From positions 62,001-126,000 of the forward strand of contig NZ_FZOA01000003.1 of assembly GCF_900187985.1 (NCBI RefSeq): a stretch of DNA of 64,000 bases, given 5' to 3'. Made by a program: the position numbers and the translations under genes. The first letter of the stretch is position 1; each line of letters opens with the position of its first letter. Under the pieces are notes generated by a model, which did not search any database, was not told where the DNA came from, and saw nothing but the letters and a program-made list of their open reading frames with translations. Below are positions 1-64,000 of this stretch, piece after piece. The DNA comes from Methylobacillus rhizosphaerae (GTDB lineage: Bacteria > Pseudomonadota > Gammaproteobacteria > Burkholderiales > Methylophilaceae).

Positions 1-1567
1 GATTGAAGCTTCCTCTCATCCAGCTCGGTTCATACTTGAAACCCACTTCCAGCTGCTTGCCTTCATAGGGTTTGTAAGCCCGTCCGTAATCATCAGCACC
101 CAGCGCAGGATTGAAAGAAGTGGAGTGGCTGACATAAGGTGAGAGCCCAATCGGCGTACGCACCATGATGCTGGCATTGTGAGTATTCTTGCCCCCTTTA
201 TCAGCATGATGCTTCAGGTCAATGTAAGAACTGCTCTCATAGTTATCACGCCTGACACCCAGGTTCACCAACACAGTATCATTCCAGTTAAACTGGTTGA
301 ACAAGTATAAGCCCTGCTGCTTGAGCCTGAGTTCATAAGGATTCGCTGTCACGGTGAATGGCGCACCATATTGTGGATTGAACATATCAATCGGCGGAAC
401 ATAGCCAAACCCGTTATTCTCGGCATCTGTCCTGCTGCGCTTGTAATCCCAGCCAAGCATGATGGTATTTTCAATATCTCCTAACAGAAACGTCTTGCTC
501 AAACGGTTATCGACACTATGCACCGTGGATTGGCCATTCAGGTAGGAATAGCCGCGCGTGGCAAGCCGGTCTTTGTCAGACTCCCAGGCAAACACTCCCA
601 GAAAGTCGTGATCCATTTTGCCGTAGCGGTAATTCTGCGTGAACTTCAGGCGCTGGCCGAAATCGTGGCTGAATTCATAGCCAATGGAATATTGGCGGCG
701 TTCAAAGTAATCACGGCTGGGTTCGCCCAGATTTGTGTCGTAACCGATCTTGCCATAAGGCGTACGAATCAGGGATCCATAGCCCGGCATAAATCCATTG
801 GTCGGCGTGCCTTGCTTTTTCAGCAGGCTGGCCAGGACGGTCAGGCTTGTGCGATCCGTAATATCCCAGGCGATACTGGGAGCGAAATAGTATTGCTCCA
901 TCCCGGTATGATCAATGGGAAAGTTACTTTTCGAATACGAACCAACGAGGCGATAGCGCACACCATTCAATTCACTGAGGATACCGTTATAGTCCCCGCT
1001 GATGGTTCTGCGGTTGAAATTGCCTACACTGAGATTGATTTCACCAGCCTCAATATCCTTGGGACGCTTGGACATCAGGTTGACAGTTCCGCCTGCATCC
1101 GTTGCCCCGTAATTGAAGGAATTGGCGCCTTTCAATATTTCAACTTTTTCCAGGCCGTAAAGCTCTTGCTCCCAAACAAAAAAACCATTGTTGGAAATTG
1201 CGGTGCCATCCAACGTAGTATTAGCATCAAATCCCCTGACCTTGAACCAGTTGGATTTATTGTCCATACCAAACTGCTGACTAAGCACGCCTGCTTCGTA
1301 TAGCAGCAGGTCATCCAGTTTCCTGTTGGCGCCGATATCTTCGATATCCTGTTCATTGATAATGGACACAGATTGCGCCGTCGATTTGAAATTATCTCCA
1401 CTTTTATCTGCCGAGCCTACAACAGTCACAACAGGAAGCGCTGTCTGTGCTTCATCATCGCCAGCTGTATCTTGCGCGTAAGCTATTACACAGCTTTGAC
1501 ACAAACCAGCCATTAATAACATCTGCTGCGCGAGCTTAAGCTTTCTACTACCCGAATATTGATACAT
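1..1567 (-). CDS. TonB-dependent siderophore receptor (5' part, runs off the window)
   Basis: This is an outer-membrane receptor for ferric siderophores, powered by TonB. The open frame starts at ATG 1567-1565 with a signal peptide ending near an AYAQ cleavage site. A TonB-box-like stretch (PVVTVVG) follows, then a plug domain with the typical motifs GVLSQQFG, WFKVRGFDAN, VEILKGANSFNYGATDAGGTVNLMSK split over residues about 90-175, and then beta-barrel strands (e.g. GYEFSHDFGQRLKF). About 522 codons lie inside the window and the barrel C-terminus is missing at the left edge. Unlike the receptor at 30.9-34.6 kb there is no N-terminal signalling (STN) domain. A Fur-box-like site lies upstream at 1637-1655, consistent with iron repression. 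The family call is firm; the actual siderophore cannot be read from the sequence. Confidence 0.9.
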   Translation of the reverse strand, partial: MYQYSGSRKLKLAQQMLLMAGLCQSCVIAYAQDTAGDDEAQTALPVVTVVGSADKSGDNFKSTAQSVSIINEQDIEDIGANRKLDDLLLYEAGVLSQQFGMDNKSNWFKVRGFDANTTLDGTAISNNGFFVWEQELYGLEKVEILKGANSFNYGATDAGGTVNLMSKRPKDIEAGEINLSVGNFNRRTISGDYNGILSELNGVRYRLVGSYSKSNFPIDHTGMEQYYFAPSIAWDITDRTSLTVLASLLKKQGTPTNGFMPGYGSLIRTPYGKIGYDTNLGEPSRDYFERRQYSIGYEFSHDFGQRLKFTQNYRYGKMDHDFLGVFAWESDKDRLATRGYSYLNGQSTVHSVDNRLSKTFLLGDIENTIMLGWDYKRSRTDAENNGFGYVPPIDMFNPQYGAPFTVTANPYELRLKQQGLYLFNQFNWNDTVLVNLGVRRDNYESSSYIDLKHHADKGGKNTHNASIMVRTPIGLSPYVSHSTSFNPALGADDYGRAYKPYEGKQLEVGFKYEPSWMRGSFN

Positions 1568-1636
1568 CACCCCCCCTTTTTTTCTGATATCTGCAATATG
1601 CAATTTGCACAGATTATCTTTGCAAACCCCACAAAT

Positions 1637-1655
1637 GATATTAATTACCATTACC
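1637..1655 (-). promoter_or_regulatory. Fur-box-like operator upstream of the siderophore receptor
   Basis: Read on the minus strand, the 19 bases match the classical Fur consensus (GATAATGATAATCATTATC) at 15 of 19 positions by eye. The site lies about 70-90 bases upstream of the receptor ATG in the 220-base divergent region shared with pepN. It fits iron-dependent repression of the receptor; binding is inferred. Confidence 0.6.
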
Positions 1656-1788
1656 AATTATGCAGGGTGAGATGGAAATTGTAAATTAAACGCAGGGAAA
1701 ATCCTGTTCCACTCCTGCGCAAGCCTCAAAACACTGCAATCTCTTTTATACTATCGATAACATTCCATTTTTGAAGAAATACCCGCTC

Positions 1789-4392
1789 ATGTTTCCTGAT
1801 ACCGATACTGCCCCGCAAACAATTTATCTCAAGGATTACACGCCAGCACCTTACCTGGCGTCGCATATTGCCCTCACATTCGAACTGTTTGAGGATCGCA
1901 CCATCGTCAGGTCTGAAGTCACTTATCGCCGTAATCCTGCCTCCTCGTCCGATACACTGGTTCTCAATGGCCAGGATCAGGTACTGCTGGCAGTAGAGCG
2001 CGATGGGGCAGCATTTGACGGCTTCACACTCGCAGAGCAGAAAATGGTAATTGAACAGGCAGGCGAGCAATTCACGCTGGCCATCACGTCCGAGATTCAT
2101 CCTGAAACCAATACGGCGCTGGAAGGCTTGTACCAGTCGCAGGGAACATTCTGCACACAGTGCGAAGCGGAAGGCTTCCGCCGCATCACGTTTTTCCAGG
2201 ACAGACCAGATGTGCTGAGCACTTTCTCGGTACGCATAGAAGCAGACAAGCAGCGCTACCCTGTCCTGTTGTCCAATGGCAACCTGCAGGAATCCGGCGA
2301 CCTGGCGCAAGGACGTCACTTCACCGCCTGGCACGACCCTTTCCCCAAGCCTTGTTACCTGTTTGCCTTGGTGGCAGGCGATCTGGTGCGCATCGCGGAT
2401 ACTTTCCGCACCCAGTCTGGCCGCGATGTGGATCTGCATATTTATGTCCGCAAGGGTGATGAAGGACAATGTGCTCATGCCATGGCCTCACTCAAGAAAG
2501 CCATGAAGTGGGATGAAGAAAAATATGGCCGCGAATATGAGCTGGACCTGTTCAATATCGTCGCAGTCAGCGACTTCAATATGGGTGCGATGGAAAACAC
2601 CTCGCTCAACATCTTCAATACCAAGCTGGTGCTGGCGCATCAGGAAACTGCCACAGACGCAGATTTCATCAGTGTAGAAGCCGTGATCGGTCACGAATAT
2701 TTCCACAACTGGACCGGCAATCGCGTCACTTGCCGCGACTGGTTCCAGCTTTCCCTGAAGGAGGGCCTGACTGTTTTCCGCGATCAGGAATTCAGCGCAG
2801 ACATGAACTCACGTGCCGTGCAACGTATTGATGATGTCGATCAGCTGCGCCGCCTGCAGTTCCCGGAAGATGCCAGTCCGCTCGCGCATTCCGTGCAGCC
2901 GGACAACTTTATCGAGATCAGCAATTTCTACACCATGACCGTGTATGAAAAAGGCTCCGAGCTGATCCGCATGCAACATACCCTGCTGGGTGCAGACAAT
3001 TATCGTCAGGCAACAGATCTCTATTTTTCACGCTATGACGGCCATGCGGTCACCATCAATGATTTTGTGCAGTGCATGGCCGATGCCTCCGGACGTGATA
3101 TGTCGCAATTCTTCCGCTGGTACAAGCAGGCTGGCACTCCCAGCCTGCAGGCCAGTGGTCGTTATGATGCAAACAACAGTCGATATACCCTGACGCTGCG
3201 CCAGTCCCAGCCAGATACACCGGGCCAGACTGGCAAACAGCCTCTGCTGATTCCTGTGGCTGTCGGTCTACTGAATGCCGATGGTATGGAAACCCACGCT
3301 ACGCAAGTGCTGGAAATGACAGAGCGCGAGCAGGATTTCACGTTCGAAAACGTCGCAAGCCGTCCTGTGCCTTCCATACTGCGCGGCTTTTCCGCCCCCG
3401 TGAAACTGTCTACAGACCTGAGTGATGATGACTTGCGCCTGCTGCAGCTCAGAGATACGGATGGATTCAACAAATGGGAAGCAGGCCAGACCATTGCCCT
3501 GCGTACCATCCAGCGTGTCATGGCCGATGCGCAAGCGGATACTTCTCAGTTCATCGAGGATTTTGGTGCCCTGATCGAGCAAGGTCTGCGCAAGGAAACC
3601 GACAAGGCATTGCTGGCCCGCGCCCTGTCCCTGCCTTCCATTGCAGTGCTTTCCCAAGCTCAGGAAGTTGTTGATCCGGCCTCCATTGACCAGGCACGCA
3701 CCAGCATACTCAAGAGCATCAAGCAGGCGCACAAAGATGCCCTAGTACGCCTGTATGAATTCAACAGTGACGATGGTGCCTTTTCCATCACGCCACAAGC
3801 CATGGGACGCAGGGCATTGCGCAATGTAGCGCTGGAGTTGCTGACTGTCAGCAATGGCACGGGATGCGCCGCACGCGCCAAGGCGCATTATGCACAGGCC
3901 AACAACATGACTGACCGGGTCGCAGCCCTTTCCTGCCTCGCAGACAGCATCAAACCGGAGCGTGATGAGGTATTTACAGACTTTTATGAACGCTTCAAGG
4001 ATTATCAGCTGGTCGTGGACAAGTGGTTCGCGTTACAGGCCATCGCCAATCGCGCAGAGATATTTGAAGACTTTGCCAAACTGCGCCGACATGCGGAGTT
4101 CAATATCCGTAATCCCAACCGGGTACGAGCGCTCTACTCTGCGTTTGCCGTCAATAACCCGGTGAAATTCCATGACCCCAGCGGCCAGGGCTACGCCTTG
4201 GTGCGCGATGCCATCATCGAGTTGAATGCCATCAACCCGCAGATTGCCGCACGCCAAGTCACGCCTTTCCGTGAATGGCGGCGTTATGCCCCTGCCCTGC
4301 AGAGCCAAATGCAACAAGCACTGCAAAGCATCATGGAAACCCCAGGTCTATCCAATGATGTATTTGAAGTCGTCAGCAAGTGCCTGAAATAG
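1789..4392 (+). CDS. pepN: Aminopeptidase N (M1 zinc metallopeptidase)
   Basis: Cytosolic aminopeptidase that removes N-terminal residues from peptides. With the ATG at 1789 the protein is 867 residues, matching the usual length of proteobacterial PepN (about 870). A TTG six codons upstream (1771) is a possible but less likely start. The substrate-binding exopeptidase motif GAMEN is at about residues 266-270, and the zinc site HEYFH at 302-306 is followed by the third ligand E325 in LKEG. The C-terminal part has the helical PepN domain. No signal peptide is present. It is followed by a strong hairpin and then the lytic transglycosylase gene. Confidence 0.95.
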   Translation: MFPDTDTAPQTIYLKDYTPAPYLASHIALTFELFEDRTIVRSEVTYRRNPASSSDTLVLNGQDQVLLAVERDGAAFDGFTLAEQKMVIEQAGEQFTLAITSEIHPETNTALEGLYQSQGTFCTQCEAEGFRRITFFQDRPDVLSTFSVRIEADKQRYPVLLSNGNLQESGDLAQGRHFTAWHDPFPKPCYLFALVAGDLVRIADTFRTQSGRDVDLHIYVRKGDEGQCAHAMASLKKAMKWDEEKYGREYELDLFNIVAVSDFNMGAMENTSLNIFNTKLVLAHQETATDADFISVEAVIGHEYFHNWTGNRVTCRDWFQLSLKEGLTVFRDQEFSADMNSRAVQRIDDVDQLRRLQFPEDASPLAHSVQPDNFIEISNFYTMTVYEKGSELIRMQHTLLGADNYRQATDLYFSRYDGHAVTINDFVQCMADASGRDMSQFFRWYKQAGTPSLQASGRYDANNSRYTLTLRQSQPDTPGQTGKQPLLIPVAVGLLNADGMETHATQVLEMTEREQDFTFENVASRPVPSILRGFSAPVKLSTDLSDDDLRLLQLRDTDGFNKWEAGQTIALRTIQRVMADAQADTSQFIEDFGALIEQGLRKETDKALLARALSLPSIAVLSQAQEVVDPASIDQARTSILKSIKQAHKDALVRLYEFNSDDGAFSITPQAMGRRALRNVALELLTVSNGTGCAARAKAHYAQANNMTDRVAALSCLADSIKPERDEVFTDFYERFKDYQLVVDKWFALQAIANRAEIFEDFAKLRRHAEFNIRNPNRVRALYSAFAVNNPVKFHDPSGQGYALVRDAIIELNAINPQIAARQVTPFREWRRYAPALQSQMQQALQSIMETPGLSNDVFEVVSKCLK

Positions 4393-4407
4393 TCATTCCT
4401 TCCTGCC

Positions 4408-4443
4408 GGCGCCTTTACCGTGAAACTGCACAGTAAAGGCGCC
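4408..4443 (+). terminator. Long GC-rich hairpin after pepN
   Basis: An 11-bp perfect inverted repeat (GGCGCCTTTAC / GTAAAGGCGCC) has its arms at 4408-4418 and 4433-4443. Three further inner pairs are possible after one mismatch. No clear T-run follows, so it may be a 3'-end stabiliser or a weak terminator rather than a classical intrinsic terminator. Confidence 0.5.
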
Positions 4444-4547
4444 AATGTCGCATCCTGGCTGCATTCCTGCACTGGGCAGATGGCCAAAAAAGCACTAAAG
4501 ATCATTCTGACTGGACAAAGACAGCAATCTTTAGGAAACTCTGCCTG

Positions 4548-5969
4548 ATGCGTTCACTGGTTATTCTTTTGCTGGTGCTGCTGTTGATGGGCTGTCAGGA
4601 ATCAGGCTCATCACTGGCAGACCCTCGTACAACCAAGGAAATCATTGTGGTGACCCACAGTGGTCCCAGTACTTATTATTACAGCGGCAATAATCAATAT
4701 GCCGGGCTTGAATATGACCTGGTACGCAGCTTTGTACGCGAGCTGGGTCCGGAATACAGCGTCAAGTTCCTGATTGTGCAGAATATTTCCCAGGTCATCC
4801 CCGCGCTGCGTAAACACAAGGCACATTTTGCCGCTGCCGACCTCAGCGTTACTGCCGCGCGTGAGCGCATGGTCAAGTTCACGCAGCCTTACCAGAGTGT
4901 CCAGCAACGCATTATCTACAATACCGACCGCACGCGAGCCCCCTCCAGCATCAAGGACCTGCTCAACAAGCACATCACGGTTTCTTCCGGCACCAGCTAT
5001 GCAGAAAGCCTGCGCCGCCTGAAAGGCAAAGAGCCGCAGCTGCACTGGAGCGAGACTTCACATGCCAACTCTGATGAATTAATGACCCAGGTGGCCGAAG
5101 GTAAGCTGGATTTCACCATTGCCGACAATCATCTGATTGCATTGATACAAAACTATTATCCCAACCTTGCCGCCAGTGACCTGCCACTGGAAGTACCGGA
5201 GCAGATAGCATGGGCTTTTGCCAAAACAGGAGACCCCTGGTTGTATGAGCAGGCCAACGCTTTTTTCACTCGCATCCGCAAGGATGGCACCCTGCGCAAC
5301 CTGATTGACCGCTACTACGGCCACACCGATCGCCTCAAACCCGTGGATGTCACGACTTTCATCCAGCGTTCAGAAACCCTGCTGCCACAATACAAGCGCA
5401 TGTTTCATGATGCTCAGGAGCTGACCGGGCTGGACTGGCGGCTGATTGCCGCCGTCGCCTATCAGGAATCCCACTGGGACAGGTTTAATACCTCGCCTAC
5501 CAATGTACGCGGCATGATGATGCTGACTGAGGAAACAGCTGACCGCCTGGGTGTCACAGACAGGCTGGATGCTCGGCAAAGCATCACGGCTGGCGCCCGT
5601 TATATCGTCATGCTGAAAGACTCCATTCCCGAGGGTGTAGCCGAGCCGGACAGGACCTGGCTGGCACTTGCAGCCTACAATATCGGCTATGCCCATTTGC
5701 TGGATGCCCGTACGCTGGCTACGCGCCTCAAGCTCAACCCGGATCGCTGGGTCGATGTGAAGAAAACGCTACCCCTGCTGAGCAAGGACGAATACTACTC
5801 CACGCTCAAGTTCGGCTTTGCCAGGGGCGGCGCGCCTGTCGTCTTTGTGGAGTCGGTGCGTACTTATTACAAGATACTCGCATTGAGAGAACCAAGGCAT
5901 ATCCCTGTATTTCCCAGTTTTGAATTGACGGACTTCAGCGGCTTCAACAATTCCCTGAGCCAGGAATAA
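4548..5969 (+). CDS. mltF: MltF-type membrane-bound lytic murein transglycosylase
   Basis: This enzyme cleaves the beta-1,4 bond between MurNAc and GlcNAc in peptidoglycan, forming 1,6-anhydroMurNAc. The 473-residue protein begins with a lipoprotein signal whose lipobox LMGC gives acylated Cys16. Residues about 30-265 form a periplasmic substrate-binding-protein-like module (SBP_bac_3), the regulatory ligand domain in MltF. Residues about 285-430 form the SLT catalytic domain, with AVAYQESHW placing the catalytic glutamate at E308, followed by the GMMMLT and LALAAYNIG motifs. A good ribosome site (AGGAAA) precedes the ATG. The gene stands alone between pepN and the antiporter gene. The E. coli protein is slightly longer (about 518). 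Confidence 0.93.
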   Translation: MRSLVILLLVLLLMGCQESGSSLADPRTTKEIIVVTHSGPSTYYYSGNNQYAGLEYDLVRSFVRELGPEYSVKFLIVQNISQVIPALRKHKAHFAAADLSVTAARERMVKFTQPYQSVQQRIIYNTDRTRAPSSIKDLLNKHITVSSGTSYAESLRRLKGKEPQLHWSETSHANSDELMTQVAEGKLDFTIADNHLIALIQNYYPNLAASDLPLEVPEQIAWAFAKTGDPWLYEQANAFFTRIRKDGTLRNLIDRYYGHTDRLKPVDVTTFIQRSETLLPQYKRMFHDAQELTGLDWRLIAAVAYQESHWDRFNTSPTNVRGMMMLTEETADRLGVTDRLDARQSITAGARYIVMLKDSIPEGVAEPDRTWLALAAYNIGYAHLLDARTLATRLKLNPDRWVDVKKTLPLLSKDEYYSTLKFGFARGGAPVVFVESVRTYYKILALREPRHIPVFPSFELTDFSGFNNSLSQE

Positions 5970-5995
5970 TTCGCAAATCGTTTGTTTTCCTGCCC

Positions 5996-6022
5996 TTGAC
6001 TGGATCAGTCTCGTTATAAAAT
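5996..6022 (+). promoter_or_regulatory. Possible sigma-70 promoter for the antiporter gene
   Basis: TTGACT (5996-6001) and TAAAAT (6017-6022) are separated by 15 bases, shorter than ideal. They lie about 45 bases upstream of the antiporter ATG at 6066. Confidence 0.35.
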
Positions 6023-6065
6023 ACGCATTCTGAACCCGGCCTTATAACAAGAAAGCACACAACAC

Positions 6066-7826
6066 ATGCACGCCGCTGCCTTCATACAAGATCTTGCCGT
6101 CATCATGCTGGTGGCTGGCATGGTTACCATTTTATTCCACCGCATGAAGCAGCCGGTGGTACTTGGCTATATTCTCGCAGGCCTGATCCTTGGTCCACAT
6201 ACCCCGCCATTCTCCCTCGTGCATGACAACCACACCATCGAGATTCTTGCCGAACTCGGCATTGTGTTCCTGATGTTTTCACTCGGGCTGGAATTCAGCC
6301 TGCGTAAACTGCGCGCTGTAGGCGCCACAGCCGTGGTCGCCGCATCAGTCGAAATTATCGTCATGGTATGGCTGGGATATGAGATCGGTAGCCATTTCGG
6401 CTGGAAACCCATGGACTCCATCTTCCTTGGCGCCATGCTGGCCATTTCCTCCACCACTATCATCGTCAAGGCGCTGGATGAGCTCAATATGAAGCATGAG
6501 CGCTTTGCCCAGATGATTTTTGGCGTGCTGATTGTCGAGGATATCCTCGGTATCGGCATCATCGCCCTGCTCTCCGGCATTGCCGCCACCGGACATGTAT
6601 CCACCATGGATGCTGCCATCACCATCTCCAACCTTACATTGTTCATGGTGGTGGCCCTGGTGCTGGGCATCATTTTTGTCCCCAAACTGCTGGAATACGT
6701 TGCCAGCTTCAAGCGTGACGAGATGCTGCTGATCACGATTCTCGGCCTGTGCTTCGGTTTCTGTCTGCTGGTGATGAAACTGGATTACAGCATTGCGCTA
6801 GGTGCTTTCATGATCGGTGCCATCATGGCGGAGTCACGCCGCATTCGCGCCATTGAGCGCCTGATCATGCCCATCCGCGACATGTTCAGCGCCATTTTCT
6901 TCGTTGCCATCGGGCTGATGCTGGACCCCGCCATTATTATCGAACACGCCAAGCCGGTCATGGTCGTGATCGTAGCCATCATTTTCGGCAAGATATTTGC
7001 CTGCACACTGGGCACCATGGCGGCTGGCAATGACGGTCGCACCTCCTTGCGTGTGGGTATGGGGTTATCCCAGATCGGCGAGTTTTCCTTCATCATTGCC
7101 TCCCTCGGGCTGACATTGGGTGTCACTAGCTCCTTCCTCTACCCGATTGCGGTAGCCGCCTCCGTCATCACCACCTTGACCACGCCTTACCTGATCAAGG
7201 CGGCCGACCCACTTTCCAACAAGCTGGCCCGCAACCTGCCAGGAAAGATCTCGCAATTTTTCCGCCTTTACCGTAACTGGCTGGACTCCAACAGCCACGC
7301 CCCAGACAGCGACGGCGCCATTCTCGCCGGCATCTACCGTAAACTGCTGTTACAGGTCTTCGTGAACTTGTGCATGGTCAGTGCTCTCTGTCTCGGTGCT
7401 GTCTGGCTGGCTAACGATTATCTGGTCAGCCGTCCCTCCCCCATGCGCGACATCATGTGGCAACAGGCGCTGATCTGGGGCACATCCTTGTTGCTGGCAG
7501 CCCCTTTCCTCATTGCAGCATTCAGGAAACTGCAATCGCTGGGCCTGCTGCTGGCTGACCACAGCACACAAGGCATGACAGGCAGCGATTGCAGCCGCGT
7601 GCAGCGTTTCATTGCCAAGACCGTCAATGTCCTGGCTATCGTCAGCATGACATTACTGGTACTGACATTGAGTCACAAAATCATGCCAGCGCTGGATGTG
7701 CGAGTTGTCGCCCTGCTGATCATCGCCGGACTGGTATCTCTGCTCTGGCGCTGGTTTGTCATGCTGCATTACCGTATGCAGATTACACTGATCGAGACGC
7801 TGACCCAGGACAAGGAAGAGCATTAA
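6066..7826 (+). CDS. CPA2-family monovalent cation:proton antiporter (KefB/YbaL-like, no RCK domain)
   Basis: This 586-residue integral membrane protein has a Na+/H+-exchanger core at about residues 10-375, with about 12 hydrophobic segments. Typical CPA2 motifs are present: QPVVLGYILAGLILGPHTP, GIVFLMFSLGLEF, and LGAMLAISSTTIIVKALDE. KefB/KefC carry a C-terminal cytosolic TrkA-N/RCK nucleotide-binding domain. Here the C-terminal 160 residues instead contain about four more hydrophobic segments (e.g. MVSALCLGAVWLA and VALLIIAGLVSLLW) and end in a short charged tail. It probably exchanges K+ or Na+ for H+ without NAD(H)/glutathione gating. The exact substrate is not predictable. It is monocistronic and converges on serS with a shared terminator. 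Confidence 0.85.
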   Translation: MHAAAFIQDLAVIMLVAGMVTILFHRMKQPVVLGYILAGLILGPHTPPFSLVHDNHTIEILAELGIVFLMFSLGLEFSLRKLRAVGATAVVAASVEIIVMVWLGYEIGSHFGWKPMDSIFLGAMLAISSTTIIVKALDELNMKHERFAQMIFGVLIVEDILGIGIIALLSGIAATGHVSTMDAAITISNLTLFMVVALVLGIIFVPKLLEYVASFKRDEMLLITILGLCFGFCLLVMKLDYSIALGAFMIGAIMAESRRIRAIERLIMPIRDMFSAIFFVAIGLMLDPAIIIEHAKPVMVVIVAIIFGKIFACTLGTMAAGNDGRTSLRVGMGLSQIGEFSFIIASLGLTLGVTSSFLYPIAVAASVITTLTTPYLIKAADPLSNKLARNLPGKISQFFRLYRNWLDSNSHAPDSDGAILAGIYRKLLLQVFVNLCMVSALCLGAVWLANDYLVSRPSPMRDIMWQQALIWGTSLLLAAPFLIAAFRKLQSLGLLLADHSTQGMTGSDCSRVQRFIAKTVNVLAIVSMTLLVLTLSHKIMPALDVRVVALLIIAGLVSLLWRWFVMLHYRMQITLIETLTQDKEEH

Positions 7827-7859
7827 ACAGCAAATGACCTAGGGCACGCCACAAAACAA

Positions 7860-7882
7860 AACCCCGGATATGATCCGGGGTT
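7860..7882. terminator. Bidirectional terminator between the antiporter gene and serS
   Basis: A perfect 10-bp stem (AACCCCGGAT / ATCCGGGGTT) has a 3-base loop and is flanked by A-rich sequence on the left, which gives a short T-run for minus-strand transcripts. It sits between two convergent genes. It belongs to the same CCCCGGA hairpin type seen at 26817 and 40531. Confidence 0.75.
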
Positions 7883-7904
7883 ACAAACCAAGCAAGAGTT
7901 GTCG

Positions 7905-9254
<1,350 letters not shown>

Positions 9255-9297
9255 TTAACGCGGTTTGCTGCTGGGCTGATTTTCGGGCAACGCCAGC

Positions 9298-10602
9298 TTA
9301 TTTCTTGCCAGCCTCTTTGTCCCACTTTTTCAGCAGCGCCAGTTTTTCGCCAATCTTGCTTTCCAGTCCTCTTGGCGTTGGCTGGTACCAGCCTGGCTCT
9401 GCCAGCTCATCAGGGAAATAGGTTTCCCCGGCGGCATAGGCATTGGGTTCATCATGGGCATAGCGGTATTCATGCCCGTAGCCAAGCTCCTTCATGAGTT
9501 TGGTCGGCGCGTTGCGCAGGTGTACGGGGACTTCGCGGCTTTTATCTTGCCGGACAAAAGCCTTGGCCTGATTATAAGCCATATAGCCCGCGTTGCTCTT
9601 GGCGGCCACGGCGAGATAAATCACGGCCTGTCCCAGTGCCAGCTCGCCTTCCGGGCTGCCGAGACGTTCGTAGGTCAATGCGGCATCATTGGCGATCTGC
9701 ATGGCTCTGGGATCGGCAAGGCCGATATCTTCCCACGCCATACGCACGATACGTCGCGACAGGTAACGCGGGTCCGCGCCGCCATCCAGCATGCGGGTCA
9801 GCCAGTAAAGTGCGGCATCCGGGTGCGAGCCGCGCACGGATTTGTGCAGGGCGGAGATCTGGTCGTAGAAGTTGTCGCCGCCCTTATCGAAACGGCGACT
9901 GTTCAGGGTCAGCGCATTCTGGATGAAATCGGCGTCTATCTTCTGCACGCCTGCGGCCTTGGCCGCCGTGGCGCATTGTTCAAGCAGGTTGAGGAAGCGT
10001 CTTGCATCGCCATCGGCATAGCCAATGATGGTATCCACGGCAAGATCGTCAAACTCCAGATGCCCCAGCGCCTGCGCTTTCACGCGCTTGAGCAGTTGCT
10101 TCAGCTCATCTTCGCTCAGCGATTTGAGTACATAGACCTGGGCACGAGAGAGCAAAGCGGAGTTGACCTCGAACGAAGGATTTTCTGTGGTCGCGCCAAT
10201 AAAGGTGACCAACCCGCTTTCAGCATATGGCAACAAGGCATCCTGCTGCGATTTGTTGAACCTGTGGATTTCATCGACGAACAGGATGGTGTGTCGCCCA
10301 CGCGACAGGTTCTGTTCTGCCTGCTCCATGGCGGCGCGGATATCCTTGACCCCGGAAAACACGGCGGACAGGGCGATGAATTCGCAATCAAAGGCAGTAG
10401 CAGTCAGCCGTGCCAGCGTGGTCTTACCCACACCAGGCGGCCCCCAGAAAATCATGGAATGTGGCTTGCCGGATTGGAATGCCAGACGCAGGGGTTTGCC
10501 CTCACCGAGCAGGTGCGATTGCCCGATCACCTCATCCAGTGTTTTCGGGCGCAAGGCTTCCGGCAATGGCGCCGCTGGTTCCTGGACAAACAGGTCAGCC
10601 AT
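9298..10602 (-). CDS. rarA: Replication-associated recombination protein A (RarA/MgsA AAA+ ATPase)
   Basis: Clamp-loader-like AAA+ ATPase acting at stalled replication forks. Of its 434 residues, the Walker A GPPGVGKT lies at about 54-61 and Walker B VDEIHRF near 107-113. The sensor segment GATTENPSF follows, then the C-terminal MgsA tetramerisation region (SDPDAALYWL-like helices, GHEYRYAHDEPNAYAAGE near the end). The start MADLFV at 10602 matches family N-termini. It lies between lolA (38 bases upstream) and serS (about 94 bases downstream) in one transcription unit typical of gamma- and betaproteobacteria. Confidence 0.96.
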   Translation of the reverse strand: MADLFVQEPAAPLPEALRPKTLDEVIGQSHLLGEGKPLRLAFQSGKPHSMIFWGPPGVGKTTLARLTATAFDCEFIALSAVFSGVKDIRAAMEQAEQNLSRGRHTILFVDEIHRFNKSQQDALLPYAESGLVTFIGATTENPSFEVNSALLSRAQVYVLKSLSEDELKQLLKRVKAQALGHLEFDDLAVDTIIGYADGDARRFLNLLEQCATAAKAAGVQKIDADFIQNALTLNSRRFDKGGDNFYDQISALHKSVRGSHPDAALYWLTRMLDGGADPRYLSRRIVRMAWEDIGLADPRAMQIANDAALTYERLGSPEGELALGQAVIYLAVAAKSNAGYMAYNQAKAFVRQDKSREVPVHLRNAPTKLMKELGYGHEYRYAHDEPNAYAAGETYFPDELAEPGWYQPTPRGLESKIGEKLALLKKWDKEAGKK

Positions 10603-10641
10603 CCCGCCTCCCTGTCATAGGCAAGCTCGCGCCATGTTTGA

Positions 10642-11250
10642 TCATTCGCCCACCACGTCCGCGCCTGCAGGCACCTTGAACCTGAAGCTGCTGCTGTTCA
10701 GGGCCGGGTTACGTTCAAACTTGCTGAACTGGATGCTGGTGAGGTGACCGAAACTATCGTGCAATTCCATTTTCTGCAGCACATTGCCGCTGAAACCCAG
10801 CAGGACTTTCTCGAAACCACTTTCCTCCGCCTTGGGCACAGCCTGTACCCATTCCAGGCCATCATTGCGACCGCTCAACGCAGTCAGCGTGAAATTGCGT
10901 TCCGCATCTTGGGCACCGGCCAGCAAGGATGCGGGGCTGGAACCAATAGCCTTGCTCATGGTACGCACCGTGACCTGATTCAGGTCAGGATCATAGAGCC
11001 AGACCTTCTCACCATCACCCACGACCTGTTGCACATAAGGCTGCTCATAATCCCAGCGAAATTTACCCGGACGCTGCAATTGCATGTCACCCTGCACTTC
11101 CTGCACCTTGCCACCCTGTACATCAGTCACGACCTGGTGAAAATGCGCGCGCATGGTATTGGTCGTCTGGAAAAACTCCTTGAGCGATTCCACTCCGCCA
11201 GCCTGCGCCAATAACGGCACAGCCATCAATGTTGCTGCAATAAACCTCAT
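10642..11250 (-). CDS. lolA: Outer-membrane lipoprotein carrier protein LolA
   Basis: Periplasmic chaperone that carries lipoproteins from LolCDE at the inner membrane to LolB at the outer membrane. The start chosen (ATG 11250-11248) gives a clean signal peptide, MRFIAATLMAVPLLAQAGG, and a total of 202 residues. A start 16 codons upstream would overlap ftsK and spoil the signal peptide. The mature part shows the LolA half-barrel pattern, with FHQVVTDVQGG, GKFRWDYEQPY, and WLYDPDLNQVTV. It lies just downstream of the ftsK stop and upstream of rarA. Confidence 0.93.
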   Translation of the reverse strand: MRFIAATLMAVPLLAQAGGVESLKEFFQTTNTMRAHFHQVVTDVQGGKVQEVQGDMQLQRPGKFRWDYEQPYVQQVVGDGEKVWLYDPDLNQVTVRTMSKAIGSSPASLLAGAQDAERNFTLTALSGRNDGLEWVQAVPKAEESGFEKVLLGFSGNVLQKMELHDSFGHLTSIQFSKFERNPALNSSSFRFKVPAGADVVGE

Positions 11251-11272
11251 GTTTTCTTGCCTTTTCCAATAC

Positions 11273-13573
11273 TTAATCATGGCTGTTATTGGGGGCAATC
11301 ACTTCACGATTACCGTTGCTCTGCATTGCAGATACCAAGCCGGCGCGTTCCATTTCCTCGATCAGGCGCGCGGCGCGGTTATAGCCGATACGCAACTGGC
11401 GTTGCACAGATGAGATCGAAGCACGGCGGGATTTGAGCACGATTGCCACAGCCTCGTCATAGAGTGGGTCAGCCTCGCCACCACCTTCACCGAGTTCGCC
11501 ACCCTCACCGCCATCTTCACTGCCTCCGGTGAGAATACCTTCGATGTAGTTGGGTTCACCTTGCTGCTTGAGATGCTCCACCACACGATGGACTTCCTGG
11601 TCGGAAACAAACGCACCATGCACACGCTGCGGATCGCTGGTACCGGGCGGCTGGTACAACATATCACCCTGGCCCAGCAGCGCTTCAGCACCCATCTGAT
11701 CAAGAATGGTACGCGAATCAATCTTGCTCGAAACCTGGAACGCTACCCGGGTCGGAATATTGGCCTTGATCAGGCCGGTAATCACATCCACTGATGGACG
11801 CTGGGTCGCCACTACCAAGTGGATACCGCAGGCTCGTGCTTTCTGCGCAAGGCGGGCAATCGGTTCTTCCACTTTTTTACCAACCACCATCATGAGGTCG
11901 GCCAGCTCATCAATCACCACCACGATCAACGGCAGCTCATCCAGGGGCTCCGGCTCATCCGGTGTCAGGCTGAATGGATGCGGAATGGATGTGCCTTCCT
12001 TTTCAGCATCACGAATTTTCTGGTTGTATCCCGCCAGGTTACGCACGCCCAATGCCGACATCAGTTTATAGCGTCGTTCCATCTCGGCCACGCTCCAGTT
12101 CAGCGCGTTGCCTGCATGGCGCATATCAGTGATGACGGGCGTCAATAGATGTGGGATGGCATCATAAACAGACAGCTCCAGCATCTTGGGGTCGATCAGG
12201 ATCAGGCGCACCTTGCTTGGCTCGGCCTTGTAGACCAGGCTCAGGATCATGGCATTGATGGCCACGGATTTACCGGAGCCGGTAGTCCCCGCGACCAGCA
12301 CGTGCGGCATCTTTGCCAGGTCAGCCACCACAGGTTTGCCGGAAATATCCTTGCCCATGGCAATCGCCAGCGGCGAGTGCATCTCAGCATAGACCTGCGA
12401 GCCAAGAATTTCGGACAGGTACACAATCTGGCGTTTAGGGTTGGGAATTTCCAGGCCCATATAGGTTTTGCCCGGAATAGTTTCCACCACGCGCACACTG
12501 ATCACGGACAAGGCTCGCGCCAGATCCTTGGACAGATTAGCCACCTGGCTACCCTTGACGCCTGCCGCCGGGTCAATTTCATAGCGCGTAATCACCGGGC
12601 CTGGCAGTGCAGTCACCACCTTGACCTCGATGCCGAAATCCATGAGCTTGCGCTCGATCAGGCGCGAAGTGAATTCCAGCGTTTCGGCAGACTGTACTTC
12701 CACTACTCCATTAGGTTCATCCAGCAGGTGTAGCGGTGGTAATGGTGAATCCGGCAGGGTTTCAAACAGTGGCGACTGCTTTTCTTTCTGCACACGCTCA
12801 CTTTTCACTATCTCAAATGTAGGCGGCACTTCAATCTGCACCGGCTGCCTGTCTTCTGTCCGCTTGCGTTCACTGATGACAAACTCCTGGCGCTTCTGCT
12901 CAGCAGCCTTGCCTACTTTGCGATCCTGGTAATCCTGCCAGCGGTTGATCACGTAGTGATAACTGAACTCCAGCCCGGCACCCAGTTTCTCTGCGATGGT
13001 AATCCAGGACCAGCCAGTAAACAGGCTGAACCCTACTGCGAGTAAAAGCAGCAGCACCAGGGTGGAACCTGCAAAACCCAGCATGGCCTGCAAGGCCCCA
13101 TCAATCAATGTGCCCAGCATGCCACCTGCAGCCAGCGGCAATTCCACGGCCATGGAATGGAAGTGCCCTACTTCCAGAGCTGCCGAGGACAGCAGCAACA
13201 TGATAAAACCAGTCAGGTTGACCCAGATCAACGGCTTCTGTTCGGCATCCACGACTTCCAGCCGCAAATAGACCAGCCACATCGCATAGAAGGCCAGCAC
13301 TACCCACCACCAGGCGGAAAAACCAAACAGAGACAGCAGGATATCGGAAAGCCAGGCTCCCAATACGCCACCAGCATTGTGCGTAACATCACTATCGCTC
13401 GCGCTGTGCGACCACGCAGGATCCTCACTGTGATAAGTGAACAGGATCAAGGCAAGATAAAGACCCACCACCACCAGGCCCAGCCACCATGCCTCCTTGA
13501 CAATACCTGGAGTAGGTGTGGACTCTGCTTGACGGCGACTATTGAGCGGTGTGCTTTTTTTCTGGAAGAACAA
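11273..13573 (-). CDS. ftsK: DNA translocase FtsK
   Basis: Divisome-anchored DNA pump that clears and aligns the terminus region and activates XerCD. The 766-residue protein is a compact FtsK. Four hydrophobic segments occupy residues about 27-195, followed by a short linker (about 200-295, charged and proline-containing). The RecA-like motor has Walker A at about 429-436 (TTGSGKSV) and [11 protein letters not shown] as Walker B. The C-terminal gamma winged helix (about 690-760, [19 protein letters not shown]) would read KOPS. The first usable start codon is TTG at 13573, because an in-frame TAG lies four codons upstream; no ATG start is available. Confidence 0.96.
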
Positions 13574-13914
13574 GATGATTGACTACCCGGCACAAAATTT
13601 AAGCCTTGCGATTATATCAGCATCAGGCCAGTTTCGGCCCGATCACGGCATTGGGAAATTTACTGAATATATTTCCGGCAAATACTGCGGATAAAACAAT
13701 GTTCCAGTTCTACTTTTACCTGTCAGCGACAACAACTGATTAACCCAGGCTATCACGGACATAACCATAATCAATTTGCACTCCCTTGTGGCGACGCCTA
13801 CACTAGACATAGTTAACAATTGTCACGATTGTCTGCTATAACACAACCTGAGACACAATCATTGAATTGCAGCAGCATTCAGGTTTCATTTCACCTCAAA
13901 CAAAGGAGAACAAG
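13574..13914 (+). promoter_or_regulatory. Divergent ftsK/dps intergenic region with candidate dps promoter
   Basis: This 341-base gene-free stretch separates the divergent ftsK and dps genes. A candidate sigma-70 promoter for dps is TTAACA (13813-13818) with TATAAC (13837-13842), spacer 18, giving a leader of about 65 bases. I looked for an OxyR-type ATAG/CTAT spacing and did not find a convincing match. Nothing else is recognisable, and no small ORF with a ribosome site was seen. Confidence 0.45.
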
Positions 13915-14385
13915 ATGGTAGATATTGGCATCAGTGAAAAAGACCGCAAGAAGATTGCAGAAGGACTTTCCCATTTCCTTGCAGATACTTATACGCTATA
14001 CCTCAAGACACATTACTTCCACTGGAATGTGACCGGGCCGCAATTTCGTACATTGCACCTGATGTTCGAGGAACAATACAATGAACTCTGGACAGCAGTA
14101 GACCAGATTGCCGAACGTATCCGCTCACTGGATTTTCCGGCTCCCGGAACTTACAAGGAACTCAGTACACTGACCTCCCTTGAAGAAACGAATGGCGTAC
14201 CCCATGCTCAGGATATGATCAAGGCACTGGTCGCTGGCCATGAAGCTGTTGTGCGTACTGCGCGCTCGGTCTTCCCAGCTGCGGAAAAAGCAGCAGATGA
14301 AGCCACCGCCGACCTGTTAACCCAGCGCCTGCAGATTCATGAAAAAACGGCATGGATGCTACGCAGCCTGCTGGAAAAGCCCTAA
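13915..14385 (+). CDS. dps: Dps-family DNA-binding ferritin-like protein
   Basis: Twelve-subunit mini-ferritin that oxidises and stores iron with H2O2 and can protect DNA in starvation and oxidative stress. The ATG at 13915 has an excellent ribosome site (AAAGGAG) seven to eight bases upstream, giving 156 residues. A longer frame from 13867 has no such site. The Dps ferroxidase signature is visible: [11 protein letters not shown] (H33, H36) and [16 protein letters not shown] (H48, E52/E53), followed by the second helix pair. The N-terminus is short, with a few Lys/Arg residues. It precedes trxB by 43 bases, so the two may be co-expressed. Confidence 0.94.
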
Positions 14386-14401
14386 CATTACGAACTTTTG
14401 A

Positions 14402-15379
<978 letters not shown>

Positions 15380-15388
15380 ATAGCAATT

Positions 15389-15422
15389 CCCGCAGGAGTA
15401 CTTCCTGCGGGTTCTCTTTTTT
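15389..15422 (+). terminator. Intrinsic terminator after trxB
   Basis: A 9-bp stem (CCCGCAGGA / TCCTGCGGG, 15389-15411) with a short loop is followed by the T-rich run TTCTCTTTTTT. Confidence 0.9.
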
Positions 15423-15439
15423 GCTGGTAGTTCAGAAAT

Positions 15440-15988
15440 ATGGCTGATTACGAGGACAATGACGATGAAAGCAGACTGTTTCTTGACGCAGTCAAAGACG
15501 CTCGCCCACTCAAACCGTCTCGCCTGGATCAGCACCCACTTCCAACTCCCAAACCCAAACCTGTTCCCCGGCAACTCCTGAGAGATGAACGCCAGGCACT
15601 GGCAGATTCCCTTAGCGATGGCTATATTCCCGCCCATGAATTGGAAAGTGGTGAAGAACTACTGTATCTACGCGATGGCCACTCTCCAGACATCTTGAGC
15701 AAGTTGCGTCGTGGTCACTGGGTAGTGCAGGCTGCCATCGATCTGCATGGTCTGGTCAGCGATGAAGCCCGGATGTATGTCGCCGAGTTCCTGGCTCATT
15801 GCAAAAAACGTGGGATCCGCTGCGTGCGCATCATCCATGGTAAAGGCCTCAGCTCACGCAACCGGGAACCGGTGCTCAAGCATAAATTGCGCAACTGGCT
15901 GATGCAGAAAGATGAAGTCATCGCCTATGCCCAGGCACGCCCTCAAGAGGGTGGCAGCGGCGCTGTCATTGTCCTGCTTAAAGCCTGA
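15440..15988 (+). CDS. smrA: Smr-domain protein (SmrA-like putative endonuclease)
   Basis: This 182-residue cytosolic protein has a charged, low-complexity N-terminus (about 1-75, proline and lysine rich) and a C-terminal Smr domain (about 95-180). The Smr hallmarks are DLHGLVSDEA near 100 and the IIHGKGLSS motif near 135, typical of nucleases related to the MutS2 C-terminus. Related Smr proteins nick DNA or cleave mRNA on stalled ribosomes; which applies here is unknown. It converges on ispF. Confidence 0.88.
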   Translation: MADYEDNDDESRLFLDAVKDARPLKPSRLDQHPLPTPKPKPVPRQLLRDERQALADSLSDGYIPAHELESGEELLYLRDGHSPDILSKLRRGHWVVQAAIDLHGLVSDEARMYVAEFLAHCKKRGIRCVRIIHGKGLSSRNREPVLKHKLRNWLMQKDEVIAYAQARPQEGGSGAVIVLLKA

Positions 15989-16085
15989 TAGAACCAATTA
16001 CCGGAGGCGCTTCTGGTGCCTGCTGCCAATCGGCACTATCCTCCAACAGGCAGCTCAAGCAAGCAAGGCACGACCATCAGAACAC

Positions 16086-16568
16086 TTAAATCTGGTAACG
16101 CTGGATCAGGCACACGGCCTGCGCCGCGATCCCTTCACCACGTCCGGTGAATCCCAGTTTTTCCGTAGTAGTGGCCTTGACGTTGACGCTATCTGTCGGC
16201 AAGCCGCAGTCCTCGGCAATATTGCGACACATATCGCTGATATGCGGCGCCATCTTTGGCGCTTCGGCCATGATGGTGGCATCAATATTCACGATGTTGT
16301 AATGCTTGGCCTTGAGCAGCGACACCACATGTCGCAATAAAACCCTGGAATCAGCCCCTTTGAAACGCTCATCCGTATCGGGGAAATGCTTGCCAATATC
16401 CCCCAGCGCCGCAGCGCCAAGCAAGGCATCGCTCACAGCATGCAGCAGCACATCTGCATCTGAATGGCCTTTCAGACCTTTGGCAAAAGGAATCTCCACC
16501 CCGCCGATAATACAGGGGCGCCCTTCCACCAGTTGATGTACGTCAAATCCGTTTCCCACTCTGATCAT
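16086..16568 (-). CDS. ispF: 2-C-methyl-D-erythritol 2,4-cyclodiphosphate synthase
   Basis: MEP-pathway enzyme converting CDP-ME-2-phosphate to MEcPP for isoprenoid synthesis. The 160 residues have the full family pattern: GNGFDVHQ zinc ligands at the N-terminus, [22 protein letters not shown], and the C-terminal [17 protein letters not shown]. Its ATG overlaps the ispD stop by four bases (ATGA), so the pair is translationally coupled. Confidence 0.97.
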
Positions 16569-17269
16569 GATGTTTTATGCTCCCTGGCATCTGCAAGCAG
16601 GATGGCTTCAACAAGCTTCAAATCCTGCGGATAAGTAATTTTAAGGTTCCTCAATTCACCTGGTACCAATTTAGGGCTGAATCCCAGCGCCTCCACGGCC
16701 TGCGCCTCATCAGTGGGCGCGCCGCCAGCCTGTTGCAAGGCCTGCTTCAATAATTGGTAACGGAACATCTGCGGCGTTTGTGCCTGCCACAGTCCATCGC
16801 GCGGTTCAGTCTGCGCTACACGCTGGGCAGCATCGGCGCGCTTGAGCGTATCAGCCAGCGGAATGGCCAGCAAGCCGCCAACGTCATCATCCTGCAAGTT
16901 GTCCAGCAGGCGGTCCAACATGGCATGGCTCAACCCCGGACGAGCTGCATCATGCACCAGTATCCAGTCTTCCGCTGCAACCTGGCCAGCCATAGCTTGC
17001 AGACCATTGAGCACTGTCGCTGCGCGGGTATCACCACCTTCGCGGTGCACATGAACCTTGCCATCAACACCCCCTTCATGCTGCTCCCAGAATGCATCAT
17101 CCGGGCTAATCACTACGTGCACGGAACTGATGCGACCAGCAGAGGCAAACAGGGACAAAGTATGATGAATCAGCGGCCTACCGAGCAAAGGCAAATACTG
17201 TTTGGGATATTCAGCTCCCATGCGGCTGCCAGTACCGGCAGCAGGGATCAATACATGGAATTTCGACAT
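16565..17269 (-). CDS. ispD: 2-C-methyl-D-erythritol 4-phosphate cytidylyltransferase
   Basis: MEP-pathway enzyme that attaches CMP to MEP. The 234-residue protein has the nucleotidyltransferase signature [20 protein letters not shown] at the N-terminus, [11 protein letters not shown] near 105-115, and a [10 protein letters not shown] segment. It starts a two-gene ispD-ispF unit, with the ispF start overlapping its stop. The neighbours are the YbaN-like gene upstream (same strand) and smrA, convergent beyond ispF. Confidence 0.96.
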
Positions 17270-17313
17270 GGCAGGATTCTAGCATGAGCCAGCTTGCACA
17301 CAGCACAGTCCCG

Positions 17314-17691
17314 TCAATGACTAGCAGGCTCAGGCCGCAGCACAAGCCAGATTGCCACCGCGGCCATGGTCAGGGTGACACCCCACTTTGCCCATAATGG
17401 CGCAGGAGAAAAACACAAACCAATGGCACTACAGGACATCATGAATACCGCAATATATTTGGCCTTGCGCGATACCGCACCCTGTTCACGCCAGTCGCGG
17501 ATATGATGCCCATATCGGGGATGGTTGAGCAGGTAGCGCTCCAGTTGTGGCCAGCCACGCTCGCCTGCCCAGGCTGCAAGCAGCACAAACGGCACCGTAG
17601 GCATAATGGGAAGGAACGCACCAATCACACCCAGGATCAGGGAAATCACGGCCAACAGCCGCCACAGCAGTATCTTGGTATGTCTTAACAT
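17314..17691 (-). CDS. YbaN-like DUF454 inner-membrane protein
   Basis: This small membrane protein of 125 residues starts at ATG 17691, where the frame begins MLRHTKILLWRLL; a longer upstream frame lacks support. It carries the DUF454 motif LGVIGAFLPIMPTVPFVLLAAW and the GERGWPQLERYLLNHPRYGHHIRDW segment. Two or three hydrophobic helices are present, including one at the C-terminus (LTMAAVAIWLVL). The function of the family is unknown. It stands between amtB and ispD on the same strand. Confidence 0.85.
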   Translation of the reverse strand: MLRHTKILLWRLLAVISLILGVIGAFLPIMPTVPFVLLAAWAGERGWPQLERYLLNHPRYGHHIRDWREQGAVSRKAKYIAVFMMSCSAIGLCFSPAPLWAKWGVTLTMAAVAIWLVLRPEPASH

Positions 17692-17898
17692 GCAAAACTC
17701 TCGGCAATAGCCTTGAAGATACCACGACTGTGACCCAGCACGCATGCAAAACGGTGTGTGGGAAAGTCCTGTCACTCAGGTATAAGACTTTCCCGCACCA
17801 TGACCTGGCTATCAAAAATCTAACGCGGGTCTGAAGAACCAACCCCCAACCTTATATCAGAATCCGGTACCGGGAATCGGTTACATGGTCAAAAATAG

Positions 17899-19107
17899 CT
17901 ACTCATCCTGTCCCGCAGCCAGATTGGGGGTTGCTGCGATTTTGTGAATGGACAGGTCGGCACCGTTATATTCCTCCTCCGCCTCCAGGCGCAGCCCCAC
18001 CAACAGTTTCAATGTGCCATAGACCGCAAATCCGCCAAGCAATGCAATCGAAACTCCCAGCGTTGTGCCCAGCAGTTGCGACACCAGGCTCACTCCACCC
18101 ATGCCACCCAATGCCTTGGCACCGAAGATACCTGCCGCCACCCCACCCCAGACACCACAGATACCATGCAAAGGCCACACACCCAGCACATCATCAATTT
18201 TCCAGCGATTCTGCGTCAGCGTGAATGTCCAGACAAACACCGCGCCGGCTACCAGGCCGATCACCAGCGCGCCGAGCGGATTGACCACATCAGAACCGGC
18301 ACAGATGGCCACCAATCCTGCCAGCGGACCATTGTGCACAAAGCCTGGGTCATTCCTGCCAGCCAGCAGCGCTGCCAGCGTACCGCCAACCATGGCCATC
18401 AGGGAGTTAAGTGCGACCAAGCCAGTCACAGCATCCACAGTCTGGGCCGACATGACATTGAAGCCGAACCAGCCCACAGTGAGTATCCAGGCTCCCAGCG
18501 CCAAAAACGGGATACTTGATGGTGGAAAAGCATGCAAGCGGCCATCCTTACTGTAACGGCCAATGCGCGGACCAAGCAGCAATACCGCTGCCAAGGCAAT
18601 CCAACCGCCCATGGCGTGTACGACCACGGAGCCGGCAAAGTCATGATAAGGTGCGCCAAATGTCGCCTCCAGCCAACCCTGGATGCCAAAATGACCATTC
18701 CAGGCAATGCCTTCAAAAAATGGGTAAATCAGCCCTACGATTGCAAATGTCGCTGCCAACTGTGGATTGAACCTGGCTCGCTCTGCAATGCCGCCGGAAA
18801 TAATGGCGGGAATGGCAGCCGCAAAAGTCAGCAGGAAGAAAAACTTCACCAGTTCATACCCATTTTGTGCTGACAGCGCTTCCGCCCCTTGCAGGAAACC
18901 TACGCCATATGCCACGCCATAACCAATGAAAAAATAGGCAATGGTGGATACCGAAAAATCCACCATGATCTTGACCAGGGCATTGACCTGGTTCTTGCGG
19001 CGCACAGTACCCACCTCAAGAAAGGCGAACCCGGCATGCATGGCAAGCACCATGATGGCGCCAAGCAATATGAAAAATACGTCATTTCCTGACTGTATTG
19101 CATCCAT
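17899..19107 (-). CDS. amtB: Ammonium transporter AmtB
   Basis: Trimeric inner-membrane channel for ammonium. The start at 19107 is set by a strong GGAGGAG ribosome site seven bases upstream; the ATG at 19122 lies inside that site. It has 402 residues and about 11 membrane segments. Conserved family segments include FAGSVVVHAMGGWIALAA with the first pore histidine and WPLHGICGVWGG with the second. There is no cleaved signal peptide. No glnK gene is adjacent, unlike the common glnK-amtB pairing. Upstream lie a sigma-54 promoter and an NtrC-type enhancer, so expression should rise under nitrogen limitation. Confidence 0.95.
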   Translation of the reverse strand: MDAIQSGNDVFFILLGAIMVLAMHAGFAFLEVGTVRRKNQVNALVKIMVDFSVSTIAYFFIGYGVAYGVGFLQGAEALSAQNGYELVKFFFLLTFAAAIPAIISGGIAERARFNPQLAATFAIVGLIYPFFEGIAWNGHFGIQGWLEATFGAPYHDFAGSVVVHAMGGWIALAAVLLLGPRIGRYSKDGRLHAFPPSSIPFLALGAWILTVGWFGFNVMSAQTVDAVTGLVALNSLMAMVGGTLAALLAGRNDPGFVHNGPLAGLVAICAGSDVVNPLGALVIGLVAGAVFVWTFTLTQNRWKIDDVLGVWPLHGICGVWGGVAAGIFGAKALGGMGGVSLVSQLLGTTLGVSIALLGGFAVYGTLKLLVGLRLEAEEEYNGADLSIHKIAATPNLAAGQDE

Positions 19108-19147
19108 CTTAATCTCCTCCATCTATTTTTATAGTGATGAATGATTA

Positions 19148-19162
19148 GCAAAAACCACGCCA
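19148..19162 (-). promoter_or_regulatory. Sigma-54 (-24/-12) promoter of amtB
   Basis: On the minus strand the sequence TGGCGTGGTTTTTGC matches the consensus TGGCACG-N4-TTGC at all but two of the fixed positions, with exact -24/-12 spacing. It lies about 40 bases upstream of the amtB ATG. Confidence 0.8.
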
Positions 19163-19230
19163 ATATTTATCTGCATGTTTTATAAGGAGTTGACATTCTC
19201 CGTGGCAAATATACGCACTATATGTGACCA

Positions 19231-19260
19231 GCACCTGGTGCAATGCACCAAATATGTGCA
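19231..19260 (-). promoter_or_regulatory. NtrC-type enhancer sites upstream of amtB
   Basis: The 17-base element TGCACCAAATATGTGCA (19244-19260) is a textbook NtrC site (TGCAC-N7-GTGCA). An overlapping dyad GCACCTGGTGC (19231-19241) precedes it. The site lies about 100 bases upstream of the -12 element, the usual enhancer distance. It is also 100-130 bases upstream of the divergent polyphosphate:AMP phosphotransferase gene. Confidence 0.75.
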
Positions 19261-19362
19261 ATTCATACGATTGTTGTGTTTTCTCCATGCATACAGCTTT
19301 GACACCCGGATGAAGTTTATGCAACATGGATTCCCATCCACATTCCATCCAGAAGATCGTCC

Positions 19363-20847
19363 ATGTTTGAATCCGCAGAACTTGGTCACACCGTTTCAGA
19401 TGAAACATATGAAAAAGAACTTCCAGCCTTGCGGGAAGCATTGCTGGAAGTGCAATACGATCTCGCCCAGGCCAGGAGCTTTCCCGTCATTATCCAACTG
19501 GGAGGCGTGGATGGAGGTGGCAAGGGAGAAACTGCCAACCTGTTGAATGAGTGGATGGATCCGCGCCTGATCCATACCCACGCATTCGGCCCGCCATCCG
19601 AGGATGAGGCAGAACGCCCACCCATGTGGCGCTACTGGCGTGAGCTACCGCCCAAGGGTACCATGGGCATCTTCTTCGGCTCATGGTACACAGCCCCCAT
19701 CGTGGAAAACATGGACGGCAAATTGCGCCGCAAACTGGATAGCCAGCTCAGCGATATCGTGCGTTTCGAACGCATGCTGACGGATGAGGGCGCCCTCGTC
19801 ATCAAGCTCTGGTTCCATCTTTCAAAAAAGCAGCAGAAACACCGGATTGCCGAACTGGAAGACAACCCCAGAACCCGCTGGCGCGTCACCGAGCAGGATA
19901 AGCAGCACCTGAAACACTACGACGCATTCCGTACCATCACTGGCCACGTGTTGCGGGAAACCAGTACCGCAAATGCCCCCTGGAAAGTCATAGAGGGTTT
20001 CGATGCAAATTATCGCAATCTGACAACCGGCCAATACCTGCTGGAAGCCCTGCGCAAGCACCTGGACAACAGTACGCCTGTTGCCTGCAAAACCACTGCG
20101 CCGGCACTGGCGGTAGTGGATAGCCTGAATGTGCTGAATGCGCTGGATTTGGGCAAATCACTGGATAAGGACGACTACAACAGCCAGCTTGAGGAGTATC
20201 AGGGCAAACTCAATCTGCTGACCCGCCACGAGAAATTCAAGAAAATTTCCGTGATTGCAGCATTCGAAGGAGTCGATGCCGCAGGCAAGGGTGGCGCTAT
20301 CCGGCGTGTTACCCAAGCCATGGATGCCCGCACCTACAACATCGTGCCGATTTCCGCACCCTCCGATGAAGAAAGTGCCCAGCCCTACCTCTGGCGTTTC
20401 TGGCGCCAGTTGCCACGACGCGGGCGTGTGACCATTTTCGATCGCACCTGGTATGGACGGGTATTGGTGGAACGAGTGGAAGGTTTTTGCAGTGAACCGG
20501 ACTGGATGCGTGCCTATGCGGAAATCAATGACTTTGAATCGCAACTCACCGATCACAACATCGTATTGCTGAAATTCTGGCTGCATATTGACCAGGATGA
20601 GCAACTACAGCGCTTTGAAGAACGGGAGAAAACCGCGTTCAAGCGTTACAAAATCACAGCGGAAGATTGGCGTAACCGTGAAAAATGGGACGAATACCAG
20701 AAAGCCGTGTGCGACATGATAGACCGCACCAGCACAGAACAGTCTCCGTGGACACTTGTGGCATCCAACGACAAGAAATATGCCCGCATCAAGATACTCA
20801 AGACCATCTGCGAGCAACTGGAGCGTAAACTGGATGCGCTGAAATGA
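19363..20847 (+). CDS. pap: Polyphosphate:AMP phosphotransferase (two-domain PPK2)
   Basis: Cytosolic enzyme expected to make ADP from AMP and polyphosphate. The 494-residue protein is a tandem of two PPK2 modules. Module 1 is at about 20-235, with Walker A GGVDGGGKGETA and WRELPPKGTMGIFFGSWY. Module 2 is at about 270-490, with Walker A EGVDAAGKGGAIRR, the FWRQLPRRGRVTIFDRTWYGR segment split around residues 345-365, and FEEREKTAFKRYK. The duplicated form corresponds to class II PPK2/PAP rather than single-domain polyP:ADP kinases. In module 1 the usual FDRTWY-like segment reads FFGSWYTAP, so the second module is probably the catalytic one (inference). It is divergent from amtB. Confidence 0.88.
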   Translation: MFESAELGHTVSDETYEKELPALREALLEVQYDLAQARSFPVIIQLGGVDGGGKGETANLLNEWMDPRLIHTHAFGPPSEDEAERPPMWRYWRELPPKGTMGIFFGSWYTAPIVENMDGKLRRKLDSQLSDIVRFERMLTDEGALVIKLWFHLSKKQQKHRIAELEDNPRTRWRVTEQDKQHLKHYDAFRTITGHVLRETSTANAPWKVIEGFDANYRNLTTGQYLLEALRKHLDNSTPVACKTTAPALAVVDSLNVLNALDLGKSLDKDDYNSQLEEYQGKLNLLTRHEKFKKISVIAAFEGVDAAGKGGAIRRVTQAMDARTYNIVPISAPSDEESAQPYLWRFWRQLPRRGRVTIFDRTWYGRVLVERVEGFCSEPDWMRAYAEINDFESQLTDHNIVLLKFWLHIDQDEQLQRFEEREKTAFKRYKITAEDWRNREKWDEYQKAVCDMIDRTSTEQSPWTLVASNDKKYARIKILKTICEQLERKLDALK

Positions 20848-20974
20848 CACAGGCAGGCCTGCAACATGTACTCATCTGCCTCTTGAGATGTTAAGCTCCT
20901 GCCCACATATGGAAGCTGATGCCTCATGATGATGGCTTTTTCCTAACGACAAAAAATATACGCTGCGCCCTACC

Positions 20975-21301
20975 ATGGAACTCTATTTACTCATCATTGC
21001 CCTCATCGCCGCCTGGTACTGGATCGACAGCATAGGCAGCCGCGAACAAGCGATTGCCCAGGGCCGGGAACTGGCAGAGCGTTGCAACCTGCAACTGCTG
21101 GACGAAACCGTCGCCTGCAATAAAGTCTGGTTTGGCCGCAACAGCCGTGGCCACATGCAGTTACGTCGTACTTACCAGTTTGAGGTCAGTGCCCGCGGCA
21201 GCGACCGGCTGTCATGCGAGCTGGTCATGCTGGGTCGTCAGCTACAGAGCTGGCATATTCCTCCTTACCTGCAACCGGTGCCAAGCAACCCCTTGTATTG
21301 A
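20975..21301 (+). CDS. DUF3301 small membrane-anchored protein
   Basis: This 108-residue protein begins with one hydrophobic segment (residues 1-19, ELYLLIIALIAAWYW), followed by a soluble basic domain with CNLQLLDETVACNKVWFGR and LRRTYQFEVSARGSDR, typical of DUF3301. The function is unknown. It lies six bases upstream of gluQ and is probably co-transcribed with it. Confidence 0.8.
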   Translation: MELYLLIIALIAAWYWIDSIGSREQAIAQGRELAERCNLQLLDETVACNKVWFGRNSRGHMQLRRTYQFEVSARGSDRLSCELVMLGRQLQSWHIPPYLQPVPSNPLY

Positions 21302-21307
21302 TCAACG

Positions 21308-22228
21308 ATGGCCCATTCAGCTCCTGACGTTGCCAGAGGCCGTTTTGCCCCCTCACCTACCGGGCCGCTGCATTTCGGCTCATTGATCGCCGCCACCGCA
21401 AGTTACCTGGATGCCCGCAGCCTGCATGGCGAATGGCTGGTGCGCATGGAGGACCTCGACCTGCCACGGCAAATGCCGGGAGCAGCCGATCTGATTCTCA
21501 CCACACTGGAACAATACGGCTTCGAGTGGGATGGTCCGGTACTGTATCAGAGCCAGCGCGATGCCTATTATCAACATGCCCTGCAAACATTGACCGAGCG
21601 TGGCCTGACTTATCCTTGCGGCTGTTCGCGCAAGGAAATTGCCGATTCTGCCGCCACCGGCATCGATGGGCTGGTTTACCCCGGCACCTGCCGCCATGGC
21701 CTGGCGGGGAAACATGCCCGGGCCTGGCGTGTTCAGGTTAACCACCAACCCACGCAATTTCAGGACAGGGTTCAGGGGGAGATCAGCCAGCTGCTGTCCC
21801 GCGATATCGGCGATTTCGTCCTCAAGCGCGCCGATGGGCTGTTTGCCTATCAACTCGCTGTGGTGGTGGATGATGAGTTACAAGGCATCAGCCACATCGT
21901 GCGCGGTGCAGACCTGCTCGATTCCACACCCAGGCAGATTTTCCTGCAACAGGCGCTGGGCTACGCCACGCCTGCCTATCTGCATGTGCCCGTTGCCGCC
22001 AATGCCGCAGGCGAGAAACTCAGCAAACAGACCCTGGCCAAACCACTGAACAGCCGCTACAAGGTAGCTGACTTATGGCGTGTGCTGACCTTCCTCGGCC
22101 AATCCCCGCCGGATGAATTATATCACCAGTCCCTGTCTGAAGTATGGCAATGGGCCTTGCAACACTGGCAGCCTGCCCGCATTCCACGCCAACGCGCCAT
22201 CCCCATTCAAGTGCGCCACGCAGAATAA
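21308..22228 (+). CDS. gluQ: Glutamyl-Q tRNA(Asp) synthetase
   Basis: GluRS paralogue lacking the anticodon-binding domain; it attaches glutamate to queuosine at position 34 of tRNA-Asp. The 306 residues are the expected short length. The class I HIGH-like segment is FAPSPTGPLHFGS near residue 13. The zinc-binding region contains CGCSRKEI and the CRHG segment. The KMSKS-like loop reads GEKLSKQTLAKPL. It is downstream of the DUF3301 gene. Confidence 0.95.
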   Translation: MAHSAPDVARGRFAPSPTGPLHFGSLIAATASYLDARSLHGEWLVRMEDLDLPRQMPGAADLILTTLEQYGFEWDGPVLYQSQRDAYYQHALQTLTERGLTYPCGCSRKEIADSAATGIDGLVYPGTCRHGLAGKHARAWRVQVNHQPTQFQDRVQGEISQLLSRDIGDFVLKRADGLFAYQLAVVVDDELQGISHIVRGADLLDSTPRQIFLQQALGYATPAYLHVPVAANAAGEKLSKQTLAKPLNSRYKVADLWRVLTFLGQSPPDELYHQSLSEVWQWALQHWQPARIPRQRAIPIQVRHAE

Positions 22229-22318
22229 AATCTGCCTCATGCGCCCGCATGTGCATTCTTGCTGGCATGCGCAGTGGTATCATTCAATTGTCAACAACCT
22301 GCAACATCTTGAGACTCC

Positions 22319-23200
22319 ATGCAAATCAGCGATCAACTGCACCGCTTCCTGTTTGAAAACACACCTGTACGCGGCAATATCGTCCACCTGGACGAAAGCT
22401 TCACCCAAGCCCTGCAAAATCACGATATGCCTTCAACCCTGCGCAAATCACTGGGCGAGCTGATGGCAGCAAGTGCTCTTCTGGCAGCCACCCTCAAACT
22501 GCAAGGTGGGGCGCTGATCCTGCAAGTGCAAGGCAAAGGCCCGCTCAAGTTACTGGTAGTGGAATGCACCGCAGACCTCGGATTACGCGCCACGGCAAAA
22601 TGGGAGGGCAATCTGGATGGCATGTCTTTCAACGATATGGTCAGCGATGGCCAGTTTGTCATCACGCTGGACCCGCGCGATGGTGGTCAGCCCTATCAGG
22701 GTATAGTGTCAGTTGAGGGTGGCAGCATTGCGGAAACCCTGCAGAACTATATGCTGCGCTCGGAACAGATCGATACCCACATGTGGTTGACCTGTGATGG
22801 CAGAAGTGCCGCTGGCATGCTGCTGCAAAAGCTGCCGGATCAACCCGATGCTGAAGATGCTGATACCTGGAACCGTATCGTCATGCTGGCAGAAACCGTG
22901 CAGGACGACGAACTGCTCAACCTGGCAGCCATTTCTCTGCTCCAGAGGCTTTTCAGTGAAGAAGACATACGCCTGTTCAAGGAACAGAACCTGAAATTCC
23001 AGTGCAACTGCTCACGCGAAAATGTTGCCAACATGCTGCGCATGCTCGGCGAAGAAGAAGTGGCAGACATCCTGGCGCAAGAAGACACGATAGATATCAA
23101 CTGTGATTTCTGCAACAAGGAATACCACTTTGACCAGGTAGACGCTGAACAATTATTCAGCACGGAAATCGTGCTGCCTGGCAACAATATCCGCCACTAA
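22319..23200 (+). CDS. hslO: Redox-regulated chaperone Hsp33
   Basis: Cytosolic holdase activated by oxidation and unfolding. In 293 residues, the N-terminal domain (about 1-180) ends in a flexible linker. The zinc switch has C229-N-C231 and C262-D-F-C265, the conserved CxC-X(30)-CxxC arrangement. It stands alone, with a hairpin downstream between it and the convergent methyltransferase gene. Confidence 0.97.
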   Translation: MQISDQLHRFLFENTPVRGNIVHLDESFTQALQNHDMPSTLRKSLGELMAASALLAATLKLQGGALILQVQGKGPLKLLVVECTADLGLRATAKWEGNLDGMSFNDMVSDGQFVITLDPRDGGQPYQGIVSVEGGSIAETLQNYMLRSEQIDTHMWLTCDGRSAAGMLLQKLPDQPDAEDADTWNRIVMLAETVQDDELLNLAAISLLQRLFSEEDIRLFKEQNLKFQCNCSRENVANMLRMLGEEEVADILAQEDTIDINCDFCNKEYHFDQVDAEQLFSTEIVLPGNNIRH

Positions 23201-23213
23201 CACACAGCAAGCA

Positions 23214-23235
23214 TTCCGGGATATCAATCCCGGAA
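23214..23235. terminator. Hairpin between convergent hslO and the TrmH-family gene
   Basis: A perfect 9-bp stem (TTCCGGGAT / ATCCCGGAA) with loop ATCA lies in the 42-base gap between two convergent genes. There is no long T-run on either side, so termination efficiency is uncertain. Confidence 0.6.
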
Positions 23236-23242
23236 CGTGACT

Positions 23243-24025
23243 TCAGCCCTGTGCCATTTTCTGGCGGCTGCGCTCAAACAGGCATACAGCAGTCGCCGCT
23301 GCAGCATTGAGTGACTCCACCTGCCCTGCCATGGGAATACTGACATTGTGGCTGGCAGCAGCCACCAGCGCCGGACTCAGACCAGCCCCCTCATTGCCAA
23401 TCACAAACGCGGTTGGCTGGGACAAATCAAGGCCGTACAAGGATTCTCCATCCAGGGTGGTCGCCAAGGTCTGCCCCGCGAATGCCTGCGAGATAGCAGC
23501 AAGGTCAGCACGCTCCACAATCGGCACCACAAACTGCGCTCCCTGCCCACCACGCAATGCCTTGGGTGACCAGGCATCCGTACATCCCTGTGACAGGTAA
23601 ACCGCATCCACACCGGCAGCTGCGGCTGAACGCAGCATGCTGCCCAGATTGCCTGGGTCCTGGATATCCTCCAGCATCAGAGCAAAATCAGCCTGCTCTG
23701 GCACTGGTAACTGCGGAATATCCACGAGCGCCAGGATACCAGTCGGCGTTGCCACCGGAGACAATTCAGCAAACATCAGGGTGGTAAACATGATGGTAGG
23801 CACATCAGCAAGCTCCTGCAGCAGCCCGACCACCTCATTGGTGGATTCACCCTCGGCAATCACCAGCAGTTTCGGCAAGCCAAACTGTTCCATATAAGCC
23901 TGCAACAGATGGACGCCATCCAGCAGGGTTTCATTATTCTTGCGCCGCTCCCGCGCATTGTCGGCCAGCTTTTTCAATTGCTTGAACAGACTGTTATCGC
24001 GGGAAGTGATATGTTTAAATGTCAT
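23243..24025 (-). CDS. TrmH/SpoU-family RNA 2'-O-methyltransferase
   Basis: SAM-dependent SPOUT methyltransferase that modifies 2'-OH groups of tRNA or rRNA. With ATG 24025 it has 260 residues, starting MTFKHITSRDN; an alternative ATG four codons upstream has a slightly better ribosome site. The N-terminal substrate-binding domain (about 1-95, LLDGVHLLQAYME) precedes the SPOUT knot, with the motifs LEDIQDPGNLGSMLRSAAAAG, FVIGNEGAGLS and the final IPMAGQVESLNAAAATAV. The architecture is like RlmB or the Bacillus YsgA group; the exact target base is unknown. It is divergent from rpiA. Confidence 0.88.
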   Translation of the reverse strand: MTFKHITSRDNSLFKQLKKLADNARERRKNNETLLDGVHLLQAYMEQFGLPKLLVIAEGESTNEVVGLLQELADVPTIMFTTLMFAELSPVATPTGILALVDIPQLPVPEQADFALMLEDIQDPGNLGSMLRSAAAAGVDAVYLSQGCTDAWSPKALRGGQGAQFVVPIVERADLAAISQAFAGQTLATTLDGESLYGLDLSQPTAFVIGNEGAGLSPALVAAASHNVSIPMAGQVESLNAAAATAVCLFERSRQKMAQG

Positions 24026-24108
24026 GAAAAATCGCATACTGCCTAAAGATGCAGGCCATTCTACCCGATTCGGCAGAAGAGCCTGCCCAAAACATGAGGA
24101 GAACCGCA

Positions 24109-24789
24109 ATGAATGACAAGCAACTGGTCGCCATTCAGGCAGCACACCAAGTCAAGGATGGCATGACTGTGGGGTTGGGTACCGGCTCCACCGCCAACTA
24201 TTTCATTCAGGAACTTGCCCGCCGCCACCAGGAAGAAGGCCTGCGCATTACCGCCGCAGCCAGCTCCGTGGTCAGCGCCATCAAGGCGCAGGAGCTCGGC
24301 CTGCCGCTGGTTGCCATCGAACATCTGGGCAAACTCGATCTCTATGTGGATGGCGCTGATGAAGTCACGACCCGGATGACCTTGCTCAAAGGCAGGGGCT
24401 ACGATCTGGTACGTGAAAAGCTGCTCGCGCGCGGCAGCGACCAGTTCATCGTCCTGATCGACAAGAGCAAGCTGGTCGGCCGTATCGGTGAAAAATTCCC
24501 CATCCCGGTCGAAGTCATGCCGTTTGCCTGGCAACTGGTCAAAAGCCGCCTGCAGGCACTGGGTGCTCATGCCGAACTGCGGCAGAATGCCGCCAAGGAT
24601 GGCTGGGCCATCACCTCACACGGCAGCCTGGTGCTGGACCTGACATTCGACAGCCATACCGATGACGAAACACTCAACCAACAACTCAATGACATACCCG
24701 GCGTTGTCGAGCATGGCATTTTCCATGATATTGCCACTGCAATCTTTGTCGCCGACAACGGAAAAGTAGAAGAAATCTGGAAGAACTGA
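24109..24789 (+). CDS. rpiA: Ribose-5-phosphate isomerase A
   Basis: Interconverts ribose-5-P and ribulose-5-P in the pentose and ribulose monophosphate cycles. The start at 24109 follows a GAGGAGAA ribosome site; longer frames lack one. The 226 residues show the family markers GLGTGSTANYFI near residue 27, DLYVDGADEV near 82, and LLKGRGYDLVREK. Its stop overlaps the dhaL start by one base (TGATG). The operon with dhaLK suggests a shared role in sugar-phosphate and C3 flux (inference). Confidence 0.96.
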   Translation: MNDKQLVAIQAAHQVKDGMTVGLGTGSTANYFIQELARRHQEEGLRITAAASSVVSAIKAQELGLPLVAIEHLGKLDLYVDGADEVTTRMTLLKGRGYDLVREKLLARGSDQFIVLIDKSKLVGRIGEKFPIPVEVMPFAWQLVKSRLQALGAHAELRQNAAKDGWAITSHGSLVLDLTFDSHTDDETLNQQLNDIPGVVEHGIFHDIATAIFVADNGKVEEIWKN

Positions 24790-25427
24790 TGAGAACCGAA
24801 TTTATCCTTGAAGCCATCACCGCAGTCAACGATGTCATCCTGCACAGCGAGACCGAGCTGGAATCGCTGGATCGTGAAATCGGCGATGGCGACCACTTCA
24901 TCAACCTCAAGCGTGGCTGTACCACCCTGCTCGCCATGCGTGATGAGCTCGCCTCGCTCCCGCCAGCTGATGTGCTGCAACGTATCGGCATGAAACTGCT
25001 TTCCACCATAGGCGGTGCTTCTGGCCCACTGATCGCCACTTTTTTCATGATCATGGCAAAAGTGGAAAAAGCCGGAGATATCAGCTCCCTGAGTGAAATC
25101 GCTGCTGCGTTCAATGCCAGCGTTGAAGGCATCAAGCAACGCGGCAAAGCCAACGCTGGCGAAAAAACCATGCTAGACACCCTGATACCCGTCGCAGAAA
25201 CATTCAACCGCCTAGCTGCAGCCAATGCAACTCCGCTGGAGATATTCAATGCCATTCAGCAAACTGCGGAACAAGGCATGCTTTCCACCCGCGACATGAT
25301 CGCCACCAAGGGTCGTGCCGCCTTCCTTGGCGAACGCGCCATCGGGCATATTGACCCCGGCGCCCGCAGCAGCCAGATCATCATCCACACCATCTGCGAA
25401 CTGGCAAAACAACATCACACAGCCTAG
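24789..25427 (+). CDS. dhaL: Dihydroxyacetone kinase, ADP/ATP-binding subunit DhaL
   Basis: All-helical DhaL-domain subunit that holds the nucleotide used to phosphorylate DHA bound to DhaK. In 212 residues the Mg-nucleotide loop DREIGDGDHF (D33, D35) lies near the start, followed by STIGGASGPL and KGRAAFLGERAIGHIDPGA. The latter is the canonical DhaL C-terminal motif with the nucleotide-binding turn. It overlaps rpiA by one base and is followed by dhaK after 48 bases. No dhaM phosphoryl donor gene is present in the window. Confidence 0.93.
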   Translation: MRTEFILEAITAVNDVILHSETELESLDREIGDGDHFINLKRGCTTLLAMRDELASLPPADVLQRIGMKLLSTIGGASGPLIATFFMIMAKVEKAGDISSLSEIAAAFNASVEGIKQRGKANAGEKTMLDTLIPVAETFNRLAAANATPLEIFNAIQQTAEQGMLSTRDMIATKGRAAFLGERAIGHIDPGARSSQIIIHTICELAKQHHTA

Positions 25428-25475
25428 GGCAGATGCACCGCAAACTCGCCCCAACAACAGGCAACGGAGGAGAAC

Positions 25476-26465
25476 ATGAAAAAATTCATCAACCAGGTCG
25501 ATGACGTCCTGGCAGAAAGCCTGACCGGCTTTGCCAGCGCACACGCTAATATCGTCAGCCTGAACCTGGAACCACATTTCCTGACACGCAGGCACAAGGC
25601 TGAAAACAAGGTCGCCATCATCTCCGGTGGTGGCTCAGGCCATGAGCCACTGCATGGTGGCTATATTGGCTACGGCATGCTGGATGCAGCCTGCCCCGGC
25701 CATGTGTTCACATCGCCATCCCCAGACCAGATGCTGGCCGCTGCCGAGGCAGTGCATGCAGGCAAAGGCGTGTTATTCATCGTCAAGAATTATGCCGGTG
25801 ACGTCATGAACTTTGAAATGGCTGCTGAAATGCTGCCGTTCGAAAGCGCCACAGTCCTGACCAGCGATGACGTTGCCGTGGAAAATTCCACCTACACCAC
25901 AGGCCGCCGTGGCGTGGCTGGTACAGTGATCGTTGAGAAAGTGGTTGGCAGCCTGGCTGAAACCGGCGCCGACCTGGCTGCCTGCAAGGCACTGGGCGAC
26001 AAGGTCAACAGCCGCACGGCCTCCATGGGTGTCGCACTCACCAGCTGCACGGTACCCGCAGCAGGCCGGCCGACTTTTGATATCGGCGACACTGAACTGG
26101 AAATGGGAGTTGGCATTCATGGCGAACCCGGCCGCAGGCGTGAACCCATGCGCAATGCCGATGCCATCGTCGCCGACATGGTCGCAGCCATCCTGGAAGA
26201 CCTCAAACCCGCTGCTGGCAGCGAAGTCTTGCTGCTGGTCAACGGCTTTGCCGCGACCCCGCTCATGGAGCTATACCTGCTCTACAACAGCGCCGCCAAA
26301 CTCCTGCAGGACAAAGGACTCAACGTTACCCGTTCCCTGGTCGGCAATTACATTACAGCGCTCGATATGGCAGGAGCCTCCATCACAATCTGCCTGCTGG
26401 ACGACGAAATCCGCCAGCATTGGGATAGCCCAGTCCATACCGCCGCCCTGCGCTGGCAACGTTAA
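25476..26465 (+). CDS. dhaK: Dihydroxyacetone kinase, DHA-binding subunit DhaK
   Basis: Binds dihydroxyacetone covalently as a hemiaminal on histidine. In 329 residues, the substrate-loop IISGGGSGHEPLHGGYIG is at about 48-65. KNYAGDVMNF follows near 104, and the covalent histidine H215 sits in GVGIHGEPGRRR. The ribosome site GGAGGAG is strong. The split dhaL-dhaK order behind rpiA, with no dhaM in the window, leaves open whether the phosphoryl donor is ATP or a distant PTS chain. A clear terminator follows. Confidence 0.95.
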   Translation: MKKFINQVDDVLAESLTGFASAHANIVSLNLEPHFLTRRHKAENKVAIISGGGSGHEPLHGGYIGYGMLDAACPGHVFTSPSPDQMLAAAEAVHAGKGVLFIVKNYAGDVMNFEMAAEMLPFESATVLTSDDVAVENSTYTTGRRGVAGTVIVEKVVGSLAETGADLAACKALGDKVNSRTASMGVALTSCTVPAAGRPTFDIGDTELEMGVGIHGEPGRRREPMRNADAIVADMVAAILEDLKPAAGSEVLLLVNGFAATPLMELYLLYNSAAKLLQDKGLNVTRSLVGNYITALDMAGASITICLLDDEIRQHWDSPVHTAALRWQR

Positions 26466-26485
26466 ACATTCCCGCCGGGAAATAA

Positions 26486-26516
26486 AAATGCCGCTATTCA
26501 GCGGCATTTGTGTTTT
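26486..26516 (+). terminator. Intrinsic terminator of rpiA-dhaL-dhaK
   Basis: A 10-bp perfect stem (AAATGCCGCT / AGCGGCATTT, loop ATTC) is followed by GTGTTTT, 20 bases after the dhaK stop. Confidence 0.85.
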
Positions 26517-26559
26517 GGTGCAAGAGAAATGGTATGCCGCAAACCGGTATACCTAGCTG

Positions 26560-26730
26560 ATCAAGCGCATTTCTCGCGCAAACTCTCAAAAAAATGTAAA
26601 AATAATTAAAAAAATTTCCATCCACAACCAATTGATTAATATGGTTTTTTATATTTTCATGAAATTTTTTACAAAAAAATTCATCTTTTTTTCAAAATCG
26701 ACGTCAGGTTTTTTTGCGCTAAACAGTTAT
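26560..26730. other. AT-rich tract with A/T runs in a 423-base gene-free region
   Basis: Between the dhaK terminator and csaA, about 150 bases are composed mainly of A and T runs (A6-A7 and T6-T7 blocks roughly every 10-25 bases). This is in sharp contrast to neighbouring GC-rich genes. Such phased runs are typical of bent DNA and nucleoid-protein targets. No ORF with a ribosome site was found. The right part of the gap holds the candidate small RNA described separately. Confidence 0.5.
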
Positions 26731-26739
26731 ACAGGTATG

Positions 26740-26845
26740 AAGGGAAGATTTTATCGCTCCTTCATCGCCATGAATCAAGACCAACAATCCTTCCTCATGT
26801 GCTGATATTCCTCATTACCCCGGACGCGTTCCGGGGTCTGTTTTT
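26740..26845 (+). ncRNA. Candidate small RNA with intrinsic terminator
   Basis: A plus-strand terminator (stem ACCCCGGA / TCCGGGGT at 26817-26837, then CTGTTTTT) sits more than 300 bases after dhaK, which already has its own terminator. No plus-strand gene lies between. Upstream is a 7-bp hairpin (ATGAAGG 26737-26743 / CCTTCAT 26759-26765) and a -10-like TATACA (26728-26733), without a good -35. I read this as a possible short non-coding transcript of about 105 bases. The family is not recognised, and it could instead be a back-up terminator. Confidence 0.35.
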
Positions 26846-26888
26846 GTGCAACTACAAGCTGCCACAGGCATAGATTCAAAATATAGAA

Positions 26889-27227
26889 CTAAAGCAGCCT
26901 GCTACCCTTAGGGACAGGCCTGTCAGGTACACACAATACCACTGCCCCATTTTCATCGTGGAAGCCCGTCACCAGGCATTGAGATTGAATCGGGCCGATC
27001 TGCTTCGTAGGAAAATTAACGACAGCTACCACCTGCTTACCGATCAGCTCCCCGGGTTGGTAATGCACAGTAATTTGCGCACTGGATTTCAGCACGCCAA
27101 TCCCGGGGCCAAAATCGACATGCAAGATGTAGGCAGGTTTGCGCGCCTCGGCAAACAACTCTGCCGAAACCACTTCCCCCACCCGCAGTTCGACCTGGAG
27201 AAAATCCTCAAAACTGATTTCCTGCAT
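26889..27227 (-). CDS. csaA: CsaA-like tRNA-binding-domain protein
   Basis: Small OB-fold protein of the tRNA_bind family; CsaA has chaperone-like activity associated with Sec secretion and binds tRNA in Bacillus. The start at 27227 (MQEISFEDF) is set by a GAGG site six bases upstream inside the end of phnA. The 112 residues show the family signature LRVGEVVSAELFAEARKPAYILH and SSAQITVHY, then VVAVVNFPTKQIGP. It follows phnA, whose stop lies nine bases upstream of its ATG, so the two are coupled. Confidence 0.9.
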   Translation of the reverse strand: MQEISFEDFLQVELRVGEVVSAELFAEARKPAYILHVDFGPGIGVLKSSAQITVHYQPGELIGKQVVAVVNFPTKQIGPIQSQCLVTGFHDENGAVVLCVPDRPVPKGSRLL

Positions 27228-27235
27228 CGATCGCC

Positions 27236-27574
27236 TCAAGCCTTCTTCACAAATTCGGATTTCAGCTTCATCGCGCCAATGCCGTCAATCTTGCAGTCGA
27301 TATTGTGGTCACTATCCACAAGGCGGATATTTTTCACCTTGGTGCCGACCTTGACCACCAGTGATGACCCTTTCACTTTCAGGTCCTTGATCACGGTAAT
27401 CGTATCGCCATCCTGCAATACATTGCCATTGGCATCCTTGACAACAAACTCGCTGCTTGCAGCTTCATCACTGCCAGGTGCCCACTCATGTGCGCATTCC
27501 GGGCACATCAGCAGGCTGCCATCCTGGTATGTATAACTGGAACCACATTGGGGACAATCTGGAAGCTCATTCAT
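27236..27574 (-). CDS. phnA: PhnA/YjdM-family zinc-ribbon protein
   Basis: This 112-residue cytosolic protein has an N-terminal zinc ribbon ([10 protein letters not shown] and CPECAHEW) and a C-terminal PhnA domain ([26 protein letters not shown] split about 45-75, ending [16 protein letters not shown]). Despite the name the family is not the phosphonoacetate hydrolase, and its role is unclear. The next gene on the strand is csaA. Confidence 0.93.
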
Positions 27575-27783
27575 GTTCTATCAATCTCTCGTTGAATACT
27601 GCGGACAAACTGTATGGCCCACACCGCCCATATCCTGCCTTACCAGCGCGTGCATAATAACCACCACACAAACAAGGGCATGATTATACTCTCTCCCCTT
27701 TCAGCCCCTCAATGGAGATCATCAGGCAAGCCTGGTGACAATGTTATACTTCCATCGAATTCAACTTCCCTGCCTCATATCCA

Positions 27784-28278
27784 ATGCCCAGACAAATCAG
27801 ACTGTTACTCCTGTGCAGCTTGTCATGCACCGCACTTCCTGCCTTTGCTATCGACCAGATCAAGCCCGGACAGTGGGAAACGACTGTCAAGATGGAGGGG
27901 TTACCCATCATCGGGCAGGCACAGCTGGAACAGCTCAGGCAGTTCGGCATCGAATTACCGGCAGAGAACAACGCCATCATTACCCAGCAATGCATTTCAC
28001 CAGAACAGGCCAACCTGAAGCAGCCAATGCTGCCCCAGCTCGAGGACAATTGCAGCGTGAGCAACTACAAGCACCAGGGCAACAATATCAGTGCTGATAT
28101 CAACTGCAATGGCGTCATCAAGAGCAACGGGCGCGTGGATATCACCTTGCTCAGCGACAGCGCATTCCAGGGCAAAATCTCCATGCAGGGCGCAACACCA
28201 ATTCCCCTGGCGCAGAATTCATCCGTCAGCGGCAAATGGGTCAAAACCGCTTGCGACGCCAACATTCCAGCTTTCTAA
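27784..28278 (+). CDS. DUF3617 periplasmic protein
   Basis: This 164-residue exported protein starts with a signal peptide (residues 1-22, ending ALPAFA) and a mature part with the DUF3617 hallmarks IKPGQWETTVKMEG near 25-38, QQCISPEQA, and the C-terminal SGKWVKTAC. The conserved cysteines (QQC, DNC, INC, TAC) could form disulphides. The function is unknown. It lies 33 bases upstream of the pseudouridine synthase gene on the same strand. Confidence 0.85.
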   Translation: MPRQIRLLLLCSLSCTALPAFAIDQIKPGQWETTVKMEGLPIIGQAQLEQLRQFGIELPAENNAIITQQCISPEQANLKQPMLPQLEDNCSVSNYKHQGNNISADINCNGVIKSNGRVDITLLSDSAFQGKISMQGATPIPLAQNSSVSGKWVKTACDANIPAF

Positions 28279-28311
28279 GCTCAATTTTTCACCATCAAGA
28301 ACCACCCCACT

Positions 28312-29025
28312 ATGCAACTCGAACGTATTCTGCACTCCCAGGGCTTTGGCTCACGCAAACTGTGCCGCTCACTCATCCGCCATGGTGAAGTCAGCATCAA
28401 CGGAGCAATCCATGATTTCCCATTCACGGAATTTGATACAGACAACTTCTCCTTCACCGTCCGTGGCGAAGCATGGCAATTCCGCAAGCAGGCTTACCTC
28501 ATACTCAATAAACCTGCAAACTACGAATGCTCACACAAACCCCAGCACCATCCCAGCATCTTCAGCCTGCTGCCTGCCCCCCTGCTGGAACGTGGAGTCC
28601 AGTGCGTAGGCCGGTTGGATGAAGATACCACCGGCATGCTGCTGCTTTCGGACGATGGACAATTCATCCACCGCCTAAGCTCGCCAAAATGGAAAATGCC
28701 CAAGGTATACGAAGTCACCACCAAACATCCACTGGATCAAACACAGGTCGATACCTTGCTGCAGGGAGTCCAGCTGCTGGATGAACCAGCGCCCGTCGCA
28801 GCACTGGCAGCAGACATCATCAGTGAACACGTATTACACCTGACCCTGGCCGAAGGCAAATACCATCAGGTCAAACGCATGCTTGCCGCAGTCAGCAACC
28901 GGGTAGAAGCCTTGAAACGCATCCGTGTTGGCAGCCTGGACTTACCCGCCGACCTCGCAGAAGGCGAATGGCGCTGGCTGGACGCCGACATGCTGGCTGC
29001 TGTTTCACCTGTACGCCAGCCATAA
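28312..29025 (+). CDS. rsuA: RsuA-family 16S rRNA pseudouridine synthase
   Basis: Isomerises a uridine in small-subunit rRNA (U516 in E. coli RsuA). The 237 residues begin with an S4 RNA-binding domain (about 1-60, LERILHSQGFGSRKLCRSLIRHG). The catalytic domain follows, with the active aspartate D103 in GRLDEDTTGMLLLSDDG and the EGKYHQVKRMLAAV motif. An RluE/RluF-like role is less likely given the length and S4 domain. Confidence 0.9.
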   Translation: MQLERILHSQGFGSRKLCRSLIRHGEVSINGAIHDFPFTEFDTDNFSFTVRGEAWQFRKQAYLILNKPANYECSHKPQHHPSIFSLLPAPLLERGVQCVGRLDEDTTGMLLLSDDGQFIHRLSSPKWKMPKVYEVTTKHPLDQTQVDTLLQGVQLLDEPAPVAALAADIISEHVLHLTLAEGKYHQVKRMLAAVSNRVEALKRIRVGSLDLPADLAEGEWRWLDADMLAAVSPVRQP

Positions 29026-29102
29026 CTACCCAGCATCTTGTTTTGTGTCATTCCGGCCTTGCGCCGGAATCTCGTAGTACCCAGCTTTAGAGTCTTGAAC
29101 AC

Positions 29103-29132
29103 GTGCCAGTTCGAGTCTCACCGTCAGCACCA
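29103..29132 (+). other. tRNA 3'-end-like fragment (possible attachment-site scar)
   Basis: The 30 bases read like the T-arm and acceptor 3' half of a tRNA: GTTCGAGTC T-loop, then CGTCAGC as the 3' acceptor strand and a CACCA-type end (GCACCA). No matching 5' half (which would start GCTGACG) is found upstream, and the T-stem is poorly paired. It is therefore not a functional tRNA. Confidence 0.4.
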
Positions 29133-29242
29133 ATCTGGCCTAACCACAGATAATCGGACGAGACCCAGGCTCTTGTGGTTCGGAGAAAGCTTGTCGCTGA
29201 GCATTAATCTCTGAGCTTAATCCGATATTCCCGTGCAACATC

Positions 29243-29334
29243 GCCACGCCGCTTTTCGCTTGCCAGCGAGTTACTTTCCTTTGCTTCGCCAAAGCAAAGT
29301 AACTAAAGTAAAGGCGACCCCGATTGCCTGGCCG
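29243..29334 (+). repeat. Intergenic repeat, copy 1
   Basis: This 92-base segment matches 30542-30624 nearly base for base. It contains an internal inverted repeat, CTTTGCTTCGCC / AAAGCAAAG, and ends GACCCCGATTGCCTGGCCG. It carries a few extra bases (TAACTAAAG) missing in copy 2. Sequence after it (to about 29470, GGGCGCTGGCTGAACTCGCTACG) looks like the continuation of the same element. Confidence 0.8.
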
Positions 29335-29657
29335 GGAACCAGTTCCCGATGCCCTGCATTGCTCGCTTTGTCCGGGCGCTGGCTGAACTCGCTACGCTCA
29401 GACAAATGCCAGCACTTGATCCGGCCAAACCTGTGCTACTCGGCTCAGTCAGACGGGGAGAAGGTCAAAGGCGGTATGGAGGAAAACAAGTAGGGTTGCT
29501 TCCATTTATTCTGTCATTCTGAGAGATGAGCCGGAATCTTGTAGCTCTCAGCAATAGGCTGTTGAACGAAACCCCGGGTCAAGTCCAAGGGAACACCCTA
29601 CTTCATCATCCCAAGCTTGACCCGTAATCTCGAAGTAGCGGAAATACCGAGCACTCT

Positions 29658-30170
29658 TCATTTCACCTGCGCACACTGGAGCAAGGCACGGGCAATGTAT
29701 TTCTTGATGGAGATCACGCTCATCCCCATCTCCGCTGCGATTTCAGGATATGTCATGCCATTGAGCTTATGCATCAGAAACGCCTGCCTGACCTTGACTG
29801 GCAGGCCATCCAGCATCTGGTCGACCACCAGCAGCTTCTCCAGGGTCAGGAGATAATCCTCCGGTGAGGGCGTTGCCATCTCCTGCCCGTACCCCAGGCT
29901 GACCATGGCACTGAGATAGGCATGCTCAATCTCCCGCCTGCGCAGAAGATTCACCATCAGCCCATGAGCAATATGCGTCAGGTAGGCCCTTGGCTCCACA
30001 ATCTGCTGGGCGTTCTCCTGGGACAACACGCGGATAAACGTGTCATGGGTCAAATCTGCCCCATCAGCGCTCGACCCGGTTTTCCTCGATAACCACGACT
30101 GTAACCACGCCCGATGACGCTCGTAAAAATCCTGAATCAACCCCTGCTGTGATAACTGGTTCATCGACAT
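29658..30170 (-). CDS. FecI-type ECF sigma factor
   Basis: RNA polymerase sigma factor of the extracytoplasmic-function class, normally activated by a FecR-type inner-membrane regulator and a signalling TonB receptor. The 170 residues show region 2 at about 10-80 (FYERHRAWLQSWLSRKTG, DLTHDTFIRVLSQ, PRAYLTHIAHGLMVNLLRRR) and region 4 at about 110-165 (LPVKVRQAFLMHKLNGMTYPEIAAEMGMSVISIKKYIARAL split over the helix-turn-helix). The ATG at 30170 has an AAGGTGA ribosome site. It is separated from its presumed partners (receptor and FecR) by a 560-base region with an operator-like array, repeat and terminator, so it has its own promoter. Confidence 0.93.
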   Translation of the reverse strand: MSMNQLSQQGLIQDFYERHRAWLQSWLSRKTGSSADGADLTHDTFIRVLSQENAQQIVEPRAYLTHIAHGLMVNLLRRREIEHAYLSAMVSLGYGQEMATPSPEDYLLTLEKLLVVDQMLDGLPVKVRQAFLMHKLNGMTYPEIAAEMGMSVISIKKYIARALLQCAQVK

Positions 30171-30282
30171 TGCATTTCACCTTGCTTGCGATCATGCAAA
30201 ATCTATTGCAAATTCCATACCAATTTCACAAAAAATCATAACTTATTGATATTAAATAAATTTCACAAATTTAAGCAAAAAA

Positions 30283-30353
30283 TGGCTACAACCACAATTG
30301 GCTGTATACAGCCAGGTGTGGCTATATATAGCCAAGTTGGTTGTATACAGCCA
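30283..30353. promoter_or_regulatory. Phased array of 16-bp palindromes upstream of fecI
   Basis: Three 16-bp palindromes have centres 19-20 bases apart: TGGCTGTATACAGCCA (30299-30314, perfect), TGGCTATATATAGCCA (30319-30334, perfect) and TGGTTGTATACAGCCA (30338-30353, one mismatch). A partial fourth unit, TGGCTACAACCA, is at 30283-30294. Two-helical-turn spacing places all units on one DNA face. The array lies 113-183 bases upstream of the sigma-factor start. It looks like a cooperative operator; the regulator is unknown. Confidence 0.7.
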
Positions 30354-30541
30354 ATTTTAACCAACCAGTGATGAAAGGTTTGGGGGAAGGAATTTAAGAG
30401 CTGATCGGGTTGAATGTGACCGCTTTTTATAGTGATATTTACCCTTCATTTTGTCACTCAGGGCTACAAACCGGAACCTTGTGGTGCAAATAGCGATAAC
30501 AGCCTACTCCTGACTCCAACCCGATGTGTCATTACATCATT

Positions 30542-30624
30542 GCCACGCCGCTTTTCACTTACCAGCGAGTGACTTTCCTTTGCATCGCCAAAGCAAAGTA
30601 AAGGCGACCCCGATTGCCTGGCCG
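30542..30624 (+). repeat. Intergenic repeat, copy 2
   Basis: Nearly identical to 29243-29334, with a 9-base deletion and a few substitutions. It breaks off after GGCCG, where copy 1 continues. The two copies lie in direct orientation on either side of the sigma-factor gene and the palindrome array, about 1.3 kb apart. Confidence 0.8.
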
Positions 30625-30660
30625 AAAAAACGTTCTGGTTTAACCAGCCGCAACCAAGAC

Positions 30661-30686
30661 AAAAAAATGCCGGGATAAACCCGGCA
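30661..30686 (-). terminator. Terminator of the TonB receptor/micro-ORF transcript
   Basis: On the minus strand, a 7-bp stem (TGCCGGG / CCCGGCA with a 5-base loop) is followed by seven T residues. It lies 45 bases after the stop of the 45-residue ORF, with a second hairpin (30702-30720) just before it. Confidence 0.8.
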
Positions 30687-30730
30687 GAGGGAGTGGATGC
30701 ATGCCGGAGATCATCCGGCACGAGAGAAAC

Positions 30731-30868
30731 CTACATCCAGTAAAACCCTGATATCAGCAGACTCAACTCAACTGCCAGCAGCAGGAAAAATAGCGCAGGC
30801 AGCACGATCATCCAGCTTTCGTGCAGCAGCCATTGTTTGAGATAGGTGATGAACCTGAATAATGACAT
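30731..30868 (-). CDS. 45-residue single-span membrane protein coupled to the TonB receptor
   Basis: This short ORF starts at ATG 30868, only four bases after the receptor stop codon. An AGAGGT ribosome site lies inside the receptor's last codons, and a terminator follows, so it looks like the second gene of the same transcript. The peptide has a short amphipathic, basic N-terminus (MSLFRFITYLKQWLLHES) and one strongly hydrophobic segment (about residues 20-43, MIVLPALFFLLLAVELSLLI). It ends in GFYWM and has no signal-peptidase site. I recognise no family. Position and composition suggest an inner-membrane micro-protein assisting the receptor system, perhaps at the TonB-ExbBD or FecR level (inference). 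Confidence 0.65.
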   Translation of the reverse strand: MSLFRFITYLKQWLLHESWMIVLPALFFLLLAVELSLLISGFYWM

Positions 30869-30872
30869 CAGG

Positions 30873-33800
30873 TTACCTCTTGGGATCGAATTCATAATTC
30901 AAGGTAACCCACGCGGCTCTAGGCGCGCCTATACCTAGGAAACTGCTACCTTGCCAATCTGCGCTGTTGTAATTGAACCCACTTGCCCCGATCGCCCCAC
31001 GAATGGATGGGGAAAAAGCATTGAGCCCGAGACGCCCGGCACTGGCATATTCCTTGTCAAACAAGTTGTTGATTTGCAGACCCAAGGTCCATTCCGGTGC
31101 CAGCTTGTAGGTCGTACGCAGATTGAACACGGCATAACCTGCTGTTTTGCCAGAACCAAAATCTGCTCGCTCAACTGAACACCATTGTCCTGTGACTCCA
31201 CTGACAGGATCGGTACAGAATGGCCCTTCAATAGGACGAGCAGCACCTGCACGATGTTTGTTGTTTTCATTACCGCGCACGAAAGCTTCGGAGTGCATGA
31301 TGGCAGTTAAGCCAATACGCCATTTATCCGTAATGTCGTAACCGAAATTGAAATTCAAGTTATGCAAAGGCACACCGGGCATACGATCGCCTGGATGTAC
31401 CGTGATTTGCTGGTACGTGCCTTGCTGTGTGAAGCTATTGATGTCATAGACATTGCCTGCTGTGCTGTTGTGGGGGCTGGCCATGCGCATGACGGATTGG
31501 AAGGTGGCATCAGTCAAGGCATAGTTCACACCCCAACTGGCCTTGCCCCATTTGCCCTTTAATCCTAGCTCCAGGCCTTGGCGACGGGTGTCGCCAATAT
31601 TCTGGAAATAACTGCTAAATGCATTGATGGATACAAAGTAAATGTCATCGGTCAGGTCTGTGCGGTAGGCAGTAGCATTCCACTCGATGTTTTCTGATAA
31701 TCTGCCGCGTGCACCCATTTCGAAAGTGGTGGAACGGACTTGCTTAAGATAGGGATCGCCTGACATGCCGCCAGGCAGGTTACATACTCGCTGTTCGACA
31801 ATGGAACGAGGGCGGCCATCCGACATGGGAGTAGGGTCATAAGCACAGCCTAGCTCAATGACGCTAGGCGTTCTGGCGCCACGCCCCACGCTGGCATAGA
31901 CATTCAAATCTTCTTGGGCCTGCCAGGTGAAACCGATAGATGGGTTGAATGAACGGTATTTAAAGCGCTCTGTTTCCGGAGCCAATAGGTTTGCGATGTT
32001 GTTTCCGAACGGATCTGTGGGGAAAGTGCTGGGATCGAACGGCAGGATGGCGTGATCAAGACCATGTGGACATTCAGTGTTGGGATCAATGGTGCCGTCG
32101 CTATTATTGTCTGTACAAAGTTGCGCTAACTGAAGGTAGTTGAGAATTGTGTTAACGTCGGTAAATGATGACAGTTTTGATACCGCCAACTGGTTGTTTA
32201 CATAGGTGCGGTTGTAACGGGCTGATGCGGTGATGCTGAGTGTCTTGGTTGGCGTCCAGGTTTCGCTCAAATAAACGCTTTTGGTAAGGCCATCTCCCTT
32301 GAAATCATTTAACCCTTGTGCGCGTTCTGGGGCATTGGCGTAATATTCCCAGCCTAACAAGTCCGGTGCGACATAGCCATGGCGGTTTGCATCCAGCAGA
32401 CCAAGGTACTGTTTGCTGACATACGTAGCATCTGCCTTGTCGATGGAAGCGCCTACCATGAACTTGTGCTCGTCCAAGTTCCAGTTAAGTTGTAATGATG
32501 CTCCTTTGCCTAGTTGATCAATCTGAGTATCATTGAAAATCGCAGTGGGCGTACCTTCTATGTATCCAGTGTCAAGTAAACCTGCCCCTCCACCATACTT
32601 GCCGTCACGGAAGATTCCATTGTAATTTCCATTTTCATCAAGTACTAATGGGCCAATAGTTGGAATGTAAGATAAGCCGCCGACTGCACCAACGGCATTT
32701 GCGACATTCCCGTAATTAATTGGCAGTAGTAACTCCCAATAGTCATGAAAGAAGCCAGCATCATCCGTATAAGTGGCTATAACACCTGACTGTCCCTGGG
32801 AGCCTGTCACATCATATATGTAACTAGTCTGACCGCTCCCCGGATGTGTGGTGTTGGAGCTGAGGCGGGTGGGATCGGCTTCAGAAACTAACGTGCCATA
32901 GTTGGCAATCGCATATTTCACAATGTTTTCGAATTCGACGGTCGTTGGGGCATTAAATACACCAGCAATCGTTGAGGGTTGAGTGAAATCGTCGAAGTCC
33001 TTACGAGGATCGTATGTCCAATTCCATACTTGTGTGCTCGAGCCGTCTGCAGCGGTCACTTGCGCCTGCTGAGCAATTGCCTGAGTGGTGAAATTGGTAC
33101 CATATGCCAGATTGTTAATATCGAATCCGGGTTCTCCATATGCAATTCCATTTACATCCAGAGCTCGGCCTGACGCATCTGCCGCAACGTTGTAAGCGTA
33201 GTCGTTGTAGTCTGGCCGCCCGTCCCGATTAATATCTGGATAGCCATACAGCAATTGCTGGTTAGGGTCTTTGGTAGTTGCCCTATTAGGGCGCCCATCT
33301 GTGCCACCGAAATTCTCATTGATATCCGACGTACTGGATTTGCGCTTGCTCTTACGGTTATATATTTGTCCAGTGATATTGAAGGTGTCGGTTACATCCC
33401 AGATACCTGATAATTGAAATTGCAACAGATTGTTCCTGCTCTCATCAGGAGATGTGTAGACCTGCTTGGGGTTCTGGTCGACCATCTGTTGGGGTAGCAG
33501 GCCATTGCCTGTCAGCTTGTTGCCGGCATACAGCACAGATAGTCCAAGCCGGGCACGTTCACTTTGCCATTCAGCCTTACCAAAGACCTGATTAACCCGG
33601 CTTGGAGAGTCATCGCGCCAACCATCTTCCAGGAAGAAATTACCTGCTAGAAATCCGGCAACTACCCCATTGTTCCAGCCAGCTGAAGCTTGCAGCTGTT
33701 TACGCCCGAATGACCCTGTCAGTACCTGGGCATCGACGCCAGGGTTATCAAAGCCACTCTTTGTCTTCATCGTTAATGCACCACCCAGCGTACCCAACCC

Positions 33801-34604
33801 ATAAATAGGATTTGATCCAGGCACTAAATCCAGGCTCGACAAGGCATTCATAGGTAACATGTCCCAGTTGACGACATCGCCGAATGGTTCATTGACACGA
33901 ATGCCATCAAGGAACACTGATATCCCTTGTGCAGTACCTAACTGAGGAGAAGCTGCAAACCCCCGATATTGCAAATCCATCTGAAATGGGTTGCTCTGGT
34001 AATCATTAACAGTGACCGATTGAAATTTGGAGTTCAGCAGGTCAGTCAGACTTAAAGATTGTGCTTCCTTGATTTCTTTTGCAGTCAGGCTTTGTACATT
34101 GCCCGGAATTTCTTCTTTGGTCAGTCCCAATCCAGGTAAGGGCCCTACCTCATAGAAGCGTTTGGCCCTTACTTCAACAGAGTCCACTTTAAATTTTAGA
34201 TTGGACTGCTCACCGGGAAGCTTGTCATGTTCCTGTACTGTTGCACGTTGCAGCTGATAACGCCCGCCCTCTCCTTGCACTATTTCCAGGCCAGTGCCTT
34301 TCAGCAGTTCGCTAAAGCCTTGCATGACGCCATAGTTGCCTTTGAGGCCTGTGGTTTTTTTCTGCAGGGTCAGCCCTGAATCAAATGACAGTAATACACC
34401 GGCATTGCCTGCATACAGGGTCAATGCCTGATCGAGATCGCCTGGCGGGATGTTATAGGTTTGCGTGGGGATACTTGTGTTCAGTGGTTCTGCAGCAAGC
34501 GGCAATGTTGCTGTGGAAAACAGTAGCATCAGCAGTGCGCTGATGGGTTTTCTGCTATGACGCTCCCCGGTGTTTTTGCAAATGGATGCAACGTTCCCAG
34601 CCAT
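30873..34604 (-). CDS. Signal-transducing TonB-dependent receptor with EF-hand-like loops
   Basis: This 1243-residue outer-membrane transporter is unusually long. It has a signal peptide ending near residue 38 (PLAAEP). An STN signalling domain at about 45-120 (IPPGDLDQALTLYAGNAGVLLSF) is expected to contact FecR. A plug domain at about 140-285 includes YRGFAASPQ and GTLGGALTMKT. The barrel ends in NYEFDPKR. A large insertion at about 420-700 lies in extracellular loops. Two segments resemble calcium/lanthanide-binding EF-hand loops: DINRDGRPDYND (residues 457-468, bases 33201-33236) and CTDNNSDGTIDPNTEC (830-845, bases 32070-32117), the latter bracketed by two cysteines. Other cysteine pairs lie near 920/941 and 1130/1142. 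The ribosome site is AAGGGAGAG. The substrate is unknown; no Fur box was evident near it. Confidence 0.9.
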   Translation of the reverse strand: MAGNVASICKNTGERHSRKPISALLMLLFSTATLPLAAEPLNTSIPTQTYNIPPGDLDQALTLYAGNAGVLLSFDSGLTLQKKTTGLKGNYGVMQGFSELLKGTGLEIVQGEGGRYQLQRATVQEHDKLPGEQSNLKFKVDSVEVRAKRFYEVGPLPGLGLTKEEIPGNVQSLTAKEIKEAQSLSLTDLLNSKFQSVTVNDYQSNPFQMDLQYRGFAASPQLGTAQGISVFLDGIRVNEPFGDVVNWDMLPMNALSSLDLVPGSNPIYGLGTLGGALTMKTKSGFDNPGVDAQVLTGSFGRKQLQASAGWNNGVVAGFLAGNFFLEDGWRDDSPSRVNQVFGKAEWQSERARLGLSVLYAGNKLTGNGLLPQQMVDQNPKQVYTSPDESRNNLLQFQLSGIWDVTDTFNITGQIYNRKSKRKSSTSDINENFGGTDGRPNRATTKDPNQQLLYGYPDINRDGRPDYNDYAYNVAADASGRALDVNGIAYGEPGFDINNLAYGTNFTTQAIAQQAQVTAADGSSTQVWNWTYDPRKDFDDFTQPSTIAGVFNAPTTVEFENIVKYAIANYGTLVSEADPTRLSSNTTHPGSGQTSYIYDVTGSQGQSGVIATYTDDAGFFHDYWELLLPINYGNVANAVGAVGGLSYIPTIGPLVLDENGNYNGIFRDGKYGGGAGLLDTGYIEGTPTAIFNDTQIDQLGKGASLQLNWNLDEHKFMVGASIDKADATYVSKQYLGLLDANRHGYVAPDLLGWEYYANAPERAQGLNDFKGDGLTKSVYLSETWTPTKTLSITASARYNRTYVNNQLAVSKLSSFTDVNTILNYLQLAQLCTDNNSDGTIDPNTECPHGLDHAILPFDPSTFPTDPFGNNIANLLAPETERFKYRSFNPSIGFTWQAQEDLNVYASVGRGARTPSVIELGCAYDPTPMSDGRPRSIVEQRVCNLPGGMSGDPYLKQVRSTTFEMGARGRLSENIEWNATAYRTDLTDDIYFVSINAFSSYFQNIGDTRRQGLELGLKGKWGKASWGVNYALTDATFQSVMRMASPHNSTAGNVYDINSFTQQGTYQQITVHPGDRMPGVPLHNLNFNFGYDITDKWRIGLTAIMHSEAFVRGNENNKHRAGAARPIEGPFCTDPVSGVTGQWCSVERADFGSGKTAGYAVFNLRTTYKLAPEWTLGLQINNLFDKEYASAGRLGLNAFSPSIRGAIGASGFNYNSADWQGSSFLGIGAPRAAWVTLNYEFDPKR

Positions 34605-34663
34605 GAATCTCTCCCTTGAGTTTATGTTTTATGCTGGATACGCCAATTGAAGTGGCTGAAAGG

Positions 34664-34689
34664 TATAAAAAAATTTCAGTTTTTTTATA
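34664..34689. promoter_or_regulatory. A/T inverted repeat between the FecR and receptor genes
   Basis: A perfect 10-bp inverted repeat (TATAAAAAAA / TTTTTTTATA, 6-base centre) lies in the 133-base gap between the FecR-type gene and the receptor. It could be a weak terminator after the FecR gene or part of the receptor's ECF promoter region. I could not identify a certain FecI-type promoter. Confidence 0.4.
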
Positions 34690-34737
34690 TTTACCTCTCA
34701 AGTTATTGTTTGTTATGTGTTTATATCACTGCCATTT

Positions 34738-35673
34738 TTATGCTGGCCTCAATGTCACCCAGTAGCGGGTAAAGAATTCAAGGCGCAGCCGGTAGGTATC
34801 CTGCAGGCTGGACAAGATGGCATCGAGGTCATTGACCGGGAAAGCGCCTGATACTTTGAGGTCTGCAATGGCGGGGTCGCAGCGTAATACGCCGCTGTGA
34901 TAGCGGCCAAGCTCGGTCAGAAAATCCTGTAATGACATGTCGTTGGCGCTGAGGATGCCTTTGACCCAGAGATCGGCCCCAAGCGGCAGAGGCTTGATAT
35001 CAGTGACATGATCCGCGTCAAACCTGGCAGTCTGGTTGGCCTGTATCAGCTCTTCGCCGCCATGGGCTGGCGCCAGGCTGACGGCATGTTCGAATACATT
35101 GACGCTGATATGGCTGCCATGGTCGCGGACGCTGAAGCGCGTGCCCATGGCGGTGATCATGCCGTGACGGGTCTTGACCTGGAATGGCGCGGAGATGCCT
35201 GCCGGATGCCCGGTTTGCACCATGATCTCACCCTTGATCAGCACCACGATGCGTTGCGTGTCGTTATAGATGGTATCAATGGCGGTACCGGTGTTGAGCA
35301 CGATGATGGTGTCATCCGGCATGGTCCAGCTACGCTGTTCGCCCTTGCCTGTGGTGTAGTCGGCCAGCATGCCCTGCCATGGCTGCTCGCGATACATCAT
35401 GGCGCCAGTGCCACCGATCAATGCTACTACGCCCAGTTTCTTAAGTACCTGGCGGCGGCTGGCGCGCTGAGCACGTTTTAATAACACGGCCTGCCCGAGT
35501 TCGGGGTTAAGGCCAGAGAATGATATATCCACTTGTTCAATGGCATGCCAGGCATTGCGGTGCTGGCTTGATGCTTCCAGCCAGCGTTGCAGCTCCTGTC
35601 TGTCCTGCTCTGTCACGGCAGGGTCGTGCAGGCGGATGTACCATTCAGTGGCAGTTTTCAGGATGTCGGACAT
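34738..35673 (-). CDS. FecR-type transmembrane sigma-factor regulator
   Basis: Inner-membrane protein that relays the signal from the receptor's STN domain to the ECF sigma factor. In 311 residues, the cytosolic DUF4880 domain is at about 8-55 (ATEWYIRLHDPAVTEQDRQELQRWL in two halves). A transmembrane helix follows at about 75-93 (LKKLGVVALIGGTGAMM). The periplasmic FecR domain is at about 105-200 (TGKGEQRSWTMPDDTIIVLNT, TRHGMITAMGTRFSVR). The C-terminal STN-contact region is at about 235-311. It is the first gene of the cluster and is transcribed towards the receptor. The sigma-factor gene is at the other end, not immediately upstream as in fecIRA. Confidence 0.93.
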   Translation of the reverse strand: MSDILKTATEWYIRLHDPAVTEQDRQELQRWLEASSQHRNAWHAIEQVDISFSGLNPELGQAVLLKRAQRASRRQVLKKLGVVALIGGTGAMMYREQPWQGMLADYTTGKGEQRSWTMPDDTIIVLNTGTAIDTIYNDTQRIVVLIKGEIMVQTGHPAGISAPFQVKTRHGMITAMGTRFSVRDHGSHISVNVFEHAVSLAPAHGGEELIQANQTARFDADHVTDIKPLPLGADLWVKGILSANDMSLQDFLTELGRYHSGVLRCDPAIADLKVSGAFPVNDLDAILSSLQDTYRLRLEFFTRYWVTLRPA

Positions 35674-36012
35674 ATCGCGATATCATCAAGGAAAATGGTG
35701 GCAGACAGCGTGCTTTTCCACATAGGATGTGACAAGCCCCTGCCCCGAACAAGGTGACATCATAATACCAGCAGGTGTGTCGTCCAACCTGTCCGTTATC
35801 AATGTCCTTGGCTTGTTCATCAACTTACGCAAGCATTGCCAAGAAATGGCAGTTTTGCCGTATAATTGCATTCCCTGCGCTTCATCCAATCTGCGCAGCG
35901 GTCTTGAATCTAAAAGATACTTTACTTGCTGTCAGCCTCGATTGGAGTTATGTCATTGTAACAGGCCGACAAAACACCCTTGAATATATGGAGTTCCAGC
36001 TTGTCTTCTGAC
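35674..36012 (+). promoter_or_regulatory. rhlE promoter and leader region
   Basis: This 339-base divergent gap lies between the FecR-type gene and rhlE. A good -10 TATAAT (35861-35866) with TTGCCA (35836-35841, 19-base spacer) would give a leader of about 140 bases. The leader contains a CTGCGC / GCGCAG hairpin (35875-35898) and a 7-codon ORF (ATG 35988 to TGA 36011) that stops one base before the rhlE ATG. Confidence 0.5.
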
Positions 36013-37566
36013 ATGAGCCTTGCGCTTTCCAACATACAATTTTCCGATCTCGGCCTGGCAGAGCCTATCCTGCGTGCAATTGCTGATAGCGGCTATACCA
36101 ACCCCACACCTATCCAGGCACAGGCGATTCCACTGGTCTTGACCGGTGGTGACCTGCTGGCTGGTGCGCAAACCGGCACAGGCAAAACCGCCGGTTTTAC
36201 CCTGCCGCTGCTGCATCTGCTGCACTCCAACCCACTCAAGGCCAAAGCCGGTCAGCCACGCTGCCTGATCCTCACGCCGACGCGTGAACTGGCCGCGCAG
36301 GTGGAAGAATCCGTGCAAACCTATGGCAAACACCTTCAACTTACATCCGCCGTGATGTTCGGCGGTGTTGGCCTCAACCCGCAAGTTGCGCGCCTGAAAA
36401 AACCATTGGATATCCTGGTGGCTACTCCAGGTCGCTTGCTGGATCACGCATCACAGAATACTGTTGACCTTTCTGCCATCGAAATCCTGGTGCTGGATGA
36501 GGCAGACCGCATGCTGGACATGGGTTTCATCCGCGATATCAAGCGGATATTGGCCTTGCTGCCGCAGAAACGCCAGAACCTGTTGTTCTCCGCGACCTTC
36601 TCCGATGAAATCAAGGAGCTAGCGGATGGACTACTGCATAACCCTGGCTTTGTGGAAGTCGCCCGCCGCAATACGGCGTCCGAACTGGTCGAGCAATCCG
36701 TGCACCTGGTTGGCAAATCCCATAAACGCGAGCTGATGGCGCACCTGATTCGTGAACATGGCTGGAAGCAGGTATTGATTTTCACACGCACCAAGCATGG
36801 TGCAAACAGGCTGGCAGAAAAACTCAGCAAGGATGGCATTGCCGCAGCCGCTATCCATGGCAACAAGAGCCAATCTGCCCGTACCAAGGCGCTGGCGGAA
36901 TTCAAGGATGGCACGTTGCCTGTACTGGTTGCCACCGATATTGCCGCCCGCGGCCTGGATATCGACCAGCTGCCACAGGTCGTGAACTTCGAGCTGCCCA
37001 ATGTGCCGGAAGACTATGTGCACCGTATCGGTCGTACTGGCCGCGCCGGATGTGCTGGTGCTGCGGTATCGCTGGTGGATGAGGAGGAAGTCAAGCTGCT
37101 CAAGGGGATTGAGCGCCTGATCAAGCGCGAGATTCCGCGCCTGGAAGTACCTGGCGATTTTGTCCCTAGCGAAAAACAGCCTTCCAATGAAAGCCGCCCT
37201 GCCCAGCCAAAACAGCCAGCTTCCAACCAGCAACGCCGTCAACGGCCTCCACAGGAGCGACGTGCTCAGGATGAGACAAATGGCAATGTAGCCAAGCCTC
37301 GCCATGAACATCAAGGCCGTCGCAACAAGCCACATCACGGCAATGGCAACACTCAACGCGGTCAAGGCCAGCAGCACACTCAACAGGGACAACAGAACAA
37401 GTCTCAGGGACAGAAGAACCAGGCCAAGAAAAATCCGGAAAAGTTCATGTCGGAAGCTGCGCGTCACCAGGCCATGCCACAAGTGGGTCTGTTTGTTCCG
37501 CCGCAACCACCCAAACGCCAGTATCACGCCAATCCGGGCCAGCGCCCCAATCGAGGTCGCCGCTAG
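36013..37566 (+). CDS. rhlE: RhlE-like DEAD-box RNA helicase
   Basis: ATP-dependent RNA helicase of ribosome assembly and cold adaptation. From ATG 36013 it has 517 residues. The Q motif is near the start ([14 protein letters not shown]). Motif I is [10 protein letters not shown], Ia PTRELAAQ, Ib [31 protein letters not shown], and the C-terminal helicase domain has [11 protein letters not shown] and [10 protein letters not shown]. The tail (about 380-517) is a basic, Gln/Arg/His-rich disordered region typical of RhlE. A TTG start at 36001 has a better ribosome site (GGAG, spacing 7) and may be the true start. Confidence 0.95.
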
Positions 37567-37578
37567 AGCCTGACCATT

Positions 37579-39408
37579 ATGCAGGCGCAAACCGCCGCTC
37601 AGCAGTTGCTGGAGCAAACCTTCGGCTACAGCACTTTCCGCGGACCGCAGGAATCCATCGTCCATCATGTTGCCAGTGGCGGTGATGCGCTGGTGCTGAT
37701 GCCCACGGGCGGCGGAAAATCCCTGTGCTACCAGATTCCCGCCCTGCTGAGACAGGGTGTGGGCATCGTGGTTTCTCCCCTGATTGCCTTGATGCAGGAT
37801 CAGGTGGATGCACTGCGCCAGCTGGGCGTGCGTGCCGCCTTCATCAATTCCAGCCTGGATGCGGATACCGCACGTGCCACTTACCAGACCCTGATGCGTG
37901 GCGAGCTGGATATCCTGTATGTGGCGCCAGAACGGCTGGTCGCCCCCAATTTTCTCAGTACGCTGCATGAGATTCAGCAGCGCTTCGGCATTGCCCTGTT
38001 TGCCATTGACGAAGCACATTGCGTTTCACAATGGGGACACGATTTCCGCCCGGAATACCGCCAGCTCACCGTGCTGCATGAAGTGTTTCCCGATGTGCCG
38101 CGCATTGCCCTGACTGCCACGGCAGATGCGCCGACCCGTCATGAGATCGTCGAGCGACTGGGCCTGGACAGTGCAGAGCAATTCATTTCCAGCTTTGACC
38201 GCCCGAATATCCGCTATCGCGTAACGTTGAAGAACAATGCGCGTCAGCAGCTGCTTGCCTTTCTTGCGTCCGAGCACCCGCACGATGCCGGTATTGTCTA
38301 TTGCCTGTCGCGGCGCAAGGTGGAAGAAACCGCCCTCTGGTTGAAAGAGCAAGGCTGGAATGCCTTGCCCTACCATGCCGGACTGGATGCTGGCATACGC
38401 CAGGCCAACCAGCAGCGTTTTCTGCGCGAGGAAGGCATCATCATGGTAGCGACCGTGGCGTTCGGCATGGGCATAGATAAACCCAATGTACGGTTTGTCG
38501 CGCACCTGGACCTGCCCAAGAGTATGGAAGGTTATTATCAGGAAACCGGCCGCGCCGGACGCGATGGCCTGGATGCCAATGCCTGGATGGTCTACGGCCT
38601 GGGTGATGTGGTGAATATGCGTCAGCTGCTGAGCGGCAGTGATACGCCGGAAGAGCGCAAGCGCCTGGAACGCCAGAAGCTGGATGCCCTGCTCGGCTAT
38701 TGTGAATCCACCCATTGCCGCCACCAATCCATCCTGCGCTATTTTGGCGAGCAACATGCGGGGAGTTGTGGCCAGTGCGATAACTGCCTCAACCCCGTCA
38801 ATACCTGGAACGGTACTGAAGCTGCCCGCATGGCGCTTTCATGTGTCTACCGCAGTGGACAGCGTTTTGGTGCCGGTCACCTGATCGATATCCTGCTGGG
38901 TAAAAGCACTGAGCAGATCAAGCGTTTCAACCATCATTCCCTGTCTACTTTCGGCATTGGCAAATCGCTGAACCAGGCACAATGGAGCAGCGTGCTCCGC
39001 CAGCTTGTGGCTGCGGGCCTGCTGGCAACGGATATGGAAGGTTATGGCGGCCTGCGGCTGACGGAAGCAGCACGTCCTTTGCTGCGCGGCGAAGCTGAGA
39101 TATGGTTGCGCAGCGACCCACCGGATACGCGAAGCAGCAAGGCAGAACGTGCCAGCCAGACACGCGAGGCCTACAAGGAAGTCCAGGATGATCCGCTCTG
39201 GCTTGCACTCAAAGCCAGGCGGCTGGAGCTTGCCAGGGAACAAGAGGTGCCGCCTTATGTCATTTTCCACGACAGCACATTACTGGAAATTCTCCACCAG
39301 AAACCGCAAGACCTGCAGGCAATGGGGCGTATCAGCGGCATTGGCGAGGCAAAACTCGCACGTTATGGCGCAGATTTTCTGCAAGTATTGAACGAACATG
39401 CCGACTGA
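37579..39408 (+). CDS. recQ: ATP-dependent DNA helicase RecQ
   Basis: 3'-5' DNA helicase of the RecFOR repair pathway. The 609 residues match E. coli RecQ length. Motif I is [10 protein letters not shown] near residue 50, followed by DEAHC near 147, SFDRPNIRY and the [10 protein letters not shown] motif VI. The zinc-binding cysteines ([20 protein letters not shown]) are near 380-405. The winged-helix RQC domain is at about 410-510 and the HRDC domain at the C-terminus (about 530-605, [14 protein letters not shown]). It follows rhlE after 12 bases and overlaps the upstream part of the YaiI frame. Confidence 0.97.
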
Positions 39409-39427
39409 TTCAAAGGAACAATCACAT

Positions 39428-39901
39428 ATGGTGCAAATCTGGGTTGATGCTGATGCCTGCCCTGTTGTCGTCAAGGAAATCCTGTTTCGGGCTGCGGAAC
39501 GTACTGGCATCATGGTGACGCTGGTTGCCAATAAACTGCTGCGTGTACCGCCCTCCCCGCATATCCGCGCCTTGCAGGTACCGGGAGGATTCGATGTTAC
39601 CGACAAGGAAATCGTGCAGAAACTGGAAGCTGGCGACCTGGTCATTACGGCAGATATTCCATTGGCAGCAGAAGTGATTGCCAAGGGTGGGCATGCCCTG
39701 AACCCGCGCGGCGAGATGTACGATAAAGGCAGCATAGGCGAGCGGTTGGCTATGCGCCACTTCATGGAAGATCTGCGCAATAGCGGTGTGGAACTGGGAG
39801 GCCCGGCTTCGTTCAGCCAGTCGGATCGCCAGGCGTTTGCCGCAGCGCTGGATCGTTTCATTCAACAACATCTGCCTAAGAATCAAGGCAATTCGTCATA
39901 A
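39428..39901 (+). CDS. YaiI/DUF188 family protein
   Basis: Cytosolic protein of 157 residues from ATG 39428 ([18 protein letters not shown]), with AAGGAA about 11 bases upstream. A longer ATG frame from 39398 would overlap recQ. Family markers are WVDADACP, VVDxxP-like [33 protein letters not shown] and the RHFMEDLR segment, a PIN-like fold with unknown biochemical role. It is probably co-transcribed with recQ and the lipocalin gene. Confidence 0.9.
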
Positions 39902-39911
39902 AGAGATCACC

Positions 39912-40487
39912 ATGCTGCTCATGAAACGTGTGTGCTGGTTTTTGTCCGTATGCTGCCTGCTGGCCTGTACTGGCACTGCCACCCCCACAGGGCTGCAGCC
40001 TGTCACTGGGTTCAAGCCGGATCAATATCTGGGTAACTGGTATGAGATCGCACGCCTGGATCATTCGTTTGAACGGGGATTGCAGCAGGTGACTGCCACC
40101 TACAGCTTGCGCGAGGATGGCGGGCTGAAAGTAATCAATCGGGGCTATGACACGAAGAAACAGGAATGGAAAGAAGCTGAAGGCAAGGCCTATTTGGTCA
40201 ACGGCCCTGATACCGGCAAGCTGAAAGTTTCTTTTTTCGGGCCTTTTTACGGTGCTTACAACATCATCGCTCTTGACCAGGTCAACTACAATTTTGCCAT
40301 GGTCGCAGGCCCTGATCGCGATTATCTCTGGATACTCTCGCGCACACCGACACTATCCTTCCCCATCAAGGCGGAACTGATTGCCCGGGCTCAAGCCTGG
40401 GGCTTTAATACCAGCGAGTTGATTTTTGTCGACCAGAGTGGTGGCAACTCCATCCAGCCAGCCCATCGCGATACATTCAGACATTAA
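39912..40487 (+). CDS. blc: Outer-membrane lipocalin Blc
   Basis: Bacterial lipocalin anchored as a lipoprotein. In 191 residues the signal ends with the lipobox LLAC (Cys around residue 17, followed by TGTAT). Lipocalin motif 1 is DQYLGNWYEIARLDHSFERG near 35-55. LNPRG-like later strands include KVSFFGPFYGAYNIIALD and DYLWILSRTPT. It binds lysophospholipids in E. coli. The ATG at 39912 follows the YaiI stop by 10 bases. Confidence 0.93.
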   Translation: MLLMKRVCWFLSVCCLLACTGTATPTGLQPVTGFKPDQYLGNWYEIARLDHSFERGLQQVTATYSLREDGGLKVINRGYDTKKQEWKEAEGKAYLVNGPDTGKLKVSFFGPFYGAYNIIALDQVNYNFAMVAGPDRDYLWILSRTPTLSFPIKAELIARAQAWGFNTSELIFVDQSGGNSIQPAHRDTFRH

Positions 40488-40530
40488 TGCACCGATGTCA
40501 GGAATCTAGTTAGAGAAAGCGCACAGCAAA

Positions 40531-40551
40531 ACCCCGGATCAAGTCCGGGGT
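40531..40551 (-). terminator. Terminator of the EF-hand/BON gene
   Basis: An 8-bp stem (ACCCCGGA / TCCGGGGT) with a short loop is followed on the minus strand by TTTT. A second hairpin (TGCGGC / GCCGCA, about 40567-40584) precedes it. It lies between convergent blc and the BON gene. Confidence 0.7.
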
Positions 40552-40590
40552 GGCGAAGATCTGTCATTGCGGCCTTGCAGCCGCAGACAC

Positions 40591-41103
40591 TTATTTGACG
40601 ATCAGGCTGTTCTTGACTGACTTGACGCCCTCCACTGCCTTGGCAATGGCACCGGCCTTGCTGACCTGGGCGCTGGAATCCACAAAGCCGCTCAGCTGCA
40701 CTATGCCTTTGTATGTTTCCACACTGACATGCAGCCCTTTCAGGCCTTCTTCTTTTACGATACCGGCTTTTACCTTGGCAGTAATCGTACTGTCATCCAC
40801 GAGACGTCCGACTTCCTTTTTCTGCTGGGCTATTTTGTAATCACTGTATTCCTGCTGGTTCAGCTTGGCATCCTTGTTCTTGTCGGCGGCAGTGAATCGT
40901 TCTTTGGTATAAAAGCTGTCCTTGCTGGCCTCCGAAAAATTCAATACTCCGTCATTGTTGATATCCAGCTCACGGAACTGCTTAACCTCAGGGCTCTGGT
41001 TGATCTCCTCCGACATGGTCACTGCCCAGGCGCTGCCAGCTGCTAGCATGCATGTCAGTGGAATGGCAATGATCAGGGTGTTGATCTTGAATGGGTAACG
41101 CAT
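40591..41103 (-). CDS. Periplasmic EF-hand + BON domain protein
   Basis: Exported 170-residue protein with a signal peptide (about 1-27, ending SAWA). A pair of EF-hand loops follows, DINNDGVLNFSE at about 47-58 and DKNKDAKLNQQE at about 74-85. The C-terminal BON domain (about 100-170, DDSTITAKVKAGIVKEEGLKG, VQLSGFVDSSAQVSKA) is typical of proteins near the outer membrane. Calcium or another hard cation could be bound by the EF-hands. Stress-induced OsmY-like BON proteins usually lack them. The ribosome site AGGAGGG is strong. Confidence 0.9.
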   Translation of the reverse strand: MRYPFKINTLIIAIPLTCMLAAGSAWAVTMSEEINQSPEVKQFRELDINNDGVLNFSEASKDSFYTKERFTAADKNKDAKLNQQEYSDYKIAQQKKEVGRLVDDSTITAKVKAGIVKEEGLKGLHVSVETYKGIVQLSGFVDSSAQVSKAGAIAKAVEGVKSVKNSLIVK

Positions 41104-41304
41104 ACTGCCCTCCTACTTATTATTGTGTACGCTAATATGTTATTATCGCCTCAATGCAACGGCCATCAGTTGCCCACTGGAAATAGTGTCAGAATCCACT
41201 GACATGCCTTGAAGGTCGCCTTTTCATAGCCATTCAGGTACAGTCGGAACCCTGCGGGGTGCTCAAGCCCATGATTTCAACCATTCCAGACAGTTAGAAC
41301 CACG

Positions 41305-42000
41305 ATGCAGCCTCTCTCCAGATTTGTTAGTCTTTTTCTCGTGATTGCCACTCTGGGCGTGCAGCCGTATGCCTGGGCGGAGATTGAGGAAGATGGCAGG
41401 GTATGGCTCAATTTCACCATGGAAGGCATCTTGTCCGAACAGAACCGACTGGGCTGGTATGCCGAATTTCAGCCACGCTGGAAAGAGGAAGGCCGGGAAA
41501 ATGACCAGGTCATCATCCGTCCGGCACTGAATTACCGGGTTTCAGATCGTGCCAGTATCTGGCTGGGTTATGCCGATATCAGGACACAGTCGGAACAGGG
41601 GGAAAACCATGAACAACGTTGGTGGCAACAATTCATGTATACCTTTCCCGCCACTTCCAGCGGGATCGTCCTGACCAGCCGCACGCGTCTGGAACAGCGT
41701 CATCTTGATACCGGGAGTGATACAGGCCACCGTCTGCGCCAGCTGGTACGCGTGATCAAGAAAGTGGAAGGCGCTGAATCCTTGAGCTGGCTGTTATGGA
41801 ATGAACTATTCATCAACACCCGCAGCACTGACTGGGGCGCATTGAGCGGTTTTGACCAGAACCGCGCCTTTGCGGGCGTTGCCTGGCAGGCCACATCACA
41901 TGCCAGGCTGGAAATCGGCTATGTAAACCAGTTTATACGCGGCCATACCTTTGACCGCATGCACCACGTGCTGTCTACTTCCCTATTCCTACGCTTCTAG
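41305..42000 (+). CDS. DUF2490 outer-membrane beta-barrel-like protein
   Basis: This 231-residue exported protein has a signal peptide (about 1-25, ending AWAE). Alternating aromatic beta-strand segments (WYAEFQPRWKEEG, ASIWLGYADIRTQ, ARLEIGYVNQFIRG) and a terminal LFLRF follow, typical of DUF2490. The function is unknown. Its stop overlaps the convergent histidine-kinase gene by four bases. Confidence 0.85.
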   Translation: MQPLSRFVSLFLVIATLGVQPYAWAEIEEDGRVWLNFTMEGILSEQNRLGWYAEFQPRWKEEGRENDQVIIRPALNYRVSDRASIWLGYADIRTQSEQGENHEQRWWQQFMYTFPATSSGIVLTSRTRLEQRHLDTGSDTGHRLRQLVRVIKKVEGAESLSWLLWNELFINTRSTDWGALSGFDQNRAFAGVAWQATSHARLEIGYVNQFIRGHTFDRMHHVLSTSLFLRF

Positions 42001-43418
42001 GCACTGCCCAGCCTGGTAGGAATAATGACCATCAGACTGAAGCCCTGGTCAGGTGCGCTCGTGATATCCACACTACCGCCCAACGCCATGATGCGGCTGC
42101 GGATACCGGAAAGTCCATGGGTGGTGGATGTTTTCTTATCCAGGTCAGTCCCGATGCCGTTATCATCAATTTCCAGTTTAAGATGATCCAGTGAATCCAC
42201 CAGGTGTACCGAGACTTCTGTTGCCTGGGCGTACTTGCTCGCGTTGTTGAGCGTTTCCTGTACCACGCGGTACACAATCAGGCTCACGGTTTCCTGCAGC
42301 TCAACCGTTTCGTCCGGGAGAATAAGATCCAGCGTCCACTCATTACGTTCCGCCATATCTTCCACCAGTGACCTGAGTGCAGGCCAAAAACCGATGGTGC
42401 TGATGATGGAAGGATGCAGGTTATGCACGACCTGCCGCTTGAACTCTATGCCTCGTTTCAGGTAACCCATGGTTTTGTCCAGCTTGTCCACCAGCTCCGG
42501 TTCCCTGTCCTTGACCCGGCGTATTGTCCAGGCAATATCCATCTTGGTGGCCGTCAGGATGGAGCCCAACTCGTCATGCAGTTCACGTGCCAGTTTCTGC
42601 CGTGCACGTTCCACATCAGACTGGTAGTCCAAAGCCAGTGTTTTCATCATATAGGAGTTTTCGCGCATACGCTCTTCATAGGTTTCGCAATCCCTGGCAA
42701 GCTGCTGACGCAGCTGGTCACGATGATTCATTTCCTGTACCAGCTGGCGGATGACCATGATCACAAGCAGTAACAACAACAGCGTAGAGCCGATCACCGC
42801 ACTGCGGGTAATCACGATTGTTTTCTCGCGCTTCTGCATCAGTTTTGTCTGTGCCTGGCTTTGCTGGTCGATCAATGTTTGCGTGTACTGCATGAATTTG
42901 GCCATTTCTGCCGCACCATGATCCAGCTTGACGACTTGCAATGCCTCTTCTTCCTTGCCTGTCTGCACTAGCGAAATTGCCAGCTTCATTTCAGCATTCC
43001 TGGCTTCCAGGCTGGAGCTGAGCGCGATCAACCAGCTCTGCTCCTGCTTGTCCTGCATGAAATCAGTTTGACTGGTCAGCAAACCTTCCACTTTCTGGAT
43101 GTACCGGCGAGATGCGTCAATCGCCTGGTCAAATGCGGAAACCAGTTCATTTTTGTGGTTCAGGAGATAGCCACGCTGTGCGCTTTCGGCCTGGTTGAGA
43201 CTGGTACGCAATTGCTGCAATACCATGATATTGCGCTGCACCTGGCTGATTTGCGCGCTCTGCTTCTCTATTTCCACGATCCAGGCGTCCGTGATGAATA
43301 CCGCGATCAGTGCCAGCACCATGGCCGCAAGCAGAATCGCCAGAACGCGCCCACCCAGGCGCTTGACCAGCTTGTCACCCCAACGGGCCAATATATTGCC
43401 AAATGCTTTTATGTCCAT
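41997..43418 (-). CDS. CHASE3/HisKA_3 sensor histidine kinase (NarX/DegS type)
   Basis: Membrane sensor of a two-component system. In 473 residues, a first transmembrane helix is at about 24-46. A periplasmic CHASE3-like helical domain follows (about 48-195, AESAQRGYLL), then a second helix at about 203-225. A coiled coil leads to HisKA_3, with the phosphorylation site H281 in RELHDELGSILTATK. The HATPase_c domain has NASKYA near 390, DNGIG, and GLSGIRSRI. This kinase type pairs with LuxR-type regulators, and the divergent gene at 43648 encodes one. Confidence 0.93.
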   Translation of the reverse strand: MDIKAFGNILARWGDKLVKRLGGRVLAILLAAMVLALIAVFITDAWIVEIEKQSAQISQVQRNIMVLQQLRTSLNQAESAQRGYLLNHKNELVSAFDQAIDASRRYIQKVEGLLTSQTDFMQDKQEQSWLIALSSSLEARNAEMKLAISLVQTGKEEEALQVVKLDHGAAEMAKFMQYTQTLIDQQSQAQTKLMQKREKTIVITRSAVIGSTLLLLLLVIMVIRQLVQEMNHRDQLRQQLARDCETYEERMRENSYMMKTLALDYQSDVERARQKLARELHDELGSILTATKMDIAWTIRRVKDREPELVDKLDKTMGYLKRGIEFKRQVVHNLHPSIISTIGFWPALRSLVEDMAERNEWTLDLILPDETVELQETVSLIVYRVVQETLNNASKYAQATEVSVHLVDSLDHLKLEIDDNGIGTDLDKKTSTTHGLSGIRSRIMALGGSVDITSAPDQGFSLMVIIPTRLGSA

Positions 43419-43647
43419 TACTCCTCAATCATGATGTCAGTCTTTTCTGACAAGGAATTCAGCAGCCTTCCACTCATCAGTAAAGTAACGATAGCCTACA
43501 GTGTAATCCATATCGTGAACACCTATTATTTGTCCTGCCCGTCCCAGAAATGTGTCAAGGCACTGCAGATAAAAACTTGAAGATCAGGACCTGCCACTTT
43601 AGTATCAATCCTTGTCACATCCTTTATTTGAAGAGCCACCAGTATTT

Positions 43648-44280
43648 ATGAAGAATATTCTGCTTGTTGATGACCACAAAATTGTGCGCGATGGCTTGCG
43701 CAACCTGATTGAGCTCGAACCGGACATGCAGGTGACAGGAGAAGCAGCTACAGGGCTGGAAGCCATCAAATTGGTCAGGCAAAACCAGTATGATGCGATT
43801 GTTATGGATATTGCGATGCCGGATAAAAACGGTGTCGATACCCTGCATGATTTGCGCCATGTCTCCCCGGATGTACCCGTGCTGATTCTGAGCGGCTACG
43901 GGGAAGAACAGTATGCGCTAAACCTCATGCGCAGTGGCTGCAAGGGTTATCTCTCGAAAGATGCAGATTCCGAGGAGATCATCAAGGCCATCCGCACCAT
44001 CGCAAACGGTAAGCGCTATATTTCATCCGAGCTGGCAGAGCTCATGACCAACGAATTGAGCCATCCTTCCGAGAAACTACTGCATGAAACCCTGTCTGAC
44101 CGTGAGTTTCAGGTGTTCTTTAAACTGGCCAGCGGCCTGAGTGCCACGGAAATTGGCAAGGAATTATGTATCAGCGTCAAAACAGTCAGTACCTATCGCA
44201 CTCGCATCATGGAGAAAATGAGCCTGAAGACCAATGCAGACCTGACGTATTACGCCATCAAGAATCAGTTGATTGCATAA
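43648..44280 (+). CDS. LuxR/NarL-type response regulator
   Basis: A 210-residue regulator from ATG 43648 (MKNILLVDDHK), with receiver domain 1-120. The acidic pocket is DD near 8-9, the phospho-acceptor is D54 in MDIAMPDKNG, and the K is in YLSKDADS. A GerE-type helix-turn-helix lies at about 145-205 (LSDREFQVFFKLASGLSATEIG split, SVKTVSTYRTRIMEKM). It is divergent from the CHASE3 histidine kinase, its likely partner. Confidence 0.94.
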   Translation: MKNILLVDDHKIVRDGLRNLIELEPDMQVTGEAATGLEAIKLVRQNQYDAIVMDIAMPDKNGVDTLHDLRHVSPDVPVLILSGYGEEQYALNLMRSGCKGYLSKDADSEEIIKAIRTIANGKRYISSELAELMTNELSHPSEKLLHETLSDREFQVFFKLASGLSATEIGKELCISVKTVSTYRTRIMEKMSLKTNADLTYYAIKNQLIA

Positions 44281-44382
44281 AGGCCATCATTCCGGTGGGT
44301 ATCAGAATTTGTAGGAATCTTGCGGATAGTGAAAAGCAAAACACCTGGATAAGATGACGTGAAGCTGGTTATGGGAACCATC

Positions 44383-44805
44383 ATGAAACAAAGCCTCCCG
44401 GATGTGGAGCAATATCTGCGAAAAATGAAAGTACTTCTGGTAGAAGACTCCATGCTGCTGCGGGACGCTATCATGAACATTCTTTCCGACTGTCCGGACC
44501 TGACGTTTACAGGTGTTGCGCTGAGCCAGGATGAGGCGATTCATCAACTATACCAGCAGCCCTTCGATCTGTTGCTGGTTGATATCGAACTTGCACAAGG
44601 CAATGGTTTTGAGGTTATCAAGGCGACCCAGCAGGATAGCTATCCTTTTTCACGCCCGGCCTATTTTATCCTGACCAATCATACCTATCCGCAATACCGA
44701 CAGATGGCACGCACCCTGGGGGTGGAACACTTTTTCGACAAATCCATGGATTTTGATCTGGCGATTGAAACCATAGAAGCACAAGCAGCAAAATTCTCTG
44801 CCTGA
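44383..44805 (+). CDS. Receiver-only response regulator (CheY-like)
   Basis: A 140-residue single-domain receiver. The acidic pair E21-D22 and MKVLLVEDSML are followed by phospho-acceptor D67 in LLVDIELAQGNG. The Ser/Thr switch is in ILTNHT and the conserved lysine in FDKSMDF. There is no output domain. The start is uncertain: ATG 44383 has a GGGAA site, and ATG 44425 is the domain-minimal start. It lies 100 bases after the NarL-type regulator and 165 bases before the bd-oxidase operon, so it may modulate the same pathway (inference). Confidence 0.85.
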   Translation: MKQSLPDVEQYLRKMKVLLVEDSMLLRDAIMNILSDCPDLTFTGVALSQDEAIHQLYQQPFDLLLVDIELAQGNGFEVIKATQQDSYPFSRPAYFILTNHTYPQYRQMARTLGVEHFFDKSMDFDLAIETIEAQAAKFSA

Positions 44806-44969
44806 ATCAGGCGCATGGCATCACACGCAATCTGTGATGGTATTTATCCTTAAACCTGTATCTATTTAACGCTGGCATTACCCAGTAAGCTAGGGGTATT
44901 GAATTCAGGCAATCCCATGCTCTCATGATTTGCCTGTACGGTAGATAATCAAGGAGCCTGAACACTACC

Positions 44970-46400
44970 ATGCCTGATTTTTCTGCACTTGACCTCGCAC
45001 GTATCCAGTTCGCATTCACGGTTTCGTTCCACATTATTTTCCCCTCCATCACCATTGGTCTTGCCAGCTATCTGTTTGTGCTGGAAGCCCTGTGGCTGAA
45101 AACCAGCAAGGATGTTTACAAGGACCTTTACCACTACTGGCTCAAGATATTTGGTGTCAATTTTGGCATGGGGGTGGTTTCCGGCCTGGTCATGGCCTAT
45201 CAGTTTGGCACCAACTGGAGCGGGTTTTCCACATTTTCCGGCAGCATTACCGGCCCATTGCTGACGTATGAGGTATTAACTGCATTTTTCCTGGAAGCCG
45301 GCTTCCTTGGCGTCATGATGTTTGGCTGGAGTCGTGTTGGGCCTGGCCTGCATTTGCTTTCCACGGCCATGGTCGCGCTGGGCACCCTGATCTCCGCCAC
45401 ATGGATCCTGGCCTCCAACAGCTGGATGCAGACACCGCAAGGATTTGAAATTGCCAATGGTGTCGCCGTGCCCACGGACTGGTGGCAGATTATTTTCAAT
45501 CCTTCCTTCCCGTACCGCCTACTGCATATGAGCGTGGCGGCATTCCTCGCCACGGCGCTCATGGTCGGCGCAGCTGGAGCCTGGCATCTGCTGCGCAAGC
45601 AGAATAGTATCGGGGTGCGCACCATGCTCTCAATGGCAATGTGGATGCTGCTCATCGTGGCACCGATTCAAGCCGTCATTGGGGATTTCCATGGCCTCAA
45701 CACCCTCAAGCACCAGCCTGCGAAGATTGCAGCCATTGAAGGCCACTGGCAGAACCACGATGGTAAGGCTGTTCCCTTGTTGTTATTCGGCTTGCCGGAC
45801 ATGAAAGAGGAAAAAACACACTTTTCTGTTGGTGTTCCTCATCTCGGCAGCCTGATACTCACACACACCTGGGATGGGCAGATTCCGGCGCTCAAGGATT
45901 TTCCTGCCGAAGATCGCCCGAATGCCAGTATCATTTTCTGGTCATTCCGCATCATGGTAGGTTTGGGCCTGCTGATGATTGCGCTCGGCATATGGAGTTT
46001 GTGGCTGCGTTACCAGCAACTCCTGTTTTCCCACAAGGGATTCCTGCGATTCGCGCTCTGTATGGGCCCCACTGGCGTCATTGCCATCCTTGCTGGCTGG
46101 TTTACAACAGAAGTCGGGCGGCAACCTTGGGTAGTTTATGGCATCATGCGTACCGCAGATGCAGTGTCCAACCATGACATTGCCTCACTGGCAGCATCAC
46201 TGGCATTATTTGTCGTGGTCTATCTGTTCGTGTTCGGTGTCGGCATTGGCTATCTTCTGCACCTGATGCGCCTGCCCGTCCCGCATTCAGTCCATGAGCC
46301 GGATGGAGGCCCTGGTCAAGCCCGGCAACCGATGCGGCCGCTGTCTACGCCAGATGAACCATTTTCACTGACAACACCTTTGTCCAACGCTAAGGAATAG
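44970..46400 (+). CDS. cydA: Cyanide-insensitive bd-type ubiquinol oxidase, subunit I
   Basis: Haem-bearing subunit of a cytochrome bd-type oxidase that reduces O2 to water with quinol. It has 476 residues, shorter than E. coli CydA (522). The Q-loop is short and lacks the C-terminal insertion, as in CIO (CioA). Visible family features are the haem ligand region ARIQFAFTVSFHIIFPS, MGVVSGLVMAYQFGTNW, QAVIGDFHGLN, and GRQPWVVYG. A ribosome site AAGGAG precedes it. It is followed by cydB and a DUF2474 micro-subunit. Confidence 0.94.
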   Translation: MPDFSALDLARIQFAFTVSFHIIFPSITIGLASYLFVLEALWLKTSKDVYKDLYHYWLKIFGVNFGMGVVSGLVMAYQFGTNWSGFSTFSGSITGPLLTYEVLTAFFLEAGFLGVMMFGWSRVGPGLHLLSTAMVALGTLISATWILASNSWMQTPQGFEIANGVAVPTDWWQIIFNPSFPYRLLHMSVAAFLATALMVGAAGAWHLLRKQNSIGVRTMLSMAMWMLLIVAPIQAVIGDFHGLNTLKHQPAKIAAIEGHWQNHDGKAVPLLLFGLPDMKEEKTHFSVGVPHLGSLILTHTWDGQIPALKDFPAEDRPNASIIFWSFRIMVGLGLLMIALGIWSLWLRYQQLLFSHKGFLRFALCMGPTGVIAILAGWFTTEVGRQPWVVYGIMRTADAVSNHDIASLAASLALFVVVYLFVFGVGIGYLLHLMRLPVPHSVHEPDGGPGQARQPMRPLSTPDEPFSLTTPLSNAKE

Positions 46401-46406
46401 TAGTTG

Positions 46407-47414
46407 ATGGAATTCGATTTACCCATGATATGGCTGATAGTCATCATGTTTGCAATCACCATGTATGTGATCATGGATGGTTTTGATCTTGGTATTGGCA
46501 TCATGTTTCCGTTTGTCCGGGACAAGCATGACCGCGACGTGATGATGAATACGGTTGCCCCCGTCTGGGATGGCAATGAAACCTGGCTGGTTCTGGGCGG
46601 CGCCGGCCTGATGGCAGCATTTCCCCTGGCATATGCAACGGTGTTGAGCGCGCTTTACCAGCCCATTATCCTGATGCTGCTGGGGCTGATTTTCCGTGGT
46701 GTTGCCTTTGAATTCCGCTTCAAGGCACCGGAAAAAGAACAGCCGTTATGGGACAAGGCATTTATCGGTGGCTCCATCACCGCGGCATTTTTCCAGGGTG
46801 TCACGCTGGGCGCGTATATCAACGGTATCATCCTGCATGATCACACATTTTCCGGGAACGCATTTGACTGGCTCACGCCATTTTCCCTGTTCACCGGTCT
46901 CGGCGTCACGGTAGCCTATGCCCTGCTCGGCAGCACCTGGCTCATCATGAAAACAGAAGGCGAACTGCAACAACGCATGCTGCAACTCACCCGCCCTCTT
47001 GTCGGCCTGGTCGTCATTGCATTGGCCGGTGTCAGTATCTGGACACCACTGGCACACCCAGACATTGCAGAACGCTGGTTCAGTCTGCCCAATTTCTATT
47101 TCCTCTCCCTGGTGCCATTACTGGTAATCATCAGCCTGTATTCCCTGATGCGTGAACTCAAGTCAGGCTACGACAGGCAGCCCTTCATCTCGGCGCTGAT
47201 CATTGTCCTGCTCGGTCTCCTCGGCCTGGCAATCAGTATCTGGCCCAACATCATTCCACCCAACATCACGATATGGGAGGCGGCGGCACCCGCTTCCAGC
47301 TTGAAATTCGCTCTGATAGGCACACTGGCAATTGTGCCTGTCATTCTCGGCTACACCATCTGGTCCTACCGCGTGTTCAAGGGCAAGGTACGTCACGGCG
47401 ATGGCTACCACTGA
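46407..47414 (+). CDS. cydB: Cytochrome bd-type oxidase, subunit II
   Basis: A 335-residue membrane subunit. Markers are YVIMDGFDLGIGIM near the start, VWDGNETWLVLGGAGLMAAFP, and GVTLGAYINGI. The ATG at 46407 is chosen over a TTG one codon earlier. It lies six bases after cydA, and its end overlaps the micro-subunit gene. Confidence 0.95.
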   Translation: MEFDLPMIWLIVIMFAITMYVIMDGFDLGIGIMFPFVRDKHDRDVMMNTVAPVWDGNETWLVLGGAGLMAAFPLAYATVLSALYQPIILMLLGLIFRGVAFEFRFKAPEKEQPLWDKAFIGGSITAAFFQGVTLGAYINGIILHDHTFSGNAFDWLTPFSLFTGLGVTVAYALLGSTWLIMKTEGELQQRMLQLTRPLVGLVVIALAGVSIWTPLAHPDIAERWFSLPNFYFLSLVPLLVIISLYSLMRELKSGYDRQPFISALIIVLLGLLGLAISIWPNIIPPNITIWEAAAPASSLKFALIGTLAIVPVILGYTIWSYRVFKGKVRHGDGYH

Positions 47415-47550
47415 AACAAGCAGGCATTGTCCTGCCTGGCTCAAGCGCCTGGGCTGGCTATGCCTGATCTGGAGTGCCAGTGTGCTGGCAATGCTGATTG
47501 CCGCATACCTCATGCGCCTCTTCATGCAGATGATCGGCCTGCATGCCTGA
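47401..47550 (+). CDS. DUF2474 micro-subunit of the bd oxidase
   Basis: A 49-residue protein (MATTETSRHCPAWLKRLGWL...) with one membrane span (LIWSASVLAMLIAAYLM). It starts inside the last codons of cydB (ATG 47401, 14-base overlap). DUF2474 proteins are the usual third gene of CIO operons and correspond functionally to CydX. Confidence 0.85.
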   Translation: MATTETSRHCPAWLKRLGWLCLIWSASVLAMLIAAYLMRLFMQMIGLHA

Positions 47551-47564
47551 TAAGCCAGTTTGGT

Positions 47565-47593
47565 TTGACAAGGCTCTGCCTACGTGAAAGAAT
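47565..47593 (+). promoter_or_regulatory. Candidate promoter of the guanidinium exporter gene
   Basis: A perfect -35 TTGACA (47565-47570) and a -10 AAGAAT (47588-47593, 4/6) with a 17-base spacer put a start near 47600, just upstream of the riboswitch. Confidence 0.5.
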
Positions 47594-47635
47594 TAATCCG
47601 TCATGACAGTGTTCAGCAGATTGATCATTGTCGGC

Positions 47636-47700
47636 ATGTCGGGGACGACCTCGGCATCATTTACACCATCACGGGACGGCCCGATCCAAACGAAAGGGTT
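47636..47700 (+). promoter_or_regulatory. Guanidine-II (mini-ykkC) riboswitch
   Basis: Two hairpins carry the diagnostic ACGR tetraloops. Hairpin 1 has a 9-bp stem (47636-47644 with 47649-47657) closed by ACGA. Hairpin 2 has a CGGG/CCCG stem (47672-47675 with 47680-47683) closed by ACGG. A 14-base linker separates them, and the second hairpin ends 10 bases before the AAAGGG ribosome site of an SMR gene. This is the mini-ykkC/guanidine-II layout, in which free guanidinium exposes the ribosome site. I identify it from structure and context. Confidence 0.88.
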
Positions 47701-47704
47701 ATCT

Positions 47705-48019
47705 ATGTCCTGGATGTATCTGTTACTGGCCGGCCTGCTTGAAATCGGTTTCACTACCTGCCTGAAAATGTCCGATAGTTTCAGCAAGCCTCTACCTTCC
47801 ATTGGTTTCCTGTTGTTTGCCATCCTGAGTTTCACCATGCTGACAAAGGCGCTGGAAGGCATCCCACTAGGCACTGCCTATGCCATATGGACCGGGATCG
47901 GCGCTTGTGGCACCGCCATCATCGGTATCTGGCTGTTTGGCGATCCGGCAGGCACATTGCGACTTTTATTCCTGTTGCTATTGATAGGGTCTATCATCGG
48001 ACTCAAGCTGGTGTCTTGA
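47705..48019 (+). CDS. sugE: SMR-family guanidinium exporter (Gdx/SugE)
   Basis: A 104-residue four-helix small multidrug resistance protein. The start at 47705 (MSWMYLLLAGLLEIGFTT) follows an AAAGGG site; a longer upstream frame would run through the riboswitch. The essential glutamate is in LLEIGFTTCLK, and LGTAYAIWTGIGACGTAIIG is the SMR signature. Because a guanidine-II riboswitch precedes it, the substrate is most likely guanidinium rather than quaternary ammonium drugs (inference with strong context). Confidence 0.9.
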   Translation: MSWMYLLLAGLLEIGFTTCLKMSDSFSKPLPSIGFLLFAILSFTMLTKALEGIPLGTAYAIWTGIGACGTAIIGIWLFGDPAGTLRLLFLLLLIGSIIGLKLVS

Positions 48020-48045
48020 TCACGGGTGGCAGGAAAATGACGGGG

Positions 48046-48615
48046 TCACTCGTCTTCTTGCCACTCCCGCAGGACAGAAGCATCTACCGGCGCTGCTCCC
48101 ACATGGCGTAAATAATCGCTCTGCAACAGGCGCATACGCAAGACATCCCGGTATGAGCCATTGGAGAAAAATTCCGCCTTGAGTTCGCCCTCCACTTCAA
48201 ACCCGCAAGTTTCATAGATATGGATGGCAGCCAGGTTATCCGTATCCACGATCAGGTATACCTTGTGCAGGTTCAGGACGCGGAAGGCATAGCCCACCGC
48301 AATCCTGGTGGCTGACTTGGCCAACCCCCTGCCCTGATAATCCGGCGCAATGATGATCTGGAATTCAGCGCGGCGGTGGATATAGTTGATTTCCACCAGC
48401 TCGACCAGGCCTGCCAGCTCGCCACTCTCCAGCTGGATAATGAAGCGCCGCTCGGTCTGGTCATGGATATGCCTGTCATACAACGCCACCAGCTCATCAT
48501 AGGCTTCGTATGGTTCCTCGAACCAATACCGCATGATGGTATCGTTGTTGTTGAGCTTGTGCACAAAGTGCAGATCGTTACGCTCCAGCGGACGCAGGTT
48601 GATATGGTCGGCCAT
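48046..48615 (-). CDS. speG: Spermidine N1-acetyltransferase
   Basis: GNAT-fold enzyme that acetylates polyamines with acetyl-CoA. The 189 residues align by eye along their length with E. coli Spe[72 protein letters not shown] (acetyl-CoA pyrophosphate loop) and [16 protein letters not shown]. It is the last gene behind ygiQ and the TraB/GumN gene, with a five-base gap to the latter. Confidence 0.94.
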
Positions 48616-48620
48616 GTGTA

Positions 48621-49547
48621 TTACTCCGGGACTGGTATGGGTAAATTATACCCGGCCCTAGCTTCAGTGCCCGCTGGCATGACTACAAAGCCCATCTGTC
48701 GCAATCTGGCCAACAAGCCGTCGTTGCCTGGTAAATGCGCAGCACCTACTGCCACGAATATCGACTGCTGCCGTGCTGCACTGGCGATGCGTTCTGCCAT
48801 TCTCACGTTGCGTTTATCAAGCAGATCAATCCGCAGTCTGTCCCATAACTCGGCAGGAATATCTTCTGCAGACAGTGTCTGGTCTATTGCTGCCACCTGT
48901 TCCGGATCACCGGAAAGATAGGCGGAAATCATCAGCTCAAAATCTTGTTTTTTCTGTTCCTGGCTACGCTTGAGCACACTGCGGAGCAGGAGCAGTTGCT
49001 CGTCCATTGCCAGGTTTTCCAGTGTGGCGAAATGTTCCTGCTGCGATTCCAGCGCCTGCAGGCGCTTACCTGACTTCTGGGCCTGTAAATACAATTTGGC
49101 GTCTAGCGTATAAGGCGATTGCGATACCGGCAAGTCAAACACCATGGCCAGTAGCCAGGGCTTCATGCGCACCGCCATCTCGCGCGGCAATCCATGAAAA
49201 TCAGCTGCCGCATAGACCTGCTCCAGCTCGGCACTGGTCAGCCACTGCGCCAGGCTCCCCTCCTTCATGTAATACGGCGAAACATCGTTGGATGGCAGGA
49301 CTTCCATCATGAATACCTGCACCGTTTCAAGTGCGGTGCTGATTGGCTCAGTCAGCGTGGCCACTCGCGCATCATCCACATGAATGGTGCCGAACAGATA
49401 GCTGATCGGTCCATCGGCCGCCTGGATTTTCCAGAGCATGCCATCGCTGGCAGCCAGTGCTATTGTGGCATGCCACAACAATGTGATGAAAAAGCCCCGC
49501 AAGACTGATATTGCGAGGCTTTTGCAGAAACGCATGCTGGTCAGCAT
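48621..49547 (-). CDS. TraB/GumN family protein
   Basis: Exported protein of about 308 residues, starting at ATG 49547 ([13 protein letters not shown]); ATG 49535 is an alternative. A signal segment (about 5-33, [18 protein letters not shown]) precedes the TraB/GumN domain. The conserved GTIHVDD motif (GxxH) lies near 57, with MKPWLLAMV and a C-terminal [16 protein letters not shown] repeat of the GxxH signature. Members of this family are suspected metalloproteases (TIKI-like); no substrate is known. It starts eight bases after the ygiQ stop. Confidence 0.85.
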
Positions 49548-49554
49548 GAACGGA

Positions 49555-51762
49555 TTATCGACCAGTTTTCCTGGCTGGTGAGCGCGCCATGTTTTTCTTG
49601 TGTCCACCCATGGGAACACGCGCGCCAGTCCTGACCGAACCTGTCGCTCGGGCAGGATGTCGACTGCCATTGTCCTTGCCTTGATCGCGTGGAAGAATAG
49701 GCTGCCAGGCAGGAATCAGGTGTTTCTTGCCATTGCCGATCAAGTCTTCGCGTCCCATTTTTTTCAATGCCTCACGCAACATCGGCCAGTTGTTGGGGTC
49801 GTGATAGCGGATGAACGCCTTATGCAGCTTGCGCACATTGCCAGCCTTGGGTACTGGCACATCCTCGCTGTCGTGTGTCACCTTGCGCAAGGGGTTCTTG
49901 CCTGAGTGATACATAGCAGTTGCCATCGCCATCGGCGTGGGGGTGAAAGTCTGCACCTGGTCAAGCTTGAAATCATATTTCTTCAGCCACAGCGCCAGGT
50001 TGAGCATATCTTCATCCGTGGTACCGGGATGCGAGGCGATAAAATACGGTATCAGGTATTGCTCCTTGCCCGCCTCGCGCGAGAAGCGCTCGAACATTTC
50101 CTTGAATTCGTCGTAAGCCGTCATCGCCGGCTTCATCATCTTGCTCAGCACATTCTCTTCGGAATGCTCAGGTGCAATCTTGAGGTAACCACCAACGTGA
50201 TGCTGTACCAGCTCCTTGACGTATTCTGGCGATTTCACTGCTAAATCGTAACGCAGGCCAGAGCCAATCTGGATGCGCTTGATGCCCGGAATCGCCCGCG
50301 CCTTGCGATAAAGCTGGATCAGGTGTGAATGATCGGTATTGAGGTTCTCGCAGATACCTGGAAACACGCAGGACAATTTGCGGCAATTCTTCTCTATAGT
50401 TTCGCTCTTGCAGGCCAGGCGATACATGTTCGCCGTCGGCCCGCCAAGGTCGGAAATCGTGCCGGTGAAGCCATCCACCTTGTCGCGCACTTCTTCCAGC
50501 TCCTTGAGGATTGACGCCTCGGAACGGCTCTGGATGATGCGGCCTTCATGCTCGGTAATCGAACAGAAAGTACAACCACCGAAGCAGCCACGCATAATGT
50601 TGACCGAGAAGCGGATCATCTCCCAGGCCGGGATACGTGCATCCTTATAGACTGGATGCGGCTTGCGTGCATAAGTCAGGTCATAGACATAGTCCATTTC
50701 CTTCGTCGTCAATGGAATCGGCGGCGGGTTGAGCCAGACTTCGCGGTCGCCATGGCGCTGTACCAGCGCACGCGCATTGCCCGGATTGGCCTCCAGGTGC
50801 AGCACACGCGATGCGTGGGCATACAGCACCGGGTCCTTGATCACCTCTTCATAGGCCGGTAGGCGGATGAATTGATGACTGCGTTCTGCCTTAGGCTTGT
50901 TCGGCTTGCGCACGATGGTAATCGGCTGTGTGCCTGGCTCCAACCCCTTGTTCGCGGCATTGGCCGCCGTAGAAGCGCAGGATTCCCCGGTCTGCTCCAT
51001 CGCCGGCTCCATGGCGTATGGGTCTATGGGCTTGTCAATTTTCCCCGGCCTGTCCAGCGCAGTGGAGGAAACTTCTTCCCAGCCTTCTGGCACCCGTTTG
51101 CGCAGGAAAGCCGTGCCACGGATATCGGTAATCTCGCTCACTGGCTCGCCCTTGGCGATGCGGTGGCTAAGCTCGATCAATGCGCGCTCGGCATTACCGT
51201 ATAGCAGAATATCCGCCTTGGAATCCACCAGCACCGAGCGCCTGACCTTGTCAGACCAGTAATCGTAATGCGCAATGCGGCGCAAGGAAGCCTCAATGCT
51301 GCCGATCACCAGCGGCACATCGGGATAAGCTTCGCGGCAACGCTGGGAATACACCAGGATGGCGCGGTCAGGCCGCTTGCCTGCAACAGCCCCTGGCGTA
51401 TAGGCATCATCAGAACGAATTTTACGGTCTGCCGTGTAATGGTTGACCATGGAATCCATGTTGCCCGCCGTGATGCCGAAATACAGGTTGGGCTTGCCCA
51501 GCACACGGAACGGGTCTGCAGACTGCCAATCCGGCTGCGAGATAATGCCGACACGGAAACCCTGTGCCTCCAGTAGGCGGCCTATCAATGCCATGCCGAA
51601 ACTAGGGTGGTCGATATAAGCGTCACCCGTGACCAGGATAATATCGCAGCTGTCCCAGCCCAGCGCATCCATTTCGGCGCGGCTCATGGGAAGTACAGGC
51701 GCTGTGCCAAAGCGTTTGGCCCAATACGGCCGATAAGCACTCAATAAACGTGGAGATTCCAT
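49555..51762 (-). CDS. ygiQ: YgiQ-family radical SAM protein
   Basis: A large 735-residue radical SAM enzyme. The N-terminal DUF3362-type region has [17 protein letters not shown] near 38-54, with a B12-binding-like layout. The radical SAM domain has the 4Fe-4S motif in [18 protein letters not shown] near 395. Its C-terminus is basic and proline/glycine rich (about 690-735). The reaction is unknown for the family. It heads the ygiQ-traB-speG unit. Confidence 0.93.
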
Positions 51763-52013
51763 ATGGCCGGCATTTTACATGGGAATCCCCAGCTTATGAC
51801 ACAATCGTAGTGTGGAAATTAAAATTTAATTTAAAAATCAGTGAATTAATTGCCTCCATCACTTTACCTGACCCTTGTTCCGTATGCTTGCTGGATAAAA
51901 CCGACATGAATGTATTACAATTTTGGCACGCTCAGGGAAGCTGAAATAATTCCAATAAATCAGAATCATATTGCCCCATAAATGGTGCATGAATAATAAA
52001 AAGTAACCGCCAT

Positions 52014-53393
52014 ATGAAAACTATTGAAATAAAAGGGGAAACATTTTTCGAACCTGCACACCCCTCTTATTACAATGGATCGGGGAATGCATTGCATGTT
52101 CTATGGCGCGCGCGCAAGGATTTTCTTTCCATCTGGTCTGAAGATGATTACCAGGATCGCGTGTTTGACTGGAAGATACTGAATCGCCAGATCGTCATTG
52201 TTAACTCTCCCGAGTGGATTAAATATGTCCTGATAGACCGCCGGGATAATTTTGAGCGCAAAACCCCGCAAATGCGTCGTGCGCTGGAATATTTGCTTGG
52301 TGACGGACTCTTCATCTCGGATGGGCACACATGGAACCAGCGCAGGCCACTGGTCAGCGATATCGTACATAAAACCCGTGTGCCAGACTTTGGTCCCATC
52401 ATGGCGACAGCAGCACATGAGTTGGCAGCCAAATGGCATCAACTTCCCCCTGGCACCCACGTCAACCTGCTGCATGAAATGGCGGTATTAACTGCCGAAA
52501 TTATTGCCAGAAGCGTGTTTGGCAGCCAATTGGGCAGCGAAGCCTGCCAGGCAGTTGCCAAGGGTTTCACCAAATACCAGGCATCCGTTGACCAATTGAA
52601 CCCGGGGTATTTTGTGGGTTTTGATGATGGCCTGCCCCTTATCCGCTGGCCCTGGTTAAACCATTCGGTCAAATCCATCCACCAGGTAGTGGATGATGTC
52701 ATTGACCAGCACCTGAAAGGACGGGGAGAAAACCAGTCCATGCTTTCCTTGTTGCTCAAGCGTCAACAAAGAAACCCGGAACTCAACCTGAACGTGGCCG
52801 CATTGAGAAACGAAGCTGCCACTATTTTCATGGCAGGCCATGAAACAACAGCCGCCACTTTAAGCTGGGCATGGTATTTGTTGTCCAGCGCACCCTGGGT
52901 GGAACAACGCCTGTTGGAAGAAATCAGAGAGGTATGCGGTGACCGCACCCCTACCGTGGAGGATGTTCCTAACCTGGAATGGGCAAGAGCAATTATCGAG
53001 GAAACACTGAGGCTGTATCCACCAGTGCCTATTCTGGGCCGGCAGAACCAGGAAGCCGATGTAATCAACAATATCCATGTCAAACCTGCATCGTTGATCC
53101 TGATCGTACCGTGGCTACTACACAGGAGCGCATCCCTGTTTGATGACCCGCATTTGTTCAAGCCAGAACGATTCTACCGGACCAGGCCGCCATCATACAG
53201 CTACATCCCGTTTGCCATTGGCCCCAGAATCTGCCCCGGATTACAGTTCGGCCGCGTGGAAGCGATCCTGTGCCTGGCGATCCTCGCGCAGCAATTCGTC
53301 ATCAGGGTTCCCGAGCACCACCAGGTCAAACCAGTATGCCGGTTAACCTTGCGTCCTGAGAGGGGGCTGCCTGCCTCTATTCACCCAAGATGA
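52014..53393 (+). CDS. Cytochrome P450
   Basis: A 459-residue haem-thiolate monooxygenase with no signal peptide or membrane anchor, so probably cytosolic. The oxygen-activation motif is AGHETT (about 274-279), the K-helix ExxR is E330-R333, and PERF follows (about residue 385). The haem loop FAIGPRICPGLQFG has the ligand C407. The gene is preceded by an AT-rich 250-base region and overlaps the acyltransferase gene by four bases (ATGA), implying a joint product. No ferredoxin or reductase gene is nearby. The substrate is unknown; lipid-chain hydroxylation is a reasonable guess from the partner. Confidence 0.93.
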   Translation: MKTIEIKGETFFEPAHPSYYNGSGNALHVLWRARKDFLSIWSEDDYQDRVFDWKILNRQIVIVNSPEWIKYVLIDRRDNFERKTPQMRRALEYLLGDGLFISDGHTWNQRRPLVSDIVHKTRVPDFGPIMATAAHELAAKWHQLPPGTHVNLLHEMAVLTAEIIARSVFGSQLGSEACQAVAKGFTKYQASVDQLNPGYFVGFDDGLPLIRWPWLNHSVKSIHQVVDDVIDQHLKGRGENQSMLSLLLKRQQRNPELNLNVAALRNEAATIFMAGHETTAATLSWAWYLLSSAPWVEQRLLEEIREVCGDRTPTVEDVPNLEWARAIIEETLRLYPPVPILGRQNQEADVINNIHVKPASLILIVPWLLHRSASLFDDPHLFKPERFYRTRPPSYSYIPFAIGPRICPGLQFGRVEAILCLAILAQQFVIRVPEHHQVKPVCRLTLRPERGLPASIHPR

Positions 53394-54388
53394 GTACAAA
53401 ACCAGATATCAAGCCACTGAAGAGAAAAGCCTGGAAATATACGAAAAAGCGCTTGCCGGCTTTGCACGATTTCACGTTCTCAATCCAGGGCTGCAAGCAG
53501 TTCTTTCGTGCCTGGTGCCTCACCCCGCTCTCGTACCTGAATACGCTCACCAGCCACTATCTGCTTAAATTATTACCTGTAGATATATGTTCTGCAGTCG
53601 GCGGATGGCTGGGACGCATAGTGATGAAGTACAAATACCCTGCTTCTGTCGCCAATATGCGTCAGAATCTGAGCGTAATCCACCCGGACTGGGGCGCCGA
53701 GATCATCGATGCTGTGGTCACGAAGAATTGTGAAAACATCGGGCGCTTCATGGCTGAGTTCTCAGTCATTCACCGTATTTGTGCTTCGACCAATCGTGTC
53801 ACCACAACAAATTTCGATAACCTGCTTCAGGCTGTAGAGCAAGGTCCTGTGATTCTAACTCCCTTGCATTTGGGCAATTGGGAAGTCTTATCGAGCATGG
53901 CCCAGTATGATGACAGAGGATTTCACACATTCTTTCTACCACCTGACAACCCAGCAGAAGCATGGATTGCCCAACGCACGCGCAAGAAACTGGGCGCAAA
54001 CCTGTTGCCAGTGGGGATGGATGGGGTCAGGCCTGCGCTGAAAATTCTTAAACAAGGGGGTATCGTTGCGCTCCCCTGCGATGAAGGATTCAATGGCAGG
54101 ATTCGCGGCCCTTTCTTTGGCAGGGCACCACACTTGAGCGGCAATACTGCGCTTGTCACTCGACTGGCAAGATTATCAGGTGCAAAGATCTGTATTGTTT
54201 ACAGCGAAAGAACGCACGGTGCTCACTTCAATTGCCATTTTGAACCTGCCATTACCTTGCCAGTGCAACAGGCAGGTGACAACACGGAATCAGGCTTGAT
54301 CAATGATGCCGTGCTGCTGAATGAGGCAATTGAGCAGATCATCATCCGGCACATTGACCAGTGGTATTTTCTACCCGACAAATTATAA
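53390..54388 (+). CDS. LpxL/HtrB-family lipid acyltransferase-like protein
   Basis: A 332-residue member of the lysophospholipid/lipid A acyltransferase family. Residues about 130-280 show the catalytic HX4E motif in PLHLGNWEVLSS, the PPDNPAEAWI and GVRPALKILKQGGIVALPCDEGF segments, and FFGRAPHLSGNTALVTRLARLSG. It lacks an obvious N-terminal anchor as strong as in HtrB, but residues about 50-70 are moderately hydrophobic. It is translationally coupled to the P450 gene, so the acyl chain or acyl acceptor is probably oxidised by the partner (inference). Conventional late acyltransferase genes are usually not paired with a P450. Confidence 0.85.
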   Translation: MSTKPDIKPLKRKAWKYTKKRLPALHDFTFSIQGCKQFFRAWCLTPLSYLNTLTSHYLLKLLPVDICSAVGGWLGRIVMKYKYPASVANMRQNLSVIHPDWGAEIIDAVVTKNCENIGRFMAEFSVIHRICASTNRVTTTNFDNLLQAVEQGPVILTPLHLGNWEVLSSMAQYDDRGFHTFFLPPDNPAEAWIAQRTRKKLGANLLPVGMDGVRPALKILKQGGIVALPCDEGFNGRIRGPFFGRAPHLSGNTALVTRLARLSGAKICIVYSERTHGAHFNCHFEPAITLPVQQAGDNTESGLINDAVLLNEAIEQIIIRHIDQWYFLPDKL

Positions 54389-54399
54389 GCACTCCATAA

Positions 54400-54797
54400 T
54401 TACTTGCGGTTTCCACTTGTCGATAAATGCTCCATGATCGGGCATTCCGGCTGTTGGTTACCCTGACAGGCGTAGATCAGTTGTTCCAGCGTCATTCTCA
54501 TTGCCTGCAACTGCCCGATTTTCCTGTCCAGCTCTGCCAGATGCTGGCTTGCCAGTGCTTTGACATCCTGGCTGGCCCGGTTCTGGTTGCTCCATAACGC
54601 CAACAAAGTGCCGATTTGCGGAATGGAAAATCCCAGTTCCCGCGCATGGTGAATGAAGACCAGGCGTTGTATGTCCTGTGGCTGATAGGTGCGATAGCCT
54701 GCCTCGGTTCTGGCTGGAGCGGGTATCAGGCCGATGGATTCATAGTGGCGTATCATCTTTGCCGATACGCCACTGGCCGCTGCCGCTTTGCCAATAT

Positions 54798-54801
<4 letters not shown>
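54400..54801 (-). CDS. cueR: Copper-responsive MerR-family regulator CueR
   Basis: Cytosolic Cu(I) sensor of 133 residues. The start at ATG 54801 ([13 protein letters not shown]) has an AGGAGA site and overlaps the copA stop by four bases. The HTH domain is at about 1-70 ([17 protein letters not shown]), followed by a dimerisation helix. The Cu-binding cysteines are C112 and C120, the same spacing and positions as E. coli CueR, which separates it from ZntR- or MerR-types. It likely controls the two 19-bp-spacer promoters at 57045-57109. Confidence 0.95.
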
Positions 54802-57008
<2,207 letters not shown>

Positions 57009-57044
57009 AAGATCGATGTCCTGATGGAAGCATATAACTTGTCC

Positions 57045-57075
57045 AGCTTAAAGCTTGCCATGATGGTAAGGTCAA
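57045..57075 (-). promoter_or_regulatory. CueR-type promoter of copA-cueR
   Basis: On the minus strand the -35 is TTGACC (57070-57075) and the -10 TAAGCT (57045-57050), with a 19-base spacer. The spacer holds a dyad (ACCTTACC ... GGCAAGCT). The over-long spacer and dyad are the hallmark of MerR-family activated promoters. Confidence 0.78.
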
Positions 57076-57078
57076 GCC

Positions 57079-57109
57079 TTGACTTTACCATGTGGGGAAG
57101 GTTCATACT
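57079..57109 (+). promoter_or_regulatory. CueR-type promoter of copZ
   Basis: TTGACT (57079-57084) and CATACT (57104-57109) are separated by exactly 19 bases, with a dyad containing GGGGAAGGTT, which is close to the E. coli copA operator half GGAAGGTT. The copZ ATG follows 30 bases later. Confidence 0.8.
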
Positions 57110-57138
57110 GTAGCCTGTCCATTATGAAAGGAATTGCC

Positions 57139-57330
57139 ATGCACGAATTCAAAGTCAGCGATATGAGCTGCAACCACTGTGTCCATGCCATTACCCAGGC
57201 TACGCTCACTGTCGATCCGCAAGCCAAGGTCAATATCGATCTGCCGGGCAGGATTGTACATATTGACAGCAGCATGCCTGCCGACAATTTCCGCCATGCC
57301 ATTAGTGAAGCAGGTTATACAGCAGAATGA
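57139..57330 (+). CDS. copZ: CopZ-like copper chaperone
   Basis: Cytosolic HMA-domain chaperone of 63 residues from ATG 57139, with an AAAGGAA site. The metal-binding motif is MSCNHC (C11, C14) near the N-terminus, followed by the beta-alpha-beta pattern and a terminal EAGYTAE. It delivers Cu(I) to CopA. It is divergent from copA, with its own CueR-type promoter. Confidence 0.9.
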   Translation: MHEFKVSDMSCNHCVHAITQATLTVDPQAKVNIDLPGRIVHIDSSMPADNFRHAISEAGYTAE

Positions 57331-57336
57331 GTCTGC

Positions 57337-58707
57337 TTAGTGTTCGTCATGGCTGTGCGGCTTGCGTACCTGCAACCCATGGTCGTCAGCAGCAGGCGAC
57401 GGTGCACGCGTAATTACTGCCGCCTCATCTGGAGTCACCTCGCGCGCCACTGTGCCAGCAGGATGATGGTAATGACCGGGATCGCGATAATCATCTGCAG
57501 ACAAACCCTCCCTCACCTTCAAGGTGGTGAACATGCCTCCCATATGCATATAGCCAAATGGCCCATTGCCGCCTGCCATGGGCAAGGTATTTTCCGGCAA
57601 AGGCATGGACATCTCGCCCATATCAGCCATCCCTTTATCTCCCATGGGCATGTAATCGGGTAACAACTGGGTAATCTTGTCCACCAATCCACGCTGTTCC
57701 ACGCCTATCATGGTCGGCACCTGGTGTCCCATGGCATTCATGGTATGGTGTGACTTGTGGCAATGAAATGCCCAATCTCCCGGCTCATCCGCAATCAATT
57801 CAATCGCCCGCATCTGGCCTACAGCAATATCCGTCGTCACTTCCGGCCAGCGTGATGCAGGCGGTGTCCAGCCACCATCAGTGCCTGCCACCACGAACTC
57901 ATGTCCATGCAGGTGAATGGGATGGTTGGTCATGCTGAGATTGCCCACGCGGATACGCACCCGGTCATTCTTTCTTGCCACCATGGGGGCAATCCCTGGG
58001 AACACGCGGCTGTTGAACGTCCAGATATTATGCTCCAGCATGGTCGCCACTTTGGGGGTGTAACTGCCAGGATCGATATCATACGCATTGATCAGCATGA
58101 CATAATCCCGGTCCACCCGCATGAAATCCGGGTTTTTGGGATGTGTCACCCAGAACCCCATCATACCCATTGCCATCTGCACCATCTCGTCCGCATGCGG
58201 ATGGTACATGAAAGTACCCGCGCGCCTGGCGACAAACTCATAGACGAAGGTCTTGCCGCTCGGGATTGCAGGCTGGGTCAATCCACTCACCCCATCCATG
58301 CCATTTGGCAGGCGTTGCCCATGCCAATGAACACTGGTTGCCTCCGGCAGGCGATTTGTCACATAAATACGCACATGATCGCCTTCCACAACCTCTATGG
58401 TAGGGCCCGGACTCTGTCCGTTGTAGCCCCACAAGTGTGCCTGCATGCCAGGGGCAATCTCGCGCACCACAGGCTCTGCCACCAAGTGGAATTCCTTGAC
58501 CCCATTGCGCATACGCCAGGGCAGGCTCCAGCCATTCAGTGTCACCACAGGATGAAAAGGCCGTCCGTCCGCAGGTGCTTTGGGTGTCTGGGTGTCGGCA
58601 TGCTCTGCGCTGATAATTTCCGGCAAGGCTGCCATTGCAACCTTGCTGACCGTACCTGCAGCCACCGCCGCCGCTCCCAACCTGAAAAAATCCCTCCGGT
58701 TCAGCAT
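57337..58707 (-). CDS. Multicopper oxidase (copper resistance type, Tat-exported)
   Basis: A 456-residue periplasmic oxidase that probably converts Cu(I) to Cu(II). The twin-arginine signal (RRDFFRLG) and an Ala-rich segment end near 35. Copper ligand motifs are HWHG and HPHAD (domain 1), and HPIHLHGHEF with HCHKSHHTMNAMGH (C-terminal). Met-rich stretches are at MGDKGMADMGEMSMP and about 400-415, as in CueO/CopA oxidases. The C-terminal tail ends in HSHDEH. Its ATG overlaps the outer-membrane-factor stop by one base. Confidence 0.93.
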   Translation of the reverse strand: MLNRRDFFRLGAAAVAAGTVSKVAMAALPEIISAEHADTQTPKAPADGRPFHPVVTLNGWSLPWRMRNGVKEFHLVAEPVVREIAPGMQAHLWGYNGQSPGPTIEVVEGDHVRIYVTNRLPEATSVHWHGQRLPNGMDGVSGLTQPAIPSGKTFVYEFVARRAGTFMYHPHADEMVQMAMGMMGFWVTHPKNPDFMRVDRDYVMLINAYDIDPGSYTPKVATMLEHNIWTFNSRVFPGIAPMVARKNDRVRIRVGNLSMTNHPIHLHGHEFVVAGTDGGWTPPASRWPEVTTDIAVGQMRAIELIADEPGDWAFHCHKSHHTMNAMGHQVPTMIGVEQRGLVDKITQLLPDYMPMGDKGMADMGEMSMPLPENTLPMAGGNGPFGYMHMGGMFTTLKVREGLSADDYRDPGHYHHPAGTVAREVTPDEAAVITRAPSPAADDHGLQVRKPHSHDEH

Positions 58708-60068
58708 TACTTTCCCCTCCCGTTCGTCTCAGTAGCCGCCACAGGCCCCATGGTAGACATGGTCAGCACCGATTCTGCCAACCAGAAATCACGTACTGCA
58801 TTGATATATTGATTTACGCTATGGATTTGTGTTCTGGCTTCCGCCAGCAGTTCGAAAGCACTCAACAGCATGCCGTTATAACGTAACTGGCTTTCCTGCA
58901 GAATGCGTTGCCGCAATGGGACAATTTCATCCTGAAAATGACGCGCCATTTCATAGCGAATGTGATAACGCGCATATGCCGTACGTACCTCGGATTCGGC
59001 ATTCACAGTGGCCTGGGCAATATTATCCAGCGCCTGTTTGTAAATGAATTCCGCCCGCTTTACCTTGGCGTTTCCCCAATCAAACAATGGCAGTTCAAAC
59101 CCCAGCACAATGCCTTTTTTATAAGCTTCACTACGCCGACCTTCCAGCACCCGTGCCGGCCCGATTTCCAGCACATTGACCAATCGCGTGGCCTTACTCA
59201 AGCCCAGCTGGCTGGCGAGCGCCTCCGCTTCAAGACGCATGGACTGCAAATCCAGCCTCTGCATGAATGCCTGCTGCTGCACCTGCAACAACTCACCCTC
59301 CTGGGATGGCAGGTCCGGCAGGCGCTGCGGCAGTTTCAATCGTGTGCTATCAGTCATGCCAAGTAACCGACTCAACCTCTCCCGCATCACGACCTGCGTC
59401 TCTCGCGCTGACGCGTATTCCAGTGCAGCCTCCGCATAAAACCCATGCTCCCGGGCCTGGTCCAGCTTGCTCCAGTTGCCTTGTTTCTGCATATCCCGCG
59501 CCAGCTCTGCGGCAGCCTCTGCGGCCTGCATAACCTGCGCCGCATACAACACGGATTGTTCCGCTGCAACAGCCTGTATCCAGGCCTGTCGCGTGGCTTG
59601 TGCCAACGTCAATATATCCAGACTGACTTCGCGCTGGACCTGTTCAAAACGGCGCTGCTCGATTTTCCGCGCCTGCGGCATGGTCAGCAGAGAAAAAATA
59701 TTGAAGGCAAATGACTGCTCTATCTTGTATTCACCGTCATGGCGGGCATACAGCATGGAAAACTTAGGATTTGGCAGGCGCCCAGCCTGCACCAGATCGG
59801 ACTCCGCAATTCCCAGCTCCGCGAACCTGGCCTGTAATCCGCGATTATTCAACAGGGCGACCTGCACGGCAGACTCTACATCCAGCGAAGATGCCAGCAA
59901 TTCATCCAGGTGTCCCGGAACTGAAGCATCATCCGATGGCAATGCCACATCCTTCTGCAATTTCTGGGCAACAGTAGTCCGTACATTGTCCATGCCGCCA
60001 TCACGGCTGAATCCGGCACATCCTGCAAGCAGGGCCAGGCTTACCAAGCCAGCCAAGTATCTTGCCAT
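58707..60068 (-). CDS. TolC-family outer-membrane efflux lipoprotein (CusC-like)
   Basis: A 453-residue outer-membrane factor. The start at 60068 has a GGAG ribosome site, and the lipobox LLAGC makes an N-acylated protein. Two repeated outer-membrane-efflux domains of long helices (about 80-240, about 285-440) show AIAESDLVQAGRLPNP. The operon has no RND pump or membrane-fusion protein, so the partner must be elsewhere, or the protein acts with the multicopper oxidase as PcoB-type proteins do (inference). Confidence 0.9.
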   Translation of the reverse strand: MARYLAGLVSLALLAGCAGFSRDGGMDNVRTTVAQKLQKDVALPSDDASVPGHLDELLASSLDVESAVQVALLNNRGLQARFAELGIAESDLVQAGRLPNPKFSMLYARHDGEYKIEQSFAFNIFSLLTMPQARKIEQRRFEQVQREVSLDILTLAQATRQAWIQAVAAEQSVLYAAQVMQAAEAAAELARDMQKQGNWSKLDQAREHGFYAEAALEYASARETQVVMRERLSRLLGMTDSTRLKLPQRLPDLPSQEGELLQVQQQAFMQRLDLQSMRLEAEALASQLGLSKATRLVNVLEIGPARVLEGRRSEAYKKGIVLGFELPLFDWGNAKVKRAEFIYKQALDNIAQATVNAESEVRTAYARYHIRYEMARHFQDEIVPLRQRILQESQLRYNGMLLSAFELLAEARTQIHSVNQYINAVRDFWLAESVLTMSTMGPVAATETNGRGK

Positions 60069-60072
60069 GACA

Positions 60073-60345
60073 CTACTCCCCATGCTGGTGTTGATGCACA
60101 GCATGATCATGATCTTGCATATGTTCATGGCCCTCCATTGGCTGGGTTATATGCTGCTCATGTTCATGCTGATGTCCAGATTTCACCGGCTCAGGCGTGG
60201 CAGGCGTACCTTCAAACTTCTGGTATTTCTTGAGTACGGGTTCCTGATGCAAAGCGGCATCAGGCCGGGATTCTGCCGCCTGTAATGAGACGGGAAGGCT
60301 GGCAACCAGACAAAGGAAAGTCGAAATAATTACATTGAATCGCAT
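60073..60345 (-). CDS. His-rich exported protein of the copper cluster
   Basis: A 90-residue exported protein. The start is at one of several ATGs, 60345 being preceded by a GGAG; ATG 60357 is an alternative. The signal peptide ends near SLQAA. The mature part ends in a His-rich tail of about 30 residues (HQHEHEQH, GHEHMQDHDHAVHQHQH), which should bind Cu(II). It starts the block with the outer-membrane factor four bases downstream. No family is recognised beyond metal-binding tails. Confidence 0.8.
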   Translation of the reverse strand: MRFNVIISTFLCLVASLPVSLQAAESRPDAALHQEPVLKKYQKFEGTPATPEPVKSGHQHEHEQHITQPMEGHEHMQDHDHAVHQHQHGE

Positions 60346-60415
60346 CATGCGCTCCATTCATGATTGTTGGGCTTGCAACAGCAAGCATGCAGTTCAGGTG
60401 GCAAGCACCTGCAAA

Positions 60416-60763
60416 TCACATGGAGAGCGGTATCGGAGGACGCTGCAATTGCGCCAGGGCGGGAGGATAGTAATCGGGAGAACTGATATATGAAACCTGG
60501 TCGTCAGGCAACGCTGGCATTAGGTGTGTCACTGTCAACGGCAGGATGCTGAAACATGACAAACAATCATGGCAGTTCTTGCAGCTGGGGGCAGCTTGTT
60601 GCGTATCCTGTGCTGCCTGCATATCACCATGCATGGCATGATGTTGGTGCACGCTGACATGCACATCAGCCTGAGCTGGCAGATGCAGCCCGGTACTGGC
60701 TGATACAGTGTTGACCAGGAACATGGTCAGCAGTAACAGGATAATGACACGGTAAAAACGCAT
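60416..60763 (-). CDS. Cys-rich exported protein with CxxC ladder
   Basis: A 115-residue exported protein with signal peptide ending near SASTG. The middle carries a His/Met cluster (HVSVHQHHAMHGDM), then four regularly spaced cysteines, C61-x2-C64-x2-C67-x2-C70 (SCKNCHDCLSCFS), and a proline-rich C-terminus. Its position at the head of the copper operon suggests periplasmic Cu(I) binding. The family is not certain (DUF2946-like proteins are similar in size). Confidence 0.7.
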   Translation of the reverse strand: MRFYRVIILLLLTMFLVNTVSASTGLHLPAQADVHVSVHQHHAMHGDMQAAQDTQQAAPSCKNCHDCLSCFSILPLTVTHLMPALPDDQVSYISSPDYYPPALAQLQRPPIPLSM

Positions 60764-60876
60764 TTCCGCAACATATCACAAGCCAGTTCTCTGGCAAAGT
60801 ACCTCATGTCGCGTTATGCTAAACCGATTGTCCTGAATCACCCACTCCACGAACGCCGTATTTCAGCGACCAAGAT

Positions 60877-61572
60877 ATGAGCCACCAATATTATCGACTG
60901 CCCGGCGGCCTGGTCCGCATATTGCAGTCTGACACGCCCTTCCCTGCCCTGGAAGATGCCTTGCAGAACCCCAACGGCCTGGTGGCCATTGGCGGAAACC
61001 TGGATGCTCAGCGCCTGCTCAGTGCTTACCATCAAGGTATATTTCCCTGGTTCAGCGAAGGAGAGCCCATTCTGTGGTGGAGCCCGGATCCTCGCATGGT
61101 CCTGTTCCCTGATGAGTTGAAAATTTCAAAATCACTCGACAAACGATTACGTAAACAGGACTTCGAGATCCGTTTCAATTCCGCCTTCAGCGCCGTCATT
61201 TCAGCCTGTGCCGCGACTCCGCGCCCAGGACAGGATAGCACCTGGATCACGGAGGACATCATGCAGGCATACTGCGAACTGCATCACCTTGGCTATGCCC
61301 ACAGCGCGGAAACCTGGATAGACGGCAAACTGGTGGGCGGGTTGTACGGTATTCAGTTAGGGAAAATGTTTTTCGGTGAGTCCATGTTCCATCACGCCAC
61401 CGATGCCTCCAAGCTGGCTTTTGTCCACATGGTGCAAAAACTTCAGTCCCAAGGCTGTGAGTTGATAGACTGCCAGATGAAAACCCAGCACCTGGCATCA
61501 CTCGGTGCCAGGGAAATTCCACGTTCAGAGTTTTCACAACGGCTGCATGAATTGGTACACTATGCCGTATGA
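60877..61572 (+). CDS. aat: Leucyl/phenylalanyl-tRNA--protein transferase
   Basis: N-end-rule enzyme that adds Leu or Phe to N-terminal Arg/Lys of target proteins. The 231 residues show GLVAIGGNLDAQRLLSAYHQGIFPWF near 30-55, WWSPDPRMVLFPDE, and GKMFFGESMFH. Its stop overlaps the next gene by four bases, forming an aat-bpt unit. Confidence 0.96.
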   Translation: MSHQYYRLPGGLVRILQSDTPFPALEDALQNPNGLVAIGGNLDAQRLLSAYHQGIFPWFSEGEPILWWSPDPRMVLFPDELKISKSLDKRLRKQDFEIRFNSAFSAVISACAATPRPGQDSTWITEDIMQAYCELHHLGYAHSAETWIDGKLVGGLYGIQLGKMFFGESMFHHATDASKLAFVHMVQKLQSQGCELIDCQMKTQHLASLGAREIPRSEFSQRLHELVHYAV

Positions 61573-62318
61573 CGCTGCCTGGTGAACAACATCTGCAAAA
61601 AATCCAGTTCTACGCAACCACTGCGTATGCCTGTGGCTATCTTGCCGATCAACCGGCGCAATCACTGATTGCGACCCCTCACCACTTGATAGATGCACAT
61701 ACATACAGCGGCCTGATACAACTCGGATTCCGCCGTAGCGGCAAGTTTGCCTACCGCCCGCACTGCGAAACCTGCCACGCCTGCATTCCCGTGCGTCTGC
61801 CGGTAGCGGAATTCCAGCCCAACCGCAGCCAGCGCCGGGCATGGAAACAGCATCACGGCCTGTCTGTGTCCTTGATGAAACTTGCCTTTTCCGAAGAACA
61901 TTTCGCTCTTTATTCCACTTATCAGGTTGCCCGGCACGAAGGTGGTTCGGGCGATCCGGAAACTGCCGAGCAATACCGTAACTTTCTGGTCCAAAGCAAT
62001 GTGGAAAGCCTGATGGTCGAATTTCGCCAGGACGGCATACTGAAAATCGTCAGCGTAGTCGATATCATCCGCGATGGTGTTTCTGCGGTATATACCTTCT
62101 ACGATCCGGCGGATCGCCACGCCAGTTATGGCACATACAACATTCTCTGGCTGCTGGAATGGTGCAGAAGTCTCAATCTGCCCTATCTCTACCTTGGCTA
62201 TTGGATCAAGGAAAGCAAGAAAATGGCCTACAAGAAAAATTTCCTGCCCCAGGAGGGGCTGGTGAATGGAGAGTGGCGCTCGATTCACAACCAGGACCAG
62301 ACACCGCCAGAAAAATAA
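61569..62318 (+). CDS. bpt: Aspartate/glutamate leucyltransferase (Bpt)
   Basis: Bacterial ATE-type N-end-rule enzyme that adds Leu to N-terminal Asp or Glu. The 249 residues have the N-terminal cysteines CGYLAD, CETCHACIPVRLPV, the YQVARHEGG segment and GYWIKESKKMAYKKNF. The ATGA overlap with aat implies coordinated translation. Confidence 0.95.
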   Translation: MTLPGEQHLQKIQFYATTAYACGYLADQPAQSLIATPHHLIDAHTYSGLIQLGFRRSGKFAYRPHCETCHACIPVRLPVAEFQPNRSQRRAWKQHHGLSVSLMKLAFSEEHFALYSTYQVARHEGGSGDPETAEQYRNFLVQSNVESLMVEFRQDGILKIVSVVDIIRDGVSAVYTFYDPADRHASYGTYNILWLLEWCRSLNLPYLYLGYWIKESKKMAYKKNFLPQEGLVNGEWRSIHNQDQTPPEK

Positions 62319-62499
62319 TTTCGCCAGGCATGGAACCAAATGTAGTATCCGGGTTCTGAATCATTACTCCTTGTCATCTCCAGGCAACCAGCGTTTTGTA
62401 TTTCTGCCTTGATACAAAACGCTGCGTTTGCTTTCACCTCCCAGCCAGGCATGGCTAACGTGTTACAATCACGCTTTTAACCCTGCACCTGAATTCACC

Positions 62500-63381
62500 T
62501 TGAAAAACCTGCTTGTTTTTGGCGTTGGCCTGATCGGTGGCTCGCTTGCGCTTGCGCTCAAATCGGCGCAGGCTGGCTGGCGTGTGACAGGTGTCGGGCG
62601 CACAGGTGACAGCCTGCAAGAAGCATTGAACCTGGGTCTCATTGACGCTGTATCCCATGACATCGCATTATCCGCCAGCACAGCGGACGTCATCATGATC
62701 GCCACCCCAGTGGCCCAGATTGTTCCCATCCTGCACAGTATTGCCCCTTATCTCGGCAGCCATACCGTCGTGACCGATGCTGGCAGCACCAAGGCTGATA
62801 TTGCTGCGCAGGCCCATCTCATCCTAGGCAAGGCATCAGCCCGTTTTGTGCCCGGTCATCCCATTGCCGGCGCGGAAAAAAGTGGCCCGACTGCAGCACA
62901 AGCCAGCCTGTACCAAGGCAAGAATGTCGTACTCACACCGGACGCACATACCGATCCGGATGCAATCAACACAATACGCAACCTATGGCTGAGTACCGGT
63001 GCTGTCGTCCGGGAAATGGATGCTGCCACGCACGACACTATTTTTGCAGCAGTCAGCCACCTGCCCCATTTGCTGGCGTTTGCTCTCGTTGATGAACTGG
63101 CTGCCAGACCAAATGCAGAGCAGTTCTTTGCATTTGCTGCCAGTGGCTTTCGCGACTTCACCCGTATTGCAGGCAGCTCGCCGGAAATGTGGCGCGATAT
63201 CAGCCTGGCCAACCGAAGTGCCCTGTTACAGGAACTGGACCATTATCAACATGCGCTCTCCCGCCTGCGTTCCAGCCTGGAGCAGAAAGATGGCGAAAAC
63301 TTACTGGCATTGTTTGAAAAAGCCAGCCACGCGCGCAATGACTGGGCACAACAACAAGTCAATACATTGAGGAAAAACTGA
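62500..63381 (+). CDS. tyrA: Prephenate dehydrogenase
   Basis: Makes 4-hydroxyphenylpyruvate from prephenate with NAD+. The start is taken as TTG 62500 ([20 protein letters not shown]), which places the Rossmann fold at the very N-terminus, as usual; the TTG at 62428 would add 24 unrelated residues. The 293 residues fit the family. Motifs are [14 protein letters not shown] and [11 protein letters not shown]. There is no fused chorismate-mutase or ACT domain. It is followed by aroA after two bases. Confidence 0.93.
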
Positions 63382-63383
63382 AT

Positions 63384-64000
63384 ATGGAGACCTTGACCCT
63401 AGCAGCTGCGCAACATGCGCACGGCACCGTCAAGCTACCTGGCTCCAAGAGCATTTCCAACCGCACCCTATTGCTTGCCGCGTTGGCACAAGGTGAAACC
63501 GATATCCATGAGTTGCTGGCGTCTGACGACACCTTGCGCATGCTGGAAGCACTGCGCGTACTTGGTATCACACTGGAGGAAACCAGCTCAAACCAATGGA
63601 AAGTGCATGGCGCCAACGGCCAGTTTCCGGTACGAGAAGCTGATTTGTTCCTGGGTAATGCCGGCACTGCCTTTCGCCCGCTGACCGCAGCCCTGGCGCT
63701 ATCACAAGGACACTATCAGCTATCCGGTATTGCCCGTATGCATGAACGCCCGATTGGCGACCTGGTCGATGCGCTGAACGCCGCCGGCGCTGCCATCGAA
63801 TACTTGCAGAACCCGGGGTTCCCTCCCCTGCAGATACATCCAGCACAATTGGATACCGGCCAGCCTATCCGCGTACGTGGCGATGTGTCCAGCCAGTTCC
63901 TCACCGCCTTGCTGATGGCCTTACCCCTGACAGGACGTGAAGCACGGATTGAAGTGATCAGTGAACTGATTTCCAAGCCCTATATCGAAATCACACTTAA
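63384..64000 (+). CDS. aroA: 3-phosphoshikimate 1-carboxyvinyltransferase, 5' part
   Basis: EPSP synthase of the shikimate pathway. The first about 205 residues are inside the window and the gene runs off the right edge. [21 protein letters not shown] lies near 20-40, [13 protein letters not shown] near 90, and [14 protein letters not shown] near 120. No sign of damage is seen in the part present. It follows tyrA with a two-base gap, so the pair is probably one operon. Confidence 0.96.

Follow-up and report, generated by a model that had tools for sequence, protein, structure and literature searches.

It is still debated how methylotrophs detect rare earths that are scarce and take them up, and two described receptors serve as points of comparison. 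In Methylorubrum extorquens, La-dependent growth of cells that lack mxaF is reported to require LutH, whose promoter La3+ represses (PMC7391723). A second report describes LanA of Methylotuvimicrobium buryatense as a lanthanide receptor found mainly in Methylococcaceae, plus Methylotenera-related transcripts; among methanotroph transporters it lists just LanA and a LutH homologue as characterised (PMC12482762). Here we analysed a large receptor gene and its surroundings in a 64-kb stretch of DNA from Methylobacillus rhizosphaerae (the window). No published description of this receptor or regulon was found among the titles and abstract openings listed, in a search that most subscription journals fall outside.

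Architecture of the receptor and its locus

Judged from its sequence, the receptor is a plug-and-barrel protein with an N-terminal signalling domain, adjoining FecR and FecI proteins and conserved metal-type loops (Table 1). The ORF has the length given in the earlier note, to which our analysis adds the strand. Its description there as a signalling receptor is borne out by a match of residues 50-121 to the FecA signalling domain (1zzv, E 6.6e-11), with FecR encoded upstream and FecI downstream in the order fecR-receptor-fecI; the Pfam STN score is below its cut-off.

Table 1 Features of the receptor locus and the basis of their assignment.
Feature	Position	Strand	Basis
TonB-dependent receptor, signal-transducing, LutH-related large-receptor family, 1243 aa	30873..34604	-	ORF, profile searches, trees
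STN signalling domain, aa 72-120	34245..34391	-	Pfam PF07660 23.1 bits, below cut-off 28.4
Plug domain, aa 163-276	33777..34118	-	Pfam PF07715
Acidic motif SSTSDINENF, aa 423-432	33309..33338	-	alignments
EF-hand-like loop 1 DINRDGRPDYND, aa 457-468	33201..33236	-	motif position, conservation, model
Beta-barrel, part, aa 677-1181	31062..32576	-	Pfam PF00593; structure model
EF-hand-like loop 2 CTDNNSDGTIDPNTEC, between two cysteines, aa 830-845	32070..32117	-	motif position, conservation, model
FecR-like anti-sigma regulator, 311 aa	34738..35673	-	Pfam PF04773 7.9e-20; NF007296 254.9 bits, cut-off 385
FecI-like ECF sigma factor, 170 aa	29658..30170	-	Pfam Sigma70_r2 and r4_2; NF041727 165 bits, cut-off 260
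Sigma-54 -24/-12 promoter element TGGTATGGAATTTGCA, upstream of fecI	30207..30222	-	motif match
Palindrome 1 GGCTGTATACAGCC, putative upstream activator site	30300..30313	.	sequence
Palindrome 2 GGCTATATATAGCC	30320..30333	.	sequence
Palindrome 3 GGTTGTATACAGCC	30339..30352	.	sequence

EF-hand-like loops in the surface inserts

Both loop motifs proposed in the earlier note lie where it placed them. The structure prediction that it called for, a model of modest confidence (pLDDT 75.8), puts both in long inter-strand loops: loop 1 falls within the 259 aa that separate strand aa 408-428 from strand aa 688-709, and loop 2 within the 67 aa that separate strand aa 789-809 from strand aa 877-886. No helix of four or more residues stands beside either loop in this model, so that canonical EF-hands, with helix-loop-helix round a 12-residue loop, were ruled out on the model and the motifs are EF-hand-like loops rather than EF-hands. 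When the protein was shuffled (n=5000), at least one D-x-[DN]-x-[DNS]-G-x-x-[DE] motif arose in 1.9% of the shuffles and two in 0.02%.

Across 24 clade rows, picked from the BLAST list with the motif already known, residues 457, 461, 462 and 465 of loop 1 are identical in every row and residue 459 is always D or N. Ligand positions 1, 3, 5 and 9 of this loop are D/N in 24/24, within an insert that averages 39% identity, and position 12 (aa 468) is D/N in only 54% of the rows. In loop 2, C830, D832, G837 and C845 are identical in 24/24; residues 834 and 836 are D/N/E throughout and residue 840 in 83%, and position 12 (aa 843) is D/N/E in 38% with the adjoining E844 in 96%. A tree built without either insert, from rows picked by similarity and with long branches meeting, returned exactly the same 24 rows as one branch (100 SH-aLRT). 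The loops look like the generic Ca2+/Ln3+ type, as had been claimed for D-x-N/D-x-D-G motifs, but this type does not separate Ca2+ from Ln3+. At the cell surface they may bind either ion and either hold the long loops in shape or form part of substrate capture.

The chances seem evenly balanced that the loops only stiffen the long extracellular loops through Ca2+, with the imported substrate being a lanthanide or another compound, a reading that overlaps our best explanation. Thrombospondin type-3 and dockerin-like loops provide the comparison for such Ca2+-stiffened loops. The bare flanks of both loops in the model point in this direction, as do at least six methanotroph relatives, among the matches listed, that carry two loops of this kind in tandem (for example DANKDGIPDYGL-DRNFDGVIDAGT). 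Loop 1 is also absent from three other large receptors of the genome, paralogues that do share the palindromes described below, which suggests that the loops are not what unites the group. On the other hand, conserved ligand positions in a variable insert would fit any bound metal.

Placement in the LutH family

In the receptor tree, whose rows were picked by similarity (LanA not among them) and whose long branches meet, a LutH-family branch of 46 rows (99 SH-aLRT) takes in the window receptor along with its large relatives, the genome's own LutH-type receptor, and those receptors that have lut ABC genes, a lanM-like gene or XoxF as neighbours. Within this branch the large receptors make up a separate sub-branch; six further receptors of the genome lie outside the branch. 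On its LutH side, the phylogenetic check suggested in the earlier note therefore gave a grouping with the LutH-family receptors of lut clusters, apart from the six own-genome receptors. The lut-type neighbours of LutH-family receptors score above curated cut-offs (TIGR03861/03863/03864/03866), and lanM-like genes adjoin some of these receptors; the lanM-linked receptors in the tree are those that we take to be LutH. Of the 38 LutH-like stretches, 17 were found to contain neither a complete set of lut ABC genes nor a PQQ dehydrogenase, pqqE or lanM-like gene as neighbour. At the position of the acidic motif of the window receptor, LutH-family members carry acidic motifs of the [VL]-[DN]-G-[ND] type, and D427 is invariant across the 15-row alignment A1.

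By raw counts that ignore kinship and genome size, a LutH-like receptor occurs in 45 of 297 Rhizobiales genomes, and all 45 also carry a PQQ alcohol dehydrogenase, which 111 of the 297 possess. At least 57 of the 76 named relatives of the window receptor, among the matches listed, bear a Methylo- or Methyli- name. The genome itself encodes three XoxF-type (DYD) and one MxaF-like (DFA) PQQ dehydrogenases, and a profile search found the lut binding protein TIGR03863 absent from it.

A palindromic operator and a predicted sigma-54 promoter

A GG-N10-GC element with upstream palindromes is present at fecI, as in promoters of sigma-54 and enhancer-binding proteins (a prediction from sequence), and the element is one of two strict sigma-54 matches in the window. 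The genome holds 15 exact palindrome sites arranged as five triples, each at a cluster of LutH-family or large receptors and one directly before the LutH-type receptor; a sigma-54 promoter lies downstream of most of them. Of 187 family genomes, 31 contain the tandem operator (the reversed control gave 0 for each row), and the 30 operator loci obtained from that search lie ahead of 22 LutH-type receptors, 5 beta-propeller genes and 3 fecI genes, one of the last being in this genome. As raw counts, only 15 of the 43 large-receptor genomes have the exact tandem operator, as do 16 genomes without a large receptor. A sigma-54 site precedes 41/49 fecI-like genes near large receptors versus 15% of 351 control genes; none was found at fecI of cluster C8, at 3 of 22 LutH-type genes elsewhere or at the five beta-propeller genes. 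An NtrC-like regulator gene follows the LutH-type receptor gene and is present in 43/43 genomes with a large-receptor match versus 60/144 others (raw counts, kinship and genome size ignored). This presumed activator carries GAFTSA, not GAFTGA.

The operator is absent upstream of the receptor in eight methanotroph relatives, and no operator pair was found upstream of 20 receptors from the matches listed, three of them from Methylophilaceae (L308-L310). Within this set we observed one isolated palindrome with two mismatches (L309) and one sigma-54-like element (L299). The XoxF promoters were rejected as part of the operator regulon, since the four PQQ-dehydrogenase loci of the genome have no operator pair at up to two mismatches. 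A PQQ-dehydrogenase locus, L326, has two single, distant partial operator matches.

STN, FecR and FecI together make up the classic iron-chelate layout, and the receptor could be of FecA type, transducing the signal of a ferric siderophore or a different iron complex, its loops being structural Ca2+ sites and its sigma-54 control answering another stress. Several copies per genome would suit xenosiderophore uptake, and the receptor scores weakly against generic siderophore-receptor models (104.8 bits for TIGR01783, cut-off 223.5). We nevertheless consider an iron substrate rather unlikely, given that the palindromes are common to a LutH-family receptor, that the window receptor groups with the LutH family instead of the six other receptors, and that a Fur box was found neither at fecI nor at fecR nor at the receptor. 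Against the Fur-box consensus, the best 19-bp match (11/19, upstream of fecI) falls within shuffles of that stretch, and upstream of fecR and the receptor only 9-10/19 positions agree; the earlier observation of no obvious Fur box holds, and a Fur-controlled sigma gene was rejected. Import of PQQ or another quinone cofactor in place of a metal is highly improbable: PqqU is the best solved fold match (9c4o, E 5.2e-38) and pqqE lies inside the stretch of four LutH-type relatives (L157, L158, L163 and L219), but PqqU membership was rejected at 83.5 of the 1200 bits required by NCBIfam NF041535, and a distinct PqqU-like receptor of the genome, C7, falls outside the LutH-family branch (a full-length score of 594 bits, likewise short of the cut-off).

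Discussion

Membership of the LutH family, together with a gene switch common to the local LutH-type receptor, suggests that the window receptor probably senses and imports complexes of rare-earth metals. The lanthanide importer proposed in the earlier note is thus backed by family grouping and shared operator, but not by the generic loops cited there. Our best explanation, which we rate at about an even chance as a whole, is a cell-surface-signalling (STN/FecR/FecI) LutH-family importer of a lanthanide, probably chelated, within a sigma-54 regulon, in which we infer the substrate, the metal and the regulator. Under lanthanide shortage, an NtrC-family activator, probably the one encoded beside the LutH-type receptor, would bind the palindromes and switch on the LutH-type receptor and fecI genes. 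A lanthanide, perhaps complexed by another microbe's chelator, might then dock on the large receptor, and a signal through STN, FecR and FecI would yield more of the matching receptor. TonB would power uptake into the periplasm, supplying XoxF.

A wider scheme is offered only tentatively. Methylophilaceae may possess a lanthanide-starvation regulon under sigma-54 and an NtrC-family activator, comprising one receptor of LutH type and an array of large LutH-derived receptors, each with its own FecI/FecR, for different lanthanide chelates; in one branch, EF-hand-like surface loops, of a type common with methanotrophs, could take up Ln3+ directly. Such a signalling branch, present in several copies and equipped with a DNA switch of its own, would offer genes, promoters and reporters for immediate tests in Methylobacillus and Methylophilus strains that are in culture. 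It would also supply a candidate site for capturing rare earths at the cell surface, which is of biotechnological interest.

Comparison with known systems

The loops resemble those of lanmodulin in being 12-residue D-x-[DN]-x-D-G-x-x-D loops. They differ in lacking the position-2 proline (the lanM-like genes in L214 and L230 have DPDxDGT), in their non-conserved position 12 and in the absence of helix-loop-helix from the model. PqqU (YncD) is the nearest solved fold, at 14% identity in the fold match, and has its own counterpart in the genome. With FecA-type receptors the locus shares the layout of STN, FecR and ECF sigma factor; here, in contrast, no Fur box was found, fecI lies behind palindromes and a sigma-54 promoter, and the receptor gene sits between fecR and fecI. 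As for LanA, the tandem-loop methanotroph relatives of the window receptor, among the matches listed, also come from Methylococcaceae, the family to which the accessible text of PMC12482762 mainly assigns LanA; the best 80 relatives in the contig scan include no Methylotuvimicrobium record. LutH of the Methylorubrum extorquens lut cluster is like the window receptor in that the latter shares a branch with lanM-linked receptors and has an acidic motif in the same loop. The two differ in that the window receptor is 28-31% identical to the lanM-linked receptors over about 780 columns, has FecR, FecI, helicases and a pseudouridine synthase as neighbours in place of lut genes, and adds the STN domain, FecR/FecI, the 259-aa and 67-aa loops and the EF-hand-like motifs.

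The receptor and its metal-binding-like loops

The TonB-dependent receptor of the window is accompanied by genes for FecR and FecI on the same strand. Pfam searches identified plug and barrel domains together with a weak STN domain, and the weak stretch also matches the FecA signalling domain. Many relatives have the gene order fecI-fecR-receptor, whereas the window has fecR-receptor-fecI (29658-35673). Its FecI shares 78-79% identity with FecIs adjoining receptors of M. gramineus and M. caricis that lie outside the window loop-1 clade.

Features of the receptor locus in the window
Feature	Position	Strand	Remark
TonB-dependent receptor	34604 to 30873	minus	ORF, 1243 aa
Loop 1	33201-33236		aa 457-468 of receptor
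Loop 2	32070-32117		aa 830-845 of receptor
FecR	34738-35673	minus	upstream of receptor
FecI	29658-30170	minus	downstream of receptor
Three palindromes	30300-30352		form GGYTRTATAYARCC; upstream of fecI

The two motifs described in the earlier note, an EF-hand-like loop (loop 1) and a cysteine-bracketed loop (loop 2), are real and located where that note placed them. Among 24 related receptors, positions 1, 3, 5, 6 and 9 of loop 1 are fixed (D/N, G) within a region (aa 436-649) averaging 39% identity, and position 12 is not conserved. The fixed residues of loop 2 are the two cysteines, D832, G837 and D/N/E at 834 and 836, with D/N/E at position 9 in 83% and at position 12 in 38% of the receptors. 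These 24 loop-bearing receptors form one branch (100 SH-aLRT) of a 72-row tree computed with both inserts left out. A strict loop-1 label falls on 33 of the 72 rows and needs five changes on this tree; the strict pattern misses L303, which carries DANRDGIQDYGL. In other large paralogues, loop 1 is replaced by N-x-x-G-x-P-D-Y and loop 2 mostly by a short C..C. Two EF-hand-like loops stand head to tail in six methanotroph relatives (L284, L289, L290, L291, L295 and L298); these receptors of about 1000-1040 aa may include LanA or proteins related to it.

The best of five AlphaFold2 models of aa 131-1243, built from 35 sequences, reaches a mean pLDDT of 75.8, against 62.9-67.0 for the remaining four. 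In it, loop 1 falls between the strands at aa 408-428 and 688-709, loop 2 between those at aa 789-809 and 877-886, and neither loop is flanked by a helix of at least four residues. The strand count suggests that both loops would be extracellular. The loops by themselves do not distinguish Ln3+ from Ca2+. PqqU is the best solved-structure match of the receptor. Elsewhere in the genome, a PqqU-like receptor (L171:8404-14233, contig C7) lies near a quinoprotein-associated SoxYZ-like carrier, a quinoprotein relay metallohydrolase and a PQQ-linked beta-propeller.

A shared operator and sigma-54 promoters

The best matches of the receptor in its own 2.37 Mb genome are three further large receptors (open frames of 1198, 1204 and 1329 aa), with one smaller match on contig C16 (open frame 781 aa, 773 aa from the start). 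Matches at E 1e-100 or better occur in 43 of 187 family genomes, where copy numbers are lower bounds because three candidates were scored per genome. No such match was found in the listed small-genome members among the 187, so members of the family can live without large receptors.

At up to three mismatches, four 16-bp palindromes were found in the window against 0.42 expected, three of them upstream of fecI. The genome holds 15 exact sites as five triples: one at the window fecI, one in the cluster of each of the other three large receptors and one immediately ahead of the C16 receptor; allowing one mismatch gives 20 forward sites versus 6 for the reversed control. Short-gap pairs occur in 31 of the 187 family genomes (reversed control, 0 in every row), and 15 of these 31 belong to the 43 large-receptor genomes, only 15 of which thus carry the exact tandem operator. 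Altered versions of the palindrome, such as GGCTGATTACAACC, are frequent in the genus to which the Methylophilus records belong. The 30 loci retrieved by the search for short-gap pairs stand before 22 C16-type receptors, three fecI genes (one in the own genome) and five propeller genes.

FecI genes are usually Fur-controlled; the window fecI lies behind a sigma-54 promoter and has upstream sites in common with the LutH-type gene. Scanning from the palindromes toward the gene and counting elements at 9/12 or better, we found a sigma-54 element at four of five own operators versus 8% of 2000 random stretches, at 17 of the 22 C16-type genes of other genomes (of the remaining five, two reach a score of 8 and three lack an element), at both other fecI genes and at none of five propeller genes. 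Among 49 fecI-like genes from stretches fetched around large receptors, the window fecI left out, 41 are preceded by the element and 23 by a palindrome that is exact or one mismatch away, versus 15% and 1.7% of 351 other genes.

An NtrC-type response regulator gene directly follows the C16-type receptor in the own genome and in five others (L177, L179-L182). Its sigma-54 contact loop is GAFTSA here and GAFTSA, GAFTNA, GAFTGA or GAYTGA elsewhere. A match at E 1e-120 is present in 103 of the 187 family genomes, made up of all 43 with large receptors and 60 of the 144 others. Of the 31 operator genomes 29 have one, and the completeness of the remaining two is 79% and 74%. A 56-57% identical regulator gene lies within 5 kb of the 985-aa receptor of L286 (Methyloversatilis) and the 979-aa receptor of L299 (a marine MAG). 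The palindromes may be bound by this regulator as the putative activator.

Tandem palindromes also precede secreted beta-propeller genes (L178:8498-9565, TIGR03866-like but below cut-off; L097, L099, L100, L106 and L116), with no sigma-54 site found in between. Beside another large receptor that shares these palindromes are genes for a 728-aa protein with calcium repeats (RTX-type) and for a type I secretion ATPase (L040:10569-14540, contig C12). The arrangement resembles that of a carrier protein that is secreted and paired with its own receptor.

Membership in the LutH family and the lanthanide reading

The earlier note had proposed a phylogeny against known lanthanide receptors; on the LutH side, lut-linked, C16-type and large receptors form one 46-row branch (99 SH-aLRT) of a 52-row tree, and six other own-genome receptors fall away from it. 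Since similarity guided the choice of rows and long branches meet in it, the tree gives relatedness within the sample and not a full survey. Among 398 genomes sampled from the phylum, 29 hold relatives of the C16 receptor. Of 297 Rhizobiales genomes searched, 111 encode a PQQ dehydrogenase, among them all 45 that carry a LutH-like receptor (Fisher 6e-23, uncorrected for kinship). Among the best 80 of 576 relatives, ordered by how closely they resemble the receptor of the window, 57 of 76 named ones bear Methylo- or Methyli- names and 19 other names.

Receptor neighbours in L163 exceed the curated cut-offs of a PQQ-linked ABC system (TIGR03861, 03863, 03864 and 03866), as does one in L169 for TIGR03863. 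By BLAST with queries from L163 and others, binding protein, propeller, ATPase and permease are all present in 12 of 38 LutH-like stretches. In three (L170, L214 and L230), the receptor is adjoined by a small protein that bears three D-x-D-x-D-G loops and that we take, from these loops, to be lanmodulin. At least one of the full ABC set, PQQ dehydrogenase, pqqE and the three-loop protein was found in 21 of the 38, and none in 17.

The own genome encodes three XoxF-type (DYD) dehydrogenases and one MxaF-like enzyme, as classed by the motif rule, and lanthanide-dependent growth is therefore expected. Because fecI also stands behind a sigma-54 promoter with the upstream sites of the LutH-type gene, we favour a regulon responding to lanthanide shortage, where the large receptors would each sense a chelate of their own, with substrate, metal, inducer and activator all putative. 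The lut binding protein was not found in the own genome; uptake, if it occurs, would thus serve the periplasm or use another inner-membrane route. On contig C7, DoxX-like, DUF692-like and sigma/anti-sigma-like genes recognized by eye (L173:8558-11607) presumably resemble a bufferin-type operon.

The best explanation of the window receptor, a LutH-family signalling importer of lanthanide, is in our judgement about evenly balanced between right and wrong, a confidence slightly lowered by the unconserved loop position 12 and the limited spread of the exact operator among large-receptor genomes. The neighbouring gene set of LutH-like receptors corresponds to the M. extorquens lut cluster, as far as that cluster is tabulated in PMC7391723.
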